Positions 1 to 60,297 of a stretch of DNA of 60,297 nucleotides are shown one piece after another. The notes under the pieces were generated by a model. The model was not told the DNA's origin. It made no database searches and worked only from the letters and a program-made list of their open reading frames with translations. How positions within the stretch are numbered: the first letter of the stretch is position 1; the number at the start of each line of letters is the position of its first letter. Source of the stretch: an uncultured Methanobrevibacter sp. (GTDB taxonomy: Archaea; Methanobacteriota; Methanobacteria; Methanobacteriales; Methanobacteriaceae); the NCBI GenBank assembly GCA_902777885.1, contig CACYVR010000001.1, positions 1 to 60,297 of the forward strand. The letters are read 5' to 3'. Made by a program: the position numbers and the translations under genes.

Positions 1-158
1 AAACGGGTGAGGAATTTGTCAAGGCGTCTGCACTCGTTCATAAAATTGCAGAGTGGGCGGACTGGGAAGAGGGCGAAGATAATTATGTTGCCTACTGCGC
101 AGAAGACCCTGACAAAGATTTTATTTATACGTTCAAAGTATCTTGCGTTTGGCTTTAA
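1..158 (+). CDS. 3' end of an unknown protein (truncated by window edge)
   Basis: An open frame starting at base 3 runs to a TAA at 156-158 and encodes about 51 residues rich in acidic and aromatic amino acids, ending in CVWL. The start lies outside the window. The codon pattern is protein-like and the other frames are interrupted or less plausible. The stop codon sits inside the hairpin at 139-174, which probably ends this transcript. No domain is recognised. Confidence 0.6.
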   Translation, partial: TGEEFVKASALVHKIAEWADWEEGEDNYVAYCAEDPDKDFIYTFKVSCVWL

Positions 159-174
159 TGCCAAGCGCAAGATA
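139..174 (+). terminator. hairpin overlapping the stop codon of the first gene
   Basis: TATCTTGCG pairs with CGCAAGATA and an inner TTGG pairs with CCAA, giving a 13-bp interrupted stem around the TAA. No T-tract follows, so it may act as an mRNA 3' structure rather than a classical terminator. It resembles the AGGTAT-family hairpins of this region. Confidence 0.45.
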
Positions 175-210
175 CCTCGGAACACAAGATATTAGAAAGG
201 AAATATAATA

Positions 211-426
211 ATGAAATATACTGTTTTTCTTTACGATTATGCAAACGATGACAAGGATGTGGCTCTGATAATAGATGAGAGCCAAAAACCTTTGGTAGAA
301 GAAATATTTGATTTTTTTGACGGTCAGCAAGATTGGGGATATACTATACTCCCCAATACCAACAGAGTAAAAGATTATTCGGCACCCGATACATCGGAAG
401 ACAAAGTAAAAAGGAGGAAAGAATAA
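211..426 (+). CDS. small acidic protein of unknown function
   Basis: A 71-residue protein starting MKYTVFLYDY. A ribosome site (GAAAGG) lies 9-10 bases before the ATG. It is acidic in the middle and ends in a basic KVKRRKE tail. The last base of its stop codon is the first base of the next ATG, so the two are translationally coupled. No family is recognised. Confidence 0.7.
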   Translation: MKYTVFLYDYANDDKDVALIIDESQKPLVEEIFDFFDGQQDWGYTILPNTNRVKDYSAPDTSEDKVKRRKE

Positions 427-605
427 TGAGCGAATATGATAGAACGGTTTACTTAGTAAGATGGGAGTGTGGTATTGCTGACGATTGGTATATCGTGGGG
501 GCATATACCTCGAAAGACAAAGCAATTGAAGAAGGAAAAGTTTATCAGGAAAGAAACCTTGACGGCACGGTATATATTGAAACCGTAATACTGCCAGCGA
601 GGTGA
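426..605 (+). CDS. small protein of unknown function, coupled to the gene before
   Basis: A 59-residue protein starting MSEYDRTVYL. The start at 426 is chosen because the ATG overlaps the TAA of the preceding gene (TAATG) and AGGAGG lies just upstream. A longer frame opening at 333 would overlap the upstream gene for no reason. The sequence suggests a small beta-rich fold (VYLVRWECG...VYIETVIL). A terminator follows at once. Confidence 0.7.
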   Translation: MSEYDRTVYLVRWECGIADDWYIVGAYTSKDKAIEEGKVYQERNLDGTVYIETVILPAR

Positions 606-611
606 TACTAT

Positions 612-644
612 ACAGGGCGATGTATTCTCGCCCTGTTATTATTT
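612..644 (+). terminator. Rho-independent terminator
   Basis: ACAGGGCGA and TCGCCCTGT form a perfect 9-bp stem with a 7-base loop, followed by TATTATTT. It ends the two small coupled genes. Confidence 0.8.
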
Positions 645-881
645 GCGGCACGGGATACTTAGAATGGCGAGGTATCGTGGGGGTGAAATACTTAGGATGG
701 CAAGATATCGTCGGCGCGGCGCCGAAGGCATTATAAAGCCGCGCCCCGCAATTTTAAATACTATGCATGCATAGGTATTTTGAAACCAAAATACCTTGCC
801 ATTCGAGGTATCCTCAAAATCCCAATATTCAGGTGTCAGAATACTATGTGCGCCTAGGTATTTAGAAACACGAGGTATTGC
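645..881. repeat. cluster of AGGTAT-type hairpin repeats and palindromes, no gene
   Basis: This gene-free stretch carries repeated units of the form (A)TACTTAGAATnnnGAGGTAT. It includes the inverted repeat AGGTATTTTG/CAAAATACCT around 773-797, the palindrome CTATGCATGCATAG at 762-775, and a GC-rich hairpin GGCGCGGC/GCCGCGCC near 714-752. The same repeat family recurs at 2886-3118 and nowhere else in the window. Confidence 0.7.
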
Positions 882-965
882 CTATGTGGAAAACTATGTG
901 GAAAACTATGTGGAAAACTATGTGGAAAACTATGTGGAAAACTATGTGGAAAACTATGTGGAAAA
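882..965 (+). repeat. seven tandem 12-bp iterons resembling DnaA boxes
   Basis: Seven exact copies of CTATGTGGAAAA run head to tail. Each contains TGTGGAAAA, the reverse complement of TTTTCCACA, a recognised variant of the Firmicute DnaA box (TTATCCACA). At 966-1010 four related units of TTTCACATA type follow in the opposite orientation. One reading frame across the array is open, giving a repetitive YVEN peptide, but it has no ribosome site and looks like a by-product. An origin or partition site is the likeliest role. Confidence 0.75.
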
Positions 966-1012
966 AGTTTCACATAACTTTCACATAACCGTCACACAGT
1001 TTTCACATACGG
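966..1012 (-). repeat. inverted half of the iteron cluster
   Basis: Four degenerate units (TTTCACATA, TTTCACATA, GTCACACAG, TTTCACATA), spaced about 11 bases apart, mirror the TATGTGGAA core of the iterons at 882-965. The combined cluster is 7 direct plus 4 inverted copies. Confidence 0.6.
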
Positions 1013-1126
1013 GGTGTATTATATATATAGTGGTTGAGGGGAAACAAAAAACCAATACCACAAAAAGCCATGGAGCGGAAAACAGAAAAGTTGCAAAAAT
1101 GTAACCGAAAATTACAAGAATGTAAC

Positions 1127-1155
1127 TTGAAAAGCCTGCTCCGATATGGTATAAT
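1127..1155 (+). promoter_or_regulatory. sigma-A type promoter
   Basis: TTGAAA at 1127-1132, a 17-bp spacer and a perfect TATAAT at 1150-1155. It lies in the 1013-1378 leader between the iterons and the winged-helix gene. A second promoter follows, so this gene has tandem promoters and two alternative leaders. Confidence 0.75.
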
Positions 1156-1261
1156 GGATATAGTAAAGGAAGGGAAAACAAAAAACCGATACAAACCGAT
1201 TGTATCACGAAAAACAGCAAAATAGACAAAAAAGTCAAGGAAAGTTTGGTGAAAATGCCGA

Positions 1262-1290
1262 TTGACAAAAAGCTGAAAAAGTGATATAAT
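1262..1290 (+). promoter_or_regulatory. consensus sigma-A promoter for the winged-helix gene
   Basis: TTGACA at 1262-1267, a 17-bp spacer and TATAAT at 1285-1290: a perfect consensus match, the strongest promoter in the window on sequence. The leader carries GGAGAAAGAGGG before the ATG at 1379. Confidence 0.9.
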
Positions 1291-1378
1291 AAAGGTACAG
1301 TAAAGGAAAAGAAACAAACTCCGATACTGAAAAAACAATCAAGCACCTATGCGTTAAATAGGAGAAAGAGGGCATATT

Positions 1379-1741
1379 ATGGCTATTAAGATTACAAAGG
1401 CTCAGAACTTCAACGCAATCCGTGAAATCCTCGTGAACGCTAATCGTCCTGACCTCGTTGCGGTTATTGATCACGAACTCGAATTGCTTGCTAATAAGGC
1501 GGCAAAGCGTTCCTCTACACCTACACGCGCACAGCGTGAGGGTATGCTCATCAAGGAAGAAATCCTTGCTACACTTTCCGCTTATGGTGAAGGGATGACG
1601 ATTTCTGAAATTGTCGCCGCTAATCCAGCCCTTACGGGTATGACTTCACAGCGAATTTCCGCACAGCTCACCAAGCTTATTGGTGAGGGTATGGTTATAA
1701 AGGAGGTCATTAAGCGTGTAAATTACTACAAGGCGGTTTGA
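1379..1741 (+). CDS. winged-helix DNA-binding protein (paralogue of 17380-17760)
   Basis: A 120-residue protein. Residues about 25-55 form a charged helix (DHELELLANKAAKR), followed by a C-terminal winged-helix-like domain at about 58-118. ISAQLTKLIGEGMVIKE is typical of the recognition helix and wing. The gene at 17380 has the same arrangement (DKQIEQLDAKAAKAR, then ITARLGQLVKAGEVMK), so the two are paralogues. The consensus promoter and GC-richer, regular codons suggest high expression, as for a genome-coating or global regulatory protein. Its position beside the iterons fits a replication or partition role, but that is inference. No catalytic motif is seen. Confidence 0.7.
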   Translation: MAIKITKAQNFNAIREILVNANRPDLVAVIDHELELLANKAAKRSSTPTRAQREGMLIKEEILATLSAYGEGMTISEIVAANPALTGMTSQRISAQLTKLIGEGMVIKEVIKRVNYYKAV

Positions 1742-1796
1742 TACCGCCTTGCCCGAAAGGGCTTACTTGCTCTGACACTTGAAAAGGGGGAATACT

Positions 1797-2153
1797 ATGC
1801 CAACCGAGGCAGAAATCAGAAAAATGATGAAGTCGCTTGATTGTTCCCGTGAGGAAGTCTTACAGATGTTAGCAGATGACGATAGCGATGAAATGCTACC
1901 TGAACAAGCGGAATTAACCGCAAAGGCTAAACAAATGGGGAGACGATACGAAACAAGCGATAAACCGAGAAAAAAGGTTGAACGAGAAAGAAAAGTCGAT
2001 ACAGTTAAGAAAGGCTTACTTGATTTAGTACTTGACGCTCTTCAGGATACCGTCAAAATAACCGAAATCAAGAACGAATTAGCGTGCGAATTTGAATACA
2101 ATGGCGAAAACTATGGACTCAAAATCACGCGGCATAGACAAAAAAAGAAATGA
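1797..2153 (+). CDS. basic protein of unknown function
   Basis: 118 residues from ATG 1797, chosen because AAAAGGGGG lies 6 bases upstream; a TTG at 1779 opens the same frame but precedes the ribosome site. The N-terminal part (TEAEIRKMMKSLDCSREEVLQ) looks like a UBA- or helix-turn-helix-type helical domain. A lysine/arginine-rich linker at about 50-75 leads to a beta-strand-rich C-terminus ending RHRQKKK. It probably contacts nucleic acid; no family is named. Confidence 0.6.
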   Translation: MPTEAEIRKMMKSLDCSREEVLQMLADDDSDEMLPEQAELTAKAKQMGRRYETSDKPRKKVERERKVDTVKKGLLDLVLDALQDTVKITEIKNELACEFEYNGENYGLKITRHRQKKK

Positions 2154-2159
2154 GATTAA

Positions 2160-2187
2160 AGCGGGGTGGGCTTGACCGCTCACCCCC
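2160..2187 (+). terminator. hairpin between unknown gene and exonuclease
   Basis: GGGGTGGGC pairs with GCTCACCCC around a 6-base loop. No T-tract follows, so it may reduce rather than stop read-through into the exonuclease gene. Confidence 0.4.
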
Positions 2188-2209
2188 AATAGAAAGGATA
2201 TGGTAAGAA

Positions 2210-2881
2210 ATGGCAAAAAAGAAATTTGTTCTGGTGGTTGATGTAGAAGGTACCTCGCATGGCTATGTATATGATGTAGGTTTTGCTGTAGCTGACTTAT
2301 ACGGTAATGTGTACGATACCTTTTCTGGTATAGTATCTGAGGTTATAATTGGTATGCCTGCCGAAATGGCTACCGCTCACTATGTTAAGAAAATGCCGAT
2401 ATACGTCGAAAAAATTAATCACGGCGAAACGGTATGTATCGGACTGCATAGTATACGTGACAAGGTATTTGAGGTTATGGAACGTTACGGAATAAATACC
2501 GTCTGCGCATACCATGTAAAGTATGACCGTGATAATCTGAACCGCACGATATCCATTGTTTCTAATGGTTTTGTAACGTCATTCTTTCCCGAAAACACAA
2601 TATTTTGGGATATATGGGGTATGGCTTGCGAAACTATCCTCAAAACAAAACGCTATGCAACGCAAGCTATTGAGAACGGCTGGGTATCTAACAGCGGTAA
2701 TATTCGCAGCGGCGCAGAATTTGCGTATAGATATATATCGGGTAACGAGGTATTTGAGGAAGAGCATACCGGGCTTGCCGATGTACTCATAGAAACAGCT
2801 ATTCTTGCGGCTACAATAGCAACGCACAAAAAGATGACAAGAACCGAAATACCTCAGCCGTGGAGGCTCATTCAGAAGTGA
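2210..2881 (+). CDS. DEDDh-type 3'-5' exonuclease-like protein
   Basis: 223 residues of the DnaQ-like exonuclease fold. Exo I motif DxE is at residues 11-13 (DVEG), an acidic residue fitting Exo II is at about D106 (KYDRD), and Exo III is H186-T-G-L-A-D191, the His-x4-Asp arrangement of DEDDh enzymes. These side chains would bind two metal ions and cut nucleotides from a 3' end. Length fits a stand-alone exonuclease domain. Whether DNA or RNA is the substrate cannot be told; proofreading, DNA degradation or RNA trimming are all possible. RBS GAAAGGA lies upstream. Confidence 0.8.
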   Translation: MAKKKFVLVVDVEGTSHGYVYDVGFAVADLYGNVYDTFSGIVSEVIIGMPAEMATAHYVKKMPIYVEKINHGETVCIGLHSIRDKVFEVMERYGINTVCAYHVKYDRDNLNRTISIVSNGFVTSFFPENTIFWDIWGMACETILKTKRYATQAIENGWVSNSGNIRSGAEFAYRYISGNEVFEEEHTGLADVLIETAILAATIATHKKMTRTEIPQPWRLIQK

Positions 2882-2885
2882 ATAT

Positions 2886-3118
2886 TTAGAAACACAAGGT
2901 ATTCCCGAAATGGGGATACCTTGCCTTGTATAGTACACTTTATAATTGAATATTTGCGGCGGCAATTGATCTGATCCGCCATATACTTAGTAATCCGAGG
3001 TACTTTGAAATGAGAATACCTCGGATTCCTTTATACCTAGGAAGATAAGGTATTTAGAAATGAAAATACATAGCGTTCCTTTATACTTAGGAATCCTAGG
3101 TATTTAGGCAAACTAAAT
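2886..3118. repeat. second cluster of AGGTAT hairpin repeats
   Basis: Hairpins include AAGGTATTCCC/GGGGATACCTT, CCGAGGTA/TACCTCGG and AGGTATTTAG/CTAAATACCT. They are joined by recurring TATACTTAGGAAT-type spacers. No open frame is convincing. Seven or more units of the family seen at 645-881 occur here. Confidence 0.7.
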
Positions 3119-3206
3119 ACCTAGTTTGCCGGGGCGCCTGCGGCGGCCTGCTGTCGCAGGGCCCCGTCCCCCCAAGTTCGGAACGTGTATGGGGTTTTTT
3201 CCCCGA
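3119..3206. other. GC-rich stem-loops in a gene-free stretch
   Basis: CGGGGC...CCTGCG pairs with CGCAGG...GCCCCG at about 3130-3166, followed by GGGG-TTTTTT-CCCC near 3191-3206. This is far more GC-rich than its surroundings. It may terminate transcription from the left or be a structured RNA. Confidence 0.45.
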
Positions 3207-3252
3207 AAAACTTGATTCTTAAAGTATGCCCCTAAAATCCCGAAAACCACAC

Positions 3253-3281
3253 TTGAAAAATGAAAAAAAATATGCTATAAT
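3253..3281 (+). promoter_or_regulatory. TTGAAA/TATAAT family promoter
   Basis: TTGAAA, a 17-bp spacer and TATAAT at 3276-3281 followed by ATATATAG. It drives the gene at 3317. Confidence 0.9.
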
Positions 3282-3316
3282 ATATATAGTAAAATGGAAA
3301 AGGAGAATCACCCGAT

Positions 3317-4111
3317 ATGCAAGTCAAAGTTACCCGCAATAACGCCAATAAGCCGCTGCCCCTAATTTTAGAAATGCAAGCCGCTATTAGTACGCTACAA
3401 AAGCAGGTTAAAGAATTACAAAACGAGTGCGCCCGCAATAGTGAAATGATATATAGTCTTGCAGCTGAACACTGTCCGCTTGAAACCAAACTTTCAAACC
3501 CTATCCCTAAAGAAATTAAGGCACACCTTGAATCGCTATCCAAGCAGGAACATTTAGATAATTACGCCCCCGAAAAAATACACGCTGGAAAATTTTGTGG
3601 AGCTACAAAGCAAAATTTGCTTGATACGTGCACAACAGAAGAAAAATCTGAGAGTACTGGCCGCTGCCCAGGAAAGATAGAATATAATGTAAGTATACCC
3701 CTTAAACAAGAGAAAGAGAAGATGGGAAACTGTGAGGCTTTTACAATGGATGCGGCGGCGTCAACGCTTTGTACATTACCGAACGAGCACAAAGTTAGAC
3801 AAGGCAGCGGCTACCGCTCTATGGAACTGTCACCGCTTATGAAGACTATACCTACTAACATTGAGCAGGCAGCGGCAACTGCTAAAGAGATTCCCAAGCT
3901 AGCCCCCGCAGTCAAAGATGTCCTAACCGCTGCCGAGCGTTTATATGATATAATTACAGAGGATGATCAACGCGCTGATATTCGCACTATTGATGATTTT
4001 CTAATTAAATATGCAGAATTTGAACCGTGGAGCGTATATTGTACTGCTTTTGCGCTATTAATGGACCGCTGCTGGTCAAAAAATGAAAAAAACAAAGAAA
4101 AAGAGGATTAA
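3317..4111 (+). CDS. unknown protein with an N-terminal coiled coil
   Basis: 264 residues. A leucine-rich coiled coil spans about residues 18-50 (LILEMQAAISTLQKQVKELQ). A long variable, serine/lysine-rich middle follows, then a C-terminal helical domain at about 180-258 (VLTAAERLYDIITEDD). The start at 3317 follows AAGGAG and its own promoter, and a terminator overlaps the stop. The middle part looks fast-evolving. No family is recognised; a structural or DNA-associated role is possible. Confidence 0.65.
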   Translation: MQVKVTRNNANKPLPLILEMQAAISTLQKQVKELQNECARNSEMIYSLAAEHCPLETKLSNPIPKEIKAHLESLSKQEHLDNYAPEKIHAGKFCGATKQNLLDTCTTEEKSESTGRCPGKIEYNVSIPLKQEKEKMGNCEAFTMDAAASTLCTLPNEHKVRQGSGYRSMELSPLMKTIPTNIEQAAATAKEIPKLAPAVKDVLTAAERLYDIITEDDQRADIRTIDDFLIKYAEFEPWSVYCTAFALLMDRCWSKNEKNKEKED

Positions 4112-4125
4112 AATCCTCTTTTTTG
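4101..4125 (+). terminator. Rho-independent terminator
   Basis: AAGAGGATT pairs with AATCCTCTT, then TTTTGTC. The TAA stop of the preceding gene lies within the hairpin. Confidence 0.85.
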
Positions 4126-4356
4126 TCAAATTTTAAGCAAAAAATTCTTATATATAATAATTATAACATAAATTTTATTAAAAATCAAATAGAATGCCTC
4201 TATCTTAGCAAATCCTGCTTCGATTTACATTTATGTGTGAATAATCGAGACCGTCTTTTTAATTACAGTACAGCTAACTACACTATAGCTATCGTGCATA
4301 TAACATTTACCCCGACTTTTCAAAAACAATAGAGAAAAGATATTAAGGATAAGGTA

Positions 4357-4392
4357 GCGGCAACCACTGATATATGGATGCCATATAGCCGC
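4357..4392 (-). terminator. hairpin after the 4402-4644 gene
   Basis: TATATGG-ATG-CCATATA is extended by GCGGC/GCCGC. It lies just beyond the 3' end of the minus-strand gene. The T-tract is weak. Confidence 0.4.
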
Positions 4393-4401
4393 TGCCCGCG
4401 C

Positions 4402-4644
4402 TCAAAATGCTACTATATGACCATCTGGCATTATCATCTTCATATGCATAAAGTTCTCATATAGCGCATCCATACACGAGAATGTTGCATGCATTTTTGG
4501 ATCTTGAAAGATCGCGTTCCAGTAACCACTGCCTTGATCTATTGATAATGTAAACTTATATTCATGACCTGCGTGCAGCGTAGGCGACTTCCCGCCCACA
4601 TAAGTACCGATCATTTTCATTGGTTTTCCTAAATTACTAAACAT
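4402..4644 (-). CDS. small protein of unknown function
   Basis: 80 residues starting MFSNLGKPMK, with a family promoter about 30 bases upstream and a GAAAGGA ribosome site. The sequence suggests a small beta-sheet protein (IGTYVGGKS...EYKFTLSID) rich in methionine and histidine toward its C-terminus. It is a single-gene transcript opposite in direction to its left neighbour. No family is recognised. Confidence 0.65.
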   Translation of the reverse strand: MFSNLGKPMKMIGTYVGGKSPTLHAGHEYKFTLSIDQGSGYWNAIFQDPKMHATFSCMDALYENFMHMKMIMPDGHIVAF

Positions 4645-4676
4645 CAGTATCTATTCCTTTCATTTTTATTATATAT

Positions 4677-4705
4677 ATTATATCATATTTTATTTTATAA
4701 GTCAA
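4677..4705 (-). promoter_or_regulatory. minus-strand family promoter
   Basis: Read on the minus strand: TTGACT, 17 bp, TATAAT, then ATATATAAT. It serves the gene at 4402-4644. Confidence 0.85.
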
Positions 4706-4856
4706 TAAATGGCAGCGGCAATTTGACATTTTAAAAATCATTTTTTGAAAATGAGATTCCTAAAGCAAGTGGTGAAGGCGGATAGGTGGGAGATTATAGC
4801 GGAATTGAACGGATATCATAGTATACATGGACTTGACAAGGATGAAAAAATTTGGC

Positions 4857-4937
4857 ACCCCCACTAAACAATACACACAAAAAGTAGATAATTACTTATA
4901 AAGTTTAATATAATTTTACCCCCACTAAACAATTCAC
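4857..4937. repeat. pair of 20-bp direct repeats
   Basis: ACCCCCACTAAACAATACAC at 4857-4876 recurs with one change at 4918-4937 in the gene-free stretch 4710-5000. Nothing else is recognised there apart from a short AT hairpin near 4953-4972. Confidence 0.6.
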
Positions 4938-5000
4938 TTGCGTTTCTATTAAAAGATTTAAAATCTTTATTAAAATTTATTCCCGCCATACCCCTATAAA

Positions 5001-5732
5001 TTATTCTCCCTTGTTCTGTTGCATCCAAGCTAACCATTCATCTTGAGTTCCCTTGATTAAAAGAATACTATACTTATCATACATTCCTTGCTCTACAATG
5101 TTCTTCCATAGTTCATTATGGCGTTCCTTATCTTCTTTTTGGAACTCAATATATTCCGCATCCGTTTCTTTATAACTTTGAAGAATAGCCTCTTTTTCAG
5201 CTTCATATTCAGGATCTACCCCGTATGCTTTTTCTATTAGCGCATTATAATACTTTTCTTCTTCTTCAGTAAAATATTGCGGTTGCTTAAATCTATTAAT
5301 ATCACGTTTTCCCCACTTAAACTTACAGAAACCTTTCTTACCCCCGTCTTTTCTTTTGGGAGACCCAAAGTTTTCAGTGTGGTATTTCCTAACATAATAT
5401 TGAACAGTGCTAAAAGACAGACCCGCTAAACGTGGGTCATCTTTTATTTTATCCGCTACATTTACAACCGTATCAAAACCATTTGATGACCAGGTTTTAT
5501 CTACTAATTCACCAATAGTTTTATAAAACATTTGTCGCTTTGGGCAATAAGGTACAGCTTCTTTTACTTTTGTAATATTGACCTTCCCCCTTAAAACTTC
5601 AAACTCTGCATAGTCTTGCAAAGCTTTTAACTTCTGTATTCGTTTACTTCTAAAGGTAGCTTCTTTAATTCCAAAAAAATCTGCTAATTGTTTATTCGTC
5701 CATTCTCCAATTGTTAAAATTATTTCTTGCAT
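5001..5732 (-). CDS. putative DNA-binding protein with N-terminal helix-turn-helix
   Basis: 243 residues. Residues about 8-35 (EWTNKQLADFFGIKEATFR) read as a helix-turn-helix. A second helical unit at 70-115 (LSFSTVQYYVRKYHTENFG) is also compatible with DNA recognition. The C-terminal half is charged and helical. The start follows AAGGGGGTG. Its promoter region contains a 15-bp inverted repeat (5807-5861) that could be its own operator. A transcription or replication regulator is plausible, but no named family is recognised. Confidence 0.6.
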   Translation of the reverse strand: MQEIILTIGEWTNKQLADFFGIKEATFRSKRIQKLKALQDYAEFEVLRGKVNITKVKEAVPYCPKRQMFYKTIGELVDKTWSSNGFDTVVNVADKIKDDPRLAGLSFSTVQYYVRKYHTENFGSPKRKDGGKKGFCKFKWGKRDINRFKQPQYFTEEEEKYYNALIEKAYGVDPEYEAEKEAILQSYKETDAEYIEFQKEDKERHNELWKNIVEQGMYDKYSILLIKGTQDEWLAWMQQNKGE

Positions 5733-5756
5733 TTTTTATTCACCCCCTTACACATT

Positions 5757-5785
5757 ATTATATCAAACTTACAGTAATTTTTTTA
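5757..5785 (-). promoter_or_regulatory. possible minus-strand promoter
   Basis: A perfect TATAAT preceded by TTTGA on the minus strand lies about 25 bases before the 5001-5732 start. The -35 hexamer at 17-bp spacing (TAAAAA) is poor. Confidence 0.45.
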
Positions 5786-5806
5786 TCTATTCTTGCTATC
5801 ACGCGA

Positions 5807-5861
5807 TTTGCTACCGTTTTTTAATTTATAATATAACTATAGTTTGAAAAACGGTAGCAAA
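5807..5861. repeat. 15-bp perfect inverted repeat with AT-rich loop
   Basis: TTTGCTACCGTTTTT at 5807-5821 is mirrored by AAAAACGGTAGCAAA at 5847-5861 around a 25-base AT-rich loop. The T-run is at the loop side, so this is not a normal terminator. An operator, cruciform or replication-related hairpin is possible. Confidence 0.7.
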
Positions 5862-5910
5862 GCGCCATACACCAAAAGATACTTTATTCCCTTTTAACAC
5901 TTTTTTCTAC

Positions 5911-5971
5911 CAACGGAAAAAAAGTGAATACTTTATCTGAAGTAAAAATGTACCAATTTTTCCGTCGGTTA
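5911..5971. repeat. second imperfect inverted repeat
   Basis: ACCAACGGAAAAA is mirrored by TTTTTCCGTCGGT with one mismatch. A nested CACTTTTTT/AAAAAAAGTG pair and a repeated ATACTTTAT flank it. The whole 5733-6030 interval is gene-free and rich in such repeats. Confidence 0.55.
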
Positions 5972-6030
5972 ATATAATCATTTACATTTTGAGCGGCAGT
6001 AACAGGTAAGAGGCGCCATAAAGACGCCCC

Positions 6031-6171
6031 TTATTTTTCTTGTGATTCTAAAAGCGCAAGCAACAGATAGATTCGCTGATAATAATATATTATCCCAATA
6101 CGAACTTCATCAAAAAACTTTTTATTGCTATCACTCAATCGTTCATATAATTCTCTATCATTTAAATTCAT
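6031..6171 (-). CDS. small protein of unknown function
   Basis: 46 residues from ATG 6171, chosen for the AAGGAGG site 8 bases upstream; longer versions of the frame run into the structured region. The C-terminal half (IGIIYYYQRIYLLLALL) is hydrophobic and could be one membrane segment. It is the last gene of the minus-strand block 8031-6031. Confidence 0.6.
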   Translation of the reverse strand: MNLNDRELYERLSDSNKKFFDEVRIGIIYYYQRIYLLLALLESQEK

Positions 6172-6195
6172 GCGGCAGTACCTCCTTCGATAATG

Positions 6196-6386
6196 CCATA
6201 TGTATAATGTGAAGTCGGTTTCAACTCTCGTGCGCCATTGCAAGAACGAAACTTGCGGCAAGCCGCAGTTTCTTATCTTATGACGCACTCGAGCATTGAA
6301 ACCTCCATGTGCGAAACCCGCTTCGCGAGTTTCACACAAACATATCTTCTTTCCACTTGTCGCATTTTTTGCGACTACTCATACAT
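6196..6386 (-). ncRNA. highly structured gene-free stretch, candidate small RNA or leader
   Basis: Three strong stem-loops occur in about 190 bases. The first is an outer stem GGTTTCAA..TCGTGCG / CGCACTCGA..TTGAAACC enclosing GAAAC-TTGCGGC/GCCGCA-GTTTC. The second is TGTG-GAAAC/GTTTC-CACA with an inner CGC-TTC-GCG. The third is GTCGCA/TGCGAC. No convincing frame exists. On the minus strand it would be the leader of 6031-6171, ending just before that gene's AAGGAGG, so a riboswitch-like role is possible. An independent RNA is an alternative. Confidence 0.5.
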
Positions 6387-6389
6387 TCC

Positions 6390-6608
6390 CTATTCACAAG
6401 AATCAAAAGCCCTGAACATTGTATGCGCAAGTGTTTCTTCAATCATTGGTGAATATAATCTAAAAATTTCTGATCTCATTTTATAATAATAATAACGGCG
6501 CGCAGTATTATCCTTTATCTTTTCCATAGTGGAACAAATCTCCTCTAAACGCCGTCTATTATTTTCATATTTCTTTTTTATATATTGCTCAAATTCTATT
6601 TCTGTCAT
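6390..6608 (-). CDS. small helical protein of unknown function
   Basis: 72 residues, strongly charged and helical (FEQYIKKKYENNRRRLEEI). A GAAAGGA site lies before the ATG at 6608, and the gene sits 3 bases after the preceding stop, so it is cotranscribed. Family unknown. Confidence 0.6.
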   Translation of the reverse strand: MTEIEFEQYIKKKYENNRRRLEEICSTMEKIKDNTARRYYYYKMRSEIFRLYSPMIEETLAHTMFRAFDSCE

Positions 6609-6611
6609 TAT

Positions 6612-6806
6612 TTATCCTTTCTTGCTCTTTAATTTATTTTCTTTATCCTTTACTAATATTTCTCTTACATTTTTTTCAAAATCTTCCTCAGAATCATACT
6701 TATTATCTAAACATTCGCAAATAGTCTCTACAACACTATTGTAATCATACCCATCATTTATGAGATTCCACTTTAAATTATCAGCAATAAAAAAACTAAT
6801 CCGCAT
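6612..6806 (-). CDS. small acidic/basic protein of unknown function
   Basis: 64 residues from ATG 6806, preferred because GGAAGG lies 8 bases upstream; a longer frame would start inside the preceding gene without a ribosome site. It starts MRISFFIADNL and ends in a lysine-rich tail. Its start overlaps the end of the preceding gene by 11 bases, suggesting coupling. Family unknown. Confidence 0.55.
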   Translation of the reverse strand: MRISFFIADNLKWNLINDGYDYNSVVETICECLDNKYDSEEDFEKNVREILVKDKENKLKSKKG

Positions 6807-7077
6807 TATTAACTTCCTTCCAATATTTATCTGCGGCACCTTGGTCAAAATAATAGAAAAACGTCTCACCATAATGCCCTTTTATTTCAACAGTATGAAG
6901 AGTATTAACAATCATCTTATCAAGTTCTCTTTTGGTTGATACTTTATCTGCAATATCAGTTCTATAAATCAATTTATCACAAGCTTTTTGATATGCGGCA
7001 AATATTGTAGTTTCTGCGCCAGCAAGCGGGATATATTCTATCTCCCCATCTTTATTAATTATCTTCTTCAATATCAC
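6796..7077 (-). CDS. unknown protein, probable GTG start
   Basis: About 93 residues from GTG 7077, chosen because AAAGGTG lies 6-7 bases upstream; a TTG at 7098 is the alternative. The body (DGEIEYIPLAGAETTIFAAYQKACDKLIYRTDIADK) looks like a compact alpha/beta fold. It overlaps both neighbours slightly, typical of a tight phage operon. Function unknown. Confidence 0.5.
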   Translation of the reverse strand: MILKKIINKDGEIEYIPLAGAETTIFAAYQKACDKLIYRTDIADKVSTKRELDKMIVNTLHTVEIKGHYGETFFYYFDQGAADKYWKEVNNAD

Positions 7078-7426
7078 ATAATTCACCTTTCCTTCCAAGA
7101 GTATAAGTGTAATAAACTGGATAACTTCTATCCCATACTATTTTAATAGGCTTATCATCAGCTACCACTCCACAAATAATCTGATTATCTATCTCTACAA
7201 TGAACAGCTTAACGCTTGGACCATCAGTATAAATAGGAAGAATACCTTCACCAGTCACCTTACCAATTTTACGATAAATATCTTCTACTATTGCGGCGAC
7301 AATAGATGTTGCATACTCTATACTTTCTATCCCTGCACAATGCTGACATAATATATTAGCCAACATTACTTCTTCTTCATAAGATAATTCAGTATTATCC
7401 GTCCAACTGCGCTTTATCATCCACAT
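7055..7426 (-). CDS. unknown protein
   Basis: About 123 residues. Several ATGs are clustered at the start; the one at 7426 has the best spacing from GGAAGG. An N-terminal helical half is followed by a beta-rich part (VKLFIVEIDNQIICGVVADD) with a hydrophobic core. It overlaps its operon neighbours. No family recognised. Confidence 0.55.
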   Translation of the reverse strand: MWMIKRSWTDNTELSYEEEVMLANILCQHCAGIESIEYATSIVAAIVEDIYRKIGKVTGEGILPIYTDGPSVKLFIVEIDNQIICGVVADDKPIKIVWDRSYPVYYTYTLGRKGELCDIEEDN

Positions 7427-7664
7427 CTTCATCATCCTTCCGCATATCCCATTCTAATATAACTTTATTAGTAGTCATATCTATAATTTTAACATTTGTT
7501 AAAGTAAGCTTACAACTTATACAATCTTCTGACATTTCAAAATGAGGTTCGCCAATCATTCTGCAATTTTCAAAAGGAACATCAAACTCCCAATTATCTG
7601 CGGTAAATCCAACATCTGCTAAATCAACGGTAAAATAATTATTTTCATTATATGGTAATTCCAT
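7395..7664 (-). CDS. small beta-rich protein of unknown function
   Basis: 89 residues from ATG 7664, chosen for the GAGAGGTGA site; an upstream GTG lacks one. Composition is acidic with alternating hydrophobics (CISCKLTLTNVKIIDMTTNKVILEWDM), suggesting a beta sandwich. It lies in the same operon as its neighbours. Family unknown. Confidence 0.6.
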   Translation of the reverse strand: MELPYNENNYFTVDLADVGFTADNWEFDVPFENCRMIGEPHFEMSEDCISCKLTLTNVKIIDMTTNKVILEWDMRKDDEDVDDKAQLDG

Positions 7665-7679
7665 TTTTATTTTCACCTC

Positions 7680-7764
7680 TCTTTGAGGAACGGAGCAGGA
7701 CGCCATCGTGCCACTCCGTTGCCCCTACCCCCCACAGTCGATTTGGCTGCGCCAAATCTCTTTG
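7680..7764. other. structured gap with two hairpins
   Basis: ACGGAG/CTCCGT encloses an inner GGACG..CGTGCC region, followed by GATTTGG-CTGCG-CCAAATC. No T-tract is present on either strand. It separates two genes of the same minus-strand block, so RNA processing or attenuation is possible. Confidence 0.4.
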
Positions 7765-8031
7765 CTATGCTTCTTCTCCATAATAAAAAGTACTTTGTCC
7801 ATAATAAATATCTTCACTTGCTACAAATTTACACAATTTTTCCATCAGCTCCATTACCTTATCTTCATCTTCTGTTTCAAGTTCTATAAGTCTATAAGTG
7901 TCTTCGTTTTCATCTTCTGAATAAATTGTCCAATTGTTATCATAGAACTGTTCTTTTCTATAATAAAAGGCTGTCATCTTACTTATGTCTCTTGCTATTT
8001 TTGCCTTAGCATTAATTAAAAACTTTTTCAT
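7765..8031 (-). CDS. small acidic protein of unknown function
   Basis: 88 residues starting MKKFLINAKAK, with AAGGAG 8 bases upstream. A basic N-terminus is followed by a highly acidic stretch (EDENEDTYRLIELETEDEDK). It is the first gene after the putative promoter at 8057-8085. Family unknown. Confidence 0.6.
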   Translation of the reverse strand: MKKFLINAKAKIARDISKMTAFYYRKEQFYDNNWTIYSEDENEDTYRLIELETEDEDKVMELMEKLCKFVASEDIYYGQSTFYYGEEA

Positions 8032-8056
8032 CTTTTACTCCTTATAGATAATATAT

Positions 8057-8085
8057 ATTATAATGCAACAATTAAAAATATTTAT
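8057..8085 (-). promoter_or_regulatory. probable minus-strand promoter
   Basis: TATAAT followed by ATATATATTA on the minus strand, as in the other family promoters. The -35 (ATAAAT) is weak. Confidence 0.5.
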
Positions 8086-8112
8086 ACTAAATATCAATAC
8101 CACCCTATAACA

Positions 8113-8140
8113 ATACCCCTGCGCGAATAGCAGGGGTATA
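8113..8140 (-). terminator. hairpin ending the 10-kb to 8-kb operon
   Basis: ACCCCTGC pairs with GCAGGGGT around a 7-base loop, just downstream of the 8151-8492 gene. The T-run is short. Confidence 0.6.
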
Positions 8141-8150
8141 AAAATGTTAA

Positions 8151-8492
8151 TTAACTCCAAATATCAAGAATATCGTTGAGAATTGAATTACCATACTTCC
8201 AAGAATTAACATTTCTTCCTCTTGAATCTGGCTTCTCGTCAACAAGAACCTGAACTTTTCCATTGAGAATGTACACAGTAATCTTTCCGCCAGTCAAATC
8301 ATATACTGCCTGAAGTGCAGCTTCTGCCTGCGCAATTGCATCTTTAAGTTGCTCCTTTTTAAGCGCCTCAATTTTTTCAGCTTCCTTCTCCTTGTCAATT
8401 TTTAGATTGGCTGTTTCAATATCACCCTTTAAGAGTTTAAGAATATCCTCTTCTGATTTTCCTTCTCTTATAAGTTTTTCTACATCAATCAT
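8151..8492 (-). CDS. coiled-coil protein of unknown function
   Basis: 113 residues. An N-terminal segment (DVEKLIREGKSEEDILKLL) is followed by a long charged helix at about 25-65 (KIDKEKEAEKIEALKKEQL) and a short beta-rich end (KITVYILNGKVQVLVDEKP). RBS AAGGAG lies before ATG 8492. A scaffold or nucleic-acid-associated protein is possible; not assigned. Confidence 0.6.
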   Translation of the reverse strand: MIDVEKLIREGKSEEDILKLLKGDIETANLKIDKEKEAEKIEALKKEQLKDAIAQAEAALQAVYDLTGGKITVYILNGKVQVLVDEKPDSRGRNVNSWKYGNSILNDILDIWS

Positions 8493-8508
8493 AATTCATT
8501 ACTCCTTT

Positions 8509-8880
8509 TTAACAATAAAAATAAGTTTTTAAAACTCTATTACAACCTGTAATTTCATAAATATTTGACATTTTAATACCGGCAATAAGCGCGGGATCCC
8601 AACCAAAGGGAAACCACAACTCTGTGCCATCAAAAACTTCTGAAAAAACGCTTTGAGTTTGATAATACTTTTGTTCCTCTTCTATTAAATCATCAGTTCT
8701 GTCCAGTACCTCAATAGCTTGTAATAGAATTAATGGTAAATTGTTCCATCCTTTTAAGAAGTATTGTCTATCACTCCATAATGATTCTACTGTTGGCGGG
8801 GGTATCCCCAAGCGGAATGCCGCAATATTGATAGCCTCTTGGCGACAATCCTTATCATAATAGACTTGGACTTTGTACAT
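8509..8880 (-). CDS. unknown protein
   Basis: 123 residues from ATG 8880 (MYKVQVYYDK), preferred for the AGGGGTGA site; a GTG 30 bases earlier lacks one. It contains conserved-looking aromatic motifs (YFLKGWNNLPLILLQAIEVLD, FPFGWDPAL). It lies in the operon read from 10373. Family unknown. Confidence 0.6.
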   Translation of the reverse strand: MYKVQVYYDKDCRQEAINIAAFRLGIPPPTVESLWSDRQYFLKGWNNLPLILLQAIEVLDRTDDLIEEEQKYYQTQSVFSEVFDGTELWFPFGWDPALIAGIKMSNIYEITGCNRVLKTYFYC

Positions 8881-8891
8881 AGGCTCACCCC

Positions 8892-9266
8892 TTAATAAGA
8901 GTCGTACCAAATAACCCCAATAATATCGAGGTCAATAAACCCATGACGAATATCTTCTCTTAGCCGCAGGATATTAGCCAAATTCATCATATTGTTATTT
9001 AGATATTCAACCCAACTCCAAACAGGGCTTTCCCAATGATCTGGATGCTGCGCAATATCAAACAAAATGTCGATAATTTTATCTATATCCTCAGCATCAA
9101 GACGATACTCATATCCATCAATTTCATCATATTTATTTCCAAGATACGCCATAACAGTATCTCTAAAACCCCAACACTTGCGCCAATAGCAAATATCGTT
9201 TGAAATGTTCTCAAAATATGGAACAAAATTGTGTGTATAGTTTTCATTTCTTAACAGCTCTTCCAA
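8892..9266 (-). CDS. unknown protein, 5' end probably lost to a homing-endonuclease insertion
   Basis: 124 residues from a TTG, but this start has no ribosome site. The same frame stays open upstream for about 30 more protein-like codons (GYCECDDTEEILEE and, earlier, RDWCFIGLDNG) into the 3' end of the endonuclease gene at 9344 without any start codon. This suggests the original 5' end was displaced by that insertion. The visible part is acidic and tryptophan-rich (DHWESPVWSWVEYL). Function unknown. Confidence 0.5.
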   Translation of the reverse strand: MEELLRNENYTHNFVPYFENISNDICYWRKCWGFRDTVMAYLGNKYDEIDGYEYRLDAEDIDKIIDILFDIAQHPDHWESPVWSWVEYLNNNMMNLANILRLREDIRHGFIDLDIIGVIWYDSY

Positions 9267-9343
9267 AATCTCTTCTGTATCATCACACTCGCAGTAGCCA
9301 TCTTCTCCGTACCTATTCTTATAAGTAAGAAAAATACCGTTAT

Positions 9344-10090
9344 CTAGTCCGATAAAGCACCAATCCCTTCTAAAAAAGTGTCTAATATTTGTTGAATATT
9401 ATCTACTTGATTAAATAAAATCTCACATAAAGGAAGATTATACTGCTCGCAATAATCTCTTTTTTGATTATCATGTTTAGTAATATTTGAATTATAATAA
9501 ATATTGTTTTTATCAAAATGTTGTGAACCTTGAAATTCTATTAAACCTAAAAGTCGATTTTCTTTAAAAATAGCAAAATCAAATCTTAAAGGCAAAACAT
9601 CCCGTAAATCTTTAAAAGAATATTCTCTTTGAAAAGATATTCCTTTTTCTTTTAAACAATCTGCAACATAATCCTCCCAATAATGACCCCTCTTACAGCC
9701 ACAAGATAAAGTTTCTTTACTAAGAAGCTCACGACTTGAGGCTATTTTCTTTAAACCACAATCACACTGGCAAAGCCAAAGTTGATAACCGTGTGAATTA
9801 GTTCCAATAACATACTGCGGAATTAACAAACCAATTTTTATATTTGTCAAATCTCTCTTGGTAATGTCACCAAAATGTTTTTGTCGTTGTTTTGAAAGAC
9901 AACCGCAAGATTTTTGAGATTTATTTTTACGAGTTAATTCAGCTCCAATAATAGATTTTTCAACGCCACAATCACATCGACAAATCCATCGTTTTTGACG
10001 TCCTGCTCTTATTTTTTCAAAATCCTCGTCTAAGGATAAAACAGTTAACTGACCAAAACGTAAACCTGTTAAATCTTTTGCTTTAGCCAT
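9344..10090 (-). CDS. EDxHD-type (Vsr-like) homing endonuclease with CDCG zinc repeats
   Basis: 248 residues. The N-terminal half has two repeats of the type LTGxRFGxLTVL ... WxCxCDCG ... SCGC, likely zinc-binding and DNA-contacting. The C-terminal third has the PD-(D/E)XK-like core of EDxHD endonucleases: RFDFAIF, then LIEFQGSQHF, then DYCEQYNLPL. Three relatives lie at 27098, 29579 and 58040. Such free-standing enzymes cut a cognate allele and copy themselves by repair. It sits between a leader and a gene that seems to have lost its start, fitting recent insertion. Confidence 0.8.
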   Translation of the reverse strand: MAKAKDLTGLRFGQLTVLSLDEDFEKIRAGRQKRWICRCDCGVEKSIIGAELTRKNKSQKSCGCLSKQRQKHFGDITKRDLTNIKIGLLIPQYVIGTNSHGYQLWLCQCDCGLKKIASSRELLSKETLSCGCKRGHYWEDYVADCLKEKGISFQREYSFKDLRDVLPLRFDFAIFKENRLLGLIEFQGSQHFDKNNIYYNSNITKHDNQKRDYCEQYNLPLCEILFNQVDNIQQILDTFLEGIGALSD

Positions 10091-10344
10091 AAAATCATAC
10101 CCTTTAATCCCATATATAAGCCTCCTTATCTATTATCATCATTACCAACAAACCAAACACAAAGTGCTATAAACCTGCGGCGGGGCAAACTCCACTTAAT
10201 ATATCTATCATTAAAACACCTCTCACTTTTGCGCTGCGCTAAAACAGCAGATAGTTTTATTCGCCTTTCTCTGTAAAATAGATAACTTCAAGAAAACCCT
10301 CTTTTATTAAGTTTTCATAATGGATGAAATCATTTTCCTATTTT
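10091..10344 (-). other. leader with short broken frames
   Basis: Between the promoter and the endonuclease, the minus strand holds short protein-like frames without a usable start (ENDFIHYENLIKEGFLEV..KGE) and two tiny ones with ribosome sites: a 14-codon peptide MIDILSGVCPAAGL and one starting MGLKGMILW just before the endonuclease. These look like debris of a gene interrupted by the insertion. Confidence 0.4.
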
Positions 10345-10373
10345 ATTATAGCAAAAATTTTGAGAGATGTCAA
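10345..10373 (-). promoter_or_regulatory. minus-strand consensus promoter
   Basis: TTGACA, 17 bp (ending AAAATTTTTGC), TATAAT on the minus strand. The -35 lies next to the stop of the upstream gene at 10378. Confidence 0.9.
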
Positions 10374-10377
10374 GGTG

Positions 10378-10755
10378 TCACTTTGCCGGAGTGACATCTA
10401 TATGATAACTCAAAAGACGAGGATTTTCCAGCTTTGGAGGATTCATTCCTCGCTCTTTATATTCCTCCACAAGCTGCTCCGCTATAAAACGGAACATTCT
10501 TTCTACCAGCCCTCTATCGGCAACAGACATAACCTTATGTCCTTTTGAAAAGGCGCTAACACCCCAATAAGAAAGAACATTTCCCCAAATATAAAGAATA
10601 TCACTGTCGTCAAAGAAAACAGGGATAATCTCAATATCGTGATATCCAGAAGGAGTGGGATAGCAGGGTGAATAAACACCTTCGAGGATAGACGGCTGAA
10701 CATCGCCGTTTTCTTTAATGTAGTCAACCAAAAGATAATGTGTAGTATTCCTCAT
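10378..10755 (-). CDS. unknown protein
   Basis: 125 residues starting MRNTTHYLLV. It contains a hydrophobic beta-rich middle (IEIIPVFFDDSDILYIWGNVLSYWG) and a C-terminal helix (RMFRFIAEQLVEEYKERG). Its start lies 3 bases from the stop of the preceding gene, so the two are coupled. Family unknown. Confidence 0.6.
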   Translation of the reverse strand: MRNTTHYLLVDYIKENGDVQPSILEGVYSPCYPTPSGYHDIEIIPVFFDDSDILYIWGNVLSYWGVSAFSKGHKVMSVADRGLVERMFRFIAEQLVEEYKERGMNPPKLENPRLLSYHIDVTPAK

Positions 10756-10758
10756 AAA

Positions 10759-11037
10759 TTAAAGCCCCCATTTTGATGTTTTTTCTATTTCGGGGCGATC
10801 TCTCCAAGTTCCGCGCCTTCCATATCGCCCATCTTGCTTTTTGAAAATCATTTTGTTTTCTTCAAGAAAGTTACAAGCAGTTTCAATTTTTTCTAATTCA
10901 ATCCGCTCTTTATCATAATATATAAACCTAAACTGAAGTTGTTCTAATGTAAGCCATTCGTGATCGTTTGATAATATATTAAATATATCTTGAGTTAGTG
11001 CTAATAATCTTCTTGCGTCATAAGAACAAACTAACAT
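10759..11037 (-). CDS. possible winged-helix protein
   Basis: 92 residues from ATG 11037. The open frame continues upstream through the promoter itself (FDIIYIE is the translation of the -10 region), so the longer version is not real. The segment IETACNFLEENKMIFKKQDGRYGRRGTW looks like a recognition helix plus wing. The ribosome site (GAAAGG) lies unusually far upstream. Likely a small regulator; low certainty. Confidence 0.5.
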   Translation of the reverse strand: MLVCSYDARRLLALTQDIFNILSNDHEWLTLEQLQFRFIYYDKERIELEKIETACNFLEENKMIFKKQDGRYGRRGTWRDRPEIEKTSKWGL

Positions 11038-11077
11038 TTTTACTTTTTCTTTTAATCCTTTCTTATTTTCTATATAT

Positions 11078-11106
11078 ATTATATCAAATTTTTTATTCTT
11101 TTTCAA
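11078..11106 (-). promoter_or_regulatory. minus-strand family promoter inside a gene end
   Basis: TTGAAA, 17 bp, TATAATATATATAG on the minus strand. It overlaps the last codons of 11093-11332. Confidence 0.85.
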
Positions 11107-11332
11107 GTAAACATTTCATACTCTTGCCTTTAGGAAGATATTCTGCTATTGCTTTGCGACATTTTCCGCAAATGTGTAGCTCATGCCAAAGAGATTCATA
11201 CCATAGTGTGTGACGAATTTGTGGTTTCCATTTTCTACGCTCACGCATAGTAAAATCTTCCCATATTTTTCCAGTCTTTTCAGTGTATGATGCCACGGGT
11301 TTTTCGCAAATATCACAACAAATTTGAATCAT
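11093..11332 (-). CDS. small zinc-finger-like protein
   Basis: 79 residues with two cysteine pairs, CCDIC at about 5-9 and CGKC at about 55-58, separated by a basic aromatic segment. This spacing fits a single zinc ribbon/knuckle. RBS AAAGGGA lies before the ATG, which overlaps the upstream stop (ATGA). It probably binds nucleic acid or protein; partner unknown. Confidence 0.6.
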   Translation of the reverse strand: MIQICCDICEKPVASYTEKTGKIWEDFTMRERRKWKPQIRHTLWYESLWHELHICGKCRKAIAEYLPKGKSMKCLLEKE

Positions 11333-11616
11333 TCTTTTAATCCCTTTCTTCTTATAATATAAGTAAGAATTATCGTTATTCGAGCATCAGTTAAGATAAA
11401 GGTTGTAACAGCTTTCTTTTTTGATACGATTGTATACTCCTCATCTACAGTAAAATCTTCATCAACAGCAAAATTAACGATATCATCGCAAAAGTCTGAG
11501 CCGTCCATTATCATATCACCATATATATTATATTTAACAAGGTGATTCCTTTCTATCTGACTTATTCTCTGTACATAATAGTCTTGTTCGCATTGAGTTG
11601 CTCCATATATAAACAT
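11329..11616 (-). CDS. unknown protein
   Basis: 95 residues from ATG 11616 (MFIYGATQCE), chosen for the AAGGTG site; the longer frame starts inside the neighbouring gene. The second half is acidic and then hydrophobic (FILTDARITIILTYIIRRKG). Operon member, overlapping the next gene by 4 bases. Family unknown. Confidence 0.55.
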   Translation of the reverse strand: MFIYGATQCEQDYYVQRISQIERNHLVKYNIYGDMIMDGSDFCDDIVNFAVDEDFTVDEEYTIVSKKKAVTTFILTDARITIILTYIIRRKGLKE

Positions 11617-11638
11617 AACCTCACACACCTTTTTATCT

Positions 11639-11962
11639 TTAATTTTCAAAGAAATCAATACACATTTCCCCGCGCTTTTCCTGATACTCATCCTCAAAAG
11701 GAGCACGTCCCCATCCAAGAACCCTAACCTCACTCTGCTTAAGGTCAATAATTTTACGCTCTATTCTTTCTATTGTTTTTCCACTCTCACCAGTGAAGGA
11801 AGCTTTTGCGGGAAAAGCGCACACAAAATAATTTTCATAGTCTCTTTCGTATGCATCAGCGACCACACCACAAGAGTCAGTAGTAATCTGATAGCGTTTG
11901 TTACCAATAGAAAGATTAATATCGCAGGTCGGGCTAACAACGTAATAAACTTTTCTATGCAT
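11639..11962 (-). CDS. unknown beta-rich protein
   Basis: 107 residues from ATG 11962 (MHRKVYYVVS), whose A overlaps the stop codon of the preceding gene. It has several predicted strands (KRYQITTDSCGVVADAYERD) and an ending similar in feel to the neighbours (VLGWGRAPFEDEYQE). RBS GAAGGAAG lies upstream. Family unknown. Confidence 0.55.
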   Translation of the reverse strand: MHRKVYYVVSPTCDINLSIGNKRYQITTDSCGVVADAYERDYENYFVCAFPAKASFTGESGKTIERIERKIIDLKQSEVRVLGWGRAPFEDEYQEKRGEMCIDFFEN

Positions 11963-12339
11963 TAATCTTCTTCCTTCTCTTCTTCGACTCCCCAATAGCT
12001 AAGCGGTTTAATAGTCATATCTGACAAATCAATAACTTGCTTCTCCGCCATAATAAGGATTTCAAATTTAACAAAAGTATTAAGTGCCTGTGAAACAGAT
12101 ATAGTTATCTTATTCGATGTTGAATCCTCTCTATAAGCAAAAGAGATAAATGTTTCTTTGATGTGATTGTTTGCTTTTTCGCACTCATGCTCTAAAGCTA
12201 CATCTAAGTAATCAAAATCACACTCACAATCAGGATCAAAGATATAATTATATATGACTCCATCAAGTGTAAATTCTTTAATAAGTTGCTCTATATTATC
12301 TAAAAAGCAAATAAGACTAACTGATTCTGGCGTTAACAT
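11962..12339 (-). CDS. unknown acidic protein
   Basis: 125 residues from ATG 12339 behind a strong AAAGGGGGG site. It contains CECDFDYLDVALEHECEKANN and ends in an acidic tail (GVEEEKEED). Operon member. Family unknown. Confidence 0.55.
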   Translation of the reverse strand: MLTPESVSLICFLDNIEQLIKEFTLDGVIYNYIFDPDCECDFDYLDVALEHECEKANNHIKETFISFAYREDSTSNKITISVSQALNTFVKFEILIMAEKQVIDLSDMTIKPLSYWGVEEEKEED

Positions 12340-12358
12340 CTTTATCCCCCCTTTAATA

Positions 12359-12727
12359 TTAGAATAAAAGTATTTCTTTTGCACTCTTGATGCCTAAAGA
12401 CTTTGCTGTAAGTTTAAAAGATATCTTAATAAAGCGGACATTTTTGAACGATGTCGTTGAAGTATCTTCATTTTCAAGTGCCTGCTCAATAATTGAATGA
12501 GCATCTTCAAGGTCGCAGATATCGTGTGATGTAACATAAATATCATTCACAAGCCAAAGGGGATTGGGATTTGTAAGGTCATCTTCATCTATTTCTACTG
12601 CCCAAATAGACGAAAAGCCATTAAAATAATCATCTGTATTGCCTTCAAAAAGACAAGCATGGTCATATTTTTCTTTGTAATAAACATCAGCAACAAGATA
12701 CTCTCTTACTACAACTTCACTTTTCAT
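12359..12727 (-). CDS. unknown protein, first gene of its operon
   Basis: 122 residues starting MKSEVVVREY, about 50 bases after a family promoter with a GAAAGG ribosome site. Beta-rich N-terminus, acidic middle (VEIDEDDLTNPNP). Several proteins of this block share short VxVxxY-type beginnings and may be distant relatives, but no domain name can be given. Confidence 0.6.
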   Translation of the reverse strand: MKSEVVVREYLVADVYYKEKYDHACLFEGNTDDYFNGFSSIWAVEIDEDDLTNPNPLWLVNDIYVTSHDICDLEDAHSIIEQALENEDTSTTSFKNVRFIKISFKLTAKSLGIKSAKEILLF

Positions 12728-12774
12728 ACAATACCAACCTTTCTTTTTTTTCTTTTTCTTAACTTTCTATATAT

Positions 12775-12803
12775 ATTATATCAAATTTTTTTAAGTTTTT
12801 CAA
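12775..12803 (-). promoter_or_regulatory. minus-strand family promoter
   Basis: TTGAAA, 17 bp, TATAATATATATAGAAAGTTAAG on the minus strand: the archetypal form including the downstream tract. The terminator of the upstream operon abuts its -35. Confidence 0.9.
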
Positions 12804-12836
12804 ATAAGAAATAACTCCCTTCGAAAAGGGAATTAT
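12803..12836 (-). terminator. terminator abutting a promoter
   Basis: On the minus strand AATTCCC and GGGAGTT form a stem followed by ATTTCTTATTT. It ends the 14146-12845 operon immediately before the next promoter. Confidence 0.65.
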
Positions 12837-12844
12837 ATATCAAA

Positions 12845-13294
12845 TTAATCTTCTAATTTTATTTCGGAAAGAATCTCTACTTTTGAGCGAGCCTCTACTA
12901 AGCGAAGATTGCTAATTCTTGCCTGATTAATACGTCTAAATGGATTCCATTCGTCAAGGATATTTTCTTGTTCGCACAATTCTGCTACTTTATCAAAATT
13001 CTCTTTAATAAGTGTGATTTCTTCTGGCGCAGGTAAGGTGTCTCTTGCAAACCAAACTTCCGCGGGGTTATTATAATTATTAATAGAAAATTCAAGCGTA
13101 GAGTTGCTAATAGCGTTAAGAGTCGCATCTTTGTCAGCGTCGAAGGGTATTATGCTGATTGCGAACTCATCAGTGTTTAAAAGGCAGGTATACTTCATCG
13201 TTGAAATATATCCGTTGAATCCTTTAACTTGACACTCAACATCAAATACAAAAACGTATCTGACTATATCTCTTTGAACTGCTTCAAGCTTCAT
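12845..13294 (-). CDS. unknown protein
   Basis: 149 residues from ATG 13294 (MKLEAVQRDIV), chosen for the ATGGAGG site. It has a beta-rich first half (VRYVFVFDVECQVKGFNGYISTMKY) and a helical C-terminus. It lies 4 bases after the preceding gene. Family unknown. Confidence 0.6.
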   Translation of the reverse strand: MKLEAVQRDIVRYVFVFDVECQVKGFNGYISTMKYTCLLNTDEFAISIIPFDADKDATLNAISNSTLEFSINNYNNPAEVWFARDTLPAPEEITLIKENFDKVAELCEQENILDEWNPFRRINQARISNLRLVEARSKVEILSEIKLED

Positions 13295-13298
13295 ATTA

Positions 13299-13685
13299 TT
13301 ACCTCCATTCTTTGTCGGCACGAGGATCCGAATCCAGCTCTTCTAAAGTCTTATGCGATTCCTCAATATAGCTTTCTTCCCTTATCCGATGAAAACGAAG
13401 TTCTCCAACCTCACATCTGAGGCTTTCAAAATATGCCTTCATCTTTTTGTAGTAATCAAAAATCTTCCGCCGCCTAGACTTCGATAACGCTGATGCTCTT
13501 GCGAAGTACGCTAAGTGATCGGGATAATACCAAAACCGAAACCGATCCTTTAGGAATGTCGAAGTGCGCTCTCCGCCCGGCACTTCAGGTAGTTGCCAAT
13601 CAAAGTAAATATCATCTGGTGATTGACCGGGGTACTTAACAGAAAAGACAGGATATACTTTGTCGTTTACGATTTTTCTATACAT
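13299..13685 (-). CDS. unknown basic protein
   Basis: 128 residues from ATG 13685 behind AAAAGGAG. Strongly basic and aromatic in the middle (KDRFRFWYYPDHLAYFARA, SKSRRRKIFDYYKKMKAYF), acidic at the end. Basic helices suggest RNA or DNA contact. Family unknown. Confidence 0.6.
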   Translation of the reverse strand: MYRKIVNDKVYPVFSVKYPGQSPDDIYFDWQLPEVPGGERTSTFLKDRFRFWYYPDHLAYFARASALSKSRRRKIFDYYKKMKAYFESLRCEVGELRFHRIREESYIEESHKTLEELDSDPRADKEWR

Positions 13686-13699
13686 TATAGCCACTCCTT

Positions 13700-14146
13700 T
13701 TAGGGTTTCCACATTAAAACTTTTTTACCAGCATACTGCGCGTCATCAGACCAATGAGTTAAAAAGAAGCCCATTTTTTTAGTAAGGTATCTTACATAAG
13801 CATTTCTTCTATGACCGTCAGTCCACCAAACAATTATAGGCGTTGATAAATGATTTGCTTTAATAAAATCTTGAAGTTCTTTAGTCTGTTGGATATACCA
13901 CGGAATAAAATTAACTCCACCGCCAAAAGTAATGTGATTATCTTCATTATAATCTTTATGTTTTCTTTTTCGGCAAGTCACAATTCCAATATTCCAAAAT
14001 CCAGAAAAAGAAATATCATCATCTTTTGAAAATTCTCGCCAATTAAAATAAAAGTCAGCATCGAAATAGCCTGTCAGATTACCTTGCTTATTTTTGTAAT
14101 GAAAAGATTCTACAATATTATTTTTACCTGCAACTATAAGAGCCAT
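13700..14146 (-). CDS. unknown protein, first gene of operon
   Basis: 148 residues with AAGGCGGTGAG before the ATG. The C-terminal region (TPIIVWWTDGHRRNAYVRYLTKKMGFFLTHW) contains a hydrophobic strand, then a DGHRR turn and helix, reminiscent of small alpha/beta nucleotide-binding or nuclease folds, but no family can be assigned. Confidence 0.6.
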   Translation of the reverse strand: MALIVAGKNNIVESFHYKNKQGNLTGYFDADFYFNWREFSKDDDISFSGFWNIGIVTCRKRKHKDYNEDNHITFGGGVNFIPWYIQQTKELQDFIKANHLSTPIIVWWTDGHRRNAYVRYLTKKMGFFLTHWSDDAQYAGKKVLMWKP

Positions 14147-14186
14147 ATTCTCACCGCCTTTTTATTTCTTCAAATTTTCTAATTTA

Positions 14187-14215
14187 ATTATATCAAAATT
14201 TTTTCAGTTTTTCAA
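14187..14215 (-). promoter_or_regulatory. minus-strand family promoter
   Basis: TTGAAA, 17 bp, TATAAT on the minus strand. It diverges from the plus-strand promoter at 14322. Confidence 0.85.
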
Positions 14216-14321
14216 ATGAAATTTACATTTTCTTGTATTAAAAAAAAATGCCGGCACGCGATCTGTCGCCTACAAGAATCGAAAAGGAGTTTACAGATTT
14301 TTGGACCCAAAACCCCTCTAA

Positions 14322-14350
14322 TTGAAAAATTCAAAAAATTTTGCTATAAT
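14322..14350 (+). promoter_or_regulatory. plus-strand family promoter
   Basis: TTGAAA, 17 bp, TATAATATATATAC. It starts the plus-strand block. Confidence 0.9.
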
Positions 14351-14390
14351 ATATATACAATAAAGAAAGAAAAAAGAAAGGTGAGTGTCT

Positions 14391-15011
14391 ATGTATTATA
14401 AAAAGAAGAATGAGACAAAGGCAGAGTGGCTCAAACGTAATGGTTTTAAGCAGGTTGACGATAAATTTGTGACATATGTAGTCACTGGCGGCAATACTTA
14501 CGAGATTAAAGAGCAACTCAAGCAGAATGATTGTGTTTACAATAAACTGCTTGGATGGCACTCGCCGCAGCAGTTTGACCTTGCAGGTTATGTTTTTGTT
14601 CCGATTTTTGCGGATGACATTTATATCTGGTTGCCTTCCATTTCAACAATGATAGAGAAAGATGAGGCAGAGGCTTTTGTTAAGGAAACGCTTAAGCCAT
14701 ATCAGCCAAAGCGTGAAGTTGAATTAGCAAGTTCAATGACTGATTCTGAGTTCATCGGTGCTATTGGTGACCGTCTCCGCAAGATTCCCGCTGTTATTGT
14801 AGGAAAGAAGGAAATTAATTCAAAGTACGGTCTTTCAGTACTTTATACTTTTGAATCTGGTAATTCTGTTCTTTGTTGGTTTACTTCTGCTTTTAAAGAT
14901 GTTGAGGTCGGTGATACAATTCTTCTTTCTGGTACGATAAAGGATAAAAAAGAATATGGGGGACAAAAGCAGACATATCTTACAAGATGTTTATTTTATC
15001 CTGTTGAATAA
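14391..15011 (+). CDS. OB-fold-like, possibly single-strand-binding protein
   Basis: 206 residues from ATG 14391 (AAAGGTGA 6 bases upstream). The C-terminal 90 residues contain FKDVEVGDTILLSGTIKDKK followed by GGQKQTYLTRC, a strand pattern typical of an OB-fold wrapping nucleic acid (G-D-x-I-x-L-x-G-T-I/V-K). The N-terminal part is mixed alpha/beta. A role in binding single-stranded DNA or RNA is inferred; no catalytic motif is present. Confidence 0.55.
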   Translation: MYYKKKNETKAEWLKRNGFKQVDDKFVTYVVTGGNTYEIKEQLKQNDCVYNKLLGWHSPQQFDLAGYVFVPIFADDIYIWLPSISTMIEKDEAEAFVKETLKPYQPKREVELASSMTDSEFIGAIGDRLRKIPAVIVGKKEINSKYGLSVLYTFESGNSVLCWFTSAFKDVEVGDTILLSGTIKDKKEYGGQKQTYLTRCLFYPVE

Positions 15012-15094
15012 GGAGGTAATGAGTGAATTTATCTGCATATTAAAGAAAAATATGATTGGCTTGGTGGTATTGAACCAAGAGAAAGGAATATCAT

Positions 15095-15247
15095 ATGAAA
15101 CTTAATGTAATTCAGTTTATTTTGTGGGCGGCATATCTTATCATTGGTATCGTCGATCATAATCTTATTGGTTGTATTCTTGGCGGAGTTGGAATCGTTA
15201 TTTGTATTTATGACTTTATTCTTGAGAAAAAGGTAAGGGGGAAGTGA
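15095..15247 (+). CDS. small membrane protein
   Basis: 50 residues starting MKLNVIQFIL. Two hydrophobic segments (about 4-19 and 22-42) separated by a short DHN turn, and a positively charged end (EKKVRGK), give a likely hairpin in the inner membrane. GAAAGG lies 8 bases upstream. The stop overlaps the start of the next gene. Possibly holin-like or a superinfection factor, but no such assignment can be made. Confidence 0.6.
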   Translation: MKLNVIQFILWAAYLIIGIVDHNLIGCILGGVGIVICIYDFILEKKVRGK

Positions 15248-15435
15248 CATTGAAAGACCGTTCGGCTCTTTGTATTCATTACCGCACGGAAAAGGATTGT
15301 GCACTTGGCAAAGAGGGGACATTGTGGCACGCTTGTGTACACTGTCAGCGATATGAGCCCACGCGCGGCAGAGACCCGATCCGCAAAAACCTTAAACGCA
15401 AGAAGTTGGAAGACGCAAGAAAGAGAGATGACTAA
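15244..15435 (+). CDS. small zinc-binding protein
   Basis: 63 residues from GTG 15244 (a TTG at 15250 is an equally possible start given AAGGGGG upstream). Cysteine and histidine pattern C-x-H...C...H-x-C-x2-C within the first 35 residues suggests one zinc site, followed by a very basic helix (RKNLKRKKLEDARKR). A nucleic-acid-binding role is likely. Confidence 0.6.
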   Translation: MTLKDRSALCIHYRTEKDCALGKEGTLWHACVHCQRYEPTRGRDPIRKNLKRKKLEDARKRDD

Positions 15436-15465
15436 AGAGTGGCAAAAAAGCCACTCTTTATTTTT
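15433..15465 (+). terminator. terminator fused to the next promoter
   Basis: TAAAGAGTGGC and GCCACTCTTTA form an 11-bp stem followed by TTTTTAT. The TTTATT at its edge is also the -35 of the following promoter. Confidence 0.85.
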
Positions 15466-15485
15466 ATAAAAAAATTTGTTATAAT
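15457..15485 (+). promoter_or_regulatory. promoter fused to terminator
   Basis: TTTATT (from the terminator), 17 bp, TATAATATATATAGAAAGTT. Confidence 0.75.
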
Positions 15486-15521
15486 ATATATAGAAAGTTA
15501 AAAAGAAAGGGGATTCTGAGG

Positions 15522-16385
15522 ATGGTGAAACTTTCAGAGAAGGATAAGAAAACACTTATTTCTATCTTTGAACCCTCTAAGTATAGTATTTCTACTAAAT
15601 ATGACATCAATCAAGATAATTATAATGATTTTATTCAGTTTTACGCTGATGAAGTTGAAAAAGAGGACTACGGCATAAGCAAGGCGGTATTTTTTCCAAC
15701 GGCTTTTCCCAATGTAGTTGTAAAAATTCCCTTTACCGCAGGTCCGGAAGAAGAATATTGGTATTCAAACAGTAGTTATTCTACCACTGATATGACAGGA
15801 AAGACAGTTCATCGTACTTATTATAGCTGTGAAATGTGTAGTGATCGTTTTGATTCTGCGTGGGAAAGTATTCCAGACAATATTGGTGTAGAATTGAATG
15901 ACGATTGGAATTACTGTGAAGTAGAAGAAATTCTTTTTAACGAAGCTATAAAATATGGCGTTGATAAGTTTTTTGCACAAACCATTTGCATTGGGTATAT
16001 TGAAGATTATCCTATCTATGTACAAGAAAGAGGTAGGGTATATGACCAGAGAGACGAGCGCCCGCTTTTAGAAGAGGAAAAAATAATAGGGCAGCGCGAG
16101 TTTAATGAAAAATACGATGCTGAAACAGCAGCTCATTTTTATCAAGAACTTGTAGATATTTATGAGGAATATTGCAAGCAAAACAAACTTTATTGTCATA
16201 AATATTCTTTAAAAGACTTGCCAGATAAGTGGGCAGTAGATTTCTATCTCTATTGGGGAATAGAAAATCTACATAAACTTCTTAATTTTCTTGACGAGTA
16301 TTGTATTGATGATTTACACTGTGAAAATGTTGGTTATATCAATCATATTCCTGTAATTATTGATTATTCTTCATTTCATTCCTAA
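15522..16385 (+). CDS. protein-kinase-fold phosphotransferase
   Basis: 287 residues. Hallmarks of a kinase fold: VVVKIPF with the ATP-binding lysine at K68; an acidic helix after it (EVEEILFNEA); hinge-like PIYVQERGR; and catalytic loop DDLHCENVGY near residues 263-272 (D264-L-H266, N269), followed by metal-binding IIDYS (D281). This is the D-L-H-x2-N / D-Y-S arrangement of aminoglycoside- or lipopolysaccharide-type kinases. It may phosphorylate a host protein or small molecule. It has its own promoter. Substrate unknown. Confidence 0.7.
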   Translation: MVKLSEKDKKTLISIFEPSKYSISTKYDINQDNYNDFIQFYADEVEKEDYGISKAVFFPTAFPNVVVKIPFTAGPEEEYWYSNSSYSTTDMTGKTVHRTYYSCEMCSDRFDSAWESIPDNIGVELNDDWNYCEVEEILFNEAIKYGVDKFFAQTICIGYIEDYPIYVQERGRVYDQRDERPLLEEEKIIGQREFNEKYDAETAAHFYQELVDIYEEYCKQNKLYCHKYSLKDLPDKWAVDFYLYWGIENLHKLLNFLDEYCIDDLHCENVGYINHIPVIIDYSSFHS

Positions 16386-16414
16386 TTGAAAATTTTCAAA
16401 ATTTATTATATAAT
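16386..16414 (+). promoter_or_regulatory. family promoter
   Basis: TTGAAA, 17 bp, TATAATATATATAGAAAGTG, immediately after the kinase-like gene. Confidence 0.9.
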
Positions 16415-16488
16415 ATATATAGAAAGTGAAGGAAAAATAAAAGTATAGCGTAGAAGTTAGTTGGACGCACAAACCCAGCGGTGTGTCT

Positions 16489-16692
16489 ATGGACGATGTT
16501 CTTTATTTTGATTGCGATGAAAATGAAAAACTTGATATTGTAGATGCGCTATGTTATCATTGGTATGTCAATACAGTGACAGAAGTCGTTTGTGAACTTT
16601 ATCGTGAGTTTCAAATAGAAATGGATGACATTAGCCTCGATGATTACCTTGCTGATTATTTTGAAAATTGTGACTATATATATTCTTTCTAA
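16489..16692 (+). CDS. small acidic protein with an uncertain or lost start
   Basis: 67 residues from ATG 16489, or 2 codons more from GTG 16483. Neither has a ribosome site. The frame is open and protein-like back to 16441 (KYSVEVSWTHKPSG), right where GAAGGA would place a start, but no ATG, GTG or TTG exists there. Either the original start codon has mutated or translation begins at an unusual codon. The body is strongly acidic (DISLDDYLADYFENCDY). Function unknown. Confidence 0.5.
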   Translation: MDDVLYFDCDENEKLDIVDALCYHWYVNTVTEVVCELYREFQIEMDDISLDDYLADYFENCDYIYSF

Positions 16693-16713
16693 ACAAGCTA
16701 AAACAATTGCTTC

Positions 16714-16742
16714 TTGAAAATTATAAAAAAATTTGTTATAAT
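16714..16742 (+). promoter_or_regulatory. family promoter
   Basis: TTGAAA, 17 bp, TATAATATATATATAGAAAGTTAAG. Confidence 0.9.
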
Positions 16743-16778
16743 ATATATATAGAAAGTTAAGAAAGGGGTATCAATTTT

Positions 16779-17045
16779 ATGGATTGCAGACTTGAAAATA
16801 TGACAGCGGAGGAAATCTTCTGCGCAGAAGCAGGCATTACATCGGAGGAAGAGTATGATGCGTATATAGATGCGATGTGCGCAGAGCAAACAGCAAATCA
16901 GCCCGAAGTAGAGAGTTATACATCCATAGAGCAAGCACTTGATGAGATGTATCAGGATTATCTTGCAAGCGAATATTTAGGACGTATTGATACTGTTGAC
17001 TATGGCAAGTATGATGTCGCCGGTTGGGACATCTATAATTATTGA
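16779..17045 (+). CDS. acidic protein of unknown function
   Basis: 88 residues, very acidic and helical (TAEEIFCAEAGITSEEEYDAY). GAAAGGGG precedes the ATG. Such small acidic phage proteins often mimic DNA or inhibit host factors, but nothing here proves that. It is followed closely by another small gene. Confidence 0.6.
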   Translation: MDCRLENMTAEEIFCAEAGITSEEEYDAYIDAMCAEQTANQPEVESYTSIEQALDEMYQDYLASEYLGRIDTVDYGKYDVAGWDIYNY

Positions 17046-17061
17046 TAAGGGGGGACTTTCT

Positions 17062-17286
17062 ATGTATAGTGCATTCGATTTTATGAGGTTTGAGAATTTC
17101 GGGTGGATGGACTCTCCCGAAGACCATAAGGCAAAAGTTGAAGCCGTTCACGATGATATGCAACATTTTTCAAATGCAAAATCAGCGTTAATGCTGGATG
17201 AATTTCTTCATTATCATAACCTCGTATATGACACCCTTACAGATGATGAACTTCACTATATTATGGGTGATAGCGACACCAAGTAG
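17062..17286 (+). CDS. small protein of unknown function
   Basis: 74 residues from ATG 17062, selected for the AAGGGGGG site. It starts MYSAFDFMRF and has helical segments with histidines (DEFLHYHNLVYDTL). Cotranscribed with the preceding gene. Family unknown. Confidence 0.6.
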   Translation: MYSAFDFMRFENFGWMDSPEDHKAKVEAVHDDMQHFSNAKSALMLDEFLHYHNLVYDTLTDDELHYIMGDSDTK

Positions 17287-17312
17287 ACTTTTATAAAAAA
17301 TTTTGATATAAT
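17284..17312 (+). promoter_or_regulatory. family promoter with weak -35
   Basis: TAGACT, 17 bp (ending AAATTTTGA), TATAAT. Confidence 0.65.
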
Positions 17313-17379
17313 TATTATAGAAAAACAAAAGAAAACAACAAACAAAAAAATTTTTTAAAAGAAAAAGGAGCATATGATT

Positions 17380-17760
17380 ATGGCTGATAAGATGACAAAG
17401 AGAGATTATTTCGAGATGCTTAAGGGTTTCATTCCCGCAGATGCAGAGAGAGCAGCAGAGCTTGTTGAGTTCATAGACAAGCAGATCGAGCAGCTTGATG
17501 CAAAGGCAGCAAAGGCAAGAGAGAGAGCTGCAGAGCGTAAGGCAGAGGGCGACGAGCTTCGCGCAATGGTTGCTGCAGCAGTAACTGATGAGTTCCAGAC
17601 AATCGACCAGATTATGACTGTTATGGAGCTTGATGACCCTGATGTAACAAGAGCCAAGATTACTGCAAGACTTGGTCAGCTTGTTAAGGCTGGTGAGGTA
17701 ATGAAGGTAGCTATGACTGTAGATAAGAGACGTGTAATGCACTACAAGCTTGTAGATTAA
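17380..17760 (+). CDS. winged-helix protein, probably abundant
   Basis: 126 residues from ATG 17380 (AAAAAGGAG at good spacing; the ATG two codons earlier is too close). An alanine/lysine-rich helix at about 25-65 precedes a winged-helix-like domain at about 65-125 (ITARLGQLVKAGEVMKVAM...MHYKLVD). It is a paralogue of 1379-1741. Codon choice is uniform and GC-richer than neighbours, as in highly expressed genes. Its own promoter and terminator make it a single-gene unit. Likely a DNA-coating or regulatory protein. Confidence 0.7.
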   Translation: MADKMTKRDYFEMLKGFIPADAERAAELVEFIDKQIEQLDAKAAKARERAAERKAEGDELRAMVAAAVTDEFQTIDQIMTVMELDDPDVTRAKITARLGQLVKAGEVMKVAMTVDKRRVMHYKLVD

Positions 17761-17775
17761 GTTGCACTTAAACAC

Positions 17776-17816
17776 GAGCCAATTAGGGGCGGCAATTGCC
17801 GTCCCATTTTGGCTTA
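17776..17816 (+). terminator. nested hairpin terminator
   Basis: GAGCCAA/TTGGCTT encloses CGGCAATTGCCG flanked by GGG/CCC, followed by CATTTTGG. It ends the winged-helix transcript. Confidence 0.65.
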
Positions 17817-17839
17817 TCTAAATAAAAGGAGTAAATCAA

Positions 17840-18658
17840 ATGAAATATTGTATGGATTTTGTTTTGGGCGGTGATTATATAAAAGATGTTGACGAATTAA
17901 TAATTTTGACATCTGAAAATCATAACTATGGCGAGTTCATCAAAAAGCGCCCAAATCAGAGAATTATTATAAAAGTGATAGAAGAAAATGATTTATTAGA
18001 GGGAAGAAAATTGTATAAGGTTTTCCTTGCGCTTAAGCAAGAGTTAGGTCTAACAAACTTCGCAATTCAACTTCCGCAAGCTTGCGAGCAAGAGCAATAT
18101 ATAAAACCGTTAAAAGATGCGGGAATTGATTATTTCTTTTTTAATTTAGCTAATTCTTGGCTTAAATTAAGATATTTAATTCAACTTGGTGTGTCTGATG
18201 TATATATTACAGAAGCTCTTGGTTTTGATCTTGAGCGTGCGGGAGAATTTGCACACAAAAATGAGGTTAAAGTCCGTACTTATCCTAATGTTGCACAAGA
18301 AGAATTGCCTTTATATGACATTTATTCATTTTTTATAAGACCGGAAGATATAGAAACATATGAACCATATGTTGATGTATGTGAATTCTTTTGGAAAGCA
18401 AAAGTAAGTGAACAGTCAGTTTATTATAAGATATATGCAATAGATAAGAAATGGTTTGGCGAATTGCAGGAAATTATTCTCGGTCTTAAACAACCTATTG
18501 ACAGTCGCTATATTATAAAGCAATTTGCGGAAACAAGACGTCATTGTCGCCAGCGCTGCCTTTCCGGAGGTGCCTGCCGCATATGTGACAGGGTTTTGGA
18601 CTTGGCGAAAACACTCAAGAAAGCGGGATTAATAATTGATAATTCTAAAAAAATTTGA
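17840..18658 (+). CDS. peptidase U32-like TIM-barrel protein with cysteine cluster
   Basis: 272 residues. The layout (short strands such as NFAIQLPQ, DYFFFNLAN, VSDVYITEALGF, KVRTYPNVAQ, each followed by a helix) fits a TIM barrel of the U32 family, whose members act in RNA hydroxylation or quinone pathways. A C-terminal cysteine cluster C-x3-C-x6-C-x2-C at about 237-251 could hold an iron-sulphur centre or zinc. RBS AAAAGGAG. The family call rests on the pattern only; function is open, tRNA or rRNA modification being one option. Confidence 0.45.
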   Translation: MKYCMDFVLGGDYIKDVDELIILTSENHNYGEFIKKRPNQRIIIKVIEENDLLEGRKLYKVFLALKQELGLTNFAIQLPQACEQEQYIKPLKDAGIDYFFFNLANSWLKLRYLIQLGVSDVYITEALGFDLERAGEFAHKNEVKVRTYPNVAQEELPLYDIYSFFIRPEDIETYEPYVDVCEFFWKAKVSEQSVYYKIYAIDKKWFGELQEIILGLKQPIDSRYIIKQFAETRRHCRQRCLSGGACRICDRVLDLAKTLKKAGLIIDNSKKI

Positions 18659-18664
18659 TATAAT
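18636..18664 (+). promoter_or_regulatory. family promoter within a gene end
   Basis: TTGATA, 17 bp, TATAAT. The -35 and spacer lie in the last codons of the U32-like gene. Confidence 0.8.
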
Positions 18665-18698
18665 TATTATAGAAAGTTAAGAGAAAGGGGTTCTCATA

Positions 18699-18935
18699 GT
18701 GTATTTCTATAAGTATCGAGTTATATTTTATGACGAAGCAGATAGACGTAATCATGTCGTAACAGGTCTTGTACCTGAAGGTACTTTTGAGGAAGCAATG
18801 AAAGCTATATCAAGATATTATGGGGAACAAGACATATTATCGGTGCTGTTTGAGATTGCTATGTCAAAAACAGGTGACGCGGCAGAAGACGTATATGAGA
18901 TGACCGATGAAAAAGCTACGAGGGGAGAAGAATAA
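18699..18935 (+). CDS. small protein of unknown function
   Basis: 78 residues from GTG 18699 with GAAAGGGG upstream. It starts YFYKYRVIFYDEADRRNHVV, beta-rich, then an acidic helix. The TAA overlaps the next ATG (TAATG), so the two are coupled. Family unknown. Confidence 0.65.
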   Translation: MYFYKYRVIFYDEADRRNHVVTGLVPEGTFEEAMKAISRYYGEQDILSVLFEIAMSKTGDAAEDVYEMTDEKATRGEE

Positions 18936-19222
18936 TGGCAGCACGTGGACAGGCAGCAAAAGGTGAAGTTATGAAGAAGCTACAGGAAGTTTTTCCTAAT
19001 AGCTTCATTGTTGACAAAGTTTTGCGTATTCCCATGGTGGAAGACGGTCAAACTGTTGAAATAAAGGTGGCATTGACTGCCGCAAAAGACGTCATAGGTG
19101 GCACTCCCGTACCGGTGGAGACAGCCGCAACAGTTGGCAGAGAAGTTAGCGGTGCTCCAACAGCAGAAGAGAGAGCAAGAGTAGAGAGTATGATTCGTGC
19201 TCTTGGTGGACGAATTAAGTAA
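18935..19222 (+). CDS. conserved-looking phage protein of unknown function
   Basis: 95 residues. The opening (AARGQAAKGEVMKKLQEVFP, then a segment containing RIPMVEDGQ and VEIKVALTAAKD) has the look of a widespread small phage protein with a helix followed by a beta hairpin; the C-terminal part is a low-complexity linker and a helix (ERARVESMIRALGGRIK). Coupled to the preceding gene. No function can be given. Confidence 0.6.
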   Translation: MAARGQAAKGEVMKKLQEVFPNSFIVDKVLRIPMVEDGQTVEIKVALTAAKDVIGGTPVPVETAATVGREVSGAPTAEERARVESMIRALGGRIK

Positions 19223-19243
19223 TATAATATAGGGGGTGACTTT

Positions 19244-19537
19244 ATGAGTCGGTCTTATCGCAAACACCCAATGATGAGGGTAGAAAAAAGAAGCTATAAT
19301 CATAAAGAAATGAATAGAAACTTTAGGCGAACAAGCATAGAGGACACCCCCGCAAACGGCAATGCTTATAAAAAGTATGGACGTATCAATAATAACTGGG
19401 ATTGGAAACCTTTTTATTATTCTAAAAAAGATGCCGCAAGAGAATGGAGAAGAAGAGAGCGGGAGTGGCGCAATTATGAGCGCTACACTTTCGAAGAATA
19501 TCTCCAGAAATGGGAAAAATGGTGTCATAGAAAGTGA
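19244..19537 (+). CDS. very basic aromatic protein
   Basis: 97 residues, extremely rich in arginine, lysine, tyrosine and tryptophan (MSRSYRKHPMMRVEKRSYNH, AAREWRRREREWRNYERY). Strongly suggests RNA or DNA binding. GGGGGTGA precedes the ATG. No family recognised. Confidence 0.6.
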   Translation: MSRSYRKHPMMRVEKRSYNHKEMNRNFRRTSIEDTPANGNAYKKYGRINNNWDWKPFYYSKKDAAREWRRREREWRNYERYTFEEYLQKWEKWCHRK

Positions 19538-19544
19538 GGTTCTT

Positions 19545-19841
19545 ATGGCAAAAACAATTCTCAAATTAGTAGAGTGGCAGGATACTTGTGTGGGAACTTG
19601 GCATTGTAATGATACATCGCAAGGGTTTAAATCTGCCGCGTGGTGGATTGTCCCGCGCATGTTAGGCATGGAACTTGATGCTTTTGTTAAGATGCTTATC
19701 GAAGATTATCGTGCGGAAGTATCTTATTATCCTCAAAATGATGTTTTACTTTATCAGTGGCGAAATCAAGCAGATATGCGCAAGTATAAAAATCGTATGA
19801 ACGCTATTGCCAGAGAGAAACAGTTTTATGTTGGTGAATAA
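19545..19841 (+). CDS. unknown protein
   Basis: 98 residues from ATG 19545, chosen for the AGTGAGG site; a longer frame from 19362 lies inside the preceding gene. Tryptophan-rich N-terminus (LVEWQDTCVGTWHCNDTSQG), helical C-terminus (QADMRKYKNRMNAIAREK). Last gene before a promoter. Family unknown. Confidence 0.6.
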   Translation: MAKTILKLVEWQDTCVGTWHCNDTSQGFKSAAWWIVPRMLGMELDAFVKMLIEDYRAEVSYYPQNDVLLYQWRNQADMRKYKNRMNAIAREKQFYVGE

Positions 19842-19844
19842 AAA

Positions 19845-19873
19845 TTGAAAATTATCAAAATTTTTGATATAAT
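19845..19873 (+). promoter_or_regulatory. family promoter with internal dyad
   Basis: TTGAAA, 17 bp, TATAATATATATAC. The spacer contains the inverted repeat TATCAAAA-T-TTTTGATA. Confidence 0.9.
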
Positions 19874-19909
19874 ATATATACAATAAAAAAAAAGAAAAGA
19901 GGAATATAA

Positions 19910-20101
19910 ATGTGTGAAGACCAAGAAGAGTATATACATAGTAAATTATGTTTTTATGGAATTTATGCCATTTATACCGCTCTACAAGAAAAAAATAAGC
20001 TTATAGAACCACAGAAGTCTAAAAATGACGTTTGTTATATCTTTAAAAATGGCTCTAAACTTGATATTTTTTCAACAGGAATTGGTCATAAAATTTTATG
20101 A
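19910..20101 (+). CDS. small protein of unknown function
   Basis: 63 residues starting MCEDQEEYIHSK with AGAGGAA upstream. It is the intact relative of the start-less frame at 20176-20319: both open with (E/K)DQE-(E/G)Y and contain an IYAIYTALQEK / VYTTYAALQEE helix. Function unknown. Confidence 0.6.
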   Translation: MCEDQEEYIHSKLCFYGIYAIYTALQEKNKLIEPQKSKNDVCYIFKNGSKLDIFSTGIGHKIL

Positions 20102-20122
20102 TTGCGAACAGACTGTTTTTTA

Positions 20123-20151
20123 TTGAAAATTATCAAAAATTTTGATATAAT
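20123..20151 (+). promoter_or_regulatory. family promoter
   Basis: TTGAAA, 17 bp with TATCAAAAATTTTGATA dyad, TATAAT. Confidence 0.9.
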
Positions 20152-20175
20152 AAAAAAAAGAAATAAGGGATAAAA

Positions 20176-20319
20176 ATAGGTAAAGACCAAGAAGGCTATG
20201 TATGGGTTCTTTTTACCAGATGTGGTGAAAAGGTATCGGTTCATAGTGTTTATACTACATATGCAGCTCTTCAAGAAGAAATAGATTTTATTGAATGCCA
20301 AAATTATTGGTGGCTCTGA
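20176..20319 (+). pseudogene. paralogue of 19910-20101 whose start codon is ATA
   Basis: A 47-codon frame (GKDQEGYVWVLFTRCGEKV ... NYWWL) sits 25 bases after a family promoter and behind AAGGGA, exactly where a gene should start, but its first codon is ATA rather than ATG. It aligns in layout with the preceding gene. Either it was inactivated by a start mutation or it uses a rare start. Confidence 0.5.
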
Positions 20320-20349
20320 GGTCTATGATTATGAGCAAGTTCCTCTTTT

Positions 20350-20378
20350 TTGAAAACTTTCAAAATTTTTGGTATAAT
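20350..20378 (+). promoter_or_regulatory. family promoter before the tRNA array
   Basis: TTGAAA, 17 bp, TATAATATATATAATG. A 22-codon ATG frame (MKFESFSISTTPALDRQI..) begins at 20386, at or next to the expected +1, without a ribosome site. The transcript runs into the first tRNA at 20476. Confidence 0.85.
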
Positions 20379-20475
20379 ATATATAATGAAGTTTGAAAGT
20401 TTTTCAATTTCTACAACCCCCGCTTTAGACAGGCAAATATGGTGTAAAATTTAACAGCACAGTCTTGTTATATAT

Positions 20476-20553
20476 GGATTGTTGATTGCAATTGGCAGAC
20501 ATCTCATACTCAAAATATGAGTTTTCTGGGTTCGAATCCCAGACAATCTACCA
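20476..20553 (+). tRNA. tRNA-Leu(CAA) with short variable loop
   Basis: Acceptor GGATTGT/ACAATCT, anticodon arm TCATA-CTCAAAA-TATGA, T-arm CTGGG-TTCGAAT-CCCAG, discriminator A and encoded CCA. The variable region is only 5 bases although bacterial leucine tRNAs normally have a long arm. Confidence 0.8.
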
Positions 20554-20625
20554 TTGACGGGGCAGTTATGACAAACGTGGTCTATGTGAAATATTGGAAT
20601 AAACATCTGCCCACGTTTGAAATAT

Positions 20626-20699
20626 GCGGGATTAGGCAAATTGGCAAAGCCGCTTGTCTTAGAAACAAGTGTTTAACAGTTCAAATCTGTTATCCCGTA
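20626..20699 (+). tRNA. tRNA-Leu(TAG) with short variable loop
   Basis: Acceptor GCGGGAT/ATCCCGT, D-stem GGC/GCC, anticodon arm CTTGT-CTTAGAA-ACAAG, T-arm AACAG-TTCAAAT-CTGTT, discriminator A. No CCA is encoded. Short variable loop, as in the previous gene. Confidence 0.8.
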
Positions 20700-20729
20700 C
20701 TTTTAAAGGCTATAGCAAAAATGCTTAAT

Positions 20730-20758
20730 TTGAAAAAATTAAAAATTTTTGTTATAAT
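20730..20758 (+). promoter_or_regulatory. family promoter between tRNA-Leu(TAG) and the GIY-YIG gene
   Basis: TTGAAA, 17 bp, TATAATATATATAGAAAGTTAAG. The leader forms AGAAAGTT/AACTTTCT, then a long AATCATCATC/GATGATGATT stem at about 20791-20866 followed by TTTTTG, which would terminate or attenuate. A start-less frame ending FAPIKTDDDF crosses it. Confidence 0.85.
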
Positions 20759-20967
20759 ATATATAGAAAGTTAAGAAAAAACTTTCTAAATCATCATCGA
20801 CATTTATACAAGCAAAGACTTTTAAATCAGGGACATTTGCGCCAATAAAGACTGATGATGATTTTTGAAAATTAAGAAAGAGGAAGCGAAAGGTTTGGCC
20901 GCCTATGCGAGATAAGAGTGCTCCTATCACTCAGCTCTTAAAAATATTTCAATAGGAGTGAAATTAT

Positions 20968-21876
20968 ATGGAAAGAATTTGTGGAATTTATAAAATAACA
21001 AATAAAATCAATGGTCATAGCTATATCGGTCAGAGTGTAAATATATATGAGAGATGGCATAGCCATAAGTATGCTGATTGTAAACCATCTGCTATACACT
21101 TTGCTATTAAAAAGTATGGGTTGGAAAATTTTAATTTTGAAATCTTAGAGAGATGTTCCAGAGAACAGCTCAACGAGAGAGAGATTTACTGGATAGAATA
21201 TTACAACACCTATAAAGACGGATATAATTTAACCATTGGTGGTTCAGCTCCCATACTTTATGATTATAAAGAAATTTATGAATTATGGATAAGTGGTCTA
21301 TCTTGCAAAGAAATCCAAAACAAGCTGAAATGTGGCGATGGAGTTATTACTCAAGCATTGAGATATTATAATATTTCTGAGAAAGAAGTAAGAGCAAGAA
21401 TAGTAAACAATAAACCTATTGTTGCAATAGACGTTTTAACTCATAAGCCTTTAAAGGTATTTTCTTCAATTCGGAAAGCAAAATTATTTTTCGACAATAA
21501 TTTATTGCAAGAGGGCGCACTGGCAAGGAATATTAAAAAAGGTTTTAGATGGAAAGGGTACATTTGGGAATATTTAAATAAGAATAATTCTCCCAAAGAA
21601 AATTTATCAAATGAAGAATTTTTAAAATATCAACAAAGTCCTTTAAAAACTTATACACAAGAGCAAAAAGAACAATTTTCTTTATTAAACAGAAAAGTTG
21701 AAAGACCAACAAGAGAAGAATTAAAAAATAAAATAAGAGCTTTACCTTTTGTTCAAATAGGTAAATTATATGGTGTTACTGATAACACTATAAGAAAATG
21801 GTGTGATTATTATAACTTACCCCGCCGAGTAAAAGACATAAAACAATATGCTGATGAGGAGTGGGATAAATTGTAA
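20968..21876 (+). CDS. GIY-YIG homing endonuclease
   Basis: 302 residues. The catalytic domain is at 1-95: G6-I-Y8, then Y19-I-G21, R29 and a glutamate in the LNEREIYWIEYY helix, all as in GIY-YIG nucleases. A NUMOD-like DNA-binding module follows (IYELWISGLSCKEIQNKLK, PIVAIDVLTHKPLKVFSSI), then a C-terminal helix-turn-helix (IGKLYGVTDNTIRKWCDYY). It is free-standing inside the tRNA array, between two tRNA-Leu genes. RBS AATAGGAGTG. A group I intron is not visible around it. Likely spreads by cutting tRNA-cluster alleles. Confidence 0.9.
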   Translation: MERICGIYKITNKINGHSYIGQSVNIYERWHSHKYADCKPSAIHFAIKKYGLENFNFEILERCSREQLNEREIYWIEYYNTYKDGYNLTIGGSAPILYDYKEIYELWISGLSCKEIQNKLKCGDGVITQALRYYNISEKEVRARIVNNKPIVAIDVLTHKPLKVFSSIRKAKLFFDNNLLQEGALARNIKKGFRWKGYIWEYLNKNNSPKENLSNEEFLKYQQSPLKTYTQEQKEQFSLLNRKVERPTREELKNKIRALPFVQIGKLYGVTDNTIRKWCDYYNLPRRVKDIKQYADEEWDKL

Positions 21877-21885
21877 TAGGTATAT

Positions 21886-21974
21886 GGAGGCGTGGTGCAG
21901 CAGGCTGAGACACACTGAACTTAAAATTCAGTACATTAGAAACATCGAGGGTTCGATCCCCTCCGCCTCTACCA
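21886..21974 (+). tRNA. tRNA-Leu(TAA)
   Basis: Acceptor GGAGGCG/CGCCTCT, anticodon arm CTGAA-CTTAAAA-TTCAG, long variable arm as expected for leucine, T-arm GAGGG-TTCGATC-CCCTC, discriminator A and encoded CCA. Structurally normal, unlike the two leucine tRNAs upstream. Confidence 0.9.
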
Positions 21975-22194
21975 GCTATCGTTTGGTACCCGATATAAAA
22001 GTATGTGTACTGGGCTAACCAATGAACCCGCGCTCAAGAAGTTGACGTCATCTTGGCATAAGCAAAGAATGATGAGGGTAATGCAGTGAAACTAAATCGG
22101 CTGTCCTGTTTTCGTATACTTCGCAGATATATAGAAAGTAACTTGGAGTGACTTCCGTCCCAACGAGTGTTGCAACACAACGGAGTAGATATCT
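21975..22194 (+). other. structured spacer in the tRNA array
   Basis: No normal tRNA is found. A CAAGA/TCTTG stem around a loop containing TGACGTCA and a CTTCCGT/ACGGAG stem around TGTTGCAACA are present. The density of stems suggests further degenerate tRNA-like or processing elements. Confidence 0.35.
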
Positions 22195-22280
22195 GGGTGA
22201 GTAAACCGTTAAAGAGACGGGTGAGTCTGTAAAACTCATACCTATGGTTCGAGTGGGAGCGTTACCCTCTTCACCCACCA
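22195..22280 (+). tRNA. tRNA-Tyr(GTA) with altered D- and T-loops
   Basis: Acceptor GGGTGAG/TTCACCC, anticodon arm TGAGT-CTGTAAA-ACTCA, long variable arm (ACC-TAT-GGT) as expected for Tyr, discriminator A and encoded CCA. The T-loop reads AGCGTTA instead of TTCRANT, and the D-loop lacks the GG pair. Confidence 0.75.
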
Positions 22281-22481
22281 ACGGGTTTCGGATTAGATGT
22301 TGACCACGAGTAATGATTGCAAGTTACAAAGGTCTATCACTGAATAAAAAAACTTCGAAAGAAGAACTGCAAGTACTTGACTCCGATATAGCATACCCGT
22401 ACCAGAATAGCGGCATATGTTTGCGGACATATGGGAGATGAAAACCTACTCCATGCCAATAGGAAATGATTGGCACTACAT
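22281..22481 (+). other. spacer with possible tRNA-Ala(TGC)-like arm
   Basis: The stem GTAAT/GTTAC near 22312-22329 carries an 8-base loop containing ATTGCAA, an Ala-type anticodon context. No matching acceptor or T-arm is clear. A TTCGAAAGAA hairpin follows. Confidence 0.3.
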
Positions 22482-22553
22482 GGAGGATTAGTTTAATCAG
22501 TAAAACGCGCGGCTGATAATCGCGTAAAAGAGGAGCATAGCCTCTATCCTCCA
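22482..22553 (+). tRNA. tRNA-Ile(GAT) with altered T-loop
   Basis: Exactly 72 bases: acceptor GGAGGAT/ATCCTCC, D-arm GTTT-AATCAGTA-AAAC, anticodon arm CGCGG-CTGATAA-TCGCG, T-stem AGAGG/CCTCT. The T-loop is AGCATAG, and position 18 of the D-loop is A instead of G, a paired change with the T-loop. No CCA is encoded. Confidence 0.8.
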
Positions 22554-22627
22554 CTTAGGTTATGGCTACTTACCTTAAAAGTATAGAGTTCCGTGGATAA
22601 TCTCCGCCATTAAAATCCATATAATAT

Positions 22628-28002: not shown

Positions 28003-29463
28003 ATGAATAATAATTTAAAGTATACAGAAAAATCAGCTTTAGCTTTTAAATCAACACTATCAAAGGTTTATGATATGTTTGCTTTTGGAGGTGCGTATCG
28101 AAATCGTTCAGATGAAGATGTCATACTCTTATTTAGCGAAGCTTATGATGAAAACCCTGATTTGGCGTTGAAGTGTCTGTTCTATCTTCGCGATATTAGA
28201 GGAGTCGGTCAGGGTGAGCGTCGTTTCTTTGACGTTTGTTATAGATGGCTAGTTCAGACACATCCCCGCACAGCAACGAAACTTCTTCAATATCTTCCTG
28301 AATATGGGCGTTGGGATGAAGTTCTTAAAGTTACAGAGGGAACGAATTGTTGGGATAATGCAGTTGATCTTATTCAACATCAGCTGAAAGAAGATATCCG
28401 TTCTAACGGTCACCCCTCACTTTGCGCAAAGTGGATGCCGTCAGAAAATGCATCAAGTCAGGACACTGTCGCTCTTGCTAGCAACTTACGCAAGTCTTTG
28501 AACTTGACAAGTCGTCAGTATAGAAAGATGCTTTCAGAGCTTCGTGCTCAGATTAAACTCGTTGAAAGCCAGATGTCTCAGAATCATTGGGAAGAGATTC
28601 AGTTTGATAAACTACCCTCAAAAGCAGGTATGAAGTATCGTGCAGCTTTTGGACGTAATCCTATTACTTCAGAAAAGTATAGAAACTTTATGAATAACAA
28701 GGAAACAAAAGTAAACGCAGGAACACTTTATCCTTATGAAATTACTCATAAAGCTCGCGTTGGCTCTTTCTATTACGATTCTAATGATGTTGCCGTACTT
28801 GATAAGTATTGGAACAACCTTAAAGATTATTTTAATGGAGCAGACAACAGCATCATGTGTGTTTGCGATTTTTCTGGCTCAATGACTTGGAGCGGTTATC
28901 AGAATGTTCTTCCTATTGATATATCTCTGAGCCTTGGCATTTATACAGCGGAGAGAATGGGTGGTCCTTTTAAGAATAGTTTTATTTCCTTTTCCAACCG
29001 TCCTCAGTTTCATAGAGTATATGGCGACACAATAGTGGACAAGGTTAAGAATGTTCTGCGGACAGCAGAAGTTGCAAATACTAACTTGCCCGCTGTATTT
29101 GACCTATTTTACGATATGGTTGAAGATGGACGCGCAAACAGTGATGACTTGCCTAAAACCCTTGTTATTGTTTCCGATATGGAGATTGACACCGGATCAA
29201 ACTTTAGAAGCAAGTCGGAGGCAAGAACAACTATGGACCGAATCGCTGTTAAGTGGGCGGCGGCTGGTTTGAGATTCCCCAACGTTGTGTATTGGAATTG
29301 TAACGCAAGAAACAATACCATTCTTCAAGAACCGTCTTCTCGAATCACTTATGTGAGTGGGTGTTCCCCATCTATTTTTGAACAAGTTCTTTCTGGAAAA
29401 AGTGGAACGGAACTAATGTTACAGATATTACAGAGTAATCGTTATGAACCAATTAAAAGCTAA
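28003..29463 (+). CDS. TROVE/Ro60-like protein with vWA domain (DUF2828-type)
   Basis: 486 residues. The N-terminal helical-repeat part (DLALKCLFYLRDIRGVGQGE, YLPEYGRWDEVLK) matches the DUF2828/TROVE superfamily ring that in Ro60 binds misfolded and Y RNAs. The C-terminal half is a von Willebrand A domain with MIDAS DFSGSM (D at about 289), a later threonine region NTNLPAVFDLF and VSDMEID. Acts in the cytoplasm, probably as an RNA-binding scaffold. Richer codons than the flanking endonucleases. The start may be secondary because of the upstream insertion. Confidence 0.8.
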   Translation: MNNNLKYTEKSALAFKSTLSKVYDMFAFGGAYRNRSDEDVILLFSEAYDENPDLALKCLFYLRDIRGVGQGERRFFDVCYRWLVQTHPRTATKLLQYLPEYGRWDEVLKVTEGTNCWDNAVDLIQHQLKEDIRSNGHPSLCAKWMPSENASSQDTVALASNLRKSLNLTSRQYRKMLSELRAQIKLVESQMSQNHWEEIQFDKLPSKAGMKYRAAFGRNPITSEKYRNFMNNKETKVNAGTLYPYEITHKARVGSFYYDSNDVAVLDKYWNNLKDYFNGADNSIMCVCDFSGSMTWSGYQNVLPIDISLSLGIYTAERMGGPFKNSFISFSNRPQFHRVYGDTIVDKVKNVLRTAEVANTNLPAVFDLFYDMVEDGRANSDDLPKTLVIVSDMEIDTGSNFRSKSEARTTMDRIAVKWAAAGLRFPNVVYWNCNARNNTILQEPSSRITYVSGCSPSIFEQVLSGKSGTELMLQILQSNRYEPIKS

Positions 29464-29467
29464 AGTT

Positions 29468-29500
29468 AAAGAGTAGAGAATATCATTCTCTACTCTTTTT
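29468..29500 (+). terminator. strong Rho-independent terminator
   Basis: AAAGAGTAGAGAAT and ATTCTCTACTCTTT form a 14-bp stem, followed by TTTATC. It ends the TROVE-vWA transcript. Confidence 0.9.
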
Positions 29501-29509
29501 ATCATTTTT

Positions 29510-29574
29510 ATTTTATCCATTCCATTTAAAAATTATATATATTAGAATGATAAAAATGGAATGAAAGGAATGGA
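29510..29574. repeat. inverted repeat in front of a homing endonuclease
   Basis: CATTCCATTT is mirrored by AAATGGAATG around an AT-rich loop, and AATGATAAAAATGGAATG echoes it once more. It may be a promoter/operator or mark the insertion edge. Confidence 0.5.
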
Positions 29575-29578
29575 ATAT

Positions 29579-30331
29579 ATGAGTAAGCTTATTGACTTAA
29601 CAGGGCAAAAATTTGGTAGATTGACTGTCTTATACAAAGATAATGATAGAAAAACAAATAGTGGCAGCTATTGGATTTGTAAATGTGAATGTGGTAAAGA
29701 AAAAAGTGTTCGTAGTTCATCTTTAAGACGAGGAGAGATTGTAAGTTGTGGATGCTACAGAATGGAAAAGACTATGAAAACAAAAGAAGAACGAGGTCTT
29801 ATAGATAATTTAATAGGACAAAAATTTGGTTTTTTAACAGTTATAGAAAAAGATCCACAAAGAACTAAAGATGGAAGTGTAAAATGGATTTGTCAATGTG
29901 ATTGTGGAAACATAGTATCTGTTCGTGGCGGAGCCTTAAAATTAAAAACTGTTAATAGAACAATATCTTGTGGCTGTTATCACATTCCTCTTGGAGAAAT
30001 AGAAATAAAAGATATTCTTGAAAAAAACAATATTCCATATGCACAACAACAGGGTTTTGATTCTCTACCTCGTCAACATTTTGATTTTTCTATATTAAAT
30101 GAAAAAGATAAAATTATCCGATTAATTGAATTTGATGGAGAACAACATTTTAAATATACAGGTCGTGGATGGAATACTAAAGAAAATTTTGAAAAAAATC
30201 AAGAACGTGATAAAAGAAAAAATCAATGGGCTTTAGAACACAATATTCCACTTATTCGCATACCATATTGGGAACGAGGAAAAATTACTTTAGATATGTT
30301 ATTGGGCGATCAATATCTAATAAATAAATAA
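29579..30331 (+). CDS. EDxHD-type homing endonuclease
   Basis: 250 residues from ATG 29579. Two repeats of LTGQKFGRLTVL..CKCECG..SCGC and LIGQKFGFLTVI..CQCDCG..SCGC, then the nuclease core HFDFSIL, LIEFDGEQHF and HNIPLIRIPYWE. Closest relative in the window is the copy at 27098; together they bracket the TROVE-vWA gene. Start chosen for AAAGG at workable spacing; an ATG 18 bases earlier also exists. Confidence 0.85.
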   Translation: MSKLIDLTGQKFGRLTVLYKDNDRKTNSGSYWICKCECGKEKSVRSSSLRRGEIVSCGCYRMEKTMKTKEERGLIDNLIGQKFGFLTVIEKDPQRTKDGSVKWICQCDCGNIVSVRGGALKLKTVNRTISCGCYHIPLGEIEIKDILEKNNIPYAQQQGFDSLPRQHFDFSILNEKDKIIRLIEFDGEQHFKYTGRGWNTKENFEKNQERDKRKNQWALEHNIPLIRIPYWERGKITLDMLLGDQYLINK

Positions 30332-30340
30332 TTTTTTTTA

Positions 30341-30430
30341 AGGAGCAACAAAGCTACTCGGGGCGGCAGCGGTCGTATTTATGATTCCAAGAGGGGTTTT
30401 GGATTTTTTGAACTTAAAAATGGGCAATAG
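30341..30430 (+). pseudogene. orphan 3' coding fragment after the endonuclease
   Basis: A start-less, protein-like frame (..NKATRGGSGRIYDSKRGFGF..) ends at TAG 30430. It has no ribosome site. It is probably the tail of a gene disrupted by the neighbouring endonuclease. The following 60 bases hold nothing recognisable. Confidence 0.4.
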
Positions 30431-30493
30431 TAATTATTTTAAAAGAGATACTTTGCAATAAATATAAAGAATATGTAAAAAAGGAGGATTCAC

Positions 30494-30679
30494 ATGATAA
30501 ATATAAGAGAGCAGGGTGGAAGAGAAACCACTTATTTAACTGAATTTATAGTCGATACAGAAGAAGAGATTGAAGATTTACCAGTTTATCCCAACGTTGC
30601 AAAAGGAAGTTTAGCTATTGTTATAGAAAATAAAAATGTTTATGTGTTAAACGGACAAAATCAGTGGGTACTTCTATAA
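30494..30679 (+). CDS. small virion-associated-looking protein
   Basis: 61 residues with AAGGAGG upstream. It contains VYPNVAKGSLAIVIENKNVYVLNGQNQWVLL, a beta-hairpin pattern found again in the next protein and, more loosely, at the N-termini of the tail-fibre genes downstream (..YFL..xRIYIG). Likely a small tail or fibre-associated module. Confidence 0.55.
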   Translation: MINIREQGGRETTYLTEFIVDTEEEIEDLPVYPNVAKGSLAIVIENKNVYVLNGQNQWVLL

Positions 30680-30700
30680 AGAAAAGAGGCATTTATTAGT

Positions 30701-31048
30701 ATGGTAAATAGAATTAAACAAAGTGGAAATGAAACAGCTTATCTTGTTGAGTTTACAGTCGATCAAAAAAATGAAATTCAAAATCTACCAATTTACCCAC
30801 ACGTCGCAAAAGGTAGCTTATGTTTAGTTATTGAAAATTGCACTGTTTACATTTTAAATGGCGATAATAGATGGGTATTGTTAGAGGGTAGTAATAGCAA
30901 CAATAACGTTTTAAATAAAGAAATTGATAGAATTGAAGTTTCAGATGACAATCATTTAATTTTTTATTTTACAGATGGAACGACTCAAGACTGTGGAGAA
31001 ATTAACATTAATATAGAAAAAGACTCTTTACAATGGGACTTTTTTTAA
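30701..31048 (+). CDS. paralogue of the previous gene with C-terminal extension
   Basis: 115 residues. The first 60 are a clear paralogue of 30494-30679 (YLVEFTVDQKNEIQNLPIYP, then VYILNGDNRWVLL). An asparagine-rich linker leads to a beta module (DRIEVSDDNHLIFYFTDGTT) and the end LQWDFF. The tryptophan near the C-terminus recurs in all proteins of this block. Probably virion-associated. Confidence 0.6.
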   Translation: MVNRIKQSGNETAYLVEFTVDQKNEIQNLPIYPHVAKGSLCLVIENCTVYILNGDNRWVLLEGSNSNNNVLNKEIDRIEVSDDNHLIFYFTDGTTQDCGEININIEKDSLQWDFF

Positions 31049-31064
31049 AAAGAGGTGAATAATT

Positions 31065-31337
31065 ATGGATTTAATAACTTATACGTTATGCAAAAAACTT
31101 GCTGCACAGACAGCTGCGGGGATTAATAATATTGAAGTTGATGGACAAGATTTAAAAATTTATACTACATCTGGTGATGTGTTTACAATACCTTTTCCAG
31201 CTTCGCCAAATTCAACAATAGCTGATTGTAATATTAATGAAGAGAATCATTTAATTATGATTTTTGAAAACGGAAATGAAATTGATTGTGGTGAATTGTC
31301 ATTAGACAATATATCAATGGGATGGGGGTCAATATAA
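31065..31337 (+). CDS. small virion-associated-looking protein
   Basis: 90 residues. Its second half (NINEENHLIMIFENGNEIDCGE) matches the C-terminal module of the previous protein, and it ends SMGWGSI. A shared domain with a different N-terminus suggests module shuffling. RBS AAAGAGGTG. Confidence 0.6.
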   Translation: MDLITYTLCKKLAAQTAAGINNIEVDGQDLKIYTTSGDVFTIPFPASPNSTIADCNINEENHLIMIFENGNEIDCGELSLDNISMGWGSI

Positions 31338-31367
31338 AAGAGGTCTTATAAAAAGACCTCTTTTTAT
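31337..31367 (+). terminator. bidirectional-looking terminator
   Basis: AAAGAGGTCTT and AAGACCTCTTT form an 11-bp stem followed by TTATTAT. It lies between convergent fibre transcripts. Confidence 0.85.
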
Positions 31368-31406
31368 TATGTCTTCCCCATTGCAAGGATGCGGATTGAT
31401 TTGACA

Positions 31407-31561
31407 TTAAGCTAATTGGATAAGCATATCCACAGAGCCTAAAAATAATCTATTTGTATCTGTGATAAAATATAAAGAATCCTCTTCTAAACTATTAGAT
31501 TCTTTTAAAGCATCATAATTTGCTTGTGACCCCTTTTTGAATTTTATTCGTCCGTTGCCAT
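31407..31561 (-). pseudogene. frameshifted fibre N-terminal module
   Basis: On the minus strand, ATG 31561 with GAGGGTAGG upstream starts MATDE and then stops. Another frame continues IKFKKGSQANYDALKES..SLYFITDTNRLFLGS to a TAA at 31407. That is the N-terminal signature of the fibre genes nearby (YFLTDSQRIYIG). The reading frame is broken near 31545 and the rest of the gene is gone. Confidence 0.65.
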
Positions 31562-31583
31562 TCTATCACACACCTACCCTCAG

Positions 31584-32405
31584 TTAAGATAATTCTTCTG
31601 TACTCTTGATTTGAGCTGAAATAGCGCTCCAATTAGTCGCACTTTTATATGAGCTTAATCTATTTGGATGAACATATACATATCCAGTCCCGCTTGCAAT
31701 TGGGGTATTACCAAAAACGTCATTTGCATTTAATGAAACTACCCTATTTCCAGGCAAAACTAATTTTGTAAGAGAAGAGCAATTTCTAAAAGCACGTGTT
31801 TCAATATTAACTATTGCGGGGAGTGTAATTTCTTGTAAGCTTGAACAACCATAGAAAGCATTTCCCTGTAATGCAGTTACCTTAGGTAAACTTACAGTAC
31901 TTAATGCACTACAACTATTAAAAGCTGAACCGCCCACTTCTGAAGTTGCATTAGGTAAAATACAAGTTTCAAGATCAGAGCAATTAGCAAAAGCATTAGT
32001 TCCGATAGTGGTAATACTTGAATTATTTACTGTTACAATTGTTCTTGAAACAATTTTATCTATCTCTGTTGGTGTTTGACCAATAGCCATAAGCGTGTCT
32101 GCTATTGTTTGATTAATTCTATCTTCAAGAGACTGTAACTCAGACAAAGCAAAACCAGAAATTAAAATATAATTAGTTCCATTATAATAAGCACATTCTC
32201 CAGTTGATTTTATATAAAAAGTTCCTGCTATTGCCCCAGAAGATGGAAAATCACTTCCATCCGCAATAGCAACAACATTATTACTCAATAAAGTACTACC
32301 TTTATATACTTTTCCGTTATCAAGAAAATATAAGGTATTTGCATCTTTTGTTGTAAGATTAGTATAAGCTTGCACAGTAGCTTGTATAAAATTTACATTT
32401 GCCAT
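31584..32405 (-). CDS. tail fibre/receptor-binding protein with BspA-type leucine-rich repeats
   Basis: 273 residues. An N-terminal attachment module (QATVQAYTNLTTKDANTLYF, then DNGKVYKGS) is shared with the other fibres. A hinge follows. Residues about 130-245 hold BspA-like LRR_5 repeats (AFANCSDLETCILP, AFNSCSALSTVSLP, AFYGCSSLQEITLP, AFRNCSSLTKLVLP). These repeats usually bind surface proteins or glycans, so host recognition is likely. Starts behind AGGAGG. Confidence 0.8.
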   Translation of the reverse strand: MANVNFIQATVQAYTNLTTKDANTLYFLDNGKVYKGSTLLSNNVVAIADGSDFPSSGAIAGTFYIKSTGECAYYNGTNYILISGFALSELQSLEDRINQTIADTLMAIGQTPTEIDKIVSRTIVTVNNSSITTIGTNAFANCSDLETCILPNATSEVGGSAFNSCSALSTVSLPKVTALQGNAFYGCSSLQEITLPAIVNIETRAFRNCSSLTKLVLPGNRVVSLNANDVFGNTPIASGTGYVYVHPNRLSSYKSATNWSAISAQIKSTEELS

Positions 32406-32418
32406 TTATTTTCCTCCT

Positions 32419-32547
32419 TTAACTCAAAATCTGCCATTGAGGAGCACCAACTCCGTCAGGTAATTGCGTTGATGTTAATTTTTCATTTGTATCAAACGTT
32501 GCAACTTCATTGTTTGCACCTATTTTAAATTGGACTTCATTTACCAT
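32419..32547 (-). CDS. very small fibre-associated protein
   Basis: 42 residues (MVNEVQFKIGANNEVATFDT...GAPQWQILS) with AAAGAGGCG upstream. The start VQFKIG resembles the fibre attachment modules, and the end carries the shared near-C-terminal tryptophan. Possibly a minimal member of the same family or a decoy module. Confidence 0.6.
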   Translation of the reverse strand: MVNEVQFKIGANNEVATFDTNEKLTSTQLPDGVGAPQWQILS

Positions 32548-32562
32548 ATTCTTCGCCTCTTT

Positions 32563-32602
32563 AAAAACTATAACATGGCTTGGTATAAGCCAAGCTATAA
32601 CA
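32563..32602 (-). terminator. terminator after the long fibre gene
   Basis: GCTTGG/CCAAGC around a 6-base loop, extended by TATAAC/GTTATA, with a run of five T on the minus strand. Confidence 0.7.
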
Positions 32603-32613
32603 GTTCTTAATTG

Positions 32614-35409
32614 TTAAAATGTTCCCCAAGTCATCGCCGCTGAACTAATAGCATTGTCAACATATCCTTTTGTTGCAGCTTCTCTTACTCCTTCAGGCGT
32701 ACGAGATAAAATAAGAGGAGCATTTGCATTAATCACCATGCCAGCGTTTAATTCAATATAGCCAGTGTTATCGGTTGCATTCAAAGAAAGTTTGGTAAAA
32801 GTTGCCCCTCCGCCTCCTTGATTCCATGTCATATCTATAGTGGGAGAGGTATAAAGATTATTATTATCGCTCGGAATAATTGAAGACAATCTAGTGCCAC
32901 GAATAGCCGTATAATTTTCATACGCCTCTCGTTTCTCCACGATTAAATTATTAATATTATTTACATCTAAGGTTCCTTCTATCGCAACATCTCCGCTAAA
33001 CGTACCACCATCTGCAGGAACAAAACTTTCACCTTTTGTTAACGTTAAAATGGTACCATCATTACTAACACTTCCGTTTGTAACGACATTGCCTTCTCCA
33101 GTGGTTGTTACAGTTGTTATTTTTGTATCTGTCATATTTGACAAAGCCGTATCAACATATGCTTTATTTACAGCATGATTTGCTTGTGTTGGGTCATTAG
33201 GGAGAGTAATGGGACCTTGAGCAATAATGTTAGATGCATTAAGTACAATATCTGTACTATCATTTTGTCCTTCATGTTGAGCTACATTATACCTCATAAT
33301 AATTGATTCTGAATCTACCTTTTGTTCCCTATCTGCTGGAATATCATGCTGTGGAGATAATGTTACAGTTTGAGCAGAGCCGATATCTATTCCTCCAATA
33401 GCAAGATCAGCTAATTGAACAGTATCTGCCTGCAGTTTTAATGTAGACCAATCTGCAACATGCATTCCTCCACCTACCACATTGGCAGAATATTGAGCAG
33501 CAATTGTTGCAAGTTTATCATTGTCATTTACTTGATTGTTATTGGCAAAAGTTAATGTAGAAATATCATGTATTTGATTGCTCGTTGTAATATTGGTGCT
33601 ATCTTCTGAATTTATTGTTAATGTTTTTGTTGTTAAAGCATTAGTAACTTTAACATCACCATCTAATTTAATCTCATCTGCAATTAAATCTAAATGAGCC
33701 GTATCTACATTGTTAGTATTATCTTCATCATCATACTCTTTAAAACTATAATATCCCTCTATATAGGATTTAGTTTCATTCGTATTGCTGTACCAACCAG
33801 TATTGACAAAAGTTAAATTAGTTTTATCATGAACCTCACCTATTATACCGATCGCGTCGCTTGCTGTTTGTCTTGTAGCAGTTAAATCAATTTCATTGGT
33901 ATTTAATAAAACCATACCAGTTGTAATATCAGAACCGGTTCCATAACCAGTGCCACCAGCTTCTGTAACAGTAAGGCCACCCGCTTCAAACTTGGTTGCA
34001 TTAATCTTAATAGTAGAATCATCATACGCATGAGTACTGTATACCGCCGCATTATAATACCCTTCAATGCTCGCGGGTGTAGCCCCACTCACAGGATTAG
34101 CATTGTCAAAAATAAGTTTTGTATTACTATGCTGTTGATTATTTACAAGATTTTCCTGCGTATCTGTTGATGCTATTGTTATTTCATCCTGTGCAATAAA
34201 ATCCGCGTTCATAGTTACTTTGCCTGTAAATGTACCACCTGTTTTAGGCATAACAGTATTAATTGATAGATCTACAAGTTTCTTAACAGCAAGATCTGTA
34301 GGTACTTTATCATTACCAGCACCCGTCCACATATTCATTGTCATGTTGTTAGCACCAGTTGTTACCTTTTTAGTAGCTGCAGCACCAAGAACAATATTAC
34401 CTGTTTGAGCTGTTGTAGATACATTAATTGTATCACCATAACCAGCAATTTTTATACTTGTAACATCTTCATCGCCAGAAGGAACATAAGTAAAAGCATT
34501 GTTTCCAGTATATACAAGTAAGTCGCCTGCTTTCATAAGATGCTGATTATGATCCGCAGATTCGTTATGACCAAGTAATTCATTAGAAATGATTTTATAA
34601 GTATCTCCTATCTGAGCAGATTGAAAGTCAATAGATGTTACATGTGAGTATGTTCCATCTGTACCTATTGTGCCTTTAAAAACCATTGCACTAGAGGCTG
34701 CTTGCAATACTTCTGTAATTTTATCATCAACGTATTTCTTATTTACAATACTATTGTTTACTGTAGGCGTAGCAGAAATAGTAGAGGCACCTGTCATTGT
34801 AACTGGACTAGAAATATTTACGCTTGCTGCATCTATATACAGATCACCAGGATTAGCATCCCAATCAATAGCTGGTATATTTCTTTGAGTATCCCTGTAT
34901 AGGTGTATATTACTTGTAGTTTCCAGCGTGCTATTAAAAACTACATCTCCAGTAAAAGTACCGCCGCTTTTTGGCATAAAATTAACTAAATCAATAGTTC
35001 TCTCAATCGTATTACTAACTCTACCTTTTGTATCAACAGTAATCGTTGGGACTTTAAAAATTGTTGTGGTAGCACTTGGCGTAATATCACCATTATTCCC
35101 TACTGTTATAGATTCTGCAAGGATATTCCCAGGTTCTACATTAACTGTTGACCAAGTTACCCCATTTGAAAAATAAAGTTGTTGCCTTATAATATTATTT
35201 TCAGTGATTTCTCTAATATATAAGGTGCCTGGTGCCATTGTCGCAGATGGTTCATCTGTTCCGTAAAATATTGGACGAGAATATTCTGTATCGCCAATAT
35301 AAATTCTTTGACTATCTGTTAAAAAATAGATCGCATTGGAATTTTTTGTTTCCAGATTTGCATACGCATCTGACGTACCACGTAATAATTGAACATTATT
35401 TGTTGGCAT
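32614..35409 (-). CDS. long tail fibre protein
   Basis: 931 residues, beta-structured throughout. The N-terminal module (VQLLRGTSDAYANLETKNSN, YFLTDSQRIYIGD) is shared with the neighbours. Repeated fibre motifs MPKSGGTFTGDV, MPKTGGTFTGKV and VNKKYVDDKI/VNKAYVDTAL recur about every 200-250 residues, as in trimeric side-tail fibres. It ends AAMTWGTF. It would sit at the virion tail and contact the host surface. RBS GGAGGT. Much longer than the other fibre genes here, so probably the main shaft. Confidence 0.85.
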   Translation of the reverse strand: MPTNNVQLLRGTSDAYANLETKNSNAIYFLTDSQRIYIGDTEYSRPIFYGTDEPSATMAPGTLYIREITENNIIRQQLYFSNGVTWSTVNVEPGNILAESITVGNNGDITPSATTTIFKVPTITVDTKGRVSNTIERTIDLVNFMPKSGGTFTGDVVFNSTLETTSNIHLYRDTQRNIPAIDWDANPGDLYIDAASVNISSPVTMTGASTISATPTVNNSIVNKKYVDDKITEVLQAASSAMVFKGTIGTDGTYSHVTSIDFQSAQIGDTYKIISNELLGHNESADHNQHLMKAGDLLVYTGNNAFTYVPSGDEDVTSIKIAGYGDTINVSTTAQTGNIVLGAAATKKVTTGANNMTMNMWTGAGNDKVPTDLAVKKLVDLSINTVMPKTGGTFTGKVTMNADFIAQDEITIASTDTQENLVNNQQHSNTKLIFDNANPVSGATPASIEGYYNAAVYSTHAYDDSTIKINATKFEAGGLTVTEAGGTGYGTGSDITTGMVLLNTNEIDLTATRQTASDAIGIIGEVHDKTNLTFVNTGWYSNTNETKSYIEGYYSFKEYDDEDNTNNVDTAHLDLIADEIKLDGDVKVTNALTTKTLTINSEDSTNITTSNQIHDISTLTFANNNQVNDNDKLATIAAQYSANVVGGGMHVADWSTLKLQADTVQLADLAIGGIDIGSAQTVTLSPQHDIPADREQKVDSESIIMRYNVAQHEGQNDSTDIVLNASNIIAQGPITLPNDPTQANHAVNKAYVDTALSNMTDTKITTVTTTGEGNVVTNGSVSNDGTILTLTKGESFVPADGGTFSGDVAIEGTLDVNNINNLIVEKREAYENYTAIRGTRLSSIIPSDNNNLYTSPTIDMTWNQGGGGATFTKLSLNATDNTGYIELNAGMVINANAPLILSRTPEGVREAATKGYVDNAISSAAMTWGTF

Positions 35410-35450
35410 AGTGTTACCTCCATTCGTTAAAATTGATTATTTACTTTATT

Positions 35451-35669
35451 AAATAATCTCTAAAATATTTCAAACATAAGATTAAAAAACCAGACATTAT
35501 ATCTCCAGTTTTATTTACTTTTGTACTATCTTTTACTTGTACTCTTGTTGAAGATAAGGTACCTATGTTCATTACTTCAATGTCTATTTCAAAAAGAATT
35601 TGTCCTGCAACTTTTATCGAGGGAATTGTTGCGGAAGTCCTTTTTAAATATTATTTATTCATTTGTCAT
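35451..35669 (-). pseudogene. decayed fibre fragment
   Basis: On the minus strand ATG 35669 starts MTNE and stops. A different frame then reads TSATIPSIKVAGQILFEID..VNKTGDIMSGFL to a TAA at 35451. KTGDIMSG is a typical fibre motif. As in the pseudogene at 31407, a short peptide precedes a frame break. Confidence 0.55.
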
Positions 35670-35697
35670 AGTTGTTTCGCCTCGTCTTGTTATCTAT

Positions 35698-36423
35698 TTA
35701 TTGGATTTGTTGCCATTGTATACCTAAACTAGAAGGAGCAACCCACCCCGCACCAGTTAACACATATGTGAGAGGGGTTCCCGTTGGATACGAGGGAACA
35801 AGTCCAGGTTTACCTTCCGCAGTTGTCAATCCTTGACCGTTAACACTTGCCGTTTTAAAAGGGCTTCTCATATCTCCCATTGCCCAACAATCTCCGACAC
35901 ACTCCACGCTTGTAATTGACGTGTATGCTTCATCATCATAGCTTTCAGTACTCCAATTTTCTTCATCTCTGGGAGCTATTTTCATCAGTATATAATCTGA
36001 CTCTCCATAAGGATATTCATTACCAAAAAATTGGAATACACGGTCTAAGCCATAGCCTGTTCCTGAGAAACGCAAATAAGCATTTTGTATATCATCATCA
36101 AGTATAAGCTGAATCAGTTCTGGCTGCTCAAAAGTAAAGGTATTATCCTCAAGTATTTCAAATGTAGCTATGTCTAAAAGTTCTACATCGTACAAAATAT
36201 CCTTTCTATCAATTCTTGCTTGTGAATGAGTAGGATAACCGAAAAAACGAACTGGCGGAGTTCCTGTTCCACTCTGGTTAATTAATTTTCTAACGGGAGT
36301 ATTATTAACAGATGTTTCAATATATAATTTACCAGTGTCCTCTGTAAAAAGTATACGTCCGGGCACTATCGTTTGAGGTAAATCAGCTTCAAGTCCTTTA
36401 TAAAAATTTACTAATTCATTCAT
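35698..36423 (-). CDS. tail fibre/receptor-binding protein
   Basis: 241 residues. It starts MNELVNFYKGLEADLPQTIV followed by GRILFTEDTGKLYIET, the usual attachment module, and ends with a C-terminal part TAEGKPGLVPSYPTGTPLTYVLTGAGWVAP and IQWQQIQ. The middle (PPVRFFGYPTHSQARID...FQFFGNEYPYGESDYILMKI) is unique and presumably the binding domain. RBS AGGAGGC. Confidence 0.75.
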   Translation of the reverse strand: MNELVNFYKGLEADLPQTIVPGRILFTEDTGKLYIETSVNNTPVRKLINQSGTGTPPVRFFGYPTHSQARIDRKDILYDVELLDIATFEILEDNTFTFEQPELIQLILDDDIQNAYLRFSGTGYGLDRVFQFFGNEYPYGESDYILMKIAPRDEENWSTESYDDEAYTSITSVECVGDCWAMGDMRSPFKTASVNGQGLTTAEGKPGLVPSYPTGTPLTYVLTGAGWVAPSSLGIQWQQIQ

Positions 36424-36596
36424 ATATGTTTGCCTCCTTATTATTTAACTTCAATAGAGCCACGTTTGAGAGATGCGTTCTATTATATAGTATGTGTTGA
36501 AATCTTGTGTCGATGAATAAAGTTGTTATTCCATACAATTAAGATTTAATTTAGGGTGGGGGCTTCTATTTTTACCTCTTACTGGCTTTTGTTTTA

Positions 36597-36621
36597 TATA
36601 GTTTCCTAAAAGGAGGCTATA
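36597..36621. terminator. inverted repeat between fibre genes
   Basis: TATAG-TTTCCT-AAA-AGGAGG-CTATA. It lies downstream of the 36641-37408 gene on the minus strand. The 36424-36596 stretch holds nothing else recognisable. Confidence 0.5.
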
Positions 36622-36640
36622 TATTCGTTTATCTAATTAA

Positions 36641-37408
36641 TTAGGAAGTAAAAGAACTCCATCTCATCTGAGGAATATCTTTCCAAGTTCCATCTCCTGC
36701 TAGATATTTATCTTGTCCTCCCTGAGCTGGTGCGGGAACTAAACCAGAAGAACCGTTTGTATTTGACGTAGCTCCAAGCATAACATCTGTATTAGTTTGG
36801 ATAACTGCCCAATGATCATCATTTGCTGCATTACCATCTGTAACACATATGATCATATCTCCAACTTCACATATCTGACCTGCATATGTTCCAGCAGTAG
36901 CTACCTTATATGTCCATCCTTGTTTGTGCTCGTTCGGCAATGCTGTGACTGTTGCGCCCGTTTGACCAATAGTCCCTTTAAAGAGCATTGCATCATTGGC
37001 TGCAAAAGCATTCATAACAAATTCTGTTGTTGCGATTTGTGTTGTGCTGGTTCCATCTGCTGCAGTCGGTGCCGTTGGTGTTCCAGTAAAACTAGGACTA
37101 GCTAAAGGTGCTAGATAACTTAAATTTAATTCTGTCCAACCAGATGATGTCTTACAATATAAATTTATTAATTTATTGGGGGTTGCTGTTGTGTCAATGC
37201 GAGCATATAAAGATCCCTCAGGTGCACTAATATTTGAATCTGGAACAGATGTTCCCGATAATAAAGGTCTTGTAAATTCTTGACTTCCAATAAAAATACG
37301 GTGAGTATCTTGTAAAAAATAAATTACATTATCTTCTTTTGTGATACCCTCAAAAGCTTGTTGAGTTCCATACTTAAATTGTACTAATGAGTTATTTGTT
37401 ATAGCCAT
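36641..37408 (-). CDS. tail fibre-like protein
   Basis: 255 residues. Attachment module VQFKYGTQQAFEGITKEDNV, YFLQDTHRIFIGS; then LASPSFTGTPTAPTAADGT, a common phage fibre repeat, and MLFKGTIGQTGATVTALPNE, also found in the long fibre gene. Ends WKDIPQMRWSSFTS. RBS AAAGGAG. A baseplate-proximal fibre or collar piece is likely. Confidence 0.8.
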   Translation of the reverse strand: MAITNNSLVQFKYGTQQAFEGITKEDNVIYFLQDTHRIFIGSQEFTRPLLSGTSVPDSNISAPEGSLYARIDTTATPNKLINLYCKTSSGWTELNLSYLAPLASPSFTGTPTAPTAADGTSTTQIATTEFVMNAFAANDAMLFKGTIGQTGATVTALPNEHKQGWTYKVATAGTYAGQICEVGDMIICVTDGNAANDDHWAVIQTNTDVMLGATSNTNGSSGLVPAPAQGGQDKYLAGDGTWKDIPQMRWSSFTS

Positions 37409-37555
37409 AAAGATTTCTCCTTTTTATAATAAAATTTTAATTTTATAAATTATTATTTATAAAATTTATTTTTAACTGCCCCGTATTTAATAAAAAATCC
37501 CTTTAGAATGTTAAATGATGTTGTCCATATTATTCTACATTATATATTAAATAAA

Positions 37556-37584
37556 TTGACTTTATTCAAAAAATATATTATAAT
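37556..37584 (+). promoter_or_regulatory. promoter of the CodY-like/pyruvate formate-lyase operon
   Basis: TTGACT, 17 bp, TATAATATAATTAAG. It diverges from the fibre genes. Confidence 0.85.
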
Positions 37585-37627
37585 ATAATTAAGAAAAATG
37601 TCGAAAAAAGAAGAAAGGTGTTATATT

Positions 37628-38308
37628 ATGTCTAATCAAAATCAAGCAAAACAAATATATAGCGAACTTATTCAATCTGGTTATACTAAAAATGATATAC
37701 TATGTGTCGGATTCTATGAAGACAATACTCCTTATGCAATTATTCTTCCTACATTTGAGCAATTAGTATGTGAAGACCGTCCAATAAGCACTAAAAATAT
37801 AATAGTTGATGATTTGAGATATGTATATATGTGGTATTCACCAAAAGAATATCGAAGTATGTGGTGCTTACAATATCAAGATTTAATGGCACAGTTATTA
37901 GAAAATTTAGATTTTTTATATTCTCAAGGTATGGATATTCAAAGAAGTACTAAATGCGGAGATATCCCTATCATAAAAGAAATAATGTTAAATATTTTTT
38001 CTTTACACTATAAGTTAAATGATTCAAAAGTAAAGCAATGGTGTAACAAAGAAACTTTTTTTAAGCAGTTAACATATGCTGAAAAAGATGCTTTAAAATA
38101 TATCTCTGAGGAAGTTGGTGCGGAAGGGGATATTAGTATTTCAAAAATGATTGAAAAATATCCTATCTCTCGTCCAGTATGGAACAATTTATTTAAAAAA
38201 ATTCAAGAATTTGAAGTAGGAGAAATAACCAATAGAGGAGTAAAAGGCACACATATAAATATTACACATCCGCAGTTGCGTTATGATGCCGAGCATCATA
38301 AGATATAA
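37628..38308 (+). CDS. regulator with CodY-type DNA-binding domain
   Basis: 226 residues from ATG 37628 (AGAAAGGTG upstream). The C-terminal 75 residues match the CodY winged helix: LTYAEKDALKYISEEVGAEG, ISKMIEKYPISRPVWNNLFK, GVKGTHINI. In CodY this domain binds operators of nutrient-starvation genes in response to GTP and branched-chain amino acids. The N-terminal part is not an obvious GAF domain, so the signal may differ. It lies 15 bases before the pyruvate formate-lyase gene and probably regulates it, or competes with host CodY. Confidence 0.75.
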   Translation: MSNQNQAKQIYSELIQSGYTKNDILCVGFYEDNTPYAIILPTFEQLVCEDRPISTKNIIVDDLRYVYMWYSPKEYRSMWCLQYQDLMAQLLENLDFLYSQGMDIQRSTKCGDIPIIKEIMLNIFSLHYKLNDSKVKQWCNKETFFKQLTYAEKDALKYISEEVGAEGDISISKMIEKYPISRPVWNNLFKKIQEFEVGEITNRGVKGTHINITHPQLRYDAEHHKI

Positions 38309-38323
38309 AAGGAGTGAATAAAA

Positions 38324-40597
38324 ATGAAAAATAAAATTTATGATACTTTAAGAGAAAATCTCATAACAGACAAAAAGTGCTATCCTACGCTATCAGATCA
38401 AATGCAAAGATTTGTACAGATAGGCTTTACTTCTTATGATGGAAATGAGGATTTTCTTATGCCACCAACAGAAAAAACAAAAAAGCTATGGGATAAATTA
38501 CAACAATTACAAAAAGAAGAACAAAAAAACGGTGGTATACTAGATATGGATACAGATATTGTATCTACAATCACGTCCCATTCCCCCGGATACCTTGATA
38601 AAAAAAATGAAGTAATAGTTGGTTTACAAACAAATAAACCATTAAAGCGAGCGTTTATGCCTTTTGGTGGAATTAGGATGGCAGAACAGGCTTGCACAAC
38701 GAATGGTTATGTTCCATCTGGTGAACTCCATAAAATTTTCACAGAATATCATACAACGCATTCTGATGCTGTTTTTAGGATGTATAACAATGAGATAAAA
38801 AAATGTAGACATAATCATATTATTACTGGCTTGCCGGACACATATGGGCGAGGCCGCATCATTGGCGACTACAGACGAATAGCTCTGTTTGGAACAGATT
38901 ATTTAATTCAAGAGAAAAAAGAAGATATTAAAGAATTACACCAACAATTATCTTTTTTTGAGAAAATTGATGATAAACTTAAATTACTTGATGAGCTTGC
39001 ACAACAAGTACAAGCTCTTAAAAATATGACAACAATGGCGGATTTTTATGGATATGATATATCAAAACCTGCAAAAAACGCAAGAGAAGCGGTTCAATGG
39101 TTATATTTTGGTTATCTCGCTGCAATTAAATCGCAAAATGGCGCGGCAATGAGCGTTGGCAGAGTGTCTACTTTTTTAGATATTTATATTGAGCAAGATA
39201 TTCAGAATGGAGACCTTACAGAAAGCGAAGCACAAGAGTTAATTGACCAATTTGTATTAAAGCTACGCATGGTTCGCTTTGCTCGTATTCCCTCCTATAA
39301 TGAATTGTTTTCTGGTGATCCTGTATGGGCAACTCTTGAGATTGCGGGAATGCTTAATGATAAAAAACATATGGTCACAAAAACAGATTTCAGATTTCTT
39401 CATACTCTTGAGAACATGGGTCCTTCACCAGAACCAAATCTTACAGTTCTTTGGTCAGATAAACTTCCAGAAAACTTCAAAAAATATGCAGCAAAGATTT
39501 CAATAAATACAAGTTCAATTCAATATGAAAACGACGATCTAATGCGTAAATATTGGGGAAATGATTATTCTATTTGTTGTTGCGTATCGGCAGCAAAAAC
39601 TGGCGCATCACTTCAATTTTTTGGTGCTAGAGTAAATTTAGCCAAGTGTTTACTATATGCTATCAATGGTGGCATTGATGAAAAAACCTTTGAGCAAATT
39701 GGTCCAATAGAACCACCTCTTAAACAAGAAATTTTAGATTTTAAAACAGTATTAAAAAGATATGATAAATATCTTGCTTGGCTCGCGCTAGTATATATTG
39801 AAGCTCTTAACATCATTCATTATTGTCATGACAAATATTATTATGAAGCATCAGAAATGGCTTTAATTGATACGTATCCAGAACGCGTTCTTGCAACTGG
39901 AATCGCGGGGTTGTCTCATGTAGCAGATTCTTTAAGTGCAATTAAATACGCAAAAGTAAGACCAATCTATAATAAAGATGGCATTGCTGTTGATTATTGT
40001 GTTGAAGGAGATTTTCCTCGATATGGTAATGATGATGATAGAGTAGATGACATTGCAAAATGGGTTATGAAAGTATTTAGTAAACATTTAAAAAATAATA
40101 AAACATATAGAAATATTCCAATTACAACATCCCTATTAACTATTACTTCAAATGTTGTATATGGAAAAGCTACTGGCGCAACCCCAGACGGAAGAGCCGC
40201 ATGGACGCCATTCTCACCGGGCGCAAATCCAAGCTATGGCGCAGAAACCAATGGATTGCTTGCATCATTAAATTCAGTTGCAAAAATGCCATATGATTTA
40301 GCTCTTGATGGTATTTCAAATACTCAAACAATTAGCCCAGATGCTATTGGACATAATGAAGAAGAAAGAAAAGAAAATCTTATTGCTGTGCTTGATGGAT
40401 ACTTTAATCAAGGCGGACAACATTTAAATGTTAATATTTTTGGGACAGAAAAGCTAATAGATGCAATGGAGCACCCAGAGAAAGAGGAGTATGCAAATTT
40501 TACAATTCGAGTGTCAGGGTATGCTGTTAAGTTTATTAATTTAACAAAAGAACAACAACTCGACGTAATTCAACGGACTTGCCACAAGGCAATGTAA
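38324..40597 (+). CDS. pflB: pyruvate formate-lyase (glycyl-radical formate acetyltransferase)
   Basis: 757 residues, essentially the full length of bacterial PFL (about 760). The enzyme turns pyruvate and CoA into acetyl-CoA and formate without oxygen. The active-site cysteines are at 418 and 419 within SICCCVSA (a third cysteine follows), then [21 protein letters not shown]. The glycyl-radical loop RVSGYAVKF has its glycine at about 732. Also [21 protein letters not shown] and [10 protein letters not shown] are typical. No activating enzyme (PflA) is in the window, so a host activase would be needed. Preceded by the CodY-like gene in one operon. Confidence 0.95.
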
Positions 40598-40604
40598 GAT
40601 AATA

Positions 40605-40628
40605 CCCCGAAGGCTTCGGCTTTCGGGG
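40605..40628 (+). terminator. hairpin after pyruvate formate-lyase
   Basis: CCCCGAA/TTCGGGG with an inner GGCTTCGGC. No T-tract, so probably an mRNA 3'-stabilising or partial terminator. Confidence 0.55.
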
Positions 40629-40654
40629 ACTTGAAATTTTAAGGAGGTATCTTT

Positions 40655-40966
40655 ATGACTTTCGCAGAATGGAATGACCAATTACATATTCCTTTTGATG
40701 AATGGTTTTTACATGAATGGGATGACGGTTGGCTACGGACAGATGATAGAGTAAGTAAATATATCATAAGAAATTTTCAAGAAGTATCTATTCAGATAAA
40801 GCATGATTTTTTTAAAGATACTTATATTTCTATATTTAAAATTGGAGAAAGATATTTTCGCATTAGATGGTTTTATATTTATGATGGAAATATTTGCGCA
40901 AGTCCAATAGAAGAGGTTAGAAAAGAAACAAAAAATATAGAACTTGATTATTATGTCCTCATTTGA
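40655..40966 (+). CDS. unknown aromatic-rich protein
   Basis: 103 residues with AAGGAGG upstream. Rich in tryptophan, phenylalanine and tyrosine (FDEWFLHEWDDGWLRTDD, ERYFRIRWFYIYDG), suggesting a compact beta protein. The stop codon overlaps the -35 of the vault gene's promoter. Family unknown. Confidence 0.6.
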   Translation: MTFAEWNDQLHIPFDEWFLHEWDDGWLRTDDRVSKYIIRNFQEVSIQIKHDFFKDTYISIFKIGERYFRIRWFYIYDGNICASPIEEVRKETKNIELDYYVLI

Positions 40967-40991
40967 AAATTATAAAAAAATTTGATATAAT
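40963..40991 (+). promoter_or_regulatory. promoter of the vault-protein homologue
   Basis: TTGAAA (overlapping a TGA stop), 17 bp, TATAATATATATAC. The leader has AAAAGGAG before ATG 41044. Confidence 0.9.
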
Positions 40992-41043
40992 ATATATACA
41001 ATAAAAAATAAAAATGAGTTTTTGAGAAAAAGGAGATTTATTT

Positions 41044-43467
41044 ATGGCAAGATATGATGACTATAATGAGCGCCCCACAGGTGCTCGCCAGAAAGACCTT
41101 GTTCTTAATATGAATGAATACGCTCATTTGCTTTCCAGAACAGATGGAAATATTAAATGCGCTGTAGGTCCATATCAGACATCTCTTTCGCAGCAGGAGA
41201 CTCCTGTCATTTTTAATACAAAAACAAAGCGTTTTGAAGAGTGCGATGATTATGAAAAGGCGAAACAGTTGTTTGTGTCTGCTCCTGAGGGCTGGTACAT
41301 AGTCCTTAAGAATCCCGCGAAAGACAATGGACATCCTGAGGCCGGTAGACAGAATCAGACACCGACAACGATTGAAATTGGTCGAAAGATTAATATTTCT
41401 GGGCCAACATCCTTTGCACTGTTCCCCGGTCAGATGGCAAAAGTTGTAAGAGGACATAGACTTCGTTCTAATCAGTATTTGCTTGCGCGTGTATACGATG
41501 CGGAAGCGGCGAAGGCTAACACTGAAGCTGCTACGATGGTAGATACAGAGGGCAACGCAATAGCAACAACAACTGAATATTTTGTAGGGCAGCTTCTTGT
41601 TATTAAGGGTACAGAAGTTTCGTTCTATATGCCACCGACAGGCATCGAAGTTATTCCCGTCGGCGGTAAGGGTGATGAATATGTAAGAGATGCGGTTACT
41701 CTTGAAAGACTTGAATATGCAATTCTGAAAGACGAGGACGGTGAAAAGAGATATATTCACGGTCCTGCCGTAGTATTCCCCAAGCCGACCGAAGTTTTTG
41801 TTCAGGCGCCTAAGGGCGGCAATATTTTCCGCGCGCTTGAACTTTCCCCCATCAGTGGTATTTATGTAAAAGTAATTGCTGCTTATGATGATACTATAAC
41901 AAACACAAAGGGTGAAAAGAAGAAAATACATCACCCTATTGGTGAGGAACTATTTATTACTGGTAAAGACCAGATGATCTACTATCCGAGACCAGAGCAC
42001 GCACTTATTCAGTATGATGGAAAGTATATGCACCATGCTATTGCTATTCCTGAAGGTGAAGGTCGGTATATTCTTAATCGTCTTACAGGCGAAATTAAGA
42101 CAATCAAGGGGCCAAGTATGTATCTCCCCGACCCTCGTACAGAGGTTGTTGTTAAGCGTAAACTTACCAAAAAGGAATGTGCTTTATACTACCCCGGCAA
42201 CGCAGAAGTTGCAGCTTATAATGAGCAACTTACAGAACAGTCTGTAGCTCGTTCGTTGAAGGCAAAGAATGATGTTATCAATACAGCATATTTGTCTGCT
42301 GATCAGGAAGCAACACTTGCAATATTTGAAGCAAATGCCAATATTTCGAGAGGAACCTCTTATACAAAGCCTCGCACAATTACGCTTGATACCAAGTTTG
42401 ATGGCGCAGTAAGTATTGATGTATGGAATGGTTATGCAATTAATGTCATTTCTAAGAGAGGAACAAAGCGTCTTATCGTTGGTCCCACCACAACACTTCT
42501 TGACTACGATGAGACACTTGAGTCTGTTAATCCTGAAACACTCAATGAAACAGTATTTCTCAAAACTGATGGAGACGGTTTCAATGTAGCGGCGGGAACA
42601 AGAACAAGAGACAATATTGATTTCTCTGTTGAGGCAACATTTTCTTTTTCTTTTATCAATACAGCCACAGAAAAGTGGTTCTCACAGAAAGACTACAAGA
42701 CAAGACTTGTTGAGTTCTGCCGTAAAAAGATAAATGAAGAAATTAGAAAGCACCCTATTCTTGAAATCTGCGACGGCGCAGCATTTGAGAATATCTTTAA
42801 CGGAGTAATCTACAATGATTATATTTCTATTGATGAAGTAAGAATTAATTCTTGCAGGGTTGGTACAGCCAGCGTTGCAAAAATGATTTCTGAAAATAGA
42901 AATTCTCTTGTTGAAAGCAGCTTGAATGCAGCATACTCTGAGGCGGAAATTGCTGTTAAAAAGCGCATTGCAGAAGCTGAGAAGACCATTAAGGAAAATC
43001 AGATTGCTGTTGATGAATATATTACACAGCTTAAGCACGAAAATGAAATGAGTAAACTTGCTCGTTATGAAGAAGAGGTTGCAAAACGCCACGAAATAGA
43101 TCAGTCTAATAAGCAGGCAGAGGCAGATATGCAGAAGCTTATCGACTTTGTAGAAGCTGCAAAGTTGGCTCGTGAAAAGAAAGAAGCAGAGCAGAACGCA
43201 GAATTTGCGGCAAAGAAAGCAGAAATCGAAAAGACAAAGCAGGATGCTTATGCAGACGCTGTAGCTAAGATTATGACTGCTATCACACCTGATCTCGTTG
43301 CTGCAATGACATCGAAAGCAAACGCAGACCTGTTTACAACAGCAGCAGAATCGCTTGCTCCTTACGCACTCGCGGGTGGAGACGAAACAGTTGCAGATGT
43401 TGCAAACAAGCTTATGCGTGGAACATCTGTCGAAGGTGTACTTGGACAGATTATCAAGAACAAGTAA
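41044..43467 (+). CDS. major vault protein (MVP) homologue
   Basis: 807 residues (human MVP 893). The first about 400 residues are MVP-type beta repeats: VGPYQTSLSQQETPVIFN then EGWYIVLKNPAKD; INISGPTSFALFPGQ; VIKGTEVSFYMPP; IGEELFITGKDQMIYYP; TGEIKTIKGPSMYLPDPRTE. A shoulder/band-7-like domain follows at about 460-610 (IDVWNGYAINVISKRGTKRL, VGPTTTLLDYDETLE, RTRDNIDFSVEATFSFSF). A long charged coiled coil at about 620-740 and a short cap end complete the vault plan. Known MVP self-assembles into hollow barrels of 78 chains. Codons are regular and GC-richer than neighbours; own promoter and terminator imply strong expression. Confidence 0.88.
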   Translation: MARYDDYNERPTGARQKDLVLNMNEYAHLLSRTDGNIKCAVGPYQTSLSQQETPVIFNTKTKRFEECDDYEKAKQLFVSAPEGWYIVLKNPAKDNGHPEAGRQNQTPTTIEIGRKINISGPTSFALFPGQMAKVVRGHRLRSNQYLLARVYDAEAAKANTEAATMVDTEGNAIATTTEYFVGQLLVIKGTEVSFYMPPTGIEVIPVGGKGDEYVRDAVTLERLEYAILKDEDGEKRYIHGPAVVFPKPTEVFVQAPKGGNIFRALELSPISGIYVKVIAAYDDTITNTKGEKKKIHHPIGEELFITGKDQMIYYPRPEHALIQYDGKYMHHAIAIPEGEGRYILNRLTGEIKTIKGPSMYLPDPRTEVVVKRKLTKKECALYYPGNAEVAAYNEQLTEQSVARSLKAKNDVINTAYLSADQEATLAIFEANANISRGTSYTKPRTITLDTKFDGAVSIDVWNGYAINVISKRGTKRLIVGPTTTLLDYDETLESVNPETLNETVFLKTDGDGFNVAAGTRTRDNIDFSVEATFSFSFINTATEKWFSQKDYKTRLVEFCRKKINEEIRKHPILEICDGAAFENIFNGVIYNDYISIDEVRINSCRVGTASVAKMISENRNSLVESSLNAAYSEAEIAVKKRIAEAEKTIKENQIAVDEYITQLKHENEMSKLARYEEEVAKRHEIDQSNKQAEADMQKLIDFVEAAKLAREKKEAEQNAEFAAKKAEIEKTKQDAYADAVAKIMTAITPDLVAAMTSKANADLFTTAAESLAPYALAGGDETVADVANKLMRGTSVEGVLGQIIKNK

Positions 43468-43490
43468 TCTTATCTAAGCAAAATTCACAT

Positions 43491-43527
43491 AAAAGGCTGG
43501 GGCAAAAACCCAGCCTTTATTTTTTTA
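43491..43527 (+). terminator. terminator fused to next promoter
   Basis: AAAGGCTGGG/CCCAGCCTTT stem then ATTTTTTT. TTTATT at the stem edge is the next -35. Confidence 0.9.
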
Positions 43528-43544
43528 AAAAAATATGATATAAT
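43516..43544 (+). promoter_or_regulatory. promoter of the RNA-repair cluster
   Basis: TTTATT, 17 bp, TATAATAATTATAGAAAATC. Confidence 0.75.
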
Positions 43545-43574
43545 AATTATAGAAAATCAAAAGAAGGGATATAT

Positions 43575-44411
43575 ATGTTAAATTACTCAAAAGAAGTAAA
43601 TGAAAAAATTTACACATCTTTATTTTATCATTATTATATGATGTGTGATAAATATGGTGAAGATAATATCTTTGGTATCTTCACAGTAGGAAGTATGAAT
43701 TATGGTAGCTATAACCCTGATACTTCAGATGTAGATACAAAACTTGTTATTATACCAAGCGCAGATGAGATACTCGCACTAAAGCCTTCACCGATTAGTA
43801 CAAGTAATGATATTAAAAATGAAAAATGTAATGTTCAAGATATCCGTGCTTTCTTTAAAGGATTGATGAATCAAAGCCCCAATTCACTTGAAGTTTTGGT
43901 AACACCATTTTATTATATAAATCCAAAATGGGCATATATTTGGGATTATATTATACCTAATGTAGACGAAATTGCACATATTAATGAAGCACGTTTTATT
44001 AGCTCTGTACTTGGACAGATTAAACAATTTTTAACTAATACCACCCTTACACCGAAACAAGCTTATCATTGTGAAAGATTAGCTATTGTTTGTAAAAGAT
44101 ATATTGAAGGGCAGTCTTTAAAAGATTGTATTCAATTAGATGAGCCGACACAAGAATGGCTTAATAAAATTAAATTTAATAAAAATCCAATTGATTGTCT
44201 TATTGATCTCGATGAAGAAATGAAACTTTTTGAAGATTTTATTCAAAAAAATAAAAAACCAGAACCAATGACTTATCCTTTATTCACCGAAATTTTAAGA
44301 ATTGTTTTTTTAGAAACACTTTCTAAAAAGGAGGACTATAATGTTACAGTTACAGGAGTTCATATTGACCCATTGGAATTGGCGAGAGGAATTAATCCAA
44401 GATCCTTATAA
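43575..44411 (+). CDS. nucleotidyltransferase-fold protein
   Basis: 278 residues. The polymerase-beta-like signature is VGSMNYGSYNPDTSDVD, with G39-S40 and the metal-binding D52 and D54. A helical C-terminal half follows. Such stand-alone enzymes add nucleotides to proteins, antibiotics or RNA ends. Directly upstream of, and overlapping by 71 bases, the RNA ligase gene, so an RNA-end role (tailing or repair) is plausible. RBS AGAAGGG. Confidence 0.7.
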   Translation: MLNYSKEVNEKIYTSLFYHYYMMCDKYGEDNIFGIFTVGSMNYGSYNPDTSDVDTKLVIIPSADEILALKPSPISTSNDIKNEKCNVQDIRAFFKGLMNQSPNSLEVLVTPFYYINPKWAYIWDYIIPNVDEIAHINEARFISSVLGQIKQFLTNTTLTPKQAYHCERLAIVCKRYIEGQSLKDCIQLDEPTQEWLNKIKFNKNPIDCLIDLDEEMKLFEDFIQKNKKPEPMTYPLFTEILRIVFLETLSKKEDYNVTVTGVHIDPLELARGINPRSL

Positions 44412-45507
44412 TCTTAAAATATCTGAAAAAGATGGCTTTTATCTTTTTAAATATTCACAGCTGAATTCTGATTTTTCAAAAGAAATATGCCGCGAAGCAA
44501 GAGGAATAATACTTGACTCCCGCAACAATTGGAAAGTGGTTCGTCTTGCTTTCTACAAATTCTTTAATCAAGGTGAACAATATGCTGATCAATTAGATTG
44601 GGATTCAGCAATAGCAACTGAAAAAATAGATGGCTCTATAATGACATTATGGTATGCGCGCGGAGAATGGCATCTTTCAACTAATGGCTCTATTGATGCC
44701 GCTGATGCGCAAGTTAATATCACTAATTATACCTTTAAACAAGTATTTGATGTGGCAGCGGAAAAATGTGAATTAGATTATTCAAAACTTAACCCTCAAT
44801 ACAACTATACTTTTGAACTTGTGTCGCCATACAATCGAGTAGTTCTTCAATATGATACTCCTGCAATATATCATCTTTCTACTCGTGATATGGAATCTTT
44901 AGAAGAAATAGAAGTAGATATAGGTATACAGAAGCCAAAACAATATGAGTGTAATAGTTTAAAAGATTATCAACTTCTCGTATCTAAAATGGACGAAAAT
45001 CATGAGGGTATAGTGGTAAGAGATAAAAGTTATCATCGTGTAAAATTAAAAACTCTTTTCTATTTTGACCTTCATAGAAAAGCTAATAATGGTCATATCA
45101 CTCTTGAACGGGCACTCGATATAATCCGCGCCAATGAGCAGGAAGAGTTTCTTGTATATTTCCCAGAATATAAAGCATATTTTTCCGCAATCTATGAACA
45201 ATACCATGATTTTTTAAATACTTGCAATGTTATTAATACTAACGTTCAATATTGGATAAGCAATCATATAAATGAACCAATATTTTCTAAAAATAAAAAA
45301 CAAGAAATACATAAGAAACTTCGTGGTTCTTTTGCTCAATTTGTTAAGAATTATATCAACCCCCATTATCGTTTTATAGCTTTTTCAAGCTATGACTATA
45401 AGATGCAACAAGTTATAGATGAACTGTCTTCTGCAAAAATAATAGAATTAATCAATATGAAAGACAAGGTAAAATTGGAGGAATTAATTAATTATGAAAA
45501 TAATTAA
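44341..45507 (+). CDS. T4 Rnl1-like RNA ligase
   Basis: 388 residues. Ligase motifs in order: nucleophile loop EKIDGS with the adenylated lysine at K95 (K99 in T4), the preceding CREARGIILD strand, motif IIIa-like TFELVSP, motif IV HEGIVVRD, motif V VKLKT. A C-terminal helical domain follows, as in Rnl1, which seals tRNA cut in the anticodon loop. AAAAGGAGG precedes ATG 44341. Start chosen for that site despite the overlap with the upstream gene. Ends SSAKIIELINMKDKVKLEEL, a tail duplicated just downstream. Confidence 0.9.
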   Translation: MLQLQEFILTHWNWREELIQDPYNLKISEKDGFYLFKYSQLNSDFSKEICREARGIILDSRNNWKVVRLAFYKFFNQGEQYADQLDWDSAIATEKIDGSIMTLWYARGEWHLSTNGSIDAADAQVNITNYTFKQVFDVAAEKCELDYSKLNPQYNYTFELVSPYNRVVLQYDTPAIYHLSTRDMESLEEIEVDIGIQKPKQYECNSLKDYQLLVSKMDENHEGIVVRDKSYHRVKLKTLFYFDLHRKANNGHITLERALDIIRANEQEEFLVYFPEYKAYFSAIYEQYHDFLNTCNVINTNVQYWISNHINEPIFSKNKKQEIHKKLRGSFAQFVKNYINPHYRFIAFSSYDYKMQQVIDELSSAKIIELINMKDKVKLEELINYENN

Positions 45508-45700
45508 AAAAGGTGATATCAATATAGCTACTGCCACTATTACATTTAATTGTCCTACGTGTTTCGCCATGTTTGAAGCTTCTCGTGGAGAATGGACTAA
45601 AACTTCAAGCGCACAGCTGTCTTCAAACATGGTTATGTGCAAAAGCTATTGTCCGTGCTGTGGAGAGTGCGTAAGAAGAATAATTAAAGATATTTTATAA
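45494..45700 (+). CDS. zinc-ribbon protein, copy 1
   Basis: 68 residues starting MKIIKKGD. Two CxxC pairs, NCPTC at about 19-22 and CPCC at about 53-56, make a zinc ribbon. The start overlaps the end of the ligase gene (LEELINYENN). A paralogue follows at 45806. Possibly a ligase partner or RNA-binding adaptor. Confidence 0.7.
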   Translation: MKIIKKGDINIATATITFNCPTCFAMFEASRGEWTKTSSAQLSSNMVMCKSYCPCCGECVRRIIKDIL

Positions 45701-45714
45701 AACAGAGCTTTATT

Positions 45715-45819
45715 ATGAGAATAATTAAAGAAGAACCATCTTCCAAAAAAATTATCGAGATAATGGATATGGAAAAAGAAATAAAATTAGAGGAGTTAAT
45801 TAGTTATGAAAATAATTAA
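45715..45819 (+). CDS. duplicated 3' end of the RNA ligase
   Basis: 34 residues: MRIIKEEPSSKKIIEIMDME, then a tail ending KLEELISYENN. From residue 10 it parallels the C-terminus of the ligase (SSAKIIELINMKDKVKLEEL), and it is followed, with the same overlap, by a second zinc-ribbon gene. This points to tandem duplication of [ligase tail + zinc ribbon]. It has no clear ribosome site and may be a remnant. Confidence 0.5.
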   Translation: MRIIKEEPSSKKIIEIMDMEKEIKLEELISYENN

Positions 45820-45994
45820 AGCTGGAGATAAAAATCTATTAAAACAAATTATTCGTTTTACGTGTCCAAAGTGTTTATGCGTGTTTGAAGCAGAAAAAGG
45901 TGAGTGGGAATATGCCCCACAAATGCAACAGCAGAGAGGTGAAGGAACATATAGAGTAGTATGTCCTTGTTGTAAAAATATTGTTTATGTATAA
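45806..45994 (+). CDS. zinc-ribbon protein, copy 2
   Basis: 62 residues starting MKIIKAGD, paralogous to 45494-45700 (TCPKC ... FEAEKGEWEY ... CPCC). Same zinc-ribbon layout. A terminator follows directly. Confidence 0.7.
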   Translation: MKIIKAGDKNLLKQIIRFTCPKCLCVFEAEKGEWEYAPQMQQQRGEGTYRVVCPCCKNIVYV

Positions 45995-46000
45995 GAATAT

Positions 46001-46037
46001 AAGAGAAAGATTAATTTCTTTCTCTTTATTTTTTTTA
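46001..46037 (+). terminator. terminator fused to next promoter
   Basis: AAGAGAAAG/TTTCTCTT-type stem then TATTTTTTTT. The TTTATT at 46025 is also a -35. Confidence 0.8.
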
Positions 46038-46053
46038 AAAAATATGATATAAT
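46025..46053 (+). promoter_or_regulatory. promoter fused to terminator
   Basis: TTTATT, 17 bp, TATAATATATATAGAAAGTTAAAG. Confidence 0.75.
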
Positions 46054-46087
46054 ATATATAGAAAGTTAAAGAAAGAGGTTGTTACAA

Positions 46088-46453
46088 TTGGGTAAAAAAG
46101 CTGATATTAAAATTAGTGATTTTTATTGCACCAAATGCGGAAAACGTTCCATGTCGCTTCCTCGCCGCAACGGGCGATATAGAGAACCCGGTCATTTAAA
46201 AACACTTTGGTGCTATCATTGCAAGGAAGAAGTTAATCACGCGGAAATTCGTCCATTTGGCGGATATAATTATGATGATTTTTGCGAAGAATTTATTTGC
46301 GGAAGATTTGTTAACGGACAACGCGTTCCCGTAGCACAGTTACACGGGTGCGGAAGGTCAGAGTGTCGTTATAATAGAAATGGCAAATGCTGGAACGCAA
46401 ATAATTCTTTTGCTTGTGATTTAAAAAAGAAATGGGGAATTATAGATGACTAA
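46088..46453 (+). CDS. multi-cysteine zinc-binding protein
   Basis: 121 residues from TTG 46088 (AAAGAGG upstream; no ATG available). An N-terminal zinc ribbon (FYCTKCGKRSM ... LWCYHCKEEV) and further cysteines at the end (HGCGRSECRY, GKCWNANNSFACDL) suggest two metal sites. Overlaps the kinase gene by 8 bases. Probably RNA- or DNA-associated. Confidence 0.6.
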   Translation: MGKKADIKISDFYCTKCGKRSMSLPRRNGRYREPGHLKTLWCYHCKEEVNHAEIRPFGGYNYDDFCEEFICGRFVNGQRVPVAQLHGCGRSECRYNRNGKCWNANNSFACDLKKKWGIIDD

Positions 46454-46943
46454 AAGATTGCTAATGCTTTGCGGTATCGCTGGAAGTGGAAAATCTACTT
46501 GGGCAAAAGAATATATAAAAGATCAAAAGCGACAAAGTAAAAATATAGTAAGAATATCTCGTGATGAAATTCGTTTTTCTCTTGTCGGGGAAAATGAAGA
46601 ATATTTTTCAAAAGAAACACAGGTTTTTAATACCTATATAAAAAATATCCGCAAGTACCTCGAAGATGACATTACAGATATCGTTATTGCAGATGCTACT
46701 CATATAAATGCTAACTCAAGAAAAAAGGTTTTGAAAAAACTTAATTTATCAAATATAATCGTTGTGGCAGTTGTTTTTGAAACACCTGTTTCAAGATGTA
46801 TAGAGCAGAATGAATTGCGTGAAGGACGAGAATGTGTTCCTCGTATTGCTATTTATAATATGAAAAAACATTTCACTATGCCAACTTATGAGGAAGGATT
46901 TAATGAAATAGTATCGGCAGGGGGCATTCTGTGCAAAAGTTAA
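46446..46943 (+). CDS. polynucleotide kinase-like P-loop kinase
   Basis: 165 residues. Walker A GIAGSGKST at 10-18 (K16), then SRDEIRFSL and a base-recognition/lid region (FETPVSRCIEQNELREGREC, PRIAIYNMKKHF) as in the kinase half of T4 Pnkp. It lacks the phosphatase domain of T4 Pnkp (about 300 residues). The next gene encodes a metallophosphoesterase that could supply that step. With the RNA ligase upstream this makes a break-repair set: kinase heals the 5' end, ligase seals. Confidence 0.8.
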   Translation: MTKRLLMLCGIAGSGKSTWAKEYIKDQKRQSKNIVRISRDEIRFSLVGENEEYFSKETQVFNTYIKNIRKYLEDDITDIVIADATHINANSRKKVLKKLNLSNIIVVAVVFETPVSRCIEQNELREGRECVPRIAIYNMKKHFTMPTYEEGFNEIVSAGGILCKS

Positions 46944-46997
46944 GTTAATAAAAATACTTGTGAAAAAATGCAATAAAAAAGGAGATGATTTTATAAA

Positions 46998-47535
46998 ATG
47001 AGTAATATTTTTCTAACGTCAGACACTCATTTTTGTTAGCCATGACAAACCATTTATTTACGCAAATCGTGGTTTTGAAAATATTGAAGAAATGAATGAA
47101 ATTATCATTGAAAGGTGGAACAATATTGTTAGAGAAGATGACATTGTTTATCATCTCGGTGATGTATTCATGGGCGCCGACAAGGAAAATGCTCTTAAAA
47201 TGGTTCAAAGACTAAAAGGTAAAATTTATCTTGCCTATGGGAATCACGATGGTGATAACCGCCTAAAAGATATGGCTAATCTTTCAAATATTGTTGATAT
47301 TCAGATGGGATACCGTTTAAAAGCAGGTAAAAAGGGGTTTATTCTTACTCACTATCCTACTTTAACTGGAAACACTACTTTAGATCATATTTATTGTTTA
47401 CACGGTCATACTCATCAAGAAACCAATTTCACGGAAGGATTCCCACTTTGTTACCATATTGGAGTAGATAGCCATAATTGTACACCAGTCGCTTTTGATG
47501 AAATCATTAAAGAAATAAGGAGTAAAAATAAATGA
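46998..47535 (+). pseudogene. metallophosphoesterase with a frameshift
   Basis: ATG 46998 behind AAGGAG reads MSNIFLTSDTHF, the first metal motif (D-x-H) of calcineurin-like phosphoesterases, then hits TAG at 47038. The next frame continues HDKPFIYANRGFENIEEMNE, VYHLGDVFMG, YGNHDG, ILTHYP and HGHTHQE, completing the family motifs. A four-base insertion around 47032-47040 explains the break. An internal ATG at 47092 would give a 147-residue protein lacking the first motif. Decay, a sequencing error or recoding are the options. Confidence 0.75.
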
Positions 47536-48530
47536 TACAAATTAAAACACCTATATTAAATGGATATACTTTTATTGATTTATTTTCAGGTATCGGAGGT
47601 TTTCGGCTAGGGCTAGAATCACTTGGTGCACAGTGTGTTTTTTCAAGTGAGATTGATAAATTTGCAAGAGAAACTTATATATCAAATTTTCACGATGAAC
47701 CTGCAGGAGATATCACACAAATAGATGCGAGCGACATTCCAGATCATGATATTTTATGTGGTGGTTTCCCTTGCCAACCATTTTCTATTGGCGGTAAAAA
47801 AGAAGGATTTGAAGATATAAGAGGTACTTTATTCTTTGATATGGCACGAATAATTAAAATTAAAAAGCCTAAAATTGTTTTTATGGAAAACGTTAAAAAC
47901 TTAATTTCGCATGATAATGGAAATACTTTTAGAGTTATTTCAAATACAATGAAAAATTTAGGATATAACATATTTTATTCAGTTCTAAACCCCGTATTGT
48001 TTAATGTCCCACAAAAAAGAGAACGTATATACATTGTTTGCTTTAGAGAAGATTTAAATATTAACAATTTCTCTTTTCCCGTCCCAAATTTAAAAGATCT
48101 TCGCCACGTAGAGGATATCCTTTTAACTAACGAGAAAGAATTGGAAGACTATTATGTTTCTACAGACAGGCCAGACTATTATATCACAAATCATAATGAT
48201 AATACTTATAGTAATAAGCCTATTCGTGTTGGGCATGTTGGTACTGGATCCCAAGGACAACGTATTTATAGTATTAAAGGAACTGCTATAACACTAACTG
48301 CCACCGGAGGCGGATTATTCGGAAAAACAGGCGGTTATATGATGCCAGATAAAAGACCAAGAAAATTACATCCAAGAGAGTGTGCAAGATTAATGGGCTT
48401 CCCAGATAGTTACATTCTCCACTCAAATAAAACTCAAGCATTAAAACAACTTGGTAATTCTGTTGTAGTTGATATTATACAATTCATTGGAATAGAAATA
48501 AGTAGAAAATTAAAAGAACAAACAGAATAA
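47532..48530 (+). CDS. C5 DNA cytosine methyltransferase
   Basis: 332 residues. Motif I FIDLFSGIGGF, motif IV GGFPCQPFS with catalytic C81, motif VI MENVKN (E119), motif VIII QKRERIYIV, a target-recognition segment around 190-270 and motif X QLGNSVVV. Moves a methyl group from SAM to cytosine C5, probably to shield phage DNA from host nucleases. No restriction enzyme is nearby. Starts within the stop of the preceding gene (ATGA). The recognition sequence cannot be read from the protein. Confidence 0.9.
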   Translation: MIQIKTPILNGYTFIDLFSGIGGFRLGLESLGAQCVFSSEIDKFARETYISNFHDEPAGDITQIDASDIPDHDILCGGFPCQPFSIGGKKEGFEDIRGTLFFDMARIIKIKKPKIVFMENVKNLISHDNGNTFRVISNTMKNLGYNIFYSVLNPVLFNVPQKRERIYIVCFREDLNINNFSFPVPNLKDLRHVEDILLTNEKELEDYYVSTDRPDYYITNHNDNTYSNKPIRVGHVGTGSQGQRIYSIKGTAITLTATGGGLFGKTGGYMMPDKRPRKLHPRECARLMGFPDSYILHSNKTQALKQLGNSVVVDIIQFIGIEISRKLKEQTE

Positions 48531-48809
48531 AATATTAAATAAACTTTTAATCATTATAGCTCAATGTTAAAGTTTTTTTATTAATTTTATTTTAATTTTA
48601 ATTCTATCATAGAGCTTGTTGAACAATAGAAGAAATTATTGAATTATTTTTAGATAATAGTATAATGCATACATTAATAATTTTTAGAACTATAATATTA
48701 TCTAAACAAATTCTTTCAATTTGTATTATAACAGCTCTTTAAAAGTTCTTTTAGACATTCTTATGTTCATAATTTTTTGTTCTGATGATGTTGCTAATGG
48801 TGACAAAAC
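48531..48809. other. gene-free AT-rich stretch with stem-loops
   Basis: It holds a perfect 10-bp inverted repeat TTAGATAATA (48650-48659) / TATTATCTAA (48696-48705), and AAACTTTTAA-type and CAATAATTTC-type short dyads. No frame or known RNA is seen. Terminators for the methyltransferase transcript are probably here. Confidence 0.4.
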
Positions 48810-48838
48810 TTGACATCTTTAAAAATTTTTGATACAAT
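48810..48838 (+). promoter_or_regulatory. promoter
   Basis: TTGACA, 17 bp, TACAAT. Consensus -35 with one change in the -10. Confidence 0.8.
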
Positions 48839-48880
48839 ATTATTAAAGGGTTGATTTAAAAAAAGAAAAGTGGTGAGAGA

Positions 48881-49387
48881 ATGAAAAACTATATAGTATA
48901 TTCTAAATACAATCCTGAGACCGGTTTAAGTAAAGTATGGATAAAAAATAAATATGGTGTTTTTATGGGAAAATCGAGGCTACATCCAGATGATAAGGAA
49001 TTTGCTTCTGAATATATAGGCTGTCATTTTGCAGAAATGAAAGCCACAATTAATGCTTATAAGAAAAAGAAACAAGATTTACAACTTCGATTAAAAGAGC
49101 TTAATTATTTCTATGAAATTTTAAAATCTACAAAATATACTAATTTAGATAGTATAGAAGTACGAAAACTAAGAAAACGAATTTATATATTAGAAAAAGA
49201 GATTGAACAAGTTGAAAAAGAAATTGAACAATTAAAAGCGGATTTTCAATATGAAGTTGAAGCAAGAGATGAAGGAATGAAACTTCTAAAGAAAATTAAA
49301 GAAAGTAGAAAAAATCCTAATTATACAGAAGAAAAACAAAAATTTATAAATGCTCTTAAAGAGAAAATGAAGAACGAGAATGATTAA
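48881..49387 (+). CDS. coiled-coil protein of unknown function
   Basis: 168 residues. A folded N-terminus (NYIVYSKYNPETGLSKVWIK) is followed by a long lysine/glutamate coiled coil at about 58-160 with leucine heptads (LRKRIYILEKEIEQVEKEIE). A dimeric rod is likely. It precedes the endolysin after a strong terminator. Possibly a spanin-unrelated lysis or structural factor; not assigned. Confidence 0.6.
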   Translation: MKNYIVYSKYNPETGLSKVWIKNKYGVFMGKSRLHPDDKEFASEYIGCHFAEMKATINAYKKKKQDLQLRLKELNYFYEILKSTKYTNLDSIEVRKLRKRIYILEKEIEQVEKEIEQLKADFQYEVEARDEGMKLLKKIKESRKNPNYTEEKQKFINALKEKMKNEND

Positions 49388-49406
49388 TCATTCTCGTTCT
49401 TTTTTT
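49371..49406 (+). terminator. strong Rho-independent terminator
   Basis: AGAACGAGAATGATT and AATCATTCTCGTTCT form a 15-bp stem, followed by TTTTTTT. Confidence 0.95.
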
Positions 49407-49435
49407 ATATATAATAAAAGAAAGGAGAGATTTTT

Positions 49436-50402
49436 ATGGCAATCAATATAGTGAAACAAACAAGCTATAATAATGTAAGTTCAACCCCCAATAGAAGTAT
49501 TAAATATATAGTTGTTCATTATACGGCGGGAACCACAAGCCGCGCAGGAAGTGCAAGAAATACTGCATTGTATTTTAGCAACTATGGAATTAATGCTTCC
49601 GCAGACTTTATCGTAGATGATTCTACTATTGTTGCACTGTGGCGATAGTAAAAACTATAATAAAGGTGGATCATTTTATGGTAAATGTACAAACTTTAAT
49701 AGCATTGGTATTGAAGTTTGCTCAACAAACAATACTGGAATGATGACTTCTGCAAATGATACACATTATTATTTTACAGATGCTGTTGTTAATAAAACAG
49801 TAGAATTAGTTAAATATTTAATGCAAACTTATAATGTTCCTATTGGTAATGTTATCCGCCATTATGATGTTACAGGAAAATGGTGCCCCGGTATTCGTGG
49901 GTGGAACAATGAAACAAATAGTGATTCATCTAAGTGGAACGCTTTCAAAGCAAAGCTCGGAGCGTCAGCTGGAGCTTCTTCCGCTTCCTCAACCGAAAAT
50001 GCTTCTGCGAAAAGTTCAACCAAAATTATCTACCGTGTAAGAAAAACAGCTGGAGACGCGAAGACTCAAATTGGCGCATGGTCTTCACTTGACAGTGCTA
50101 AAAAGCAAGCAGATCAAAATGCAAAAGCCGGTTATAAAGTTTTTGATAATAACGGTAAATTGATTTACACGCCAAAAGCTACAACAACTACAACTTCTTC
50201 TTTTAAAGCCTATACTGCTACTGTTATAGCGGATGTTCTAAATGTACGCTCCGGACCTGGTACAAATTATAAAATTAATACAACAATTCGTAAAGGTGAG
50301 GTTTACACTATTGTTGAAGAGAAATCGGGTTGGGGGCTTCTTAAAGCATATCAGAAAAATAGAAATGGATGGGTAAGTTTAACCTATATGAAGAAGAGAT
50401 AA
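49436..50402 (+). pseudogene. endolysin (N-acetylmuramoyl-L-alanine amidase) with a broken frame
   Basis: ATG 49436 begins an amidase_2 domain (YIVVHYTAGTTSRAGSARNT, ASADFIVDDSTIV) and stops at TAG 49646. The +1 frame then resumes LHCGDSKNYNKGGSFYGKC, SIGIEVCS, VIRHYDVTGKWCPG, the remaining zinc and catalytic motifs. The usual 12-15 residues between DDSTIV and HCGD are missing, so a short deletion plus frameshift occurred. Then come a SPOR-like segment (YRVRKTAGDAKTQIGAWSSL) and an SH3b domain (VLNVRSGPGTNYKINTTIRK). Cuts peptidoglycan in intact relatives. Confidence 0.75.
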
Positions 50403-50405
50403 CTT

Positions 50406-50446
50406 AAAAATGATAAACAAGAATAAAATCTTGTTTATCATTTTTA
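50406..50446 (+). terminator. strong Rho-independent terminator
   Basis: AAAAATGATAAACAAGA and TCTTGTTTATCATTTTT form a 17-bp stem. Confidence 0.9.
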
Positions 50447-50475
50447 TACTAAAAAAATAAGGAGGAATTAAAGGT

Positions 50476-51639
50476 ATGATAAGTAATAAAAAATATTTTG
50501 TGGCTCTTGTTAATTCATCAAAAGCTTGTCAATTCACTACTTATTATCACTATTCAAAGCAGCCTTTCCGTCAAGCAAAATTAAACCTTGGGGTTTTTAA
50601 TAAAGAAACTCAGCAATTGGTAGGTGTAATGCAATGGGGACGGTCTTTTTCAAAAGATATTAAACTTGAAAGATATATTAAAGAGGACATTGATATCAAT
50701 CAATATTTTGAATTAAATCGCTTTTGTATGGCTGAAAATGAAGGAAAGAATTCTGAAAGTCAAGCCCTCTCTTTGGGAATTAAATATATTAAAAAATATC
50801 ATCCAGAAATTAAGTTGTTGGTTTCTTATTCTGGCAGAAGAGAAGGAAAATATGGATACATCTATCAAGCGACTAACTGGGAATATTTAGGATATTTTTT
50901 GTCTAATGCTTTTTGGAATATCGACGGAATAGAAAAACATACATTAACAGTTCAGCAAGAGTTTCAAAAGCATAAGAAAGCAAATGAAGATTTAAAAAGT
51001 TATTTAAATAGAACGCATAGCTATGCTGTTCAGACATGGACAAAACAATTTATTTATATCCAAAGACTTGATAAGCATTTATCACCCGCGATAGACCCTC
51101 TACCGTATCCTAAACCGTCAAATGAATTCCCCATAAAAACAAAAGAAATAATCTACTGTAATGGAGCGATTCCTGATATTAAAACAGAAGAAAAAGAAGC
51201 TCCACTTTTCTTTTTTGAAGAAGATGAGCCATTGTTTACGCCGCACGCTCTTCGTAGGCAAGCTCGACGAGAAAGAGGTGAAAAGATTCATATCGGAACA
51301 CGTAATTCAGTTGCCCAATATGATTTATCTGGAAAATTAGAAACAACGTATTTAAATATGACCGAGGCTGCAAAAGCTGGCTATCACTATGATGGCATTA
51401 AGACAGCTTCTAAAAATAATACTGTTTATAAAAATAAATTTTTTCGCTTATACCCTATGAACAAAATACCTTTAAATAATATTGAACTTAATTATTTTTG
51501 TATTATAAATGAAAAAATGTTTTTTAAAGCAAAAGATGTCGCAGAGGAATTTCATATTTCAAGACAAGCAGTATATGCTTCTAAGAAAAGGCAAGGAAAA
51601 TTTATTAATGGTTGCGCAGTTATCTGGGGAAATTTATAA
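50476..51639 (+). CDS. Mom-like DNA modification enzyme fused to a NUMOD1-type domain
   Basis: 387 residues. The first about 230 match the phage Mu Mom GNAT-like family: VGVMQWG, FELNRFCMAENEGKNSESQA, LLVSYSGRREGKYGYIYQAT, WEYLGYF. Mom adds an unusual acylated group to adenine and blocks restriction enzymes. Residues about 285-330 (VAQYDLSGKLETTYLNMTEA, then FFRLY) are a NUMOD1-like DNA-binding module known from homing endonucleases, followed by a final helix-turn-helix (KDVAEEFHISRQAVYASKKR). The fusion may give sequence preference to the modification. Confidence 0.75.
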   Translation: MISNKKYFVALVNSSKACQFTTYYHYSKQPFRQAKLNLGVFNKETQQLVGVMQWGRSFSKDIKLERYIKEDIDINQYFELNRFCMAENEGKNSESQALSLGIKYIKKYHPEIKLLVSYSGRREGKYGYIYQATNWEYLGYFLSNAFWNIDGIEKHTLTVQQEFQKHKKANEDLKSYLNRTHSYAVQTWTKQFIYIQRLDKHLSPAIDPLPYPKPSNEFPIKTKEIIYCNGAIPDIKTEEKEAPLFFFEEDEPLFTPHALRRQARRERGEKIHIGTRNSVAQYDLSGKLETTYLNMTEAAKAGYHYDGIKTASKNNTVYKNKFFRLYPMNKIPLNNIELNYFCIINEKMFFKAKDVAEEFHISRQAVYASKKRQGKFINGCAVIWGNL

Positions 51640-51663
51640 TTATTATAATTAAGAATATATAAG

Positions 51664-51692
51664 TTGGCTTTTATAAAAAAATATGATATAAT
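51664..51692 (+). promoter_or_regulatory. promoter of the topoisomerase genes
   Basis: TTGGCT, 17 bp, TATAATATATATAGAAC. Confidence 0.85.
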
Positions 51693-51721
51693 ATATATAG
51701 AACATAAAAAGGAGTGAATTT

Positions 51722-53575
51722 ATGGGAAAAGAGAATTATGGTATTGATGACATTGAATCTTTAAGTTTTAAAGACGGCGTCAGAACCAGAATACCTATGT
51801 ATCTTGGTACTGATGATACAGATGGTATTTATCAGGCATTAAAAGAAGTAATAAATAACTCTACAGATGAAGCAATTATGGGTTTCGGAGATACTGTTAA
51901 TATTGAACTAAATGAAGATACCAATGAAATTAGTGTTCAAGACTATGGAAGAGGTATCCCATTTGGTATTCGTGAGAATGGTGAAAATGTTCTTGTATCT
52001 GTTTTTTCTAAGCCGCATACGGGTGGAAAATTCAATAATAAAATTTATACAACTTCCAGTGGATTAAATGGTATTGGAATTAAAGCAACTTGTTTATCGG
52101 CATTAGATTTTACTGCAATAAGTCAGAGGGATAATAGACATGCTATTGCAAGATTCCACAAGGGAGAATTGGTTGATTATCATGAGGAAGATGTAAAAAG
52201 ACTTCAAAAAAATGGAACATATATTCATTTTATTCCAGATAAAGAAGTCTTTAAAAACATGGAAGAACCTTTTACTTTTGAGAGAGTTTGCCAAGAAATT
52301 GAGAACATCGCTTTCCTTAATAAGGGCGTCCATTTTAATGTTAGATGTGGAGAAAAAACAAAACAGTTTTATTCAAAAAATGGTATTGCAGATTTTATAA
52401 AAAATAAAGTTAAAAAGCCGCTAATGAAACAACCTATTTTAGCTTCAATAAAAGATTCTACGGACGAATTAGAGATCGCTTTTATGTGGACAGCAGATCC
52501 ATCACAATCTTATGTGTTTGTAAATGGTCTATATTGCTCAGAAGGTGGAACTCCGCTCACTGGCGCAAAGACAAGTGTAACACAACAGGTTAAAAGACTG
52601 AGTAAAAAAGAGTTTGACCCCGATGTTATCAGAAAAGGTCTTGTATTTGCAATTAATTGTAAGGTACAAGAACCATCATTCGCAAATCAGACAAAATCAA
52701 AGATTAATAACCCGACTCTTCGTTCTCTTGCGTCACAGGCATTTAAAGACGGATTGGAAAGATTTGCTCGTACTCCAGAGTTTGATGTAATTATAAATGC
52801 GTTGAATAAAATGCAGAAAGCTGAAAATGCGGCTAACAAAGCGCGGCAGCAGGTGATGGAAACCGCAAGAGAGATTGAGAAGAATGGTTCAAAGAAAGTA
52901 TTTAACAGCGATAAGTTAAAAGATGCTGAAAAGCTCGGACCAGATAGCACACTTCTCATTGTAGAAGGTAAGAGTGCGGCAGGTGCTATGGCGCAGGCAA
53001 GAGACGCAATTCATTATGGCATTTTATCCATTCGTGGTAAAATGCTTAATCCATTGAGTAACAATGAAGAAAGAATAGCCGCAAACGAAGAAATTACTTT
53101 ACTTTTAAAAGCTCTTAATATTGTTCCAGGAAAATACGATCAAAAAAGACTTCGTTATGGAAAAGTAGCCATATGTACCGACGCTGACTCGGACGGCGCG
53201 CACATAGGGTTGCTGGTTGCCTCAGTCCTACACTATATGGCTCCATCGTTCTTGTTGGAGAATAGATTGTGCTGGTTGAGGTCTCCCCTGTACATTGTTA
53301 CAAAAGGAAGTAAAGAGGAATATTATTTCACAGACCAAGAAATGGACGAAGCTCGTCCCCGCATAAGCGGAGAGATTCACCGTAATAAAGGTCTTGGTTC
53401 GCTAAGTCCTGAGCAAGCTCACCGCTCAATGTTCACAAATGAATTTCAGAGAATTGATGTATTGGAACCGACAAGAGAAGCTTTGGAGTTGCTTGAAAAC
53501 CTTATGGGTGACGATGTTGAGTTCAGACGACAGTACATATTTGACAATCTTGATTTTTCAACGATAAGAGAGTAA
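51722..53575 (+). CDS. type II topoisomerase subunit B (ParE/GyrB-like)
   Basis: 617 residues. GHKL ATPase: EVINNSTDEA (metal/ATP helix), DYGRGIPFG, TSSGLNGIGIKATCLSALDF; a transducer domain with the switch lysine region TKSKINNP; Toprim: VEGKSAAGAM, then CTDADSDGAHI (metal aspartates). With the subunit A gene 10 bases downstream it forms an A2B2 enzyme that passes one DNA duplex through another using ATP. Size fits ParE (about 640). Likely relieves supercoils or separates replicated phage DNA. Confidence 0.93.
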   Translation: MGKENYGIDDIESLSFKDGVRTRIPMYLGTDDTDGIYQALKEVINNSTDEAIMGFGDTVNIELNEDTNEISVQDYGRGIPFGIRENGENVLVSVFSKPHTGGKFNNKIYTTSSGLNGIGIKATCLSALDFTAISQRDNRHAIARFHKGELVDYHEEDVKRLQKNGTYIHFIPDKEVFKNMEEPFTFERVCQEIENIAFLNKGVHFNVRCGEKTKQFYSKNGIADFIKNKVKKPLMKQPILASIKDSTDELEIAFMWTADPSQSYVFVNGLYCSEGGTPLTGAKTSVTQQVKRLSKKEFDPDVIRKGLVFAINCKVQEPSFANQTKSKINNPTLRSLASQAFKDGLERFARTPEFDVIINALNKMQKAENAANKARQQVMETAREIEKNGSKKVFNSDKLKDAEKLGPDSTLLIVEGKSAAGAMAQARDAIHYGILSIRGKMLNPLSNNEERIAANEEITLLLKALNIVPGKYDQKRLRYGKVAICTDADSDGAHIGLLVASVLHYMAPSFLLENRLCWLRSPLYIVTKGSKEEYYFTDQEMDEARPRISGEIHRNKGLGSLSPEQAHRSMFTNEFQRIDVLEPTREALELLENLMGDDVEFRRQYIFDNLDFSTIRE

Positions 53576-53585
53576 GAGGTGTAAT

Positions 53586-60297: not shown

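Follow-up and report, generated by a model that had tools for sequence, protein, structure and literature searches.

Little is known of how replication begins in large phages that lack a recognised initiator, and a compact array of repeats near one end of a phage contig raises the question of whether it is a concrete candidate for such a start site. The array is contained in the window, i.e., the whole stretch of 60,297 nucleotides that was analysed, which comprises bases 1-60297 of the 138,782-bp contig C1 from a 282-contig MAG. C1 is the genome of a tailed phage and has no terminal repeats. Its replication genes encode a DnaB-like helicase, a DNA polymerase of the polymerase III alpha type, homologues of gyrase A and B, and an NAD-dependent ligase, and it also carries 18 tRNA genes and the gene of a Mom-family protein. 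A phage-encoded DnaA was not found on C1; the sole DnaA of the MAG is encoded on a different contig, C10, and the MAG that carries the phage contig need not be its host. The Mom-family gene (window 50476-51639) suggests DNA modification in this phage, and a 757-aa homologue of the glycyl-radical enzyme formate acetyltransferase (pyruvate formate-lyase), encoded at 38324-40597 of the window, is possibly the product of an auxiliary metabolic gene.

The original prediction described seven direct and four inverted DnaA-box-like iterons at 882-1012, and this cluster is indeed present. It lies inside a noncoding stretch of about 770 bp that extends from the end of the last small ORF at about 605 to the gene at 1379. 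Seven exact tandem copies of the 12-mer CTATGTGGAAAA occupy positions 882-965 on the plus strand (100% matches, score 168), and positions 966-1009 hold, on the minus strand, the four inverted and degenerate units AGTTTCACA, ACTTTCACA, ACCGTCACA, and GTTTTCACA, which have 2, 2, 4, and 1 mismatches to TTWTNCACA, respectively. As a repeat family, these inverted relatives correspond to about four copies of TTTCACATAAC with a period of 11 bp (968-1009, 74% matches). Only one of the four is at most one mismatch away from the DnaA consensus, the other three having 2-4 mismatches, and the inverted sites appear to be weak boxes at best. The forward copies are spaced by 12 bp and the inverted ones by 11 bp, so that the 9-mer boxes are separated by 3 and 2 bp, respectively, and the spacing is slightly more than one helical turn; this corrects the originally noted twelve-base spacing of about one turn. 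The repeat run is far beyond chance, with a period-12 identity run of 72 bases, whereas the complete 138.8-kb contig, simulated 20 times with a Markov model, never gave more than 11, and with seven TTWTNCACA-consensus boxes inside 130 bp as compared to at most two in the simulations. Seven of the ten occurrences of the core motif TGTGGAAAA on C1 fall in the array, and only three are found elsewhere in the 138.8 kb. The seven copies are identical, spacer included, which could be due to a recent tandem expansion.

The predicted tandem promoters are also present, as three promoter-like sites on the plus strand: P1 (1002-1031, TTCACA-18-TATAGT), whose -35 region overlaps the last inverted box, P2 (1127-1155, TTGAAA-17-TATAAT), and P3 (1262-1290, TTGACA-17-TATAAT, matching the consensus at 12 of 12 positions). 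Judged by sequence, this region downstream of the array probably contains the strongest early promoters of the phage. A short A+T run, TATTATATATATAG, is found beside the array at 1016-1030 and could be an unwinding element or the -10 region of P1; at 15 bp, it is in the 99.6th percentile of weakness, which is not so at 30-60 bp. On the other side, positions 757-869 contain palindromic AATACCT/AGGTATT elements including TATGCATGCATA at about 762-773, the palindrome that had been noted at 762-775. This family is concentrated near the contig ends, with 25 of its 52 elements within 0-4 kb and 136-138.8 kb of the contig (window 1-3140; L011 16400-18782), and the contig break probably falls within these elements. 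With respect to structured RNA, positions 1-4000 gave no Rfam match.

On the opposite strand, the core TGTGGAAAA reads TTTTCCACA, an exact match to the bacterial DnaA-box consensus TT(A/T)TNCACA, and the forward copies represent seven such boxes on the bottom strand. Most cyanobacterial oriCs have TTTTCCACA as their box (PMC4674748), and the R5 box of E. coli mioC is the same sequence (PMC5835720). In a survey of the basal unwinding system (BUS) of origins, the unwinding modules commonly had tandem DnaA boxes that were at most 3 bp apart (PMC8287927), and the gaps in the array, 3 bp between forward and 2 bp between inverted boxes, fit this limit. We regard it as quite probable that the array is a set of boxes bound by the DnaA of the host.

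The same arrangement recurs in other viruses. Three copies of TGTGGAAAA at 12-bp spacing were found in 38 IMG/VR stretches from 15 lineages, which were counted as independent when they had no long DNA similarity between them; by contrast, each of two control motifs with this composition was found in a single stretch. When the gap length was left free (1-8 bp), 2-3 bp gaps accounted for 43 of the 49 lineage-level cases. A search of the genomes of 84,980 bacterial and archaeal species gave 40 stretches with the 12-bp triple, five of which lie directly at dnaA/dnaN (upstream of dnaA in two Bacilli/Tenericutes-like contigs, and in three cyanobacteria). As about 16 of these 40 matches lie within ORFs that are 150 aa or longer, some of which code for VEK/VEN repeats, the motif alone is not proof. 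In four viral lineages, the array adjoins replication genes, namely those of an initiator or helicase loader (L024, L017), a primase-like protein (L038), and a polymerase exonuclease subunit (L051). Other viral arrays are found among structural genes (the L018 group and L047), where an origin function is less obvious. In the family to which the MAG belongs, none of the 137 further genomes contained a triple TGTGGAWAA array, so that the array is more than a chromosomal motif common to this family, and the family was rejected as the source of the layout. Blastn revealed no close DNA relatives of the array among annotated phages and plasmids, a result in which low-complexity filtering may hide matches. 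The simple motif of three TGTGGAWAA at 11-12 bp can be used to find such sites in further phages. In the phage L024 (IMGVR_UViG_3300035541_000081), a second tandem array of AACAAAGGTGGA at 12 bp (11215-11310) follows a five-copy TGTGGAAAAGTA array beside a replication initiator gene.

The best reading of these data is that the array is the replication origin of the phage, or part of it, and uses host DnaA, to which we assign a probability of about 50%; alternatively, the array would be an early control region linked to an origin, with P1-P3 and the gene at 1379 downstream of it. This reading is supported by the box cluster (seven TTTTCCACA in 84 bp), in which tandem boxes are about 2-3 bp apart, its position in noncoding DNA of the early region, the lack of a detectable phage DnaA, and the oriC adjacency of like arrays elsewhere. 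In this respect, the predicted DnaA-box-like and origin-like character was borne out at the sequence level, by the consensus match, the gap lengths, and the like arrays at dnaA/dnaN and at phage replication genes. The binder would be the DnaA of the host, as the phage has helicase, polymerase, gyrase, and ligase but no DnaA. The 11-12 bp placement would let DnaA monomers assemble side by side, and host DnaA may load on the array and extend from there across the weak inverted sites in the direction of the A+T run (1016-1030). The DNA would then be opened for the phage helicase at this run or at the adjacent promoters, and the abutment of the array with P1 could also couple DnaA to early transcription. 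DnaA binding, DNA opening, and origin activity are all steps that we infer from the sequence.

The layout resembles the tandem modules of bacterial oriCs (PMC8287927) and the oriCs based on TTTTCCACA (those of cyanobacteria, PMC4674748, and the Bacilli-like L138 and L163) in the 9-bp box, the 2-3 bp gaps, the presence of several copies, the noncoding location, and the proximity to a promoter. Unlike a bacterial oriC, the array on C1 belongs to a phage, has no adjacent dnaA/dnaN, and contains seven identical forward copies; a DnaA-trio (GAT/CTA series) was not noticed by eye on either side. In the iteron-plus-DnaA-box origins of plasmids and phage-plasmids, such as P1 oriR, direct repeats lie beside the gene of a DNA-binding protein and host DnaA is used. 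The array on C1 shares with these the direct repeats, the neighbouring gene, and the proposed use of host DnaA, but on C1 the DnaA boxes are the repeat units, and none of the genes nearby was recognised as belonging to a Rep-type initiator family.

The points that argue against an origin or are neutral are the weakness of the A+T element beyond 15 bp, the lack of a skew switch and of a DnaA-trio visible by eye, the lack of conservation in relatives, the location of several viral arrays among structural genes, and the identity of the seven copies, spacer included. The GC skew of C1 tracks the gene strand and switches at about 4, 14, 82, and 132 kb; there is no switch at 0.9 kb, so that the skew part of the refuting check named with the original prediction came out against an origin, although this criterion is weak in phages. 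As to relatives, a single-sequence IMG/VR search with the proteins encoded at 1379 and 2210 retrieved none, and three near-complete phages, G140, G142, and G145, were reached via the DNA polymerase (about 58% identity); relatives above 80% identity were not obtained from IMG/VR. The DnaA-box array is absent from all three and thus cannot be the ancestral origin of the family.

Less well supported than the origin, and in our estimate rather unlikely, is a role of the boxes in which host DnaA binds them for transcriptional control or titration, i.e., P1-P3 would be activated or repressed, or DnaA would be soaked up in a datA-like manner so that host initiation stops. The overlap of the last inverted box with the -35 region of P1 would suit such a role, as would the other operator-like motifs that the relatives have at the equivalent spot, upstream of the three strong promoters of the gene corresponding to 1379, and the position of the array in the L018 group, which abuts a promoter-like site ahead of a structural gene. 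E. coli has clusters of boxes that titrate DnaA, and its datA/mioC-type sites also combine consensus and degenerate DnaA boxes that overlap a promoter (PMC5835720); the boxes on C1 differ from these in being in a phage genome and in being more numerous and more regular. However, a promoter switch needs fewer than seven copies, and the adjacency of replication genes in four viral lineages has its counterpart in the same layout at bacterial oriC. Were the phage to use or sequester host DnaA, its replication would be linked to the replication cycle of the host or would disrupt it.

Behind P1-P3, the gene at 1379-1741 (plus strand) encodes a protein of 120 aa for which the predicted structure (mean pLDDT 84.5) and the matches obtained indicate a MarR/ArsR-like winged-helix fold, in agreement with the original prediction. 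Third in order of support is the possibility that the array is a set of iterons or operators for a phage protein, probably this one, and acts as an origin of the phage, as an operator for autoregulation, or as a centromere. The winged-helix gene is adjacent, is predicted to encode a DNA-binding protein, and is kept in all three relatives, in two of which it also follows three strong promoters; moreover, the relatives have their own repeated motifs in the same region (TTTACATAA; TTTGTGCAA; ACATGTAAA). However, the motif that C1 has in common with G145, whose winged-helix protein is the most similar, is TTGCACAAA/TTTGTGCAA, which is scattered over other early intergenic regions, and not TGTGGAAAA, which would lower the likelihood that TGTGGAAAA is the site recognised by the winged-helix protein. 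In addition, phages unrelated to this one and bacterial oriCs also contain TGTGGAAAA arrays, and no homologue of the 1379 protein was found at those loci. We consider recognition by a phage protein improbable. An iteron origin with a Rep protein found no support, as no Rep-family initiator is adjacent, only the MarR/ArsR-like winged helix; the neighbouring genes at 1379, 1824, 2210, and 3317 had no match to any Rep family. MraZ-type 10-bp repeats were set aside, since period and core differ. At 132.3-137.9 kb of the contig (L011 12320-17900), inverted TTGCACAAA/TTTGTGCAA sites lie upstream of early promoters and are a candidate early operator of the phage.

Very improbable is a functionless tandem repeat, or one left by a coding sequence for a repetitive (YVEN)n protein. 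In favour of this are the perfect identity that suggests recent expansion, the open frame 796-1104, the 12-bp unit being a multiple of 3, and the bacterial matches within ORFs. However, a chance repeat is not expected to match the DnaA consensus at oriC spacing or to recur in 15 lineages versus one for the controls, and the frame overlaps palindromes and a promoter. The frame was rejected as protein-coding because it has no ribosome-binding site, no homologue, including in the relatives, and a codon score of -0.095, whereas the median of small genes that have a good ribosome-binding site is 0.14; the other refuting condition of the original prediction, translation of the array as a protein repeat in relatives, was thus not observed.

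A partition site, which had been named as the other possible function of the cluster, found no support, as the nearest C1 match to the 16-bp parS sequence TGTTTCACGTGAAACA has 3 mismatches and lies at 1201, and no ParB_N was found. In the relative G142 (IMGVR_UViG_3300031867_000007), the syntenic early region (L070 7480-9910) contains two exact copies of the 16-bp bacterial parS and three near-copies, with the exact and near-copy sites being at contig positions 67480, 67510, 69598, 69891, and 64659. A ParB_N gene was not found in G142 despite these sites, and it is possible that host ParB is recruited. G145 (IMGVR_UViG_3300032038_000010) has a single exact parS, which lies within an exonuclease-like gene (contig 127694; L081 7694). 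A more speculative reading, which we consider less likely than not, is that many unrelated phages carry oriC-grade DnaA-box arrays independently, and relatives of the C1 phage carry bacterial parS, because large phages recruit host proteins of chromosome replication and segregation (DnaA, ParB) to their early control region, which would amount to a widespread means of host licensing or host shutoff among phages that lack an initiator of their own.

Apart from the array, C1 contains a low-complexity, AT-rich stretch of about 600 bp with repeats of the ACATATATAC type at 131.3-131.9 kb of the contig (L011 11290-11880). It is located where the late gene block joins the early one, close to a switch in GC skew, and is an alternative origin candidate.

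What the first reader, a model, noticed from the sequence alone, without database searches (positions are those of the whole stretch)
22195..22553. Paired D-loop and T-loop changes in tRNA-Tyr and tRNA-Ile
Both tRNAs have T-loops beginning AGCRT instead of TTCRA, and both lack the GG in the D-loop. The 18-55 and 19-56 contacts join these loops, so the changes look coordinated rather than random. tRNA-Cys has a milder version (TGCAACT). These tRNAs may evade host modification (T54/Psi55 enzymes) or nucleases.
Basis: seen in the sequence. Interest (0 to 1): 0.72.

Follow-up and report, generated by a model that had tools for sequence, protein, structure and literature searches.

The report
Swapped elbow pair in phage tRNAs
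Several tRNA genes of this phage replace the near-universal G18-U55 contact that holds the tRNA elbow together with a matched A18-G55 pair; the same paired swap recurs across many phages (nearly every tRNA in one of them) and in one cellular tRNA of marine bacteria, so it looks like a working alternative elbow rather than decay.

Summary
Observation confirmed. tRNA-Tyr (22195-22280) and tRNA-Ile (22482-22553) have T-loops AGCGTTA and AGCATAG and no GG in the D-loop; tRNA-Cys (23122-23194) has TGCAACT. More exactly, G19-C56 is kept; the change is G18-U55 to A18-G55, plus a separate 54/58/60 change (U-A-Y to A-U-R). In 1,428 non-redundant tRNAs from 175 phage loci, G55 goes with AG in the D-loop (101 AG, 0 GG-only, 3 neither) and U55 with GG (1,270 GG, 5 AG). 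A collection scan for AGCRT T-loops that left the D-loop free gave 41/41 AG. Sister phages carry tyrosine tRNAs in opposite states (at least 3 switches). One phage contig has 38 of 42 scanned tRNAs with G55. A tRNA-Thr(GGU) of marine Alphaproteobacteria has the swap, identical over 74 nt in 19 genomes. The genes fold as cloverleafs with stems as good as canonical ones. I read it as a compensated alternative elbow. Loss of the Psi55 and Gm18 target bases follows directly; that evading an enzyme or nuclease is the reason is unproven. No A18-G55 elbow turned up in the papers searched; this is not proof of priority.

The parts
22195..22280 (+). tRNA-Tyr(GTA), class II, encoded CCA; not found by ARAGORN or Rfam
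   Evidence: structure-only scan, fold, orthologues in related phages
22213..22214 (+). A18-G19 of tRNA-Tyr (register set by the L052 orthologue TTAAGGCAGG)
22258..22264 (+). T-loop AGCGTTA of tRNA-Tyr: A54 G55 C56 G57 T58 T59 A60
22482..22553 (+). tRNA-Ile(GAT)
   Evidence: ARAGORN, Rfam 51.2 bits, fold z -3.15
22499..22500 (+). A18-G19 of tRNA-Ile (D-loop AATCAGTA)
22534..22540 (+). T-loop AGCATAG of tRNA-Ile: A54 G55 C56 A57 T58 A59 G60
23122..23194 (+). tRNA-Cys(GCA), encoded CCA; short D-arm CAAG-CAGT-CTTG
   Evidence: structure-only scan, fold
23135..23136 (+). A-G in the 4-nt D-loop of tRNA-Cys, presumed 18-19
   Evidence: position inferred
23172..23178 (+). T-loop TGCAACT of tRNA-Cys: T54 G55 C56 A57 A58 C59 T60
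25834..25910 (+). tRNA-Pro(TGG) with the sister swap A19-U56 (D-loop AGTTTGATA, T-loop TTTGAGT)

Best explanation
These are probably working tRNAs whose elbow is held by an alternative tertiary pair. In ordinary tRNA, G18 pairs with U55 (Psi55) and G19 with C56. Here A18 sits opposite G55 while G19-C56 is kept. A second, separable T-loop module changes U54-A58 with pyrimidine 60 into A54-U58 with purine 60 (Tyr, Ile), leaving the ordinary U54-A58 in Cys. Shown here: the letters, the covariation, repeated coordinated switching, intact stems, and long-term conservation of one cellular example. Inferred: that A18 and G55 touch in three dimensions, that the tRNAs are charged and translate, and the selective reason. 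On the reason, my leading guess (about 0.4) is that the swap makes phage tRNAs insensitive to something that reads G18/U55 on host tRNAs, either a host tRNA-destroying defence or a modifying or quality-control step; compensated drift is almost as likely.
For: 18-55 covariation in 1,428 non-redundant tRNAs: G55 -> AG 101 / GG-only 0 / neither 3; U55 -> AG 5 / GG 1,270; 8 of the 101 also hold a GG elsewhere in the loop, and counting them as GG still gives 93 vs 8. In 38 loci with both kinds, 411 of 416 tRNAs are concordant against at most 339 in 5,000 within-locus shuffles. Loci chosen only by a neighbouring protein: 17/0 vs 3/413. Sister phages L020/L052 (support 100/100) and L044/L018 (98/97) carry Tyr tRNA in opposite states, at least 3 switches forced. 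Stem mismatches per tRNA 0.29 (G55) vs 0.26 (U55). Contig G062: 38 G55 of 42. HIMB59-order tRNA-Thr(GGU) swapped, 74/74 nt identical in 19 of 32 genomes, beside metabolic genes, only GGU tRNA recovered in G061. Related elbow A19-U56 in phage T5 tRNA-Ile(GAU), whose record notes that its anticodon mutant is an amber suppressor.
Against: No structure, RNA or charging data. D-loop position 18 is assigned by motif, not by coordinates; tRNAs of one phage are not independent, so Fisher p-values overstate. Phages can exchange tRNA genes, so some switches may be replacements. Most loci with G55 also carry many canonical tRNAs (window 3 of 17 scored), which a simple need to escape one elbow-reading enzyme does not predict.
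Confidence: 0.8

Rival explanations
1. Compensated drift: phage tRNAs are under weaker constraint, A18-G55 is a tolerated substitute for G18-U55, and lineages cross a shallow valley through A18-U55 or similar intermediates with no benefit. (This rivals the reason for the swap, not the alternative pair itself.)
For: Intermediates exist: A18 with TTCRA in Ile of L034 and L032, 5 AG/U55 in all. Mixed states within one phage are the rule. Several 54/58/60 combinations are tolerated. A cellular lineage also has the swap, with G54-G58 elbows in its sister group.
Against: Some phages are almost wholly converted: G062 38/42, L091 15/18, more than uniform drift would give.
Confidence: 0.38
2. Specialised tRNAs that avoid translation or act as decoys, like the non-proteinogenic tRNA-Gly of staphylococci, which also lack G18-G19.
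For: Staphylococcal isoacceptors replace GG by UU or CU (PMC4052509).
Against: The swap spans 30 anticodons and nearly a full set in one phage; staphylococcal D-loops are UU/CU, not AG; a cellular tRNA-Thr(GGU) appears to be the only one of its anticodon.
Confidence: 0.08
3. Degenerate tRNA pseudogenes.
For: Tyr has a T-T mismatch in the T-stem; Cys has a very short D-arm.
Against: Acceptor, anticodon and T stems are as well paired as in canonical phage tRNAs; the Tyr T-T mismatch is shared with canonical Tyr orthologues; decay would not give paired changes.
Confidence: 0.03
4. Sequencing or assembly error.
For: None.
Against: Same motif in independent assemblies, in cultured Fusobacterium phage FNU2 and in 19 cellular genomes.
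Confidence: 0.01

Closest known systems
Canonical elongator tRNA elbow (G18-Psi55, G19-C56, T54-A58)
   Same: Cloverleaf, stem lengths, G19-C56, R57, G53-C61
   Different: A18/G55 in place of G18/U55; in Tyr and Ile also A54/U58 and purine 60
Staphylococcal non-proteinogenic tRNA-Gly
   Same: Lacks G18-G19
   Different: There 18-19 are UU or CU (PMC4052509); its T-loop letters were not checked here; single isotype, cell-wall role
tRNA-Pyl and type II mitochondrial tRNAs
   Same: Lack the GG and T-Psi-C motifs (PMC7609411)
   Different: They have a shrunken D-loop or lose the D/T contact; here loop sizes are mostly ordinary and G19-C56 remains
Laboratory-selected suppressor tRNAs with altered D/T loops (Steinberg group; from memory, not in the library)
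   Same: Recalled to include G54-G58 pairs, seen here in natural tRNAs
   Different: Selected in the laboratory; whether A18-G55 was recovered was not checked
Phage tRNAs with anticodon-loop changes that escape anticodon nucleases (PMC10264068)
   Same: Phage tRNAs differing from host tRNAs at places that may matter for defence
   Different: That paper concerns the anticodon loop; it does not mention D- or T-loop

Membership tests
Elongator tRNA | Cloverleaf with 7-bp acceptor, 5-bp anticodon and T stems, 7-nt anticodon and T loops, U33 | tested here: met
   one T-T mismatch in the Tyr T-stem
Elongator tRNA | G18-U55 contact | tested here: not met
   A18 and G55 in Tyr, Ile, Cys
Elongator tRNA | G19-C56 contact letters | tested here: met
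Elongator tRNA | Expressed, charged, used on the ribosome | not testable with these tools
   no RNA data
A18-G55 alternative elbow (group defined here) | G55-C56 in the T-loop together with AG and no canonical GG in the D-loop | tested here: met
   in Cys the D-loop is only 4 nt, so its position 18 is inferred
Non-proteinogenic tRNA-Gly | 18-19 replaced by UU or CU, glycine anticodon | tested here: not met
   AG; Tyr, Ile, Cys anticodons
tRNA-Pyl / type II mitochondrial tRNA | Reduced D-loop with loss of the 19-56 contact | tested here: not met
   Tyr and Ile D-loops are 9 and 8 nt with G19 and C56 kept; Cys has a 4-nt loop but keeps C56
Anticodon-nuclease-resistant phage tRNA | Changes at the nuclease cleavage site in the anticodon loop | not tested
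   anticodon loops were not compared with host tRNAs; host unknown

The most novel reading that the evidence does not exclude
The A18-G55 elbow is a self-mark: phages convert their tRNAs so that a host defence, or the phage's own destruction of host tRNAs, which reads G18/U55 spares them, giving a second tRNA elbow code that works in bacteria without Psi55.
Probability: 0.25. Interest if true: 0.88.

Novelty: new variant of a known kind. Interest (0 to 1): 0.72.

Why it matters
The G18-Psi55 contact is treated as close to universal. A recurring compensated replacement gives natural tRNAs in which the value of Psi55, Gm18, T54 and m1A58 can be tested one module at a time, gives direct evolutionary evidence for the 18-55 pair, and explains why standard annotation misses phage tRNAs (two of three here; ARAGORN reports 21 genes where the structure scan lists 38 on the G062 stretch L310). 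If the reason is evasion, it points to defences that read the tRNA elbow.

Tried and rejected
Pseudogene decay and assembly error (see rivals). Search of genome contigs with the neighbouring protein found no relatives. An exact Ile T-arm pattern found nothing in viral contigs. BLAST of a swapped tRNA-Gly against named phages found nothing. One search used wrong coordinates (a piece of the dcd gene) and is used only as a divergence yardstick; the correct search is. Looked for an obvious tRNA nuclease on G062: Pfam hits were kinase, PP2C, PARP, NUDIX, RNA ligases and others, with no clear tRNase; not all proteins were scanned. Three paper look-ups failed on a symbol. That the MAG holding the window (G000) is archaeal was only suspected from the sizes of related genomes and not tested.

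Full report
What is there. The window carries a tRNA cluster at about 20476-26889. Tyr, Ile and Cys have T-loops AGCGTTA, AGCATAG and TGCAACT and D-loops with AG in place of GG. All three fold as cloverleafs. Ordinary annotation misses Tyr and Cys.

Is it chance? I scanned for tRNAs by structure, without asking for D- or T-loop letters, in loci chosen by a neighbouring protein. For the counts below, T-loops were kept only if position 56 was C or U and 57 a purine. In that protein-selected set after clustering, G55 tRNAs are 17 AG to 0 GG and U55 tRNAs 3 AG to 413 GG. Over all 1,428 non-redundant tRNAs from 175 loci, with motif-selected genes removed, the figures are 101/0 (3 neither) and 5/1,270. 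A conservative count, treating any GG in the loop as GG, gives 93 vs 8. Shuffling within loci that hold both kinds never exceeds 339 concordant of 416 in 5,000 tries; the observed number is 411. Fisher values are not quoted as probabilities because related genes are not independent.

Collection-scale check. A pattern with T-loop AGCRT and a free D-loop dinucleotide matched 41 genes in 40 IMG/VR stretches, all AG.

Modules. The 54/58/60 positions vary separately from 18-55: U54-A58 goes with pyrimidine 60 (1,184 of 1,202 for U55; 39 of 40 for G55), while A54-U58 and G54-G58 mostly go with purine 60 (36 of 36 for G55 A54-U58; 29 of 42 for U55 A54-U58; 23 of 25 for G54-G58). U56 goes with GA in the D-loop, an A19-U56 swap (18 GA, 3 GG), present in this window's tRNA-Pro and in phage T5 tRNA-Ile(GAU).

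Evolution. Orthologous Tyr tRNAs read GG/TTCGA in L052, AG/TGCGA in L020 and AG/AGCGT in the window, with near-identical D-stems and anticodon arms. On a tree of the neighbouring DUF2828 protein the two states interleave: most parsimonious 5 changes, at least 3 forced by well-supported branches; L020/L052 and L044/L018 are sister pairs in opposite states. Gene exchange between phages could account for some. Ile tRNAs of L034 and L032 show A18 with U55, a plausible intermediate.

Extent. On contig G062 the scan lists 42 tRNA-like genes, 38 with G55 (a few of the other four may be false calls); L091 has 15 of 18 and L103 7 of 10. L091, L103 and L095 (part of G062) were fetched by the AGCRT pattern, so these fractions come from selected contigs. 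Cultured Fusobacterium phage FNU2 has a swapped tRNA-Cys and a swapped CAT tRNA that its record does not list. In cells the pattern was found in 21 stretches of the genome collection, 19 of them tRNA-Thr(GGU) of HIMB59-like Alphaproteobacteria. That gene is 74/74 identical in 19 of 32 genomes of the order and lies beside pyrC-, dicarboxylate-carrier-, glutamate-synthase-, dcd-, murA- and hisG-like genes, named by me from their translations. It is the only GGU anticodon among the tRNAs read from G061; genome completeness is unknown, and tRNA-Thr(UGU) might also read these codons. Four sister genomes have GG with T-loop GTCAG at the matching gene.

How it works. Sequence shows the swap and its pairing; that A18 and G55 contact in space is inference from covariation. 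G55 cannot be pseudouridylated and A18 is not a Gm18 site, from established knowledge of TruB and TrmH (review PMC7912444). Psi55 is dispensable for E. coli viability: a truB deletion strain was used in PMC12409363. The same paper proposes base-specific AriB contacts in the D-loop and reports that expressed T5 tRNAs counter this defence, which makes elbow-reading defences plausible but does not test them. The window encodes an RNA ligase resembling T4 Rnl1 (phrog_562), and G062 has two RNA-ligase hits, consistent with exposure to tRNA damage.

Literature. In reviews of T-loop conservation, non-canonical tRNAs and the elbow, a search for 'phage' found nothing, and full-text searches for A18 with G55 gave nothing relevant. 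Subscription papers are mostly not held, so priority is not established.

Noticed in passing
window 23796-23922, 23929-24024, 24110-24238, 26570-26642, 26676-26751; L026 6525, L016 2315, L033 6699, L056 7658, L049 9834 and others: A recurring element: an 8-10 bp stem (often AAGRCACAT/ATGTGYCTT) followed by ACAGCAA, found in tRNA clusters of many phage loci. Several longer copies read as circularly permuted tRNAs (3' half before 5' half, break in the anticodon loop); a structural search found 27 candidates, 11 with the closing stem, against 1 and 0 in block-shuffled sequence. Window 23796-23922 may be a tRNA-Gly(TCC) with a ~55-nt insert carrying the same stem and motif in its anticodon loop. 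Deserves its own study.
   Followed up: partly
window 25645-25701: A 57-nt tRNA-like sequence (Rfam 38.3 bits) with acceptor, D- and T-arms but apparently no anticodon arm.
   Followed up: no
window 24146-24224: Leu-like tRNA sequence enclosed by the ACAGCAA element, with a possible TTA anticodon and G at position 33; not called by ARAGORN.
   Followed up: no
window 28003-29463; L009-L056: A DUF2828/DUF7788 protein (PHROG 'RNA-binding protein') lies beside tRNA genes in many of the related phage loci.
   Followed up: partly
window 20350, 20730, 23060-23122, 23433-23493, 25330: Similar promoter-like stretches (TTGAAA-N17-TATAAT type) repeated before tRNAs, read by eye.
   Followed up: no
window 38324-40597 and 50476-51639: Phage-encoded pyruvate-formate-lyase-like glycyl radical enzyme and a Mom-family DNA modification protein.
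   Followed up: no
L310 4649-4723; L013 2029-2102: CTA-anticodon tRNAs labelled Pyl by ARAGORN; the one on G062 keeps a canonical elbow among swapped ones.
   Followed up: no
whole window (G000 contig C1, 138,782 bp): A phage contig placed in a 1.77 Mb genome bin; possible misbinning, host unknown.
   Followed up: no

What the first reader, a model, noticed from the sequence alone, without database searches (positions are those of the whole stretch)
28003..29463. Ro60-like TROVE-vWA protein beside a field of degenerate tRNA-like elements
Bacterial Ro60 relatives bind Y RNAs, some of which (YrlA) carry tRNA-like modules. Here a TROVE/DUF2828-vWA gene lies just downstream of several tRNA-like RNAs, one of them without an anticodon arm. 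The RNAs could be its ligands.
Basis: inference. Interest (0 to 1): 0.75.

Follow-up and report, generated by a model that had tools for sequence, protein, structure and literature searches.

The report
Phage Ro60 gene with Y-RNA array
A large bacterial virus carries a relative of the human autoimmune antigen Ro60 next to a cluster of small 'Y' RNAs, one of which is built into the middle of a transfer-RNA gene, and the same protein-RNA set recurs in many other phages and in gut bacteria beside an RNA-repair enzyme.

Summary
The gene is real and is a Ro60 homologue. Pfam calls it DUF2828 + DUF7788, not TROVE. The predicted fold matches Ro60 over 424 residues (Z 23.0), and every top structural hit is a Ro60. 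The protein family is already annotated in about 680 phages. They are a small-RNA family that Rfam did not recognise: a closing stem followed by ACAGCAA. A covariance model built without the window finds three copies 1.3-4.1 kb upstream of the gene (E 5e-8 to 5e-7); a fourth is weaker. The stem covaries. In 80 bacterial loci, 184 such elements lie on the gene strand within 1 kb upstream, against 1 on the other strand, and RtcB ligase lies beside the gene in 37 of 80. A fifth copy is a 54-nt insert inside a tRNA gene (23796-23922); deleting it leaves a perfect tRNA-Gly(UCC). Similar tRNA/Y hybrids, and permuted YrlA-like ones, occur in other phages. I read this as a phage Ro-Y RNP for tRNA surveillance or repair. 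Phage Y RNAs have been proposed before. The divergent Ro branch, the arrays and the unpermuted tRNA hybrids look new, but Chen 2014 could not be read. No RNA binding was tested.

The parts
28003..29463 (+). Ro60-like protein (DUF2828 ring domain + DUF7788 vWA domain), 486 aa; MIDAS DFSGS at residues 289-293
   Evidence: AlphaFold model pLDDT 84.7; Ro60 fold Z 23.0 over 424 aa
23930..24023 (+). Y-RNA-like element 1: stem AAGGCGCAU/AUGCGCCUU + ACAGCAA; encloses T-arm-like and further hairpins in tRNA order
   Evidence: CM R1 built without the window, 42.8 bits, E 5.5e-8; folding z -3.1
26570..26642 (+). Y-RNA-like element 2: stem UAAGCGCA/UGCGCUUA + ACAGCAA
   Evidence: CM R1 38.9 bits, E 5.1e-7
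26676..26751 (+). Y-RNA-like element 3: stem AAGGCAGA/UCUGCCUU + ACAGCAA
   Evidence: CM R1 40.2 bits, E 2.4e-7
24110..24238 (+). probable Y-RNA-like element 4, weaker: stem AAAGCACA/UGUGCUUU, ACAGCAA 3 nt inside it, T-arm-like hairpin inside
   Evidence: read from sequence; folds with that stem, z -1.8; too long for CM R1, which did not report it
23796..23922 (+). tRNA/Y hybrid: acceptor, D and T arms of a tRNA with a Y hairpin (UGAGUUUA-gauu-UAAACUCA then UACAGCAA) inserted in the 5' strand of the anticodon stem
   Evidence: Rfam tRNA 52 bits with a 127-nt span; folding z -4.4; not called by ARAGORN, but deletion of 54 nt gives a perfect tRNA-Gly(UCC); CM R1 E 0.0011 at 23848-23906
23826..23879 (+). 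the 54-nt insert of the hybrid (ends ambiguous by 1-2 nt)
26946..27038 (+). orphan N-terminus of the Ro gene (MNTFMNELERKFNTKYTENG...), which shares the 15-bp repeat AAAGTATACAGAAAA with the present gene start
27098..27988 (+). HNH homing-type endonuclease gene inserted between the orphan N-terminus and the present start of the Ro gene
   Evidence: phrog_374/559
20476..26889 (+). tRNA gene array (18 by ARAGORN) in which the Y elements lie
44341..45507 (+). Rnl1-type RNA ligase, possible repair partner encoded 15 kb downstream
   Evidence: phrog_562, 3.4e-42

Best explanation
This is a phage-encoded Ro60-type ribonucleoprotein set: one Ro60-fold protein of the DUF2828/DUF7788 branch plus several Y-RNA-like small RNAs transcribed from the tRNA array just upstream. 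The protein probably binds the conserved Y helix (closing stem plus the ACAGCAA internal loop). What lies on the far side of that helix varies: nothing tRNA-like, a tRNA-like module in permuted order (as in YrlA), or a complete tRNA. The RNP most likely serves tRNA and structured-RNA surveillance or repair during infection, the job Ro-Y RNPs do in bacteria beside RtcB, and may present tRNA mimics to tRNA-acting enzymes. Shown by computation: the Ro fold, the RNA family, its covariation, its strand- and position-specific link to the Ro gene across phages and bacteria, and the RtcB neighbour in bacteria. Inferred: expression in this phage, binding, and the repair role.
For: Protein: Foldseek hits with E <= 0.001 are all Ro60. 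The ten best VIA-align rows are Ro60/TROVE (Z 12.9-23.0, 384-424 aa); the next row is a lone vWA domain at Z 9.9. RNA: in 84 phage loci, 101 elements lie on the gene strand within 2 kb upstream against 2 on the other strand. In 80 bacterial loci, 184 against 1 lie within 1 kb, and 74 of 80 loci have at least one. Covariation: with its own 5' strand, 119 of 193 motifs form a stem of score 7 or more; with strands swapped between elements the mean is 15 and the maximum 22. All 8 stem pairs change on both sides. A model built without the window finds the window copies and copies beside the Ro gene in Staphylococcus 6ec, FelixO1 and Lolly9, and none in T4's tRNA region. It finds one just upstream of the Ro gene of Prevotella Lak-A2, whose protein is only 22% identical. 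It has no hit at E <= 0.001 in 40 related host genomes, and only the three window copies in the window's own assembly. RtcB lies within 3.5 kb on the same strand in 37 of 80 bacterial loci. Listeria phage cka15 has three copies directly upstream of its Ro gene, in a gap without annotated genes, after a sigma-A-like promoter. That paper reports three highly transcribed non-coding regions within 2 kb upstream of the gene and finds the protein in virions (PMC12282133).
Against: No binding or expression data exist for this phage. The only highly transcribed cka15 region with published coordinates (26,236-26,727) does not contain the element, so the expression link to my elements is indirect. Sequence identity to solved Ro60 is 8-16%. 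RtcB is absent from the phage loci apart from cka15, and from about half the bacterial ones; a divergent RtcB could have been missed. Most elements have no tRNA module. The strand test and the swap test select on stems or the motif, though the controls share that selection.
Confidence: 0.72

Rival explanations
1. The tRNA/Y hybrids and permuted tRNAs are interrupted tRNA genes: the Y hairpin is an intron-like piece that is removed and the halves are joined (by RtcB or a phage RNA ligase), giving working tRNAs and free Y RNAs.
For: Deleting 54 nt from 23796-23922 turns an uncallable sequence into a perfect tRNA-Gly(UCC). 15 of 35 unpermuted and 14 of 46 permuted candidates rebuild a 5-bp anticodon stem with a proper loop across the Y junction, against means of 2.8 and 3.2 with swapped halves (maxima 8 and 9 of 200 shuffles). 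An RtcB or RNA ligase gene is nearby in many loci.
Against: Most Y elements have no tRNA. Several rebuilt anticodons are odd (AAG, AUG, UUA). Many hybrids have no intact anticodon arm. No bacterial endonuclease is known to me that would make the cuts. An intact tRNA at 24350-24423 already reads the same codons.
Confidence: 0.08
2. The Y RNAs with tRNA modules are decoys: they offer tRNA-like bodies and anticodon arms to host nucleases that cut tRNA in phage defence, held by the Ro protein.
For: Hybrids carry varied anticodon arms. The elements sit in phage tRNA arrays. The Salmonella study raised YrlA as a possible competitive inhibitor of an anticodon nuclease (PMC7790460).
Against: Most elements lack any tRNA part. 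The same set sits in bacterial chromosomes beside RtcB, which points to repair rather than a purely anti-defence role. No nuclease was tested.
Confidence: 0.12
3. The elements are processing signals or transcription terminators of the tRNA array, unrelated to the Ro protein.
For: They lie between tRNA genes and end in a stem.
Against: They track the Ro gene even where no tRNA lies near (29 of 80 bacterial loci have a tRNA within 6 kb, 74 of 80 have elements). They can lie downstream of the gene (6ec, Lolly9, FelixO1). None was found in T4's tRNA region. Terminators do not need the conserved ACAGCAA.
Confidence: 0.05

Closest known systems
Bacterial Ro60 (Rsr) with Y RNAs, including YrlA; Salmonella rsr-yrlBA-rtcBA RNA-repair operon (PMC7790460; Chen et al. 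2014, cited there and in PMC12282133)
   Same: Ro60 fold; small RNAs beside the gene; closing stem formed by the RNA ends; tRNA-like module in permuted order in some; RtcB neighbour in many bacterial loci
   Different: Protein belongs to DUF2828/DUF7788, not Pfam TROVE; arrays of several RNAs inside phage tRNA arrays; some RNAs unpermuted, with tRNA ends outside and the Y stem closed by a loop
Ro60 of Thermus phage phiLo (PDB 9l5y)
   Same: Phage-encoded Ro60 fold (Z 14.4)
   Different: 15% sequence identity over the aligned part; its RNAs were not examined here
Mycobacteriophage 'Ro-like RNA binding protein' family (phrog_850)
   Same: Same protein family, 37-39% identical; Lolly9 has a plain Y element and a permuted tRNA element just downstream
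   Different: Y RNAs lie downstream; mycobacteriophage Y RNAs are already reported according to PMC12282133
Permuted tRNA genes of red algae and archaea (from memory)
   Same: T half before D half, joined through an acceptor loop
   Different: Here the junction in the anticodon stem is a Y helix; processing to tRNA is not shown

Membership tests
Ro60 / TROVE protein | Ring of helical repeats plus vWA domain with the Ro60 fold | tested here: met
   Z 23.0, 424 aa against 1yvr; top ten rows all Ro60/TROVE
Ro60 / TROVE protein | Match to Pfam PF05731 TROVE | tested here: not met
   0 of 38 members match PF05731; all match DUF2828 and DUF7788. So it is filed as a divergent homologue by fold, not as a member of Pfam's TROVE family
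Ro60 / TROVE protein | MIDAS motif DxSxS in the vWA domain | tested here: met
   D289, S291, S293 invariant; T360 and D392 invariant in 38 relatives
Ro60 / TROVE protein | Binds Y RNA on the outer ring surface | not testable with these tools
   needs a binding assay
Bacterial Y RNA | Encoded next to a Ro gene | tested here: met
Bacterial Y RNA | 5' and 3' ends pair in a stem with a conserved internal loop | tested here: met
   covarying stem + invariant CAGCAA; in the unpermuted hybrids the stem is closed by a loop instead
Bacterial Y RNA | Same protein-binding motif as experimentally studied YrlA or Deinococcus Y RNA | not tested
   no cellular rsr-yrlA locus and no held paper with that sequence could be obtained
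YrlA | tRNA-like domain in permuted order (T arm, closed acceptor, D arm) | tested here: met
   met in other phages (e.g. L087, L089, L103), not in any window copy
Rfam RNA family | Match above gathering score | tested here: not met
   only tRNA in the window; only tRNA, tmRNA and ROOL in seven related loci

The most novel reading that the evidence does not exclude
Phages and gut bacteria carry interrupted and permuted tRNA genes whose 'intron' is a Y RNA: a Ro protein holds the Y helix, the insert is cut out and a ligase (RtcB, or a phage RNA ligase) joins the tRNA halves. That would be protein-dependent tRNA splicing in bacteria and would explain why Y RNAs look like permuted tRNAs.
Probability: 0.08. 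Interest if true: 0.92.

Novelty: new variant of a known kind. Interest (0 to 1): 0.62.

Why it matters
It gives a sequence and structure signature (covarying stem + ACAGCAA) for a Y-RNA class that no Rfam family matched in these searches. It ties that class to a Ro60 branch still named 'domain of unknown function'. The unpermuted tRNA/Y hybrids make the origin of tRNA mimicry in Y RNAs testable: the permuted and unpermuted forms are the same circle opened at different places, joined at about the same spot in the anticodon stem, with several different anticodons, which suggests that Y RNAs arose from tRNA genes more than once. The RtcB neighbour in gut bacteria links it to RNA repair.

Tried and rejected
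Rfam search for YrlA or Y RNA: no hit in the window or in seven related loci. Sequence search of PDB with the protein and with the profile: no Ro60, only vWA fragments; the fold comparison was needed. PADLOC: no meaningful defence-family match. T4 rnaC and rnaD, small stable RNAs of unknown role, were examined as possible Y RNAs: no element. The host's phylum has no Pfam TROVE gene in 151 genomes, so a cellular rsr-yrlA locus for motif comparison was not available there; 'of' did not accept another lineage. The key papers (Chen 2014, Sim and Wolin reviews, Burroughs and Aravind 2016) are not held, so what they already describe could not be checked. A T5 control record was not held. Candidate lists contain some false entries (ordinary neighbouring tRNAs), which lowers the observed share.

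Full report
Observation. The ORF at 28003-29463 is there. Pfam splits it into DUF2828 and DUF7788 and does not call TROVE. PHROGs puts it in phrog_850, 'RNA-binding protein'. tblastn finds it in 680 phage records, many annotated 'Ro-like RNA binding protein'. So the protein family as such is known.

Protein. A first model from 5 sequences (pLDDT 70.8) already had only Ro60 structures among its hits with E <= 0.001. A model from 28 relatives (pLDDT 84.7, pTM 0.84) aligns to Xenopus Ro60 over 424 residues at Z 23.0. The ten best rows are all Ro60/TROVE, including Deinococcus Rsr and a Thermus phage Ro60, and the next is a lone vWA domain at Z 9.9. MIDAS residues are invariant in 38 relatives. 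Sequence identity to solved Ro60 is only 8-16%.

RNA family. Five ACAGCAA motifs lie at 23857-26691 on the gene strand. Each sits just inside or beside a stem, and the same arrangement recurs upstream of the gene in all five nearest IMG/VR relatives. In 84 phage loci the density on the gene strand in the 2 kb upstream is 0.64 per kb against 0.01 on the other strand. In 80 bacterial loci it is 184 against 1 in the last kilobase. Swapping 5' strands between elements reduces stems of score 7 or more from 119 to a mean of 15. In a 52-sequence alignment all eight pairs have two-sided changes and the covariation score is 0.556 against 0.217 shuffled. Those 52 had been chosen for having a stem, so the swap test is the cleaner evidence.

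Independent test on the window. A covariance model built without any window sequence finds 23930-24023, 26676-26751 and 26570-26642 with E 5.5e-8 to 5.1e-7, and the hybrid motif at E 0.001. A wider search finds only the first three in the window's own assembly and nothing at E <= 0.001 in 40 related genomes. The same model finds elements beside the Ro gene in phages left out of training, and one just upstream of the very distant Lak-A2 Ro gene.

Topologies. Most elements have no tRNA features. Some enclose T arm, closed acceptor and D arm, in that order, as recalled for YrlA. A third group keeps the tRNA in normal order and carries the Y hairpin, closed by a short loop, in or next to the anticodon stem: 28 candidates on the gene strand against 2 on the other. 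These include phage tRNAs annotated as undetermined in Synechococcus B23 and Cronobacter S13. The window copy at 23796-23922 is of this kind. ARAGORN does not call it, but after removal of 54 nt it is a perfect tRNA-Gly(UCC). Across candidates, 15 of 35 unpermuted and 14 of 46 permuted ones rebuild a 5-bp anticodon stem with U33 and a purine at 37 across the junction, against 2.8 and 3.2 on average with swapped halves. The anticodon arm is therefore often complete, and both forms share about the same junction.

Context. In bacteria RtcB lies beside the gene on the same strand in 37 of 80 loci (Pfam check). The window phage has an Rnl1-type ligase and Listeria cka15 has RtcB and an RNA ligase downstream. 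In cka15 the Ro protein was found in virions and three non-coding regions within 2 kb upstream are highly transcribed (PMC12282133). My three elements lie in an unannotated gap directly upstream of the gene, after a sigma-A-like promoter, but the paper gives coordinates only for another region.

Reading. The set works like a bacterial Ro-Y RNP. By fold and locus it is a Ro60 relative with Y RNAs, filed as a divergent branch because it fails the Pfam TROVE model. Whether its loop is the same as that of studied YrlA was not tested. The repair role is inferred from RtcB and from the studied operons. The splicing reading is kept as the novel case at 0.08.

The Ro gene itself has been disturbed: an orphan N-terminus at 26946-27038 and the present start share a 15-bp repeat, with an HNH endonuclease gene between them. 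No Rfam intron family was found there, so an insertion with a new start codon is preferred.

Noticed in passing
window 26946-28030: HNH endonuclease gene inserted at the 5' end of the Ro gene; orphan N-terminus left upstream, 15-bp direct repeat AAAGTATACAGAAAA at 26987 and 28017.
   Followed up: partly
window 25645-25701: 57-nt tRNA without anticodon arm, with CCA encoded just after it; no Y stem found in it.
   Followed up: partly
window 23121-23193: tRNA-Cys-like sequence (GCA) with an unusual T loop, not called by ARAGORN or Rfam.
   Followed up: no
L070, L072, L075, L077, L078, L081, L082, L085: In many tRNA/Y hybrids the closing loop of the Y hairpin reads CAUG-NNN-GUG or close to it; role unknown.
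   Followed up: no
L106-L175 (bacterial loci): Chromosomal set of Y-RNA array, DUF2828 Ro and RtcB in gut Firmicutes, one with a WYL regulator gene upstream (L175); looks like a second kind of RNA-repair operon.
   Followed up: partly
L086 4450-4941 (Listeria cka15): The most highly transcribed non-coding region of the phage does not hold the ACAGCAA element; a different RNA.
   Followed up: partly
L013 1-563; L002 7412-7756; L030 4572-4855; L036 2485-2742: ROOL RNA in one and tmRNA genes in three related phage contigs near the Ro gene.
   Followed up: no
window 38324-40597: Phage-encoded pyruvate-formate-lyase-like glycyl radical enzyme.
   Followed up: no
window 9344-10090, 20968-21876, 29561-30331, 58040-58942: Further homing-type endonuclease genes (HNH and GIY-YIG).
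   Followed up: no
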